From the IMG/VR virus record IMGVR_UViG_3300011113_000591, positions 1 through 27,740 of that record: 27,740 nt of DNA; one strand, 5' to 3'. Position numbers and translations under genes: made by a program. The notes under the pieces were generated by a model. It was not told the origin of the DNA, did no database searches, and worked only from the letters and a program-made list of their open reading frames with translations. This stretch comes from a virus. Below are positions 1-27,740 of the stretch, piece after piece; within the stretch, counting starts at the first letter, position 1, and every line of letters begins with the position of its first letter.

Positions 1-585
1 GCTGGAATGGTTGAAGCTGGGGAACTAGAAGGAAACATTGAAGGCGAAGAAGGCGAAGAAGAGATGAAAATGGGTGGTGAAGAAAAAATGATGGACGAAG
101 TTGATATCGATGAATTAATGGCCGAAGCTAAAAAAGAAAAAATGATGAAGTCTAAAGGCCGTGAAGAAATCGAAGAAGCTAAAAGAAAAGCAGCAAAAGC
201 AGAAATGGACAAGAAAAAAGCTGAAAAAGAACTTCAAGAAGCATACGCTACACTTGAAGAAATTCAAGCTAGTCTCCAAGAAGTGAAGCTCTTAAACGCC
301 AAACTCCTTTACACCAACAAAATCTTCAGAGCTAAAAACTTAACCGAAAGTCAAAAAGTAAAAGTATTGGAATCTTTCGATAAAGCCACATCTGTAAAAG
401 AAGCAAAACTCGTATATGAAACATTGAACGAAGGTTTAAAAACTAAAAAACCTGTTAATGAATCAATCGTAAGAGGTTTAGCTTCCAAAGCAGTAGGTTC
501 AGTTGAAACTAAAAAACCAATCTTTGAAGTAGACAGCCAATTTGCAAGATGGCAAGTTCTTGCAGGACTTAAAAACAACGACTAA
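1..585 (+). CDS. Prohead core scaffold protein, gp22-like (5' partial)
   Basis: The frame is open to the left edge, so the gene probably begins outside the window; the ATG at 7 is unlikely to be the true start. The visible 194 codons are very rich in Glu and Lys and are mostly predicted helix or coiled coil. The first part is acidic, a Lys/Glu coil spans the middle, and then comes LNAKLLYTNKIFRAKNL followed by a stretch ending LVYETLNEGL. That LNAKLLYTNK / KVKVLESFDKA pattern is characteristic of T4-like prohead core proteins, which form the internal scaffold for capsid assembly and are degraded by the prohead protease. A possible protease site, LQE followed by Ala, fits the T4 L/I-x-E rule. 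The gene lies directly upstream of the major capsid gene, as gene 22 does in T4. Identity rests on motif and context, not on a search. Confidence 0.75.
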   Translation, partial: AGMVEAGELEGNIEGEEGEEEMKMGGEEKMMDEVDIDELMAEAKKEKMMKSKGREEIEEAKRKAAKAEMDKKKAEKELQEAYATLEEIQASLQEVKLLNAKLLYTNKIFRAKNLTESQKVKVLESFDKATSVKEAKLVYETLNEGLKTKKPVNESIVRGLASKAVGSVETKKPIFEVDSQFARWQVLAGLKNND

Positions 586-602
586 TTTAAAAATTTAAGA
601 AA

Positions 603-2315
603 ATGTCACAAGTACAACAATTATTAGAATCTGCAGCTTCCGGGTGGAAGAATTTGCAGTCCGATGCAGCTAAATTAGCTGCCAAATGGGGTAAGACAGG
701 TTTACTTGAAGGTCTTAAAAGTGAGACCGACAAGAATAACATGTCTATGATCCTTGAAAACCAAGCCAAGCAACTTGTTGTTGAAACCTCTAACGTAGGT
801 GGTGGAGCCGGCTTTGGTGCTTTTTCAGTAGGGCAAGGTGCTGAATGGGCAGGTATTGCTCTCCCATTAGTACGTAAAGTGTTTGGTCAAATCGCTGCTA
901 AAGAATTCGTTTCTGTACAGCCTATGAACCTACCTTCAGGTCTTGTATTCTATTTAGATTTCCAATACGGAACTACTAAGAATCCATTTACTGACGGAAA
1001 ATCACTTTATGGTAATACTGGTTCTCAGTATCCTTTCTCTACAGATCCTAACAACGTAGGTATTAACTATGGTAACCAAGGTGGTTTATATGGTGCTGGT
1101 AAGTTTACTTACTCTACTAACCAATTCTCTCAATCTGTACAGGTAACTTCAGGTTCATCTGCTACAGCTAACCGAGCTACATGGGCTGAATTAAACTTTG
1201 ATTCTGCATTTTCTGCATCTGTTGCAGGTAACCAAATTATCAAAGTCATCATCCCATCTGCTACTACAGCTTTAGCTAACTTTGATCCTGATGCAGTTCG
1301 TGGATTTATGATTACTTCAGCATCCGCTATTACTGTAGCTACTAACTTACCACAGTTTACTACCTATAACTACACAGCTAACACTATTTCATTCTATGTA
1401 ACAGCTTCTGCAATTACTTCTGTGTATACTAATGGTACTGCTTCTGTAGTAGTAGAGTATAACAAAGCTACTCAAATGAGCCCATACAATGTAGGTGATT
1501 TTGAAGCTGGTAACGGATTCGCAGTTCCAAACGCTGAAAGCGCTACTGAAATCGTAATCCCTGAGATCAACATCAACATGAGATCAGAAGCCATTGTAGC
1601 TAAAACCAAGAAATTGAAAGCTGTATGGACGCCTGAATTTGCTCAAGACTTAAATGCTTACCAAGCACTTGATGCTGAAGCAGAAGTAACCAATATCATG
1701 AGTGAATACATCTCTCTTGAAATTGACCTTGAGATTCTTGACATGTTAATCGAAGATGCTGCAGCTGGTACTGAATACTGGTCAGCTCTTAACAATGAAG
1801 TTATCAACGCTACTGGTACTGCGTTCACAACTTCTACTAGTGGTTTCTACAATACACAAGGCCAATGGTTCCAAACTCTTGGTACTAAGATGCAGAAACT
1901 TTCTAACAAAATCCACCAATTAACTTTAAGAGGTGGTGCTAACTTCTTAGTATGTTCCCCAACTGTAGCTACTATCATCGAATCCATCCCTGGATTTGCT
2001 TCTAACAGTGATGGTAATGTTACTAAGGCAGAATATGCATTTGGTGTACAGAAAGCTGGTCAATTGAACAGCAGATACACTGTTTATAAGAACCCATACA
2101 TGACTGAAAATACCATTTTAATGGGCTTCAGAGGTACTCAGTTCTTAGAGGCAGGTGCTGTATTTGCTCCTTACGTTCCGTTAATCATGACTCCTCTTGT
2201 TTACGATCCTAACACGTTCGTACCAAGAAAAGGTCTATTAACTAGATACGCTAAGAAGATGTTACGTCCAGAGTTTTATGGGAAAATTTATGTTAGTGGT
2301 TTAACTAGCCTCTAA
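603..2315 (+). CDS. Major capsid protein, gp23-like
   Basis: The 570-residue product compares with 521 in T4 gp23. The signature is in the N-terminal third: LVRKVFGQ, then FVSVQPMNLPSGLVFYLDF, matching the VQPMN-P-G region of gp23-family capsid proteins with the HK97-type fold. The C-terminal part (TLRGGANFLVCSP, then FAPYVPLIMTP and RYAKKM) also fits the family. The first 36 residues are helical and end LLE before Gly37, a good match to the T4 prohead-protease consensus, so a short propeptide is probably removed during maturation; that is inferred. The start at 603 lies 17 bases after the scaffold stop with no Shine-Dalgarno motif, only A-rich sequence. A strong hairpin terminator follows the stop. 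Codons look well-behaved and slightly less AT-rich than neighbours, as expected for a highly expressed gene. Confidence 0.93.
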   Translation: MSQVQQLLESAASGWKNLQSDAAKLAAKWGKTGLLEGLKSETDKNNMSMILENQAKQLVVETSNVGGGAGFGAFSVGQGAEWAGIALPLVRKVFGQIAAKEFVSVQPMNLPSGLVFYLDFQYGTTKNPFTDGKSLYGNTGSQYPFSTDPNNVGINYGNQGGLYGAGKFTYSTNQFSQSVQVTSGSSATANRATWAELNFDSAFSASVAGNQIIKVIIPSATTALANFDPDAVRGFMITSASAITVATNLPQFTTYNYTANTISFYVTASAITSVYTNGTASVVVEYNKATQMSPYNVGDFEAGNGFAVPNAESATEIVIPEININMRSEAIVAKTKKLKAVWTPEFAQDLNAYQALDAEAEVTNIMSEYISLEIDLEILDMLIEDAAAGTEYWSALNNEVINATGTAFTTSTSGFYNTQGQWFQTLGTKMQKLSNKIHQLTLRGGANFLVCSPTVATIIESIPGFASNSDGNVTKAEYAFGVQKAGQLNSRYTVYKNPYMTENTILMGFRGTQFLEAGAVFAPYVPLIMTPLVYDPNTFVPRKGLLTRYAKKMLRPEFYGKIYVSGLTSL

Positions 2316-2338
2316 TCTAAAAAAAACCATAAGTGTTG

Positions 2339-2370
2339 AAGAGAGCCTTGCGAAAGCAAGGCTCTTTTTT
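2339..2370 (+). terminator. Intrinsic terminator after the capsid gene
   Basis: A 10-bp stem (agagccttgc pairing with gcaaggctct) closes on a GAAA tetraloop and runs into a T6 tract ending at 2370. A-U pairs extend the base of the stem. It is the strongest terminator in the window and separates the capsid transcript from the next unit. Confidence 0.9.
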
Positions 2371-2380
2371 ATATTTATAA
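2371..2380 (+). promoter_or_regulatory. ATATTTATAA motif, candidate late promoter
   Basis: An exact copy of the recurrent motif begins directly after the T tract of the terminator and ends only 4 bases before the ATG at 2385. It shares 15 bases (ATATTTATAATCACA) with the copy at 16094. If it is a -10 type element, the transcript would be leaderless or nearly so. Confidence 0.55.
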
Positions 2381-2384
2381 TCAC

Positions 2385-2672
2385 ATGAACATCTTTGAAG
2401 AAATATTATGGCCTCAGTTCGTTAAAATTGAACGCATAAGTAAGTTGCCACTACATGAACAAGTAGCAGCTTATCAACAATATACTCAAGATTTATCAAT
2501 TGCAAGACAAAATTGGCTAAATTACCAAAATAAGGGACCTCGTATTCCTACTATTCAAAATATTGGATTTTTAGCCCAAGAAGAATCTTTCATTAATGAT
2601 CAAAATCAAACCGACTACTATTTAATACTCCAAGAAGATGGCTCAGCCATATACGTAACCGCTTTAGTTTAA
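2385..2672 (+). CDS. Small protein of unknown function
   Basis: This 95-residue protein is not recognised. The N-terminal half looks helical (NIFEEILWPQF, then LHEQVAAYQQYTQDL) and resembles a short amphipathic helical hairpin. The C-terminal part is beta-like and ends DYYLILQEDGSAIYVTALV, possibly a small strand-rich tail. There are no cysteines, membrane segment or signal peptide. It opens the transcription unit after the capsid terminator, with the ATATTTATAA motif immediately before its ATG. The next gene starts 4 bases after its stop, so the two are probably co-translated. The location suggests a minor head protein, but the sequence itself does not show that. Confidence 0.7.
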   Translation: MNIFEEILWPQFVKIERISKLPLHEQVAAYQQYTQDLSIARQNWLNYQNKGPRIPTIQNIGFLAQEESFINDQNQTDYYLILQEDGSAIYVTALV

Positions 2673-2676
2673 AATT

Positions 2677-3315
2677 ATGCCAAATTTACCAATATCCCAA
2701 TTACCAGCTGCTGGTACCTTAACAGGACCAGAATTATTTGCTATCGTACAAGATGGTATCACTAAACAAACTACCCTTGATGGAATTATATATGCCCAAG
2801 GAAATACTTATGGGTTATTTGCACAAACCGATGATAGCACCCCAATAACAGGTACTACTGCAGAATTATCTTTAATAAATGGGGGGATAGGTACATTAAG
2901 TGTTCCCGCAAATGGATTTCAAATAGGTGATAGTTTTAGAGCAGATTTTGGTGGTCTACTTTCATCCAAAAATAATGATACTATACGAATTAGAGTTAAA
3001 GCAGGTTCTGTAATTCTAGCAGATAGTGGAACCCAAACCATGTCAACAGCCATAAATGATGTTTGGCAATTTTCTATTAATTTTACAGTTAGAGCTTTAG
3101 GAGCAGCAGGTGTTGCATCCATTGTATCTCTTGGAGTATTTCATACTACAAAGCAATCTAACGGTGCCCCACAAGGATTCGCCTTTAATACAGTTAATAG
3201 TACTACTTTTGATACTACAATTAGTAATACTTTAGATGTCACTGCCCAATTCAGTTCAAATAGTGCATTAAATTCAATATACACAGACATATTTGTATTG
3301 AATAAAATTTACTAA
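2677..3315 (+). CDS. Fibre- or decoration-like virion protein
   Basis: The 212-residue product starts with PNLPISQLPAAGTLTGPELF followed by AIVQDGITKQTTL. This ISQLP-x-G-x-ELxAIVQ-x-G-x-T-x-QTT opening is common at the N-termini of phage tail-fibre and virion-surface proteins. From about residue 60 to the end it is a beta-rich Ser/Thr/Asn domain (TLSVPANGFQIGDSF, then IRIRVKAGSVILADSGTQ) that ends SIYTDIFVLNKIY. This kind of C-terminal beta-sandwich recurs in virion proteins of environmental phages, as far as I can recall. Its site between capsid and neck genes suggests a head fibre or capsid decoration rather than a tail fibre, but this is inference. It starts 4 bases after the preceding stop. 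Confidence 0.6.
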   Translation: MPNLPISQLPAAGTLTGPELFAIVQDGITKQTTLDGIIYAQGNTYGLFAQTDDSTPITGTTAELSLINGGIGTLSVPANGFQIGDSFRADFGGLLSSKNNDTIRIRVKAGSVILADSGTQTMSTAINDVWQFSINFTVRALGAAGVASIVSLGVFHTTKQSNGAPQGFAFNTVNSTTFDTTISNTLDVTAQFSSNSALNSIYTDIFVLNKIY

Positions 3316-3345
3316 TTTAATTTATGTTCAACTTAAACTTCCTTT

Positions 3346-4068
3346 ATGAACTCCAACCATCACGAAGATGAAATATTCCAAGAAAAACGTAAACCTAAAA
3401 ACCCTATAAAATTTAAAATAGAACTAAATCAAGAACAGAAAGAAGCAAAATCTAAAATATTAGAAAATACAGTTACGTTATTAGCAGGCTCTGCGGGTTC
3501 CGGTAAAACACTTTTAGCGTGTCAAATAGCATTAGAAAAGCTATTCATGAAGGAAGTTGAAAAAATAATTATAACACGCCCCACAGTATCCAAAGAAGAA
3601 ATTGGTTTTTTACCTGGTGATTTACGCGAAAAAATGGACCCTTGGGTACAACCCATATACCAAAATATGTACGCATTATATGACCGAGTAAAAATAGAAA
3701 AACACATACAAGAAGGCGACATTGAAATAGTACCTGTTAGCTTTATGCGGGGTAGAACATTTCTAGATTCAATTGTTATAGTAGATGAAGCACAAAACGT
3801 TACACACGAACAAATGGAAATGATTGTAACACGTTTAGGTTTACGTTCTAAAATGATAATTTGTGGTGACGATAATCAAGTAGACTTAAAAAACAAACGC
3901 GATTCTGGATTTAGATTTTTATACACTGCTGCTAAAAAAATTAAAAATTTAGCCGCAATTTCATTAAAAACTAACCACAGAAACCCAATAGTAGAAGATT
4001 TAATCTCATACTATGAGGATGCATATGAAAATGGTATAACCCTATCAAACTCAGGATCGAAAAAATAA
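3346..4068 (+). CDS. phoH: PhoH-family P-loop ATPase
   Basis: The 240-residue protein carries a complete PhoH core. The Walker A motif is GSAGSGKT at residues 48-55. The family block TRPTVSKEEIGFLPGDLREK follows at about 78-97, with MDPWVQPIY next. Walker B/DEAQN is at 147-151, GDDNQ at 174-178, and a TNHRNPIVEDLI tail lies near the end. PhoH proteins are ATPases related to the helicase superfamily 1 core; in bacteria they are linked to phosphate starvation and RNA metabolism, and they are frequent phage auxiliary genes whose role is unsettled. The length matches the short phage forms with no extra domain. It sits between head and neck genes, an unusual spot for a non-structural gene. No strong promoter motif lies directly upstream, so it may be read from 2371. 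Confidence 0.9.
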   Translation: MNSNHHEDEIFQEKRKPKNPIKFKIELNQEQKEAKSKILENTVTLLAGSAGSGKTLLACQIALEKLFMKEVEKIIITRPTVSKEEIGFLPGDLREKMDPWVQPIYQNMYALYDRVKIEKHIQEGDIEIVPVSFMRGRTFLDSIVIVDEAQNVTHEQMEMIVTRLGLRSKMIICGDDNQVDLKNKRDSGFRFLYTAAKKIKNLAAISLKTNHRNPIVEDLISYYEDAYENGITLSNSGSKK

Positions 4069-4087
4069 AAGAAATAGTAAATTTGTC

Positions 4088-4097
4088 ATATTTATAA
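4088..4097 (+). promoter_or_regulatory. ATATTTATAA motif, candidate late promoter
   Basis: An exact copy in the short gap between phoH and the gp13-like gene, ending 10 bases before the ATG at 4108 and followed by an A-rich leader. It is preceded by TGTC, as is the degenerate copy at 13409. Confidence 0.55.
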
Positions 4098-4107
4098 CAA
4101 AAACTAA

Positions 4108-5328
4108 ATGGCAAATATTCCTATTTGGCCTGGCTCTTCATCATTTGCACAGGTTTCAGCTTCATATTATAACACACCTTCAACAGGCAGTTCACCAACT
4201 CCTTTTGGTTTTTACGATAATGATACTGATTTTAAAACGGATGCTAATAAAGTAGCAAATTTTTGTGCTAGAAGATTAGGCTATCCTATTGAAAATGTTG
4301 AATTACAAGATTTAAACTTTTGGGCAGCCTTTGAAGAAGCAGTTACAGTATACGGAAACGAATTATATGCTTATCAAGTTAGAGAAAATATGCTTAACTT
4401 GGAAGGATTACCTATTTCTACTCCTACTCTTAATAATACCCAAATTACCCCAAATATGGGTAATATTATTCGTATTTCAGAACAATATGGTGCAGAAGCA
4501 GGTTCAGGGGGTAATGTAAACTGGTATAGTGGTTCCGTTATTTTAACGGGAAGTATACAAGACTATGATTTAAACGAGTGGGCGGTGCAAAATGGCATTA
4601 GCGCAAGTAATTTGGAAATTAAACGCGTATACTATCAAGGTATACCTGCTTCCGCAACGTACTATTACGGAGGTGCTGCAGGATTAGGAGCAGGATTAGG
4701 TGGATTTATGGGTGGTTTAGGAGGTGTACCTGGTTTTGCAGGATATGGATACAACTATCTTGTAACCCCATTATCATACAATGTTAATGCTATTCAAGAA
4801 GTTGAATTAGGACAAGAAATTTTGCTTTCAGCCTATAGCTTTGATATACACAACAATAAACTTAGAGTATATCCTGTACCTATGCCCGGAGACACAGGAA
4901 CACATTATTGGTTCCAATATGTTCTAAAAAATGAACGTTTATCTGATTCGTTAGCTTCGGGTAGTGGTGCTTTAGGAGCAGGACTTATAACAAATGTATC
5001 TAATGTTCCATTTGCAAATCCTATATATGCCCAAATAAATTCAATTGGACGTTCTTGGGTATTTGAATATACTCTAGCTATAACTAAAGAAATATTGGGA
5101 TATGTAAGAAACAAATATACCCAAATACCAATACCAGGTGCTGAAGTTACATTAAACGGAGATACTCTTGTGGCATCCGCCCAAACAACTAAGGAAGCTT
5201 TAATAGAAAGATTACGAGCATATTTTGATGAAACTTCTAGAAAAAGTATGCTTGAAAGACGTAAAGATGAAGCTGATTTTTCAAAACAGGAACTAAATAA
5301 TGTTCCAATGACAATTTATATAGGTTAA
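4108..5328 (+). CDS. Neck protein, gp13-like
   Basis: The 406-residue product carries KVANFCARRLGYPIENVELQ at about residues 48-67, then a segment ending FEEAVTVYGNELYAYQ. This corresponds to the LGAP/LGYP-x(4)-v-v-d block near the N-terminus of gp13 neck proteins in T4-like and cyanophage genomes. A second family-like segment, FDIHNNKLRVYPVPMPG, lies around 245-265. gp13 binds the filled head with gp14 and forms the docking surface for the tail. The protein is longer than T4 gp13 (309) mainly because of a glycine-rich insertion at about 186-220 (YYYGGAAGLGAGLGGFMGG onward). It heads a tight run with gp14- and gp15-like genes and has the ATATTTATAA motif upstream. The assignment comes from motif and order together. 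Confidence 0.72.
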   Translation: MANIPIWPGSSSFAQVSASYYNTPSTGSSPTPFGFYDNDTDFKTDANKVANFCARRLGYPIENVELQDLNFWAAFEEAVTVYGNELYAYQVRENMLNLEGLPISTPTLNNTQITPNMGNIIRISEQYGAEAGSGGNVNWYSGSVILTGSIQDYDLNEWAVQNGISASNLEIKRVYYQGIPASATYYYGGAAGLGAGLGGFMGGLGGVPGFAGYGYNYLVTPLSYNVNAIQEVELGQEILLSAYSFDIHNNKLRVYPVPMPGDTGTHYWFQYVLKNERLSDSLASGSGALGAGLITNVSNVPFANPIYAQINSIGRSWVFEYTLAITKEILGYVRNKYTQIPIPGAEVTLNGDTLVASAQTTKEALIERLRAYFDETSRKSMLERRKDEADFSKQELNNVPMTIYIG

Positions 5329-5330
5329 TT

Positions 5331-5882
5331 ATGGCTCTTTTTGGACAGGCACGTGACATTTCAATGTTTAGATATGTTAACCGCGAGTTAATGGGTAATA
5401 TTATATCTCAACAATGTGCTTTTTATAAATTAAGATTAAACCAAACTAATTTTAATATGTACGGAGAAGCAGCTGAACAGAAATATTATGATGGTCCTAT
5501 CTTACTATATTGTTTAATTAATATACCTGGACAAGATCAACCTACAGACGATATGGGTGTAAGTTTTGATTGGAAACTTGAATTTAGATTTTTAAGAGAT
5601 GATTTATTAAATAAACTTAATGATTTTAATCATGATACAATATATGGAGCTGATCTAGTACCACAAATTGGTGATATTATATTATATGAAACCGCATATT
5701 ATGAAATACACGCAACTAATGCAGTTCAATATTTTGTAGGTAAAAACCCTGATTACCCAAACAGCCCACAACCCCCAGGATTTAACCCTGGTCTAGAGGA
5801 ATTTGGTTATGATGTATCTATAATTTGTAGCACTCACTATGTCCCTGCTGATAAAGTTGGTATAACCTTTGAACGAATGTAA
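5331..5882 (+). CDS. Neck protein, gp14-like
   Basis: The 183-residue product shows the gp14-family pattern. It begins with FRYVNRELMGNIISQQCAFYKL near residues 13-34, then LNQTNFNMYGEAAEQKYYDG, followed by LLYCLINIPGQDQPTDD. It continues with FRFLRDDLLNKL, then LVPQIGDIILYETAYYEIHA, and ends near IICSTHYVPADKVGI. In T4-like phages gp14 joins gp13 at the head-tail connector. It is shorter than T4 gp14 (256). The start lies 2 bases after the gp13-like stop, in TAATTATGG, with no Shine-Dalgarno, so translation is probably coupled to the upstream gene. The same junction sequence precedes the next gene. Confidence 0.75.
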   Translation: MALFGQARDISMFRYVNRELMGNIISQQCAFYKLRLNQTNFNMYGEAAEQKYYDGPILLYCLINIPGQDQPTDDMGVSFDWKLEFRFLRDDLLNKLNDFNHDTIYGADLVPQIGDIILYETAYYEIHATNAVQYFVGKNPDYPNSPQPPGFNPGLEEFGYDVSIICSTHYVPADKVGITFERM

Positions 5883-5884
5883 TT

Positions 5885-6961
5885 ATGGCAGAAAGTAGAA
5901 ATCCATCTCCAAGAAAACCTACCCCTAAAACCCAAGTTGAACTTAGCAATCAACTATCAGGGGCAAGTAATTCTTTATTAGGAGATCCAAATTTAGCCAA
6001 TCCTAACTTTAACGGGCCTAATCGTTCATTACAAAATAGTTGGGAAGGAGATACTGTAAAACCATTTACAGTTACTATCCAAGATATAGACGAGGCCATT
6101 ATGTATTATTTCCAAAATGTTATTAAACCTTTTGTAATGCAAAATGGCACACGTATTGAAGTGCCTATAATATATGGTGCCCCCGAACGTTGGAAATCAG
6201 TTCAACGCGATGGATATTATAAAGATAAAAATGGAGCTATAATGGCACCCCTTATCATGTTCAAAAGAGATACTATTGAGCGTAATAGAAGTTTGGGGAA
6301 TAAATTAGATGCCAATTATCCTAATTTATACGGGGTAATGAAGAAAAAATACGATACTAGAAATTTTTATTCAAATTTTAATGTATTAACTAATAGAGTT
6401 CCTGAAGAACAATTCTACGCAGTTACAATCCCTGACTACATTAACCTAACATACAGCTGTGTAGTTTATACTTATTATGTTGAACAGCTAAATAAAATAG
6501 TTGAAGCTATTAACTATGCTTCGGACACGTATTGGGGAGATCCTCAACGTTATAAATTTAAAGCTTCAATTGATTCGTTTACTACAGTAACAGAATTACC
6601 TACAGGGGCCGAAAGAATAGTAAAAAGTACATTTAATATTAAAATGTATGGATATGTAATACCTAATACATTGCAAAATAATATTTCTTCTTTACAAAAA
6701 TACAGAAATAAAGCTAAAATAATATTTGCTCTAGAAACCTCAGATGATCCTTTAGTATTTGATCCTAATATACCCGTATTAACTGATGGGTCAGGAATAC
6801 CTAATGCTCAAAATGCAAGAAGCTTAGCAGCTGATAGATATAATCTTAAACAAGCAGGTAGTCCTGTTTCTGTTAATTTAGCCCCTAATTTAGAATATGA
6901 AGCTTTATTAGAAGAAATAGCAGAATTAAAAGCCCAATTGCAGGCTCTTCAAAATCCTTAA
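5885..6961 (+). CDS. Tail completion / sheath stabiliser protein, gp15-like
   Basis: The 358-residue product has a low-complexity Pro/Asn/Ser N-terminus of about 60 residues. The core begins FTVTIQDIDEAIMYYFQNV, then RIEVPIIYGAPERWKSVQRD at about 95-115, and MAPLIMFKRDTI. Later come YINLTYSCVVYTYYVEQLNK and a segment ending STFNIKMYGYVIPN. The VPIIYG-x-ERW and PLI-x-x segments and the tail NI-x-x-YGYVIP fit the gp15 family, which caps the tail tube and sheath and joins the neck. The C-terminus (YEALLEEIAELKAQLQAL) is a short coiled coil. T4 gp15 is 272 residues, so both ends are extended here. The start is 2 bases past the gp14-like stop. Position after gp13 and gp14 supports the call. Confidence 0.7.
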   Translation: MAESRNPSPRKPTPKTQVELSNQLSGASNSLLGDPNLANPNFNGPNRSLQNSWEGDTVKPFTVTIQDIDEAIMYYFQNVIKPFVMQNGTRIEVPIIYGAPERWKSVQRDGYYKDKNGAIMAPLIMFKRDTIERNRSLGNKLDANYPNLYGVMKKKYDTRNFYSNFNVLTNRVPEEQFYAVTIPDYINLTYSCVVYTYYVEQLNKIVEAINYASDTYWGDPQRYKFKASIDSFTTVTELPTGAERIVKSTFNIKMYGYVIPNTLQNNISSLQKYRNKAKIIFALETSDDPLVFDPNIPVLTDGSGIPNAQNARSLAADRYNLKQAGSPVSVNLAPNLEYEALLEEIAELKAQLQALQNP

Positions 6962-6976
6962 AATTTATTTTTAACA

Positions 6977-7774
6977 ATGGCCAGCAACATTAGATTTTTA
7001 GATCAAATATTAATAAATCCTATTAATGGGGGAGGAGAAACTATTTTAAATTCTTCTTTTATTTCAACAGGTAGTATAACTGCTTCTGTGAATGTAGGAA
7101 CAGATACTTTTAAAGTGCAAAGTGGCTCATCTACTTATTTGTATATAAGTTCAAGTGGCAACATAGGTATAGGTACTACATCATCTATATCAACTCTTTC
7201 GGTAGCAAATGGAAACATAAACATTAATAGTGGATATAGTATAGGTGGTAATTCACTTGGTACTTATGATTCATTTTTAAGATTTAATTATAATATAATA
7301 TCTGGGGCAAGTTCAAGTTTTGGACATAATAGTGCATACATAACATCATTTGCAGGTGGTGCGTTTGGTACAAACGATTTATCATTTTATGCAGGAGCAA
7401 TTACCCAACCTGAAATAATGAGAATTGTAGGTTCTACAGGTTTTGTAGGTATTGGAGAAAATTCACCCTCAGCAAAATTAGAAATTAGAGGCAGCGGTAC
7501 AACTTCTGCAACTACCGCACTTAGAGTAGAAAATAGTAACCAAAGTGCAAGTTTAATAGTAAGAAACGATGGAAATATAGGCATAGGAACCACAAACCCC
7601 CAAGCTAGATTACACATTTCAGGCTCTACATCAGGCTCAATATTAGAACCAACATCCTCAGGTGTACCTACATTTACAGGAAGAGATGGTCAATTCATAT
7701 TTGGCAGTAGTGGTGGAAATCATTTCATTTATGTCTATATGGCAGGTGCCTGGAGAAGTAGTTCTTTATCATAA
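6977..7774 (+). CDS. Fibre-like virion protein with GIGTT repeats
   Basis: The 265-residue protein is rich in Ser, Gly, Asn and Thr. It contains three copies of a G-N-I-G-I-G-T-T / VGIGENSP-x-A-x-LEI-x-G type repeat, at about residues 62-75, 154-168 and 196-214. This motif is common in trimeric fibre and adhesin-like stalks of Bacteroidota and their phages. The ending (FTGRDGQFIFGSSGGNHFIY, then VYMAGAWRSSSLS) resembles the FxGxxGxF-x(n)-W-x-x tip of phage structural proteins that display a small beta domain. No signal peptide or membrane segment is visible. It follows the gp15-like gene by 15 bases, so it may be a neck whisker or a tail fibre; the sequence does not tell which. Confidence 0.65.
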   Translation: MASNIRFLDQILINPINGGGETILNSSFISTGSITASVNVGTDTFKVQSGSSTYLYISSSGNIGIGTTSSISTLSVANGNININSGYSIGGNSLGTYDSFLRFNYNIISGASSSFGHNSAYITSFAGGAFGTNDLSFYAGAITQPEIMRIVGSTGFVGIGENSPSAKLEIRGSGTTSATTALRVENSNQSASLIVRNDGNIGIGTTNPQARLHISGSTSGSILEPTSSGVPTFTGRDGQFIFGSSGGNHFIYVYMAGAWRSSSLS

Positions 7775-7777
7775 CAC

Positions 7778-7787
7778 ATATTTATAA
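7778..7787 (+). promoter_or_regulatory. ATATTTATAA motif, candidate late promoter
   Basis: An exact copy 12 bases before the ATG at 7800. It is also the only copy that overlaps an exact TATAAATA (7783-7790) on the + strand, the octamer of T4 late promoters. Confidence 0.6.
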
Positions 7788-7799
7788 ATAAAACATACA

Positions 7800-8144
7800 A
7801 TGGCAATACAAGCAACATCCCCTCTTGAATACAATTACGGAACATATACAAATCCTTATTTCCGTTTAGTACCACATTTACCTATAGCAGGTAATCAATC
7901 TCCTGTAGATTGTTTTATGTATCCTTCAAAACAAGCATATACCGACGGTGCTCAATATATTAATTGTATGCCGTTTTATATTGATAATACAACATCTCAA
8001 CCTAACAATAACGGGAATGGCGTAGTAAATAAATATCTGTTATATATAACGGAACAAGTAATGGCTTCTTTACAAGCTTCTTATCCAACATCTACATTTG
8101 AAATTGTAGGAATCCCAAGAGAAGGAGATGAATCTGTAATCTAA
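7800..8144 (+). CDS. Small protein of unknown function
   Basis: I do not recognise this 114-residue protein. It is rich in Tyr, Pro, Asn and Thr: the first half reads YNYGTYTNPYFRLVPHLPIA, and the C-terminal half has a helix (NKYLLYITEQVMASLQASY) before a short strand ending EIVGIPREGDESVI. There are two cysteines and no membrane segment. It has its own ATATTTATAA motif, so it is likely made late with the structural proteins. It could be a minor virion or assembly protein. A gap of 66 bases separates it from the next gene and contains a different type of promoter candidate. Confidence 0.7.
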   Translation: MAIQATSPLEYNYGTYTNPYFRLVPHLPIAGNQSPVDCFMYPSKQAYTDGAQYINCMPFYIDNTTSQPNNNGNGVVNKYLLYITEQVMASLQASYPTSTFEIVGIPREGDESVI

Positions 8145-8163
8145 GACAGAAATTAAAAAATAA

Positions 8164-8194
8164 TTTGGAAATTAAAATAAAGTTTTGTATATTG
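8164..8194 (+). promoter_or_regulatory. Bacteroidota-type promoter candidate
   Basis: TTTG at 8164-8167 and TATATTG at 8188-8194 are separated by 20 bases, close to the Bacteroidota housekeeping pattern (TTTG at -33, TAnnTTTG at -7, with one T missing in the second box). The ATG follows at 8211. This unit lacks the ATATTTATAA motif, so it may be read by host-type RNA polymerase. Confidence 0.4.
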
Positions 8195-8210
8195 TAAAAA
8201 ATAAAAATTT

Positions 8211-8459
8211 ATGGAGAAACTAACACAACAAGAACTTGAAAAACTTCAAGAACTACAACAAAGAGGTCAAATCCTAATCAATGAATTAGGTCAAATTGAA
8301 ATTGCTAAATTTGCACTTCAAAGCCGAAGAGAAAATGCAGAACAACTTTTAACTCAATTGCAAAACGACGAACAAGTTTACACTAGAGAGTTAACTGATA
8401 AATACGGAAAAGTTTCTGTAGACCCACAAACCGGAGAAATTTCTAGAATAGAAAATTAA
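8211..8459 (+). CDS. Small coiled-coil protein, prefoldin-like shape
   Basis: The 82-residue protein is almost entirely two long helices: TQQELEKLQELQQRGQILIN to about residue 30, then a second helix through ENAEQLLTQLQNDEQVYTREL. It ends DKYGKVSVDPQTGEISRIEN. A helix-turn-helix coil with a short C-terminal tail recalls prefoldin-beta-like or small chaperone-like phage proteins, and the YGKxSxDxxTGEI tail recurs in hypothetical proteins of marine myophages from memory. No catalytic motif is present. It may be an assembly chaperone, but the sequence shows only the coiled coil. It begins the stretch leading into the glycan island, 16 bases before the propeller gene, and has the host-type promoter candidate upstream. 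Confidence 0.68.
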   Translation: MEKLTQQELEKLQELQQRGQILINELGQIEIAKFALQSRRENAEQLLTQLQNDEQVYTRELTDKYGKVSVDPQTGEISRIEN

Positions 8460-8475
8460 ACTATTCTAAAAAGTT

Positions 8476-9465
8476 ATGATTGATAATTTTGTTAAAATAG
8501 TTTTAGAAAACGGGGGAGCTATAACTCCTTTACTTATACCTTCGGAAAATACGAACGGGACAGGTTTATGTAACCCTTCAATTTATATTGACATTGACCC
8601 ACTTTGTTCATGTAATGATAAAATTTTAGTTAATTTACGTCACATCCAATATACTCTATACCACTCAGAATTAAATAGGTTTGAACATCAATATGGTCCT
8701 TTAGTATATTTACACCCAGAAAATGATTTAACTCTTACAACAACTAATTATCTTTGTGAATTAGATCCTACAACTTTAGAAATTCAATCATATACTAAAG
8801 TAGATACCTCTAAATTAGATATCCCCCCAGTATGGGAATTTATAGGACTAGAAGATGTCCGATTAGTCAGATGGGACGGAAAACTTTATATGTGTGGGGT
8901 TAGAAGAGACACAAAACCTAATGGTGAAGGTAGAATGGAACTATCCGAGATAGTAGATGGTAAAGAAATATTTCGATTTAGAATTGAACCTCCTATAGAT
9001 CCAAATTCGTATTGTGAAAAAAATTGGATGCCTATCTTAGATATGCCCTACCATTTTGTAAAATGGACAAATCCAACTGAAGTAGTAAAAGTTTATCCTG
9101 AAGAAGGACGTTCTGAACAAGTGCATTTAGGTCAATATTGCAACATGCCTGCGGATTTAAGAGGAGGATCTCAAGTTATCCCATTTGGGGAAGGGTATTT
9201 AACTCTTAATCATGAAACATATTTATATAATTCTGAACAAGGGCGTAAAGACGGCACTTATAAACACCGATTTACATACTGGGATAAAAATTGGAATATT
9301 CTTAAATTTTCTGATAATTTTTCTTTTTTAGATGCTAAGATAGAATTTGCATGTGGGTTAGCAAAATACAAAGAAAATTACTTAATTACATTTGGATTTC
9401 AAGACAATGCCTCATATCTTCTTAAAATACCTGCTAAATTTTTAGAAAATTTTATTCATGGATAA
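8476..9465 (+). CDS. GH130-like five-bladed beta-propeller protein
   Basis: The 329-residue protein has hallmarks of the GH43/GH32/GH130-type propeller superfamily. These are GLCNPSI at about residues 30-36, VNLRHIQYTLY at 52-62, GLEDVRL at 124-130 (an E-D-x-R-L motif as in GH130), GKLYMCGVRR at 135-144, EKNWMPI at 181-187, a HFVKW segment near 193-197, RGGSQVI at 229-235 and FACGLA at 291-296. GH130 enzymes cleave or phosphorolyse mannosides, but related non-catalytic propellers also accompany glycosyltransferases. I cannot assign the substrate or confirm catalytic acids. There is no signal peptide, so it acts in the cytoplasm unless virion-borne. Its last 8 bases overlap the start of the TPR-like gene, implying coupled translation and a shared role in glycan handling. 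Confidence 0.68.
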   Translation: MIDNFVKIVLENGGAITPLLIPSENTNGTGLCNPSIYIDIDPLCSCNDKILVNLRHIQYTLYHSELNRFEHQYGPLVYLHPENDLTLTTTNYLCELDPTTLEIQSYTKVDTSKLDIPPVWEFIGLEDVRLVRWDGKLYMCGVRRDTKPNGEGRMELSEIVDGKEIFRFRIEPPIDPNSYCEKNWMPILDMPYHFVKWTNPTEVVKVYPEEGRSEQVHLGQYCNMPADLRGGSQVIPFGEGYLTLNHETYLYNSEQGRKDGTYKHRFTYWDKNWNILKFSDNFSFLDAKIEFACGLAKYKENYLITFGFQDNASYLLKIPAKFLENFIHG

Positions 9466-10018
9466 ACAGTTAATTAATTATATAAGCGATACAACTAACC
9501 CTGAATTTAATTATGAATTAGGATTAGCATACAAAAATTTAGGTCATACCTCTTCTGCTATATCCTATTTACTTAGAGCAGCTGAAAGATCTGAAGATTT
9601 AAATTTATCTTATGAATGTTTACTTCTTATAGCTGATTGTTTTACTCAACAAAAAAATAGAGATTTTACAGTAAAAGGATTGTATTTACACGCTATTACA
9701 GTTTTACCTAAAAGGCCCGAAGCATATTATTTATTAAGTAAATTATACGAAACAAGAACAGAATATTCTGAATGTTACACAATATCCGAAATAGGTCTAA
9801 ATATCTCCGATTTTGATCTACCCCCACTCAGAACTTACTTTGGGTATACTGGAAAATATGACTTAATATTTCAAAAAGCCTTTGCTTCTTGGTGGTGGGG
9901 GAAAGGTACTGAAAGTAGAAAATTATTTAAAGAATTAGCTTTTGAGTATTGGGGTGTATTAGATGAAAATTTAAAAAGTTCTGTTGAAAATAATTTAATG
10001 AGATTAGAAAATAAATAA
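9458..10018 (+). CDS. TPR-like helical repeat protein
   Basis: The 186-residue protein is all-helical, with tetratricopeptide spacing: FNYELGLAYKNLGHTSSAIS then YLLRAAERS at about 17-45, a second hairpin through CLLLIADCFTQQ, and a third at RPEAYYLLSKLYETRTEYSE around 88-107. These TPR-type A-G-Y and A-x-x-x-L positions are imperfect but regular. TPR proteins next to glycosyltransferases usually organise the enzyme or its acceptor; a catalytic activity is not indicated. The region after residue 120 has Trp-rich ASWWWGKGTESRKLFKELAF, like a last repeat. The ATG lies inside the stop of the propeller gene (ATGGATAA), so these two are translationally coupled. The large glycosyltransferase gene begins 27 bases after its stop. 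Confidence 0.65.
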   Translation: MDKQLINYISDTTNPEFNYELGLAYKNLGHTSSAISYLLRAAERSEDLNLSYECLLLIADCFTQQKNRDFTVKGLYLHAITVLPKRPEAYYLLSKLYETRTEYSECYTISEIGLNISDFDLPPLRTYFGYTGKYDLIFQKAFASWWWGKGTESRKLFKELAFEYWGVLDENLKSSVENNLMRLENK

Positions 10019-10045
10019 TAATGGTTTAACTGTAATTGAAAAAAT

Positions 10046-13000
10046 ATGAAAAAAATAGTAGATTTTTTTCCTTATTTCGATCCCACCGGAAAGGAAATTC
10101 TTGAATTAAGAATTAATATGTTAAAAGATTATGTTGATGAATTTATAATCTGTGAGTCTAATAAAACCCAAAGTGGTATTCCTATTGAATACAATCTAAG
10201 AAAGAGAATTAAAGAATTAAATTTACCCGAAGAAAAAATAAAGATTATAGATTTAAATATACCTGAAGATTCTGATTTAATAATTGAAGAAATTGATATA
10301 TATAATTGTGCAGAAGATTGGAATATTGAATCTAGTTTAAATAAAAATAATTTAAATTCATTGCGGGGAAGAGTAAGAGAAAGAATGCAAAAAGACTCTC
10401 TTTTACTTGTTTTAGACGATTATGATGATGACACAGTATTTATTCACAGTGACTCAGATGAGATTATAAAACCTAAAGCTATTGAATGGGTTTCTTCTAT
10501 GTGTAAACAATATCAAGAGACTATTATAAAAATTCCATTAGTACATCTTGAAGGAAGAGCAGATCTTAGAGTCTATTTTGAAAATGAAAATATTCCTAGG
10601 CCTTGGGCCGGGGGTATGTTTTTTGCTACAAAATCACAACTAAAAATATCAACACCCACCCAAATTAGATCTTGTGTTTTTAATAAATTTCCTATAGATC
10701 ATTTAACACAAGATGGAAATATGATACAAGATTTAGGTTGGCATTTTAGTTGGATGGGAAATGGGGAAAAAAGAATAGAAAAATCTAAATCTTTTTGTCA
10801 TTATGATGATATATCTAAATCTTTAATTGGTAATAAACATAATTCCGAAGAATTCCAAAATAGACTACTAGAAAACACCCCCGAAGAAGGAAAAATACCC
10901 CCTTCAGGAATTAAAAACACTATTTTAAAAAAATACCCAATAGAAAATCTTCCAAAAGAAATCTTTGAACTGCCTAGAGTTAAAAATTTTTTACTTCCTA
11001 ATTTAACTGAATTTGATTGGGGTCCCTTTAATAATGAAAAAAATAAACCTCACAGAGGTTTTATTGAAAATGAAATTGAATATAGTATGAATAAAGGGAT
11101 ATCATTAATATGCGCTTGTAAAAATAGACTTAATGCTTTAAAGATATCATTAGCCTCTTGGCTTGAAAATAAAAACATTCAAGAAATTATAATAGTAGAC
11201 TGGTCATCAGACTTACCTATACAGGATAATATAACTCTTGATTCTAGAATAAAGGTAATTAGAGTAGAAGACCAAATATATTTTAATCAACCCCAACCCT
11301 TAAATTTAGCATTAAAGCTTTGTGCATACGACACAGTTATAAAAGTAGATTGTGATTATATATTTAATACATACGAAGGATTTAATTTTTTTGAAAAGTA
11401 TAATATAGACGATTACTGTTTTGTTTGCGGCGAGACAGATGAACCTAGCTCCCCTGCTGATCCTTGCTTTAGGTACTTGAGGGGCCTACTTTACATAAAA
11501 AAGAAATTTTTAGAAGAAGTAGGAGGGTGGAATGAGAATTTTAGAGAGTATTATGGGGGGGAAGATAGCGAAATTGAACTAAGGCTAACCAACTATGGAC
11601 TAGAAAAGAAAAAAATTAAATTAGATTATACTATAATCCATATCCCTCACTTATCAAAAGAGCGAATTACTAATTTTGAAGGGCATAATCTTCCAGAACC
11701 TAAAGAAAAATTAAGAACTATGTTAATTGATAACTGTTTAGCATATAATCCTATGTCAAATATACCTCTTAATGAGACTGAATGGAGCTGGGAAACCAAT
11801 ATAAAATCTTTATCTGAATTATCATCTGTTTATAATATTATAAAAAACCAAATCACGACATATTATATATCTCCATTAACAAAATGGAACATTATTCAAA
11901 ATAGTCTCCAATTATTTACAGCCCAAATAGTAATAAATAAATTAGAAGGATTTCCTACAATATATTGTGCTAGTCTTGAAGAAAGTATAGATAGAAGAGA
12001 AAAACTAAATATACAATTTGCAGAATATGGGTTAAAACCTAAATATTTACTTTCAAAAAGATACCATGAATGTGATGATATTATAGTAGGAACCTCTTTT
12101 TTTTTGGTTGATGATAAAATAAAAGGATGCGCTGTATCCCATTTAAAAATGATAAAAGAGTGGTATGATGCAACTAATGAAGAATATGGATTTTTCTGTG
12201 AAGATGATTTATCTTTAGAAACAGTTAAATACTGGAATTTTACTTTTCAAGAATTTATAAATCAATTGCCCACAGATTGGGAAGCTGTGCAAATGTGCAT
12301 TATTAGAGACACATTTGATGAAATCAAACTAAGAAAAAGACAATTAGATGATTGGGCGGCTACGGCTTATGTTATTAAAAGAGAATATGCAAAGAAAATT
12401 ATTGATTACTATATAATCCAATCCAAAAATGCTACAGAAAGCACATCTTCTCAACAAGAATCTATAGCATATAAATTAGAAGTCAATAGATGGCCCCAAG
12501 TACAACCTCTTGTAGAACACATAATTTTACTTAATACTGGGGTAGTATACTGTTTTCCCTTATTTATAGAAAATATTAATAATCCTACTACTTCTAGTGA
12601 ATCCCAGGCTCCTAATCATATTACTTCTGCTAATTTTATTAAAAATTGGTGGGAAAACCAATATATAATGTCATCTAACAATGTAATACCTAAAGAAATA
12701 TCTTTAAATATTGATCAAAATTTTGAACAATTCCCCAAAAAATTAATGGAACATTTTTACCATAGTATTGGGGAAAACTGGTTTGATTATCAAGATCTTT
12801 ATTCTCAAATGGTAAATTACTTCCCTGATAAAGCACATTTTATAGAAGTAGGATCTTGGAAAGGACGAAGTGCAGCTTATATGGCTGTAGAAATAATTAA
12901 TTCTCAAAAACACATAAAATTTGATTGTATAGACACTTGGGAAGGCTCCGAAGAACATATTACCCCAGAAAGCTCAGCTTTCAATCCGGAATTATTAGAA

Positions 13001-13336
13001 GATAAAAATTGGTTATATAAATTATTTTTAACCAATATAACCCCAGTAAATCATACTATTAATCCTATTAGAGCAACATCTTTAGAAGCATCTAAATTAT
13101 ATCCTAATAGATCCTTAGATTTTGTTTTTATTGATGCCTCTCATGATTATGAAAATGTAAAAGCTGATATAGAAGCTTGGTATCCCAAAGTTAAAATAGG
13201 GGGATATATTGGGGGACACGATTATCCATTTTGGGATGGTGTCAAAAAAGCTGTAGATGAATTTTTACAGCAAGATTTTATTAAAAAAGAAAATATTACT
13301 ATAAATAATATTAGTACTTGGCTCTATAAAAAATAA
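10046..13336 (+). CDS. Four-domain GT17-GT2-GT25-methyltransferase fusion
   Basis: This 1096-residue protein appears to carry four enzyme modules. (1) Residues 1-255 resemble GT17: KIVDFFPYFDPTGKEILELR, then YVDEFIICESNKTQSG, and the metal-binding-type FIHSDSDEI at 132-140. (2) 351-560 is GT2-like: GISLICACKNRLNALKISL, a DCD at 435-437, and GGWNENF-x-EYYGGEDSE at 493-509, as in galactosyltransferase-type C-termini. (3) 637-800 is GT25-like: IYCASLEESIDRREKL, GCAVSHLKMI at 694-703 and EDD at 719-721. (4) 905-1096 is a class I SAM methyltransferase of the Methyltransf_24 kind: FIEVGSWKGRS at 932-942 and FIDASHDYENV at 1028-1038. No signal peptide or membrane segment is visible, so it acts in the cytosol. 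The substrate is unknown; the domain calls are from motifs. A T9 run lies at 12097-12105. It sits between tail-completion and sheath genes, a site for an accessory insertion. Confidence 0.82.
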   Translation: MKKIVDFFPYFDPTGKEILELRINMLKDYVDEFIICESNKTQSGIPIEYNLRKRIKELNLPEEKIKIIDLNIPEDSDLIIEEIDIYNCAEDWNIESSLNKNNLNSLRGRVRERMQKDSLLLVLDDYDDDTVFIHSDSDEIIKPKAIEWVSSMCKQYQETIIKIPLVHLEGRADLRVYFENENIPRPWAGGMFFATKSQLKISTPTQIRSCVFNKFPIDHLTQDGNMIQDLGWHFSWMGNGEKRIEKSKSFCHYDDISKSLIGNKHNSEEFQNRLLENTPEEGKIPPSGIKNTILKKYPIENLPKEIFELPRVKNFLLPNLTEFDWGPFNNEKNKPHRGFIENEIEYSMNKGISLICACKNRLNALKISLASWLENKNIQEIIIVDWSSDLPIQDNITLDSRIKVIRVEDQIYFNQPQPLNLALKLCAYDTVIKVDCDYIFNTYEGFNFFEKYNIDDYCFVCGETDEPSSPADPCFRYLRGLLYIKKKFLEEVGGWNENFREYYGGEDSEIELRLTNYGLEKKKIKLDYTIIHIPHLSKERITNFEGHNLPEPKEKLRTMLIDNCLAYNPMSNIPLNETEWSWETNIKSLSELSSVYNIIKNQITTYYISPLTKWNIIQNSLQLFTAQIVINKLEGFPTIYCASLEESIDRREKLNIQFAEYGLKPKYLLSKRYHECDDIIVGTSFFLVDDKIKGCAVSHLKMIKEWYDATNEEYGFFCEDDLSLETVKYWNFTFQEFINQLPTDWEAVQMCIIRDTFDEIKLRKRQLDDWAATAYVIKREYAKKIIDYYIIQSKNATESTSSQQESIAYKLEVNRWPQVQPLVEHIILLNTGVVYCFPLFIENINNPTTSSESQAPNHITSANFIKNWWENQYIMSSNNVIPKEISLNIDQNFEQFPKKLMEHFYHSIGENWFDYQDLYSQMVNYFPDKAHFIEVGSWKGRSAAYMAVEIINSQKHIKFDCIDTWEGSEEHITPESSAFNPELLEDKNWLYKLFLTNITPVNHTINPIRATSLEASKLYPNRSLDFVFIDASHDYENVKADIEAWYPKVKIGGYIGGHDYPFWDGVKKAVDEFLQQDFIKKENITINNISTWLYKK

Positions 13337-13363
13337 ATTTTATTATTTTTTTACTTATCCTAT

Positions 13364-13395
13364 ATGTTCTTTTTTGATAAAGAAACATAGTTTTT
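13364..13395 (+). terminator. Possible weak terminator after the glycosyltransferase gene
   Basis: An AT-rich hairpin, atgttcttt pairing with aaagaaacat with one bulged A, is followed by T5 at 13391-13395. The stem is weak, so it may be partial or absent in effect. Confidence 0.35.
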
Positions 13396-13408
13396 AGAAT
13401 TTTCTGTC

Positions 13409-13418
13409 ATATGTATTA
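13409..13418 (+). promoter_or_regulatory. Degenerate ATATTTATAA-type motif before the sheath gene
   Basis: ATATGTATTA matches 8 of 10 bases of the motif, sits 21 bases before the ATG at 13440, is preceded by TGTC and followed by an A/C-rich leader like the copy at 4088. It is the best promoter candidate for the sheath gene. Confidence 0.35.
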
Positions 13419-13439
13419 TCAACAAAACCCGATAAAAAC

Positions 13440-15146
13440 ATGGCAGAAACTTTAATATCTCCCGGCGTACTTGCAAGAGAAAACGATTCATCATTTGTAA
13501 CCCAACAACCCGTAACTGTTGGAGCAGCTATTATAGGACCCACAGTTAAGGGACCAGTTGAAATTCCCACTGTAGTAACTACATACTCTGATTATGTAAA
13601 TAAATTTGGTACTACATTTTTAAGTGGTGGTCAAGAATATAGCTATTTAACATCTATTTCGGCTTATAATTACTTCCAAAATGGAGGTACTTCATTATTA
13701 GTAGCTAGAGTAGCTTCAGGATCATTTGCTCCTGCTTCTGCTTCAATTTTAGCTAGCGGCAGTACTGTAGCCTTTACTTTAAAAACCATTTCTGAGGGCA
13801 CTATAATGAACAATACGGGTGCTACAGGATCTAATGGTACTTTAGTAAGTGGTTCAGCTGATAATGTAAGATGGCAAATTACAAACCGCGATACAGGATC
13901 AGGAACATTTAGTTTATTAATTAGACAAGGTAACGACACTACTACAGAACCTGTAGTATTAGAAACTTGGACTAACCTTTCATTAGACCCAACTCAACCT
14001 AATTACATATCTAGAGTAATTGGTGATAGCTACCAAGACTATAATTCAACTGAAAACTATATTCAAGTAAATGGTACTTTCCCTAACCAATCAAGATATG
14101 TTTATGTAAGTGCTGTTAATAGCCCAACTCCTTACTATTTTGATAATAACGGAACCCCTCAAAACCAATATACAAGCTCCATTCCAGTAAACGCTAGTGG
14201 AACTTTTGGTGGAGCTACGGGTGATTTATTTTATGGTGGTGGTGCTAAATTTTATAACAATATATCGGGTTCTACTACTAATATTCAAGGTATTAGAGCA
14301 GCAGACTACAATAACATGATTTCTTTAATGGCTAATCAAGACGATTATAGATTTAATGTTATTACAATCCCAGGTTTAACTATAACTGATAATTCTACTC
14401 AAGTAACTACTTTAGCTAATACTGTTCAATCACGTGGTGATGCTATTTTAGTAACAGATACTTATTATTTTGGTGCTCAGTTATCACAAACTATAACTGC
14501 TGCCTCTAGTATTAATAATTCATATGCTGCAACTTATTGGCCTTGGTTACAAACAATAGACCCAGGAACAGGGCAATTAGTTTGGGTACCTGCTTCTACA
14601 ATGATTCCAGGTGTGTATGCATTTAACGATAGTGTATCTGAGCCTTGGTTCGCACCTGCTGGTATTAACAGAGGTGGTTTAAATACAGTAGTTAGAGCAG
14701 AAAGAAAATTATCTCAAACAAATCGTAATGATCTTTATGTAGGTAATGTTAACCCAATTGCTACGTTCCCGGGAACAGGTGTTGTAGTATACGGACAAAA
14801 AACATTACAGAAAAAAGCATCTGCACTTGATCGTGTAAATGTTCGTAGATTATTAATTGCTCTTAAGTCTTATATTACTCAAGTAGCAAATAACTTAGTA
14901 TTTGAACAAAACACAATTGCAACAAGAAATCAATTCTTGAGTCAAGTTAATCCATATCTCGAATCAGTACAACAACGTCAAGGTTTGTATGCATTTAGAG
15001 TAATTATGGATGATTCAAATAATACACCTGATGTAATCGATAGAAATCAGATGGTAGGTCAAATTTATCTACAACCAACCAAAACTGCTGAATTTATTTA
15101 CCTCGATTTCAATATTACTCCAACAGGTGCTACATTCCCTGCGTAA
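13440..15146 (+). CDS. Tail sheath protein, gp18-like
   Basis: The 568-residue product begins MAETLISPGVLARENDSS, then VGAAIIGPTVKGPVEIPTVV, the typical opening of contractile sheath proteins (SPGV-x-x-x-E, GP-x-x-GP-x-x-P). ISAYNYFQNGGTSLLVARV at about 71-89 is the family's a-Y-F-x-NGG-x-x-L-x-v-v-R element. The C-terminus (ALDRVNVRRLLIALKSYIT, then LVFEQNT and FRVIMDDSNNTPDVIDRN) is the conserved sheath handshake domain. The sheath polymerises around the tube and contracts on infection. T4 gp18 has 659 residues, so some variable middle domain is reduced. No Shine-Dalgarno precedes the start; the codon context is AAAAACATGG. The tube gene follows 39 bases later. Confidence 0.94.
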   Translation: MAETLISPGVLARENDSSFVTQQPVTVGAAIIGPTVKGPVEIPTVVTTYSDYVNKFGTTFLSGGQEYSYLTSISAYNYFQNGGTSLLVARVASGSFAPASASILASGSTVAFTLKTISEGTIMNNTGATGSNGTLVSGSADNVRWQITNRDTGSGTFSLLIRQGNDTTTEPVVLETWTNLSLDPTQPNYISRVIGDSYQDYNSTENYIQVNGTFPNQSRYVYVSAVNSPTPYYFDNNGTPQNQYTSSIPVNASGTFGGATGDLFYGGGAKFYNNISGSTTNIQGIRAADYNNMISLMANQDDYRFNVITIPGLTITDNSTQVTTLANTVQSRGDAILVTDTYYFGAQLSQTITAASSINNSYAATYWPWLQTIDPGTGQLVWVPASTMIPGVYAFNDSVSEPWFAPAGINRGGLNTVVRAERKLSQTNRNDLYVGNVNPIATFPGTGVVVYGQKTLQKKASALDRVNVRRLLIALKSYITQVANNLVFEQNTIATRNQFLSQVNPYLESVQQRQGLYAFRVIMDDSNNTPDVIDRNQMVGQIYLQPTKTAEFIYLDFNITPTGATFPA

Positions 15147-15161
15147 ATTTTTAAAAACGGA

Positions 15162-15171
15162 ATATTTATAA
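15162..15171 (+). promoter_or_regulatory. ATATTTATAA motif, candidate late promoter
   Basis: An exact copy, 14 bases before the tube gene ATG at 15186. It shares ATATTTATAATAAAA with the copy at 19478. The tube gene thus may have its own promoter in addition to read-through from the sheath gene. Confidence 0.6.
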
Positions 15172-15185
15172 TAAAATAAAACAAC

Positions 15186-15674
15186 ATGGCAATATTAGAT
15201 CCAAACGAAATATTTTTTACCGCCTTTGAACCCAAACAGGCTAACCGATTTATCATGTATATTGATGGTATTCCGGCTTATGAAGTTAAAGGAGTAGGTC
15301 AAATAACTGTTCAACAAGGTACAGTCCGTTTAAACCATATTAATATACAACGTTATGTTAAAGGGATTACTACATGGCAGCCCATTCAATTTACATTATT
15401 CGATCCTATTACCCCATCAGGCGCACAAGCAGTAATGGAATGGGTACGTTTACATCACGAATCTGTGACAGGTAGAGATGGATATTCTGATTTCTACAAG
15501 AAAGATTTAACATTTGATATATTAGGCCCTGTAGGTGATATAGTATCTGAATGGATTATTAAAGGTGCGTTTATTACTGAAGCTAATTTTGGTGAATACA
15601 GTTATGATACTGAAAACCAAGCTGTAAATATCCAAATGACTGTTCAACCTGATTACTGTGTATTGAACTTCTAA
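15186..15674 (+). CDS. Tail tube protein, gp19-like
   Basis: At 162 residues it is almost the same size as T4 gp19 (163). The sequence runs KQANRFIMYIDGIPAYEVKG near the start, a block with VRLNHINIQRYVKGITTWQP at about 47-66, then QFTLFDPITPSGAQAVMEWV and LHHESVTGRDGYSDFYKKDL. It ends with a beta-rich C-terminus finishing in VQPDYCVLNF. This matches the tail-tube fold of T4-like phages, whose stacked hexamers form the DNA channel inside the sheath. Its own promoter motif and the terminator after it imply high, separate expression, as expected for a tube protein needed in large amounts. Confidence 0.93.
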   Translation: MAILDPNEIFFTAFEPKQANRFIMYIDGIPAYEVKGVGQITVQQGTVRLNHINIQRYVKGITTWQPIQFTLFDPITPSGAQAVMEWVRLHHESVTGRDGYSDFYKKDLTFDILGPVGDIVSEWIIKGAFITEANFGEYSYDTENQAVNIQMTVQPDYCVLNF

Positions 15675-15694
15675 AAAAAGCTTACATATTTTTC

Positions 15695-15727
15695 AAGAAG
15701 AGCTTGGCAACCCCAAGCTCTTTTTTT
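15695..15727 (+). terminator. Intrinsic terminator after the tube gene
   Basis: gagcttgg (15700-15707) pairs with ccaagctc (15713-15720) around a 5-base loop, with A-U pairs extending the base, and T7 follows at 15721-15727. It closes the sheath-tube unit. Confidence 0.88.
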
Positions 15728-15788
15728 ATATTATACATGTATTATAGGGAAAGTTCTTTAATATGTTCAATAATTTAAATTAAAAAAT

Positions 15789-16064
15789 ATGGCAACATTT
15801 TATTTTGTATTAGGTATGGTTGTAGTCTTGGTAATAGCCGAGGTTATAGCTGCATTTATTGTAATTAAAGCAATAAATTCATTAAAAGAACAAGCAAGAG
15901 ATTGCGACACTCAATTTACTAACATTTATCGTAGAATGGATGATGTACACCGAGACACAGATCAACAATTCCAAGAGGTTTATCGACAACTCGATTCTCG
16001 ATTAGATAAACTAGAAGCTAGATTAAAAGGAACTCAAGGTTCAAAACAAGTTATAAAAGGATAA
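15789..16064 (+). CDS. Membrane-anchored coiled-coil protein
   Basis: The 91-residue protein has one hydrophobic segment at residues 4-28 (FYFVLGMVVVLVIAEVIAAF onward), followed directly by Lys and a charged helix (KEQARDCDTQFTNIYRRMDD, then QQFQEVYRQLDSRLDKLEAR) likely to form a coiled coil. The tail is basic (KGTQGSKQVIKG). No lipobox is seen. An N-terminal anchor with a short N-terminal side and a long coiled C-terminal domain could place it in the inner membrane, as a holin-associated or superinfection-type protein or simply as a virion-assembly factor. None of these is shown by sequence. It lies between the tube terminator and the gp26-like gene. Confidence 0.68.
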   Translation: MATFYFVLGMVVVLVIAEVIAAFIVIKAINSLKEQARDCDTQFTNIYRRMDDVHRDTDQQFQEVYRQLDSRLDKLEARLKGTQGSKQVIKG

Positions 16065-16093
16065 AGAATCCAATTAAAGAACTTTCCCCTATA

Positions 16094-16103
16094 ATATTTA
16101 TAA
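16094..16103 (+). promoter_or_regulatory. ATATTTATAA motif, candidate late promoter
   Basis: An exact copy 26 bases before the ATG at 16130, sharing 15 bases (ATATTTATAATCACA) with the copy at 2371. It would drive the gp26-like gene and the overlapping ORF. Confidence 0.6.
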
Positions 16104-16129
16104 TCACACAAGTTATTTAAATAAAAATT

Positions 16130-16867
16130 ATGACCGAATTTAAACTCCCTACTGAAACTATTTTATTACCTTCCCAAGGTAAAATCTACCCCAGTGATAA
16201 TCCACTTTCTTCAGGCAAAGTAGAAGTAAAGTATATGACAGCCCGAGAAGAAGATATTCTTACTAATCAAAACTATATAAAACAGGGAACAGTAATAGAT
16301 AAACTTCTTCAATCTCTTATTGAAACCAAAATTAATTATGATGACTTGTTGATAGGAGATAAAAATGCTATTATGATGGCAGCTCGTATATTAGCATATG
16401 GGGGCAATTATGAATTTGAGTATGGGGGGGTTTCACAAAATATAGATTTATCCCTTATAGAACCTAAACCAATTCACCCTGATTATGAAAAAGCAGTAAG
16501 AAACGAATTTACTTATACTTTACCTCATTCTAAAAATGAAATTAAATTCAGATTACTTACCCATGGGGACGAAATAAAAATAGAAAAAGAAATAAAAGGT
16601 TTACAAAAAATAAATAAAGATCTTCAAAATGAAGTAACTGTTAGATTAAGCCAGATGATTATTTCAATTAATGGATTAACCGAAAGGAAAGATATTAATG
16701 ATTTTGTAAATAATTATTTTTTAGCTAAAGATGTTAGAGAATTTAGAAAATATTATAGTGAACTTACCCCTGATTTAAATTTTAAAATTTCTCTTGTTAA
16801 TTCTAATGGTGTAGAGGAGGACACTAATTTACCTATTGGGCTTAACTTTTTTTGGCCTGACATCTAA
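16130..16867 (+). CDS. Baseplate hub / tail assembly protein, gp26-like
   Basis: The 245-residue product opens LPTETILLPSQGKIYPSDNP, then SSGKVEVKYMTAREEDILTN at about 27-46, then VIDKLLQSLIETKINYDDLL and IGDKNAIMMAARILAYG. This is the conserved pattern of the T4 gp26-type baseplate family as it appears in cyanophages (LPS-x-G-x-x-Y, L-x-SG-x-v-e-x-k-y-M-T-a-reEdiLTn). The rest is helical with an acidic tail. T4 gp26 has 208 residues. It lies two genes after the tube and just before the tape measure, exactly where many phages place tail assembly chaperones that use a ribosomal frameshift. A T7 run near the end is a possible shift site into the next ORF. The normal stop is at 16865-16867. Confidence 0.75.
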   Translation: MTEFKLPTETILLPSQGKIYPSDNPLSSGKVEVKYMTAREEDILTNQNYIKQGTVIDKLLQSLIETKINYDDLLIGDKNAIMMAARILAYGGNYEFEYGGVSQNIDLSLIEPKPIHPDYEKAVRNEFTYTLPHSKNEIKFRLLTHGDEIKIEKEIKGLQKINKDLQNEVTVRLSQMIISINGLTERKDINDFVNNYFLAKDVREFRKYYSELTPDLNFKISLVNSNGVEEDTNLPIGLNFFWPDI

Positions 16868-17123
16868 TGATAGGATCAATATATTTAGTCAAATCCACGA
16901 AATAGTATTTCATGGGCAGGGAGGGTATAATTGGGAAACAATATATAATATGCCCATATGGTTAAGAAATTTTACATTTAATAAACTTAAATCCTATTAC
17001 GAAACCCAAAATAAATCCCAAGATGATATAGTAAAAGAAAATATTCAAACTCTTAAATCATCGAGTCCCCCAATTAAAAGCTCTAAAACTCCTACATACG
17101 TTACTAAAGCTATAAAAAAATAA
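16836..17123 (+). CDS. Overlapping downstream ORF, probable frameshift extension of the gp26-like gene
   Basis: This 95-codon stretch lies in the +1 (equivalently -2) frame relative to the gp26-like gene and overlaps its last 32 bases. It has no ATG near its start: the only candidate is TTG at 16836, and the frame is open upstream only to a TAG at 16812. The protein reads DRINIFSQIHEIVFHGQGGY, then a segment with MPIWLRNFTFNKLKSYYE, and ends in a Lys/Ser/Thr-rich tail. MPIWLRNFTFNKL resembles small T4-like proteins after gp26, including gp51-type hub assembly factors, and the whole resembles a G/GT pair. A shift at T7 (16847-16853) would give a fusion of about 330 residues. Independent initiation is also possible. 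Low confidence in function, better in reality. Confidence 0.6.
   Translation: MGLTFFGLTSNDRINIFSQIHEIVFHGQGGYNWETIYNMPIWLRNFTFNKLKSYYETQNKSQDDIVKENIQTLKSSSPPIKSSKTPTYVTKAIKK
16847..16853 (+). other. Candidate programmed frameshift site (T7)
   Basis: AAC TTT TTT TGG in the gp26-like frame: a homopolymer of seven T lies in the 52-base overlap between the TAG at 16812 and the stop at 16867. Slippage by -2 or +1 here leads into the downstream ORF (GGC CTG ACA). Confidence 0.5.
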
Positions 17124-17132
17124 TGTTTTTTA

Positions 17133-17142
17133 ATATTTATTA
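17133..17142 (+). promoter_or_regulatory. Near-exact ATATTTATAA motif before the tape measure gene
   Basis: ATATTTATTA matches 9 of 10 bases and ends 4 bases before the ATG at 17147, the same short distance as at 2371. Confidence 0.45.
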
Positions 17143-17146
17143 ATAT

Positions 17147-19468
17147 ATGGCTAAGCAAAATAGTATAGCAAATGAACTAAAAGAGTTTAATAAAGAAGCT
17201 ACTTCTTTAGCCTCAGCTCTGCAAGATGTAACAAAAGCATTAAAAGAAAATGCTCAAACCGCTTCTAGATTTACAGGAGAAACCGCAGAAGCTTATTTAG
17301 AATCTGGTAAAGATGCAATAAATTTAGCTAAACAATTACAAGGATATACTTCTAAACAACTTAAAAATAAACAAGAAGAAAATAAATTTCAAAAGTTAAT
17401 AGATAAAACTCAACAAAATCAATCAAGGACTTTAGCTAGAATATCCTATTTAGAAGATAAAAGATTAAAAGCTTCTAAAGAAGAACAAGCATATATTGAT
17501 AAAGCCTTAAAAGGTCTCTCAGCTCAAGCTGACCATATTGATGATAGTTTAAAAAGTGCTAAAAAACTCCAAAAGGTTTTTGAAGATATTAGTGCTAAAA
17601 CTAAATTCTTTGATAATATGGCTGAACTAGTAAATAGTATTCCTATATTATCATTAGTATTAAAAGAATTCCAAAATGCTTCAGATGCAGCTCGTGAGGC
17701 TGCTATTAATGGAAAAAATGCTTTTTTAGCGGGTGCCAAAGAATTTATAAATGCTTTAGGCAAATTAAGTTTAAGTCTTATTATAGGTAAAGCAGTAGGT
17801 GCTATAGTAGATGCACAAAAACGCACAGTGCAAATAAGTAGACAATTAGGAGTCTCAAATGCCGAATCTGCTCAACTATATAATAATATGGTAAATAGTT
17901 CTTTAGCATCTAAAGAATTATATTTTAATGCTGAAAGATATGCTGAAGCCCAAAAAACTATAAATGAAAGTTTAGGAACTAATGTTACTTTAAGTGAAGA
18001 TGCTGCCCAAAACTTTTCAGCTTTAGTTTATAGATTAGGTCTTTCTGCTGATGAAGCTAACAAAGTAAATGAATACACTAAGCTTATAGGAATTAATGCT
18101 ACAGATTTTACAGCCCAAGTTACAGTCCAAACTAAATTACTTAATGGGCAGAGAAAAATACAATTAAGTAACCAAACTATTTTAAAAGAAATATCTAATG
18201 CCTCTGCTCGTCTCCAAGTAACTTATAAAGCACAAAATAAAAGCTTAATAGATGCTGCATATTCAGCTAAAGAATTAGGTATGAATTTATCTGGGTTAGA
18301 AAAAATTCAAGCTTCATTACTTAATTTTGAAGAATCAATTTCGGCTGAATTGAGTGCAGAATTATTAACTGGAAGAAATCTTAATTTAGAACGAGCTCGA
18401 TTTTTTGCATTAAGTAATAATATAGCAGGAGTAGCTGAAGAATTAAAAAACCAAAATATAACTGCAACTAATTTTGGTCAAATGAATTACCTCCAGCAAG
18501 AAGCTATAGCAGGGGCGTTCGGGATGCAAGCTAATGAATTAGCAGAATCTTTAAGATTCCAAGAACAAATATCTAAACTTTCAGAAGAAAGTGGATATAG
18601 AGATGCTCAAAGTTTAGAAGATTTAAAACAAAGAATTTTATTAAAAGCTAAAGAAAAAGGAAGTATTCAAGAGGCTTTAACAGATGTAGGAGATGAGGAA
18701 CTTAGAAATCAACTAGAAGCTCTTACTGTAGAAGAGCAAATGAATGAAAAAATTATAAAAGAACAAGAAAAACTTATACAAGCTATAGGGCCCGAAGGGT
18801 TACAATTAACTCTTAATACATTGAATAAATCTGTAAGTGGGTTAATTACTGCTACCTATGTTCTAGCTGCGGCTTACGGAATAGGGCAATTAGGAAGAAT
18901 GATGGGGGGGTTAGGAAAAACTACCCTTCCTTCAGGGGCCTATGTTAGAGGAAATCAAGCATTTAGTAGCACTGGGATGGTTTTATCAGGGGCAGCTCGT
19001 AATAGTACTATAGGAGCTGCTAATAAAGTAAATCCATTTCGTTTTAGAGGAGCAGGAGCAGGTGCTTTAGGAATAGGGGGAGCCGTAGCAGGTAGTATGC
19101 TAGGGGGGGTTGCAGGTAGTGCTTTAACTGGAGCAAGTTTAGGAAGTATGTTTGGCCCATATGGTGCTTTAATTGGAGGAGCTTTAGGAGCCGGATATGG
19201 TCTTTTAAATGCTAATGATTTTATAATTAAACCTGATAGTAAACAAATTATTGTACCTTCCGCTGATGATACTATAATGGGGGTAAATGAAAAGAAAATA
19301 TCCTCAAAATCTGCAACCTCTGTTAATGATGATAGATTAAATAGAATAGAACAGGCAATTGAAAGAATGATTCAAGATAAACGTACACCAATTATGGTGC
19401 AAACAACAGCACGAATTAATTCAAGAGAATTATATAAAGCAATGGGTGTAGAATCATACCATAGCTAA
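17147..19468 (+). CDS. Tape measure protein
   Basis: The 773-residue protein is mostly long alpha-helix. Residues 1-160 are Lys/Glu/Gln-rich coil (NELKEFNKEATSLASALQDV, then later KLIDKTQQNQSRTLARISYL), with more helical stretches to about 590. A glycine/alanine-rich hydrophobic block follows at about 630-695 (GAGAGALGIGGAVAGSMLGG and onward), likely membrane-active, and then a charged C-terminus with RINSRELYKAMGVESY. This layout of long helices with a hydrophobic C-terminal segment is that of tail tape measure proteins, which set tail length and help DNA entry. T4 gp29 is 590 residues, so the tail may be longer. It follows the gp26-like/frameshift pair directly, as tape measure genes usually do after their chaperones. 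Confidence 0.85.
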   Translation: MAKQNSIANELKEFNKEATSLASALQDVTKALKENAQTASRFTGETAEAYLESGKDAINLAKQLQGYTSKQLKNKQEENKFQKLIDKTQQNQSRTLARISYLEDKRLKASKEEQAYIDKALKGLSAQADHIDDSLKSAKKLQKVFEDISAKTKFFDNMAELVNSIPILSLVLKEFQNASDAAREAAINGKNAFLAGAKEFINALGKLSLSLIIGKAVGAIVDAQKRTVQISRQLGVSNAESAQLYNNMVNSSLASKELYFNAERYAEAQKTINESLGTNVTLSEDAAQNFSALVYRLGLSADEANKVNEYTKLIGINATDFTAQVTVQTKLLNGQRKIQLSNQTILKEISNASARLQVTYKAQNKSLIDAAYSAKELGMNLSGLEKIQASLLNFEESISAELSAELLTGRNLNLERARFFALSNNIAGVAEELKNQNITATNFGQMNYLQQEAIAGAFGMQANELAESLRFQEQISKLSEESGYRDAQSLEDLKQRILLKAKEKGSIQEALTDVGDEELRNQLEALTVEEQMNEKIIKEQEKLIQAIGPEGLQLTLNTLNKSVSGLITATYVLAAAYGIGQLGRMMGGLGKTTLPSGAYVRGNQAFSSTGMVLSGAARNSTIGAANKVNPFRFRGAGAGALGIGGAVAGSMLGGVAGSALTGASLGSMFGPYGALIGGALGAGYGLLNANDFIIKPDSKQIIVPSADDTIMGVNEKKISSKSATSVNDDRLNRIEQAIERMIQDKRTPIMVQTTARINSRELYKAMGVESYHS

Positions 19469-19477
19469 ACTTTTTAT

Positions 19478-19487
19478 ATATTTATAA
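19478..19487 (+). promoter_or_regulatory. ATATTTATAA motif, candidate late promoter
   Basis: An exact copy 32 bases before the ATG at 19520. It shares ATATTTATAATAAAA with the copy at 15162. It would drive the small 76-residue gene and the baseplate genes after it. Confidence 0.58.
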
Positions 19488-19519
19488 TAAAAAACTTTAA
19501 CCTTTAAATTTTAAAAATT

Positions 19520-19750
19520 ATGGCAACAAATTTAAGAGATAGACTAGAAACTAATGGAAGTTTACTTTCTAATTTAGATGGAGGAACACCTATAAGTACT
19601 AATAATGGAGCAGTAAATAATGGGTTAACACCTATTAATAATACTTTTAATAACGGAACTTATTTAGATACTTTATTAGCAAGTGGAACATTTAATCCTT
19701 TAAGAGCTTCAGACCCTACTAATCCTGGCCCTCGTGTTGGAGGTATTTAA
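19520..19750 (+). CDS. Small Asn/Gly/Thr-rich protein of unknown function
   Basis: This 76-residue protein is not recognised. It is low in charge and rich in Asn, Gly and Thr (NGSLLSNLDGGTPISTNNGA, then NNTFNNGTYLDTLL), with a Pro-rich C-terminus ending DPTNPGPRVGGI. It is probably extended or disordered, like a structural linker. It has no cysteine and no membrane segment. It starts a transcription unit with the ATATTTATAA motif upstream and lies 13 bases before the large baseplate/tube gene, suggesting a small baseplate component, though this is inference only. Confidence 0.6.
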   Translation: MATNLRDRLETNGSLLSNLDGGTPISTNNGAVNNGLTPINNTFNNGTYLDTLLASGTFNPLRASDPTNPGPRVGGI

Positions 19751-19763
19751 TATACCAAAATAA

Positions 19764-21620
19764 ATGTCTTTAATATTAGCTCAATCTACAGAGACTAATT
19801 TTAAAAGTCTTAAATATGGGCAAGATCGATTAAACAGTCTTGGGGGGGCAAGTCTAGGAGGAGGAAACAGTGGTCAACCCTATATAATCAAAGATATACC
19901 CTCAGGAAATCAATTACCTGGTAGATTATTTGGACAAGGTTACCCAGGTACTGATTTTTTATTTAGGGGTGGGGCTATTATTTTACAAAGTTCTTTAGAT
20001 GATGTTAAAAGATTAGGTTCATGGCTTTTTGCTCCTAGTAATCCTTTAAATGGAGTTTTATTTACAGCTAAACAAAATTTATTATCTAACAGTGCTGTTC
20101 GAACTCAAACTAGTGGAATTTTTAATGAAGGATTTTATAATCCTTTATCTACATTAGCCCAAGCTGGATTAGTAGCATTTGGAGGACATTTAAATAAACA
20201 AGGTAATCCTTTTACTCAAACTGGGGCATATGCCCAAAGTGATAGGTTATATTATAAAAAAATAGGTAATGCTGATACAAAGGATAATAGATTAGTAGGT
20301 TTATTTGCTTATAAAATTTTAACCTCACCACTGTCTAATATAGTTTCTGTTTCTAATAAAAAAGATAATAATATTTCAGATAATTCTATTAGTATTTTAA
20401 CTTATAGGGGTGGACCAGATGCGATTTCCTTAAATGGTAGTGGAACTAACATTAGATTTGCTACTGGACCTACTCAGGGTTCATCTAGAACAGGTGATAA
20501 TAATCCTGTAATTAAAGATAACCCTTATACTCTTAATGGAGATGAAATTAGTAAATTAGGAGATGATACAAATGGTGTAGGAAAAAATATTGCTTCTCCT
20601 AAAATTGTAAATTTTAGAACCAAATTAAGAAATAAAATAGCTTCTACTTCAGGAGTAAACCCAACCACCCCGGGTTATACAACTAAAAATATAGAAAATA
20701 GAGTAGGCCTGGGTAGCCCAGGCCAACGTGCTAATAAAGACTATAGTTCATATACTGGGGGAGTAAGTTATAATGATAAAGCAATAAAGGCATTAGACCA
20801 AATAACAGCTCTACCTATATATCAAAGTGAAAATATACAATCTGAAGTAGGACCTGGAAAGGCAAACACAAATGATTTAGTTACATTTGCTATAGCAGCT
20901 ATTAAGACAACTGAACCAAATACAAAAGACTTTATACATTTTAGAGCATTTATAGATTCCTTTGATGATAGTTATACATCAAATTGGAATTCTGCTCAAT
21001 ATTTAGGAAGAGGTGAACAGTTTTATACATATTCTAGATTTGATAGAACCATAACTATGACTTTTAAAGTTGTGGCCCAATCAAGGCAAGAATTGCTTAT
21101 GATGTATGCCAAACTTAATTTTTTAGCTTCTAATTTAGCCCCGGATTACACCCCAAAAGGGTATATGGCTGGATCTTTAGTTCAAATAACTGTTGGAGAT
21201 TATATAAAAAATCAAACAGGGTTTATTGCTAGTTTAAGACTTTCAATTCCTCAAGAATCACCTTGGGAAATTAATATAAACGATACTGGAGATTTTGAAC
21301 AAGGAGGATTAGGGCAATTACCTCATATTATTGAAGTTAATATGACATTTACTCCTATTCATAACTTTGCAGTAAGAAAACAAGAGTTAACTTTAAATAC
21401 AGACAAAATAACCACAGGATATGGAACCCAAAAATATATATTAAATAATTTAACTCCTTCTTCTACTATTGGGAATAATAACCCCCCTAGTACTACTAAT
21501 TCCCCACAAACTGCTCAACAATTATCATTTGATCCTCCTAATCCAATATATAAACAACCTCTTAAACCTACCATCCCTATAGAGAATAGACCCTCACCAG
21601 TTTTTAATCCTAATTTTTAA
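19764..21620 (+). CDS. Large baseplate / tail-tube-associated structural protein
   Basis: The 618-residue protein begins with a Gly/Gln-rich region (LGGASLGGGNSGQPYIIKDI, then QLPGRLFGQGYPGTDFLFRG) and has a long Asn/Ser-rich middle. Its most conserved-looking part is at about 370-530: DFIHFRAFIDSFDDSYTSNW, then EQFYTYSRFDRTITMTFKVV, then LMMYAKLNFLASNLAPDY. This is a beta-rich domain like those in baseplate tube-initiation proteins (T4 gp48/gp54-type), but I cannot assign it to one. The C-terminus is Pro/Thr/Asn-rich and probably disordered. Between the tape measure and gp53-like genes it is most likely a tube-to-baseplate adaptor. The start is 13 bases after the preceding stop, with no Shine-Dalgarno motif. 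A G7 tract lies at 19842-19848. Confidence 0.65.
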   Translation: MSLILAQSTETNFKSLKYGQDRLNSLGGASLGGGNSGQPYIIKDIPSGNQLPGRLFGQGYPGTDFLFRGGAIILQSSLDDVKRLGSWLFAPSNPLNGVLFTAKQNLLSNSAVRTQTSGIFNEGFYNPLSTLAQAGLVAFGGHLNKQGNPFTQTGAYAQSDRLYYKKIGNADTKDNRLVGLFAYKILTSPLSNIVSVSNKKDNNISDNSISILTYRGGPDAISLNGSGTNIRFATGPTQGSSRTGDNNPVIKDNPYTLNGDEISKLGDDTNGVGKNIASPKIVNFRTKLRNKIASTSGVNPTTPGYTTKNIENRVGLGSPGQRANKDYSSYTGGVSYNDKAIKALDQITALPIYQSENIQSEVGPGKANTNDLVTFAIAAIKTTEPNTKDFIHFRAFIDSFDDSYTSNWNSAQYLGRGEQFYTYSRFDRTITMTFKVVAQSRQELLMMYAKLNFLASNLAPDYTPKGYMAGSLVQITVGDYIKNQTGFIASLRLSIPQESPWEININDTGDFEQGGLGQLPHIIEVNMTFTPIHNFAVRKQELTLNTDKITTGYGTQKYILNNLTPSSTIGNNNPPSTTNSPQTAQQLSFDPPNPIYKQPLKPTIPIENRPSPVFNPNF

Positions 21621-21625
21621 TTAAA

Positions 21626-21934
21626 GTGAATCGTTATTTAAACATACCTATTATTAAGTCATTAAGTGGGAAACAGATATATGCCACATCTCGTTACCCT
21701 GAAATACCTTTGTCTGTAAATGACATATATGTTTACACCACACAAGGTGATAGATACGATTTATTAGCATTAAATTACTACGGGGATTCTTCATTGTGGT
21801 GGGTTATAGCTATTGCTAATCCTAATATTAGTTTAGGAACATTAGTTATACCTGAAGGTGTACAAATTAGAATACCCAGTAATGCAGTAAATATAATAAG
21901 TGAATTTAAATTAATTAACCAAATAGTTATATGA
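21626..21934 (+). CDS. Baseplate wedge protein, gp53-like (LysM-like)
   Basis: The 102-residue protein starts at GTG (21626), 5 bases after the previous stop. It contains VYTTQGDRYDLLALNYYGDS followed by SLWWVIAIANPN and ends near VIPEGVQIRIP. That order, GD-x-x-D-x-LA-x-x-YYGD-x-x-LWW-x-IA-x-AN then i-p-G-x-x-x-i-P, is the LysM-like pattern of T4 gp53 baseplate wedge proteins and of small tail proteins such as P2 gpX. At about half the length of T4 gp53 (196), it is a near-minimal version. The stop overlaps the ATG of the hub gene (ATGA), pointing to coupled translation and stoichiometric baseplate assembly. Confidence 0.75.
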   Translation: MNRYLNIPIIKSLSGKQIYATSRYPEIPLSVNDIYVYTTQGDRYDLLALNYYGDSSLWWVIAIANPNISLGTLVIPEGVQIRIPSNAVNIISEFKLINQIVI

Positions 21935-24900
21935 CCGGAAATATTGTAGGAGAACCAATAGATGAATTCGTAGCTAAACAAATAGATACCCGCCAAAAAA
22001 TATATGGGGGAGGATATAATAACATAAGAACCCCTCAACAATTAGTATTTTTTAACTCTAGAACATCTTTTGTTAAACTTCTATCTTCAGTAGATATAAA
22101 AGAAGATTTTAAACCAAATAGTGAAGAGTTAAAAGAAATAATAAAAGAATATAAGGGTAATAAATTAGCTCAAAATTTTATATTATTTAATGGAGTATCA
22201 TCTTTACCTACTACTACCCCTCCTTTTCTTAGTAGTTATTTACTTAACAATTATCAAAATTATGCCTATGGTATGGGTGGGTATGAGCAAGGTTTACGTC
22301 CTATGCCTGGCATTATTTCAATTAATGTAAAAAGTGAAACTAGAGGATCATTAAAAACCGCTACTATAAATTTAAAAGCCTGGAATAGGGTTCAATTTGA
22401 GATAATTGATGTTTTGTATTTAAGATTAGGATATACACTTTTATTAGAATGGGGTAATAATATTTATTTTGCAGACCCAACCACCCCAGATAAATTTGAA
22501 TCTACTCCCCTTAGCTTAGAAACTGATTTTCTACAACCCACAGGAGATAAAGTTGATTATGAAACTATATTAGAAAAAATACAAAATAATAGACAAATAT
22601 CATATGGTAATTATGATGCTTTGGTTGGGAGGATAGTTAATTTTACCTGGGAAGCTAATATTGATGGAAGTTATGACATTATTATAATACTAAGAAGTAT
22701 AGGAGATGTTATAGAATCTATAAAAGCTAATAGTTTAATAACAGATACTACACAAGTATCATTACCTACCTCTCCCCAAACAAATCCAAATCGTTTTCAA
22801 CGACTTAATGCAAATGCCGCTTCTGATAATACTAGAGTAGTTAATAAAAATGCTGAAATAAGTAAAGAGTTAGCTAATCAAAATATATTACTTGCAACTG
22901 ATATAAGTCCTTTAGAATTAGTTACTTCTACTGAAATAGGTAATGAATTAAATAAGGCTTTTTTTAACTTGAAGGGATTAGAAAAGGTTGTTTTAAAAAA
23001 AGATATTTTAGATCGGGTAGTAGCTTATAACGCGGATTGGGATAAAAGTACAACTGGAAACACATATATATCTCAAAAATATAATACTCCTTCTTCTAGT
23101 GATCCTTCTACAAGTGTTTCATCTATGGAGTGCTATATACGATTAGGATCTTTATTATATTTTATAAAAGAAAAAGTTATTTTTAAATATAAAAGTAAGA
23201 GTACTAAAAGTGCTTTAAAATTTGATTTAGATAATGATACAAACTTAATATATGATCCTAGAAATACTATAAGTTTTGACCCTACAGTTTGTTTAATTAA
23301 ACGTACATTTAAAAATAAAAATTCAAATGTTGAATATATATATGGTTCTTTATGTGATGATTTTGCATCTAGTTACAAAAATACAGCACATGTTTTAAAT
23401 ATATATGTAAATTTTAATTGTATAGCTTCATACTTAAACCCAGTTAATAATTCAACTGATGGTAGGGTATTGCTTATAGATTTTTTAAATTCAATTTTAA
23501 CTAATATAAGTAGAGCTTTAGGAGGGATAAATAATTTATATGCTTATATAGAAGAAGAAACTATTACTGTCAAGATTTTAGATCAAACCCCCCTTTATAA
23601 TAAAAAAGATATTTTAACAAAATTAAATAAAACTTCTTCTTTAATCCCCCCTATTATATTATTAGGATATACTTCTACTAGTGATGAGCCAAATATAGTT
23701 AAAACCAATTTTGTTAAAAATTTTAGTATTAAAACTTCTATAACTCCTCAATTAGCTAGTATGTTAACTATTGGTGCCCAAGCTCGTAGTTTAATAGTAG
23801 GAGAAGAAGCTACAGCTTTATCTACGCTAAATAATGGTTTAATTGATAGAGTTAAATATGAAGTTATAAATGCTGACGAAAAAGATAATGCTAATACTAA
23901 TATTGAGGTAAAATATCCTAATATTAGCAAGGCATTTTATACACAAAGAAATTCATTAGCATACATAAAACAAGATAACGAATATACGTCTAATATTCCT
24001 ACTTTTACTTATAATGATGTAACTAAATATACTCAAATACAAATAGATTTTATTAACTATAATCAATCTAAAGAAGCCATTAAATCCAAAACATCCTCAG
24101 GTCAAATTGGTTATATACCTGTTAGTTTAAATTTAGAATTAGATGGAATTTCAGGATTAAAAATTTACAATGGTTTAAATGTAGAAACTAGATTTTTACC
24201 ATCCCAATATCCTGATACTATGGATTTTATCATTATAAATTTATCTCATGATGTAATTAATAATGTATGGACTACTAAATTAGAAACTATTATGGTCCCT
24301 AAAGATCCAAATCCTACGGATGAAGAAGAAAATGTAAATGTTGAAATTAGTAGTGGTGGAGGAACAGTAAGCCCTGATACATTTAATACTTTAAAAGAAT
24401 TTTTTAATATTATATTAAAAGGAGAAAGTGCAAATTATAATAGTTATAATTGGTTTAAAAAAAGATCTCCTAATACAGGGAGGGAAGGATTAGTTTCTGT
24501 TATAAATCAAACTAATAAATCAAAGAATCTAATGCCTGAATTAGAAGAAAGATATATTAGTGATCTTACAATAGGAGAAATAAAAACATTTATGAATGCA
24601 AATTTTACAAAATCCCCATCCACCGGAAGAAATACTGAAGGACAAACCAAAAATCAATTATATGCTGTAGGACGTTATCAATTAACCCCTGTAACTTTTT
24701 ATAGTTTAACCCAAAGCAAAAAATCAGATGTTACGTTTAATCCTGCATTACAAGATGAATTAGGTAAAGCACTTTTAAAATCTAAACCATCTATTAATGA
24801 TTATTTAAATAATGGAAAGGGTTTAGGCAATGCCGTTGTAGGTTTATCCCAAATCTATTCTAGTATTCCAACAAATGCAAATAATAAAAGCTATTACTCT

Positions 24901-24990
24901 AATGAAACGGCAACAATATCTTTTGATACTGCTAAAAATGCTTTAGAAAAATTATATAGATCAATTCAAGCAAAAAAAATAACATTATAA
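21931..24990 (+). CDS. Baseplate hub protein with C-terminal lysozyme-like domain
   Basis: The 1019-residue product is a long beta-rich hub protein. Its first part holds [20 protein letters not shown], then [20 protein letters not shown] and [17 protein letters not shown], typical of hub proteins in T4-like environmental phages. The middle includes [11 protein letters not shown] and [13 protein letters not shown] and ends near [16 protein letters not shown] at about 760-780. From about 815 there is a different domain with [13 protein letters not shown], where Glu832 is a candidate catalytic residue, and [16 protein letters not shown] around 911-926, as in lysozyme or transglycosylase-like folds. 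I infer a gp27-gp5-like fusion: hub plus a peptidoglycan-cutting domain used at entry. No strong signal peptide is seen. The start overlaps the gp53-like stop. Confidence 0.72.
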
Positions 24991-25000
24991 TTTACAAAAA

Positions 25001-27740
25001 ATGTCTTATTTTCCATTATCTCAAGTAAAAACTGGTTTATATACTAATGGTAAAGAGTATGCTTTATCTACTACTGGGGAAGAGTATAAAGGCTATTATT
25101 TTGAAACTTCCAATGGTGAATTTTATAGTGGAAAAACTCCTCAAGATTTACAAGTAATTCTTTTAGTTCCTATTAATGAAACTAATTCAACTGTTGATCC
25201 AAATACCCCTTATTCTGAAATACAAGTAAATGATACTACAGTTACATCATATTTAAATCTTCGTTCCCAATCTGAATCTTTTACATTAGCTCTTCCTTAC
25301 TATTCTCCTGTAATTCCTACCCAACAAGATTACCAAATAGGAGAATTTAGAAGATATTTTTGTAAAAAAACAAATGAAATTTTATATATTGAAATAAGCA
25401 TTGAAGTATATGAGGCTTTAATTAATCAAAACCCTGAGTATTTATATCAATCTTATTTTGCATTTAATATACCTTGGCAATTAACAGGTGATAAAGAACA
25501 AGTATATAAAACTAACCGCAATATAGTTGAACTAACCTCTCAACAACAGCAGTTACCAAAATTTGACGAATATCTAAAAAAAGATTATTTAAAATATTAT
25601 ATAGAAGGAGTTTTTGTAGAAACATCACTTACTTCTTCTATTAACACTCCATTTACAAGTTTAACTGCTAGAACAGTTACTAGAAGAACCCCAACAACCC
25701 CTACACGTACTTCAACTAATAGAAATACAAATGTATTTCAACCTGTTTCTACTTCTAATTTCCAAATCCCCACTGAACAACCACAAATTAATCCAACCCA
25801 ACAATCCAGGGAAATAATATATATAGGCACTTCAGGTCCACAAGGATTACAAGGTGTAACTGGTACTCAAGGTGCTCAAGGAACTCAGGGTACCCAAGGT
25901 ATACAGGGTATTGCAGGTGCTTTTGCGGGCCAAGGTATTCAAGGTACCCAAGGCACACAGGGCACTCAAGGTATCCAAGGCGTTCAAGGTACACAAGGTA
26001 TCCAAGGTGTACAGGGTACACAGGGTATTCAAGGTGTTCAAGGAACTCAAGGTACTCAAGGTATCCAAGGAACACAGGGTGTTCAGGGCGTCCAGGGTAT
26101 TCAAGGAACACAAGGTACACAGGGTACTCAAGGAACACAAGGTACTCAGGGCACACAGGGTGTTCAAGGTACACAAGGTATCCAAGGCGTTCAAGGTACA
26201 CAAGGTATCCAAGGTGTACAGGGTACACAGGGCATTCAAGGCATTCAAGGTATACAAGGTATACAGGGTACACAGGGCATTCAAGGCATTCAAGGTATAC
26301 AAGGTATACAGGGCACTCAAGGTACTCAAGGTACACAAGGCATTCAAGGAACACAGGGTACACAAGGTACTCAAGGTACACAAGGCATTCAAGGAACACA
26401 GGGTACACAAGGTACTCAAGGCCGACAAGGAATACAAGGTACTTTAGGTACTGAAGGTAACGACGGATCTAATTCAGGAAGATGGAAATATGCTACTGGA
26501 GGAGGACAACCCAATACCACATTTTTTACAGCAAACACTGATACTATTGCAAGTATTACAACAGTTAATATTAATGAACAAGATATTAATAATACTGATT
26601 ATAGTGCTTGGTTTAGTGCTCTTTACACATTACGTATAACTAATAATCAACCAGCGTATCTTCAGATAACCTTAGTAGGCTCAAATAATAGAATTGGTCT
26701 TTGGGAAATTTTAGATGTACAAGACCAAGGAGCTTACTGGTCAATAGGTTTAAGTAACTTAGTGGCTAATGGTACATTAAGTAGTAATGAGATTTACACT
26801 ATATCTTGGGTAGCTAATGGTGCACAAGGTACCCAGGGCACACAAGGAATACAGGGTATTCAAGGTAGACAGGGCATCCAAGGTGTTCAAGGTACTCAAG
26901 GTATTCAAGGTGTACAGGGTACACAAGGCACACAAGGTGTTCAAGGCACACAAGGCACACAAGGTGTTCAAGGCACACAGGGTACACAAGGTATCCAAGG
27001 TATACAGGGTACACAAGGTACACAAGGCATCCAAGGTGTACAAGGCACACAGGGTACCCAAGGTGTTCAAGGCACACAAGGTACACAAGGTATCCAAGGT
27101 GTACAAGGCACACAGGGTACCCAAGGTGTTCAAGGCACACAAGGTACACAAGGTATCCAAGGTGTTCAAGGCACACAAGGTACACAAGGTATTCAAGGTG
27201 TACAGGGTACACAAGGTACACAAGGTACACAAGGTATTCAAGGTGTACAGGGAACACAGGGTACACAAGGCATCCAAGGTGTACAGGGTACACAAGGTAC
27301 ACAAGGCATCCAAGGTGTACAAGGAACACAGGGCACACAAGGCGTTCAAGGAACACAGGGTACACAAGGCATCCAAGGTGTACAGGGTACACAAGGTACA
27401 CAAGGCATCCAAGGTGTACAAGGAACACAGGGTACCCAAGGTGTTCAAGGCACACAGGGTACACAAGGTATACAGGGTACACAAGGCACACAAGGTATCC
27501 AAGGTGTTCAAGGCACACAGGGTACTCAAGGTATCCAAGGTATCCAAGGTAGACAAGGTATACAAGGCGTTCAAGGAACACAAGGCACACAAGGTATACA
27601 GGGTACACAAGGCACACAAGGTATCCAAGGTGTTCAAGGCACACAAGGTACACAAGGTATCCAAGGTGTACAAGGAACACAGGGTACACAAGGCGTTCAA
27701 GGAACACAGGGTACACAAGGCATCCAAGGTGTACAAGGAA
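25001..27740 (+). CDS. Collagen-like tail fibre protein (3' partial)
   Basis: The frame opens at ATG 25001 and runs off the right edge, at least 913 codons. Residues 1-278 form a globular start, [20 protein letters not shown], then [20 protein letters not shown], probably attaching to the baseplate or tail, with a Thr/Pro/Arg-rich linker ([20 protein letters not shown]). Residues 279-489 are about 70 Gly-X-Y triplets. About 490-606 is a separate beta domain ([20 protein letters not shown], then [19 protein letters not shown]). A second collagen-like block starts at 607 and continues for about 102 triplets to the edge. Nearly every triplet is Gly-X-Gln with X = Thr, Ile or Val, and there is almost no Pro. 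The ATG follows the hub stop by 10 bases, and the adhesive tip lies beyond the window. Confidence 0.88.
26222..26311 (+). repeat. Perfect 45-base tandem duplication
   Basis: Two adjacent identical 45-base copies (26222-26266 and 26267-26311), each encoding [15 protein letters not shown]. In-frame, so it lengthens the collagen rod by five triplets. Confidence 0.9.
26321..26410 (+). repeat. Perfect 45-base tandem duplication
   Basis: Two adjacent identical 45-base copies (26321-26365 and 26366-26410), followed by the start of a third. Distinct in sequence from the copy at 26222. Confidence 0.9.
26819..27740 (+). repeat. Second collagen-like Gly-X-Gln block, open at the right edge
   Basis: About 102 units up to the edge, with higher-order periods of 36 bases ([12 protein letters not shown]) and 27 bases (GTQ GTQ GVQ), and two rare GRQ triplets. 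Synonymous differences (caa/cag, ggt/ggc/gga) mark older units. Confidence 0.95.
27035..27160 (+). repeat. Perfect 63-base tandem duplication
   Basis: Two adjacent identical 63-base copies (27035-27097 and 27098-27160), seven triplets each, identical even at synonymous positions, so recent on this scale. Confidence 0.9.

What the first reader, a model, noticed from the sequence alone, without database searches (positions are those of the whole stretch)
10046..13336. Four-enzyme glycosyltransferase/methyltransferase fusion inside a phage structural cluster
One 1096-residue reading frame appears to join GT17-like (1-255), GT2-like (351-560), GT25-like (637-800) and class I methyltransferase (905-1096) modules. 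Each has its own recognisable motif (SDSDE, DCD plus GGED, GCAVSH plus EDD, EVGSWKGRS). A single polypeptide with four glycan-modifying modules could build and cap a short oligosaccharide without free intermediates. I do not know of this exact architecture as a described phage system.
Basis: partly seen in the sequence, partly recalled or inferred. Interest (0 to 1): 0.85.

Follow-up and report, generated by a model that had tools for sequence, protein, structure and literature searches.

The report
Shuffled glycan-building enzyme of phages
A tailed phage carries one long protein that joins three sugar-adding enzymes and one methyl-adding enzyme; it is one of many reshuffled versions found in environmental phages beside tail-fibre genes, so these phages probably decorate their own fibres with custom sugars.

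Summary
ORF 10046-13336 (1096 aa) has GT17, GT2/GT7-type, GT25 and class I methyltransferase modules, each found by profile, with catalytic residues conserved in relatives. An independent contig (L001, 93%) has the same order, and all four modules are under purifying selection. The fusion sits behind two fixed partners: a 329-aa beta-propeller that folds like GH130 mannoside phosphorylases and GT108 mannosyltransferases, and a TPR protein. In 83 of 84 related loci with enough downstream sequence, propeller and TPR recur with a reshuffled set of GT17, GT2, GT25, GT11, FkbM or type-24 methyltransferase and DUF6445 modules. At least 21 fused orders occur. Close relatives of this phage swap modules at domain borders in the same slot before the tail sheath. 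The cassette lies next to tail-fibre genes, often directly behind collagen-like (Gly-X-Gln) fibres; this phage also has one. Best reading: a modular system that glycosylates and O-methylates the phage's own tail fibres. The substrate is inferred, and host-surface remodelling remains possible. Closest precedent: the three-domain A064R of chlorovirus PBCV-1. New variant of a known kind.

The parts
10046..13336 (+). 1096-aa fusion ORF: GT17 - GT2/GT7-like - GT25 - class I methyltransferase
   Evidence: same order in L001; purifying selection
10046..11035 (+). GT17-like module, residues 1-330; SDSDE at 10448-10462
   Evidence: PF04724 1.3e-11; D136, D138 and E139 98-100% conserved in 48 relatives. 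Its 3' edge is the swap breakpoint: 95.8% nucleotide identity to L002 up to 11083, then none until 13355
11063..11845 (+). GT2/GT7-like GT-A module, residues 340-600; DCD at 11348-11356
   Evidence: PF02709 2.2e-6, PF00535 0.0038; D435, D437 and D507 100% conserved; GT-A folds in Foldseek
11918..12685 (+). GT25-like module, residues 625-880; EDD at 12200-12208
   Evidence: PF01755 1.9e-5; phrog_2835 9e-34; EDD 100% conserved in 34 relatives
12728..13333 (+). class I SAM methyltransferase module (Methyltransf_24), residues 895-1096; EVGSWKGRS at 12845-12871
   Evidence: PF13578 2.4e-18; nearest folds are sugar O-methyltransferases MeT1, NovP, SpnH and MycF
9458..10018 (+). TPR protein, 186 aa; overlaps the propeller gene by 8 bases. 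In many relatives this module is fused to the transferases
   Evidence: Pfam TPR; TPR module in 83 of 84 loci
8476..9465 (+). 329-aa beta-propeller protein (PROP), the constant first gene of the cassette; GH130/GT108-like
   Evidence: model pLDDT 86.5; PDB top 38 hits are GH130 enzymes, related putative glycosidases or Leishmania GT108 enzymes, E about 1e-8 to 1e-5; 589 or more viral relatives
25001..27740 (+). collagen-like Gly-X-Gln repeat protein (about 170 triplets, truncated by the contig end): proposed substrate
   Evidence: such ORFs lie upstream of PROP within 1.5 kb in 20 of 73 related loci
6977..7774 (+). tail-fibre-like protein in the same inserted block; alternative substrate
   Evidence: phrog_18345 2.6e-10 and phrog_9942 1.8e-9, tail fiber protein
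13440..15146 (+). tail sheath: fixed right border of the slot
   Evidence: phrog_23 5e-72; identity to L002, L036 and L037 resumes at 13355-13362

Best explanation
The ORF is a multi-domain glycan synthase: three GT-A glycosyltransferase modules that add sugars in turn and a sugar O-methyltransferase that probably caps the chain. It works with the propeller protein (a mannosyl-transfer-type GH130/GT108-like enzyme) and the TPR protein (probably the substrate-binding adaptor) on the phage's own tail-fibre proteins in the cytoplasm before or during assembly; the collagen-like Gly-Thr-Gln fibre at 25001-27740 is the leading candidate. Reshuffling of modules between phages changes the glycan worn by the fibre. 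Shown: the modules, conserved catalytic residues, constant partners, module swapping, and linkage to tail-fibre and collagen-like genes. Inferred: catalytic activity, order of steps, sugars, the TPR role and the substrate.
For: Module profiles and conserved active sites. GT-A and sugar O-methyltransferase folds. PROP fold. PROP plus TPR in 83 of 84 loci, with 21 fused orders. Swapping in one slot among close relatives, with the breakpoint in the GT17-GT2 linker. Collagen-like ORF within 1.5 kb upstream of PROP in 20 of 73 loci against 0 of 77 for the capsid gene (Fisher p 1e-7, overstated because some loci are near-duplicates). In 7 of 10 tested loci without such a neighbour, the upstream gene is a tail-fibre, spike or virion protein. 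In cultured cyanophage DSL-LC02 a collagen-like gene is the direct neighbour. Records with PROP hold Gly-X-Y repeats in 24 of 34 cases against 7 of 20 capsid relatives without PROP. Collagen-like repeats in PROP loci have Gln in Y (61%); those of capsid-relative loci have Ser (64%). No transmembrane segment is evident. Alternative modules include DUF6445 with a conserved HxD...H...R pattern like 2OG-Fe(II) oxygenases, as expected of protein hydroxylation followed by glycosylation.
Against: No biochemical or glycoproteomic evidence. In the window itself the collagen-like gene lies 11.7 kb downstream of the fusion, not next to it. Many PROP loci show no collagen-like ORF within the 9 kb examined. 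The capsid-gene control is not in a tail-fibre region, so adjacency may reflect a shared variable region rather than enzyme and substrate. Gln-rich repeats without Lys or Pro are not the substrate of known collagen glycosylation.
Confidence: 0.5

Rival explanations
1. The cassette remodels the host's surface polysaccharide (LPS O-chain or capsule) during infection, for instance to block superinfection or to hide the infected cell. GT17, GT2, GT25 and sugar O-methyltransferases would extend and cap a lipid-linked or surface glycan.
For: GT25 and GT2 families are common in LPS biosynthesis. Glycosyltransferases in the host recognition cluster of pelagimyophages were read this way (PMC7029224). 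One locus has UDP-glucose dehydrogenase directly upstream (L089).
Against: No membrane anchor, flippase or lipid-carrier gene in the window; constant linkage to fibre genes; a TPR partner; a likely oxygenase (DUF6445) among the interchangeable modules. GT25 proteins of mimivirus (L230, R655) were first misread as LPS enzymes: L230 proved to modify collagen, and R655 is a putative collagen transferase (PMC9546862).
Confidence: 0.27
2. The target is another virion protein (capsid, decoration or sheath protein) and not the fibre, as in chlorovirus PBCV-1 where A064R builds the terminal part of the major capsid protein glycan.
For: In this phage the cassette lies between neck and sheath genes. A064R, with two GTs and a methyltransferase, acts on the capsid protein glycan (PMC9614988).
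Against: In other phages the cassette sits beside tail-fibre genes rather than near the capsid gene: only 1 of 80 capsid-gene loci carried it, and 0 of 20 longer records of capsid relatives.
Confidence: 0.13
3. The modules act in unrelated pathways, or some are inactive; fusion and shuffling reflect recombination in a variable region without a joint product.
For: Order and fusion state vary freely between loci. In the window GT25 has the highest dN/dS, 0.38.
Against: Catalytic residues conserved in all four modules; dN/dS below 0.4 in each; PROP and TPR always present; same-order relative L001.
Confidence: 0.08
4. The enzymes modify phage DNA or nucleotides.
For: PHROGs names the methyltransferase family 'DNA methyltransferase'. 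T-even phages glucosylate their DNA.
Against: The methyltransferase is nearest to sugar and small-molecule O-methyltransferases. No hydroxymethylase or base-modifying gene is in the window. The setting is structural.
Confidence: 0.02

Closest known systems
PBCV-1 A064R (chlorovirus; GT-GT-methyltransferase, 638 aa) and A111/114R (three GTs)
   Same: One virus-encoded soluble polypeptide with several GT modules and a terminal methyltransferase that build and methylate a glycan on a virion protein (PMC9614988, PMC7826918).
   Different: Virus of eukaryotic algae; other GT families; no GH130/GT108-like propeller or TPR partner described; no module swapping in one slot described; here the substrate is unproven.
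Pelagimyophage and cyanomyophage host recognition cluster (PMC7029224)
   Same: Variable island of T4-like aquatic phages that mixes tail-fibre genes and several glycosyltransferases.
   Different: Described as separate genes, GT8 dominant, interpreted as LPS modification; no propeller, TPR or fusion family named in the passages read.
Mimivirus collagen and collagen-modifying enzymes (L230, R655, R699)
   Same: Virus with collagen-like proteins and its own GT25-related transferases and hydroxylase; R655 (9crz) is among the structural neighbours of the fusion model.
   Different: Lysyl hydroxylation and hydroxylysine glycosylation; here the repeats are Thr/Gln-rich with almost no Lys or Pro.
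BclA exosporium glycoprotein of Bacillus
   Same: Collagen-like filament with O-linked oligosaccharide ending in a methylated sugar (from own knowledge; the 2-O-methyl sugar in the BclA tetrasaccharide is stated in the abstract of PMC6222408).
   Different: Bacterial spore protein, separate enzymes, no fusion.
GH130 mannoside phosphorylases and GT108 Leishmania MPTs
   Same: Fold of the constant partner PROP.
   Different: Only 10-15% identity; activity unknown; nothing found by sequence profile in the PDB.

Membership tests
GT17 (PF04724) | profile match above curated cut-off | tested here: met
   44.6 bits against 26 on residues 1-330
GT17 (PF04724) | acidic metal-binding motif conserved | tested here: met
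   SDSDE; D136 100%, D138 98%, E139 100%
GT2/GT7 GT-A | profile match above cut-off | tested here: met
   PF02709 27.7 bits against 23; PF00535 17.6 against 23.3 not met in the window but met in homologues
GT2/GT7 GT-A | GT-A fold, DxD and ED motifs | tested here: met
   D435, D437 and D507 100%, E506 94%; Foldseek to K4CP and heparosan synthase 2
GT25 (PF01755) | profile match above cut-off | tested here: inconclusive
   25.1 bits against 24 as a segment, 20.3 in the whole protein; supported by phrog_2835 at 9e-34
GT25 (PF01755) | EDD motif | tested here: met
   100% in 34 relatives
Methyltransf_24 / sugar O-methyltransferase | profile, SAM-binding glycine motif, metal-site Asp and His | tested here: met
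   67.4 bits against 26.3; G936, D963, D1030, H1033 and D1059 100%; MeT1, NovP, SpnH and MycF folds
GH130/GT108 (PROP) | five-bladed propeller fold | tested here: met
   top 38 PDB hits are GH130 enzymes, related putative glycosidases or GT108; TM up to 0.67
GH130/GT108 (PROP) | Pfam profile and PDB sequence match | tested here: not met
   no Pfam hit, no PDB profile hit; so 'folds like', not filed as a member
GH130/GT108 (PROP) | catalytic Asp and phosphate or GDP-Man site | not tested
   E126-D127-x-R129 is near-invariant and resembles the EDPR motif known to me from GH130, but no superposition of sites was made
A064R-like viral glycan synthase | several GT modules plus methyltransferase on one soluble viral polypeptide | tested here: met
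A064R-like viral glycan synthase | builds a glycan on a virion protein | not testable with these tools
   needs virion glycoproteomics

The most novel reading that the evidence does not exclude
A large, mostly uncultured set of tailed phages carries a dedicated, modular fibre-modification system: a GH130/GT108-like propeller and a TPR adaptor recruit interchangeable glycosyltransferase, methyltransferase and 2OG-oxygenase-like modules to collagen-like Gly-X-Gln tail fibres, so that domain shuffling diversifies the glycan coat of the receptor-binding apparatus.
Probability: 0.35. Interest if true: 0.85.

Novelty: new variant of a known kind. Interest (0 to 1): 0.7.

Why it matters
Protein glycosylation by phages is rarely studied, and glycosyltransferases in T4-like aquatic phages are usually read as host LPS modifiers. 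A constant propeller-TPR pair that marks 589 or more viral loci, with freely shuffled transferase modules next to fibre genes, gives a concrete and testable alternative: phages that build custom glycans on their own fibres. Two cultured cyanophages carry the cassette, so the question can be settled by mass spectrometry. It would also offer soluble, modular glycan-building enzymes for biotechnology and suggest an oxygenase function for DUF6445.

Tried and rejected
1) Artefact or misassembly: rejected (same order in L001, purifying selection). 2) Fixed assembly line: weakened by permuted and split relatives. 3) Cellular origin of the whole cassette: a pattern-limited scan of 84,980 prokaryote genomes found no PROP relative and only a 26% methyltransferase match for the fusion; this shows no close relatives, not absence. 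4) A full-length alignment of fragments (A2) misaligned the GT2, GT25 and methyltransferase pieces, so only residues 331-1096 were folded, with a checked alignment; the GT17 module has no model here and no PDB sequence hit. 5) PROP by PDB sequence profile: nothing; fold comparison succeeded. 6) Record-level co-occurrence of PROP and collagen-like repeats is only moderate (24/34 against 7/20, p 0.02), so the argument rests on adjacency. 7) The DUF6445 profile search of the PDB gave only a non-significant hit, to a putative hydroxylase (E 0.95). 8) Paper searches on multidomain phage glycosyltransferases, DUF6445 and phage collagen hydroxylation found no description of this cassette; the library lacks most subscription journals.

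Full report
What is there. The window is an entire 27,740-base virus record: a T4-like structural cluster with major capsid protein, PhoH, neck, tail sheath, tube, hub and a collagen-like protein. Its capsid protein is nearest to Flavobacterium phage immuto (55%) and Microcystis phage Mel-JY01 (48%) among named phages; the host is unknown. ORF 10046-13336 encodes 1096 aa with GT17, GT2/GT7-like, GT25 and Methyltransf_24 modules. GT25 is only just above its Pfam cut-off as a segment, but the PHROG glucosyltransferase match is strong. Motif residues are conserved in relatives. The model of residues 331-1096 finds two-domain GT-A synthases and sugar O-methyltransferases in the PDB. L001 has the same order, and dN/dS is 0.07-0.38 across modules.

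The partners. The gene at 8476-9465, which no profile library recognised, is the constant first gene. Its model (pLDDT 86.5) matches GH130 mannoside phosphorylases, related putative glycosidases and Leishmania GT108 mannosyltransferases in the top 38 PDB hits, at 10-15% identity; two cultured phages annotate it as beta-mannosyltransferase. A scan of viral contigs reached its limit with 589 relatives. The gene at 9458-10018 is a TPR protein; a TPR module is present in 83 of 84 evaluable loci.

Module shuffling. Behind these two, modules are recombined: GT2-GT25-GT17-TPR, GT25-GT17-TPR with a separate GT2 ORF, TPR-GT17-MT24, GT17-FkbM-DUF6445, FkbM-GT2-GT25-GT17-TPR (1478 aa) and others, 21 fused orders in all; further modules are GT11 and radical SAM/SPASM. 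The window's order occurs only in it and L001/L035 (one contig). Against L002, a close relative, identity is 93-96% up to base 11083, at the end of the GT17 module, then absent, and resumes at 13355 before the sheath; L036 and L037 hold other sets in the same slot. In Microcystis phage Mel-JY01 one small ORF lies between a neck-region gene and the sheath, so the block looks like an insertion.

Link to fibres. Collagen-like ORFs lie within 1.5 kb upstream of PROP, in the same direction, in 20 of 73 evaluable loci, several within 25-75 bases, and never within 150 bases downstream; for the capsid gene as anchor the count is 0 of 77 (p 1e-7). Some loci are near-duplicates and the control gene is not in a fibre region, so the p-value is overstated. 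Seven of ten tested upstream neighbours without such repeats are tail-fibre, spike or virion proteins (L013 has ribonucleotide reductase, L089 UDP-glucose dehydrogenase, and L095 is a weak fibre match); counting the weak L095 match it is eight. In DSL-LC02 the collagen-like gene is the divergent neighbour. In the window a tail-fibre-like gene (6977-7774) lies in the same block and the collagen-like gene starts at 25001. Repeats in PROP loci have Gln in Y (61%) and Thr in X (34%); those of capsid-relative loci have Ser in Y (64%).

Mechanism. Most likely the fusion adds sugars in turn and methylates one, with PROP adding a mannose-type sugar and TPR holding the protein substrate, on fibres in the cytoplasm. 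Shown: modules, conservation, partners, shuffling, linkage. Inferred: activity, order, sugars, TPR role, substrate. DUF6445, a frequent alternative module, has an HxD...H...R pattern as in 2OG-Fe(II) oxygenases, which would fit hydroxylation before glycosylation; the PDB profile search gave no significant support.

Comparison. The nearest proven case is PBCV-1 A064R (two rhamnosyltransferases and a methyltransferase acting on the capsid glycan; PMC9614988) and A111/114R (PMC7826918). It works like that, in a phage, with other families and partners. Glycosyltransferases in pelagimyophage host recognition clusters were read as LPS modifiers (PMC7029224), which remains the main rival. I found no description of the propeller-TPR-transferase cassette in the open library searched. 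Verdict: real, new variant of a known kind, substrate unproven.

Noticed in passing
L002:7052-7696, L037:13408-14079, L116:15118-15708: DUF6445 (PF20043, unknown function) has invariant YHxD, a later His and an Arg-Leu, the pattern of 2OG-Fe(II) oxygenases; likely a hydroxylase.
   Followed up: partly
L115:12971-14836 (Synechococcus phage S-SCSM2R) and L116:12968-15121 (DSL-LC02): Genes annotated 'CcmH/NrfG' and 'FkbM family methyltransferase' are TPR-DUF6445 and TPR-FkbM fusions of this cassette: misleading annotation in cultured phages.
   Followed up: yes
window 25001-27740; collagen-like ORFs of L035-L114 and L118-L197: Gly-X-Y repeats split into Gly-X-Gln (loci with PROP) and Gly-X-Ser (capsid-relative loci without PROP). 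Cause unknown; may be host or lineage.
   Followed up: partly
L005:5154-5951: GT11 family protein (7e-26) between PROP and the GT2-GT25-GT17-TPR fusion.
   Followed up: no
L074:4157-6982: TPR-FkbM fusion with C-terminal radical SAM and SPASM domains, suggesting a further modification chemistry in the same cassettes.
   Followed up: no
L089:7735-8937: Phage UDP-glucose dehydrogenase directly upstream of PROP: sugar-nucleotide supply next to the cassette.
   Followed up: no
window 21931-24990: Large hub-like protein with an endolysin-like C-terminal part (phrog_90, residues 900-994).
   Followed up: no

Follow-up and report, generated by a model that had tools for sequence, protein, structure and literature searches.

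Comparative evidence for a +1 frameshift in a gp26-like gene pair of T4-like phages

Introduction

Phage tail assembly chaperones are known to use frameshifts of -1, -2 or +1 (PMC5009743), and in a 2016 review T4 stands as the exception to the G-GT frameshift rule (PMC5009743). T4 gp51 is essential, and its function is unknown (PMC3004832). A 2010 study found that cyanophage gp51 has only about 20% of the full length and matches just the C-terminus of T4 gp51, an observation that was left unexplained there (PMC3037559). With respect to +1 slippage, CUU, CCC and UUU were the best P-site codons in tests with RF2 (PMC10885494), and UUU_U is found in some RF2 genes (PMC5009743).

Here, we analyze a 27.7-kb stretch of viral DNA (27,740 nt; "the window"), a fragment of a T4-like phage that encodes a major head protein, PhoH, tail sheath and tail tube. 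Between its tail tube gene and its tape measure gene lie a gp26-like ORF and an overlapping ORF in the +1 frame. We conclude that these two ORFs are very likely one gene, decoded two ways via a +1 frameshift. The comparative support is strong, although the reading is inferred from sequence alone, with no protein, reporter or ribosome-profile data.

Results

Two overlapping ORFs in the window

The features of the locus are listed in Table 1. An initial annotation of the window had described a downstream ORF without an ATG, open from 16815 and overlapping the gp26-like gene. This description held. The +1 frame opens right after a TAG (16812-16814) and closes at 17123, and its first ATG is codon 46 (16950), well within the conserved domain. 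A TTG at 16836, also in the +1 frame, had been overlooked; it is not conserved. The overlap before the zero-frame stop is about 50 nt and contains AAC TTT TTT TGG at 16844-16855, as claimed. Fusion of the zero frame to the post-slip +1 frame gives 330 residues, in line with the approximate length claimed, and the "T-like" extension would comprise the 89 residues encoded from about 16854 onward. The location directly before the tape measure gene also held, since the product of 17147-19468 resembles the annotated tape measure of phage immuto (BLASTP 93.6 bits, E=2e-23) and, by this similarity, is a tape measure itself. T7 alone is unremarkable, because nine start positions across the window carry it.

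Table 1. Coordinates of the tail genes, the overlapping ORFs and the putative recoding elements in the window
Feature	Position	Strand	Remarks
Tail sheath	13440..15146	+	PHROG 23, E=5e-72
Tail tube	15186..15674	+	PHROG 4542 tail tube protein, E=6e-24
gp26-like ORF, zero-frame product, predicted short "G-like" form	16130..16867	+	245 aa; PF12322, PHROG 150, AF2 model
+1-frame ORF, 102 codons	16815..17123	+	+1 frame in 81/81 loci; no conserved start codon
SD-like GGAGG	16816..16820	+	26 nt upstream of T run; role unknown
Putative slip site AAC TTT TTT TGG C	16844..16856	+	P-site UUU_U, A-site UGG, +1 codon GGC; T7 = 16847-16853
Zero-frame stop TAA	16865..16867	+	18 nt past run start; 15-24 nt in relatives
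Tape measure gene	17147..19468	+	Directly downstream of the overlapping ORF pair

The upstream protein is a member of the T4 gp26 family

The upstream protein belongs to PF12322, the T4 gp26 family, which takes in both T4 gp26 and T4 gp51. Residues 26-241 match PF12322 (T4_baseplate) with 25.8 bits against a cut-off of 24.5, 11 of 24 aligned relatives match it at E<=0.01, and PHROG 150 (baseplate hub) is matched at E=1.3e-9. Its AF2 model (pLDDT 90.5) matches 51 BFVD entries at E<=0.001, and several of these are named as baseplate hub proteins. When 299 PDB chains were re-aligned, only 3klu (YqbN, Z 6.2) and 2ob9 (HK97 tail assembly chaperone, Z 5.4) reached Z>=2; we place YqbN among the XkdN-type tail chaperones. 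Both are phage tail proteins, and it is possible that the N-terminal domain resembles a solved tail-assembly chaperone. These structural matches extend over only about residues 1-95 and are of modest quality (Z 5-6, rmsd about 4 A). The two ORFs were folded separately, not as the 330-residue fusion; the T domain by itself yielded a helical AF2 model of low confidence that matched nothing in the PDB. Sequence searches of the PDB with the gp26 profile or T4 gp51 returned nothing useful.

The +1 arrangement is conserved

Searching IMG/VR with the second ORF returned at least 591 confirmed relatives, of which 80 were kept. In all 80, as in the window (81/81), the second domain is in the +1 frame relative to the gp26-like ORF, with a junction sequence that is essentially AACTTTTTTTGGCCTGAC. 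Conservation of the T run in relatives, which the initial annotation had proposed to check, was confirmed: all 80 carry the run or TTTCTTT in the same phase. The +1 relation is seen as well in 18 more distant loci. Because the run or TTTCTTT, its phase and the frame relation are shared by 80/80 relatives, and the frame relation by the 18 distant loci, the observation goes beyond chance. Residue conservation in the second domain sets in right after the slip (GLT..IHEIVFHGxGGYDWxTVYNMPIWLR).

The arrangement is not confined to metagenomic contigs. It occurs in the cultured Flavobacterium phage immuto (junction TTTCTTTGG) and Microcystis phage Mel-JY01, in Rhodothermus phage RM378 (junction CCTTTTTTTGGAA), in a 484-kb uncultured phage, and in contigs binned with bacterial or archaeal MAGs that are 29-67% identical. 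Genome annotation in practice misses or mis-annotates the second domain: in immuto it covers only 36 residues, from an internal ATG, and in Mel-JY01 the two ORFs carry only hypothetical labels.

The slip site

Run, flank and GGAGG counts refer to a sample of 52 non-redundant loci. The T run is exact in 46 of these and reads TTTCTTT in the other six. Where Asn precedes the run, its codon is AAC in 38/38 cases, compared with 31% AAC within the same genes. The base 5' of the run is C in 49/52, compared with 10% C at third positions, and is never T, which removes the -1 heptamer. In the -1 frame, moreover, a stop occurs four codons after the run begins in 51/52 loci. These flank comparisons ignore shared ancestry, and any formal probability drawn from them is not to be read at face value. 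The conserved CCT GAC that follows the run was left out of the count, since dual coding can explain it. The zero-frame stop lies outside the slip site, because its distance from the run varies among relatives (Table 1). We regard it as likely that the slip site is kept under selection as nucleotides, an inference that rests solely on the sequences.

The in-frame variants are informative about the direction of slippage. They include UUU UUU UGG, UUU CUU UGG, UUU UUU UAC, UUU UUU UUC (L169), UUC UUU CGG (L181), UUC UUU CGU (Streptococcus phage GXN1) and UUU CUA UUC (LR756508), and each permits +1 re-pairing of a tRNA from YUU to UUY. Within the close set, every locus permits such YUU_Y re-pairing, and an in-phase YUU with Y after it is retained in nearly all variants. 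The variants UUU CUU U, UUC UUU C and UUU C point to P-site +1 slippage rather than to a -2 shift or transcript slippage. The A-site codon is UGG in 51/52 loci and is inferred to be slow. In Listeria phage LIS04 (GAG TTT TTT AGT), the domain is in the +1 frame and the slip point is unclear. No conserved RNA structure was found, either by RNAalifold on the 52 loci or by shuffled-energy tests in six windows.

A GGAGG element upstream of the run

GGAGG is present 23-32 nt before the run in 48/52 non-redundant loci (at 26 nt in 40/52), as opposed to 78/11532 background windows (0.7%). It occurs in two codon registers, GAG-GAG-G and GGA-GGG, which implies that it is kept at the nucleotide level. 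The likely hosts are Flavobacteriales, judging from immuto and the MAG bins, with the window's own host undetermined; the ribosomes of such hosts have a sequestered 16S tail (PMC9976891). Gene starts in the window have A/T-rich leaders from which a Shine-Dalgarno sequence is almost absent, as fits a Bacteroidia host, and the conserved internal GGAGG is therefore odder still. To our knowledge, no SD-stimulated frameshift acts at a spacing of 26 nt; known stimulators lie at 3 nt (RF2) or about 10 nt (-1).

Two explanations of the element were rejected. It is not the start signal of the second ORF, as +1-frame stops fall between GGAGG and the run in loci that keep GGAGG. Nor is there a consistent link to phage-borne bS21, which is encoded in some relatives (L199, Mel-JY01; L200, LR756508; L201, G003) and was not found in immuto, RM378 and several other records.

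Alternative explanations

The initial annotation had left the direction open as +1 or -2. Phage Mu uses -2 (PMC5009743). In a -2 shift, the peptidyl-tRNA would move back two bases on the U run, reaching the same frame with one extra Phe, and a pure T7 permits the necessary re-pairing. However, re-pairing would be poor at TTTCTTT (immuto, L015, L029 and others), at TTCTTTCGG (L181) and at TTTCTATTC (LR756508), all of which accommodate +1. A run permitting -2 is not kept in relatives, being broken at immuto-type, L181 and L084 sites. Relatives with a broken homopolymer (TTTCTTTGG; TTCTTTCGG; TTTCTATTC) thus settle the question for +1, and the -2 part of the claim failed; we consider such a shift very unlikely.

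It is equally improbable that the second ORF is translated separately, from a non-ATG start or by re-initiation. In favor of this idea, the TTG at 16836 has GGAGG 15 nt to its 5' side, and some -1 relatives (described below) have coupled TAATG or TGATG arrangements. Against it, apart from the lack of conservation of this TTG, 22/83 loci have no ATG, GTG or TTG between the opening of the second frame and the conserved core, and in the others the possible starts are scattered. In 23/52 non-redundant loci, the 36 nt preceding the run contain a +1-frame stop, and several loci have one only 9-11 nt ahead of the run while retaining GGAGG and T7. Conservation starting exactly at the slip also argues against separate translation. 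Relatives with an ATG for the second gene and no homopolymer, which would have refuted the frameshift, were looked for, and no such refutation was met within the +1 clade.

Slippage of RNA polymerase on the T run, with the mRNA gaining or losing bases, is suggested only by the T7 homopolymer and is likewise very unlikely. Seven Ts are short for transcript slippage. Moreover, a C interrupts the run in immuto-type phages, and the run is absent in L084 and L181, yet the +1 arrangement is unchanged. Finally, homopolymers are prone to indel errors, but a sequencing error or pseudogene of one intact gene is all but excluded by the frame relation, which is shared by 80 contigs and by finished genomes of isolates (immuto, Mel-JY01, RM378).

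The wider T4-like family

In other T4-like phages, this position is taken by an ORF in the -1 frame. It follows T_TTT_TTT or T_TTT_TTC in the jumbo phages RAS14, XacN1 and Paride, in the 595-kb phage LR756511, and also in Pelagibacter phage HTVC008M and Aeromonas phage ZPAH1; the latter two lack an ATG close to the junction. Because the downstream parts of the -1 phages align only weakly with one another, homology is firmest for the group of cyanophages, HTVC008M and ZPAH1. Searches of viral contigs with gp26 of RAS14 and of LR756508 gave no relatives. Among cyanophage-type loci, T_TTT_TTC is in the correct phase in 55/55 distinct sequences, and GAGG or GGAG lies exactly 10 nt upstream in 52/55, the classic -1 arrangement. 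With an ATG 5 nt beyond the stop, cyanophages could express the second domain in both ways; this ATG, however, stands alongside a perfect -1 site.

The two directions are told apart without exception by the base 5' of the run, which is U in 0/70 of the +1 loci and in 64/64 of the -1 loci. Since the -1 set was partly recognized by its T run, the clean count is that of the 55 cyanophage-type loci, for which frame and site were read separately. Overall, the comparison establishes a conserved frame, site, domain and phase, with one direction per clade.

Two genes, encoding a short gp26 and a long gp51, take the place of the overlapping pair in T4, 44RR, an Acinetobacter phage and EC-F2. A profile of the frameshift domain matches gp51 C-termini with 35, 24, 24 and 11 bits and gp26 with less than 2 bits; the best of 1600 shuffles scored 12, and the weakest gp51 match is therefore not significant alone. 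In phiM19 and RHph_I1_9, annotators have named the small ORF baseplate hub assembly catalyst, which is gp51's name. By comparison, the T4-like family likely does one job by a +1 slip, by a -1 slip or, in T4, with two genes.

Other observations on the window and related contigs

Between the tail tube and gp26-like genes, 15789-16064 encodes a 91-aa protein with a membrane-like N-terminal segment and a probable coiled coil, for which PHROGs matches are weak. A 1096-aa ORF (10046-13336) amid the structural genes seems, by eye, to consist of several joined glycosyltransferase- or methyltransferase-like domains. The 1019-aa protein of 21931-24990 has a PHROG 90 "endolysin" match confined to residues 900-994, and this partial match suggests, tentatively, a hub protein that ends in a lysozyme-like domain. 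An ORF running to the contig end (25001-27739) is probably a tail fiber; it consists of a long collagen-like repeat (GTQGIQG-type) with a short globular interruption, and its remaining frames are spuriously open. Elsewhere, the 306-kb MAG contig NHDW01000006.1 (Methylococcaceae bin) contains the gp26 region twice (L178, L179), near both ends and with matching scores and junctions, which may reflect terminal redundancy of the phage genome or a wrong join.

Discussion

The programmed frameshift at T7 and the G/GT-type place and role that had been claimed for the locus are both supported by comparative evidence. In the mechanism we propose, most ribosomes would read 16130-16867 and produce the gp26-like tail assembly chaperone ("G"). 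A fraction would have peptidyl-tRNA-Phe on the second UUU (16850-16852), with the A site occupied by the UGG Trp codon, presumed to be slow. These ribosomes would move one base forward, re-pair on UUU (16851-16853) and take GGC (16854-16856) as the next codon, yielding a 330-residue "GT" protein with an extra 89-residue domain. Yeast Ty1 (CUU_AGG_C) similarly has GGC as its +1 codon (PMC5009743). By analogy with lambda gpG/gpGT (PMC5009743), both forms are probably tail-assembly chaperones, which would hold the tape measure and recruit tail tube subunits in a fixed ratio; T4 would make both products from separate genes. The slippage itself, its low efficiency with GT as the minor form, and the partners bound by each form are all inferred.

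A bolder reading, which we favor by a narrow margin and put forward as a single claim, is that the T4 superfamily is no exception to G-GT. In this scenario, gp26 ancestrally had a frameshifted extension; switches between -1 and +1 came about largely via the base before the U run, where U allows -1 and non-U blocks it; T4 replaced frameshifting by the duplicated pair gp26 (G) and gp51 (GT); and a distant SD-like element serves the +1 lineage as a stimulator of a new kind, in hosts whose ribosomes largely ignore SD. If gp26 and gp51 are G and GT, then the T4 exception, the role of gp51 and the short cyanophage gp51 are all explained, and gp51's role becomes testable in the classical system. The family is also a natural setting in which to compare how phages alter the direction of programmed frameshifting. 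In the literature searched, no paper described frameshifting in gp26/gp51-type genes. Most subscription papers were outside the search, and because of this incomplete coverage we cannot claim priority for the gp26/gp51 reading.

How does the locus compare with known systems? Like bacterial RF2 (prfB), it has CUU_U or UUU_U in the P site, a predicted +1 slip and an SD-like element upstream, and it meets an RF2-like test of P-site re-pairing at +1. It does not meet the test of a UGA in the A site, where there is instead a Trp codon with the stop further downstream (Table 1), nor that of spacing, as the SD of RF2 lies 3 nt before the P-site codon and the GGAGG of this family much farther from the run. 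Lambda gpG/gpGT is similar in being an overlapping pair directly before the tape measure gene, and the upstream domain here may resemble the HK97 tail assembly chaperone. Of the features expected of a G/GT frameshift, the locus shows an overlap of two frames immediately before the tape measure gene, as well as a conserved slip site in that overlap and a second ORF without its own conserved start. The locus differs from lambda-type systems in its family (T4 gp26, PF12322) and in its inferred +1 shift at YUU_Y with UGG in the A site. Cyanophage gp26 and short "gp51" (P-SSM2, S-PM2) have the same two domains overlapping at a T run; unlike in the window, the shift there would be -1 at U_UUU_UUC, with an SD-like sequence 10 nt upstream and an ATG after the stop. 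The hub assembly chaperones gp26 and gp51 of T4, unlike the pair in the window, are encoded by two separate genes, one short and one long. Even so, both are PF12322 proteins, and the C-terminus of gp51 matches the T domain of the frameshifting relatives.
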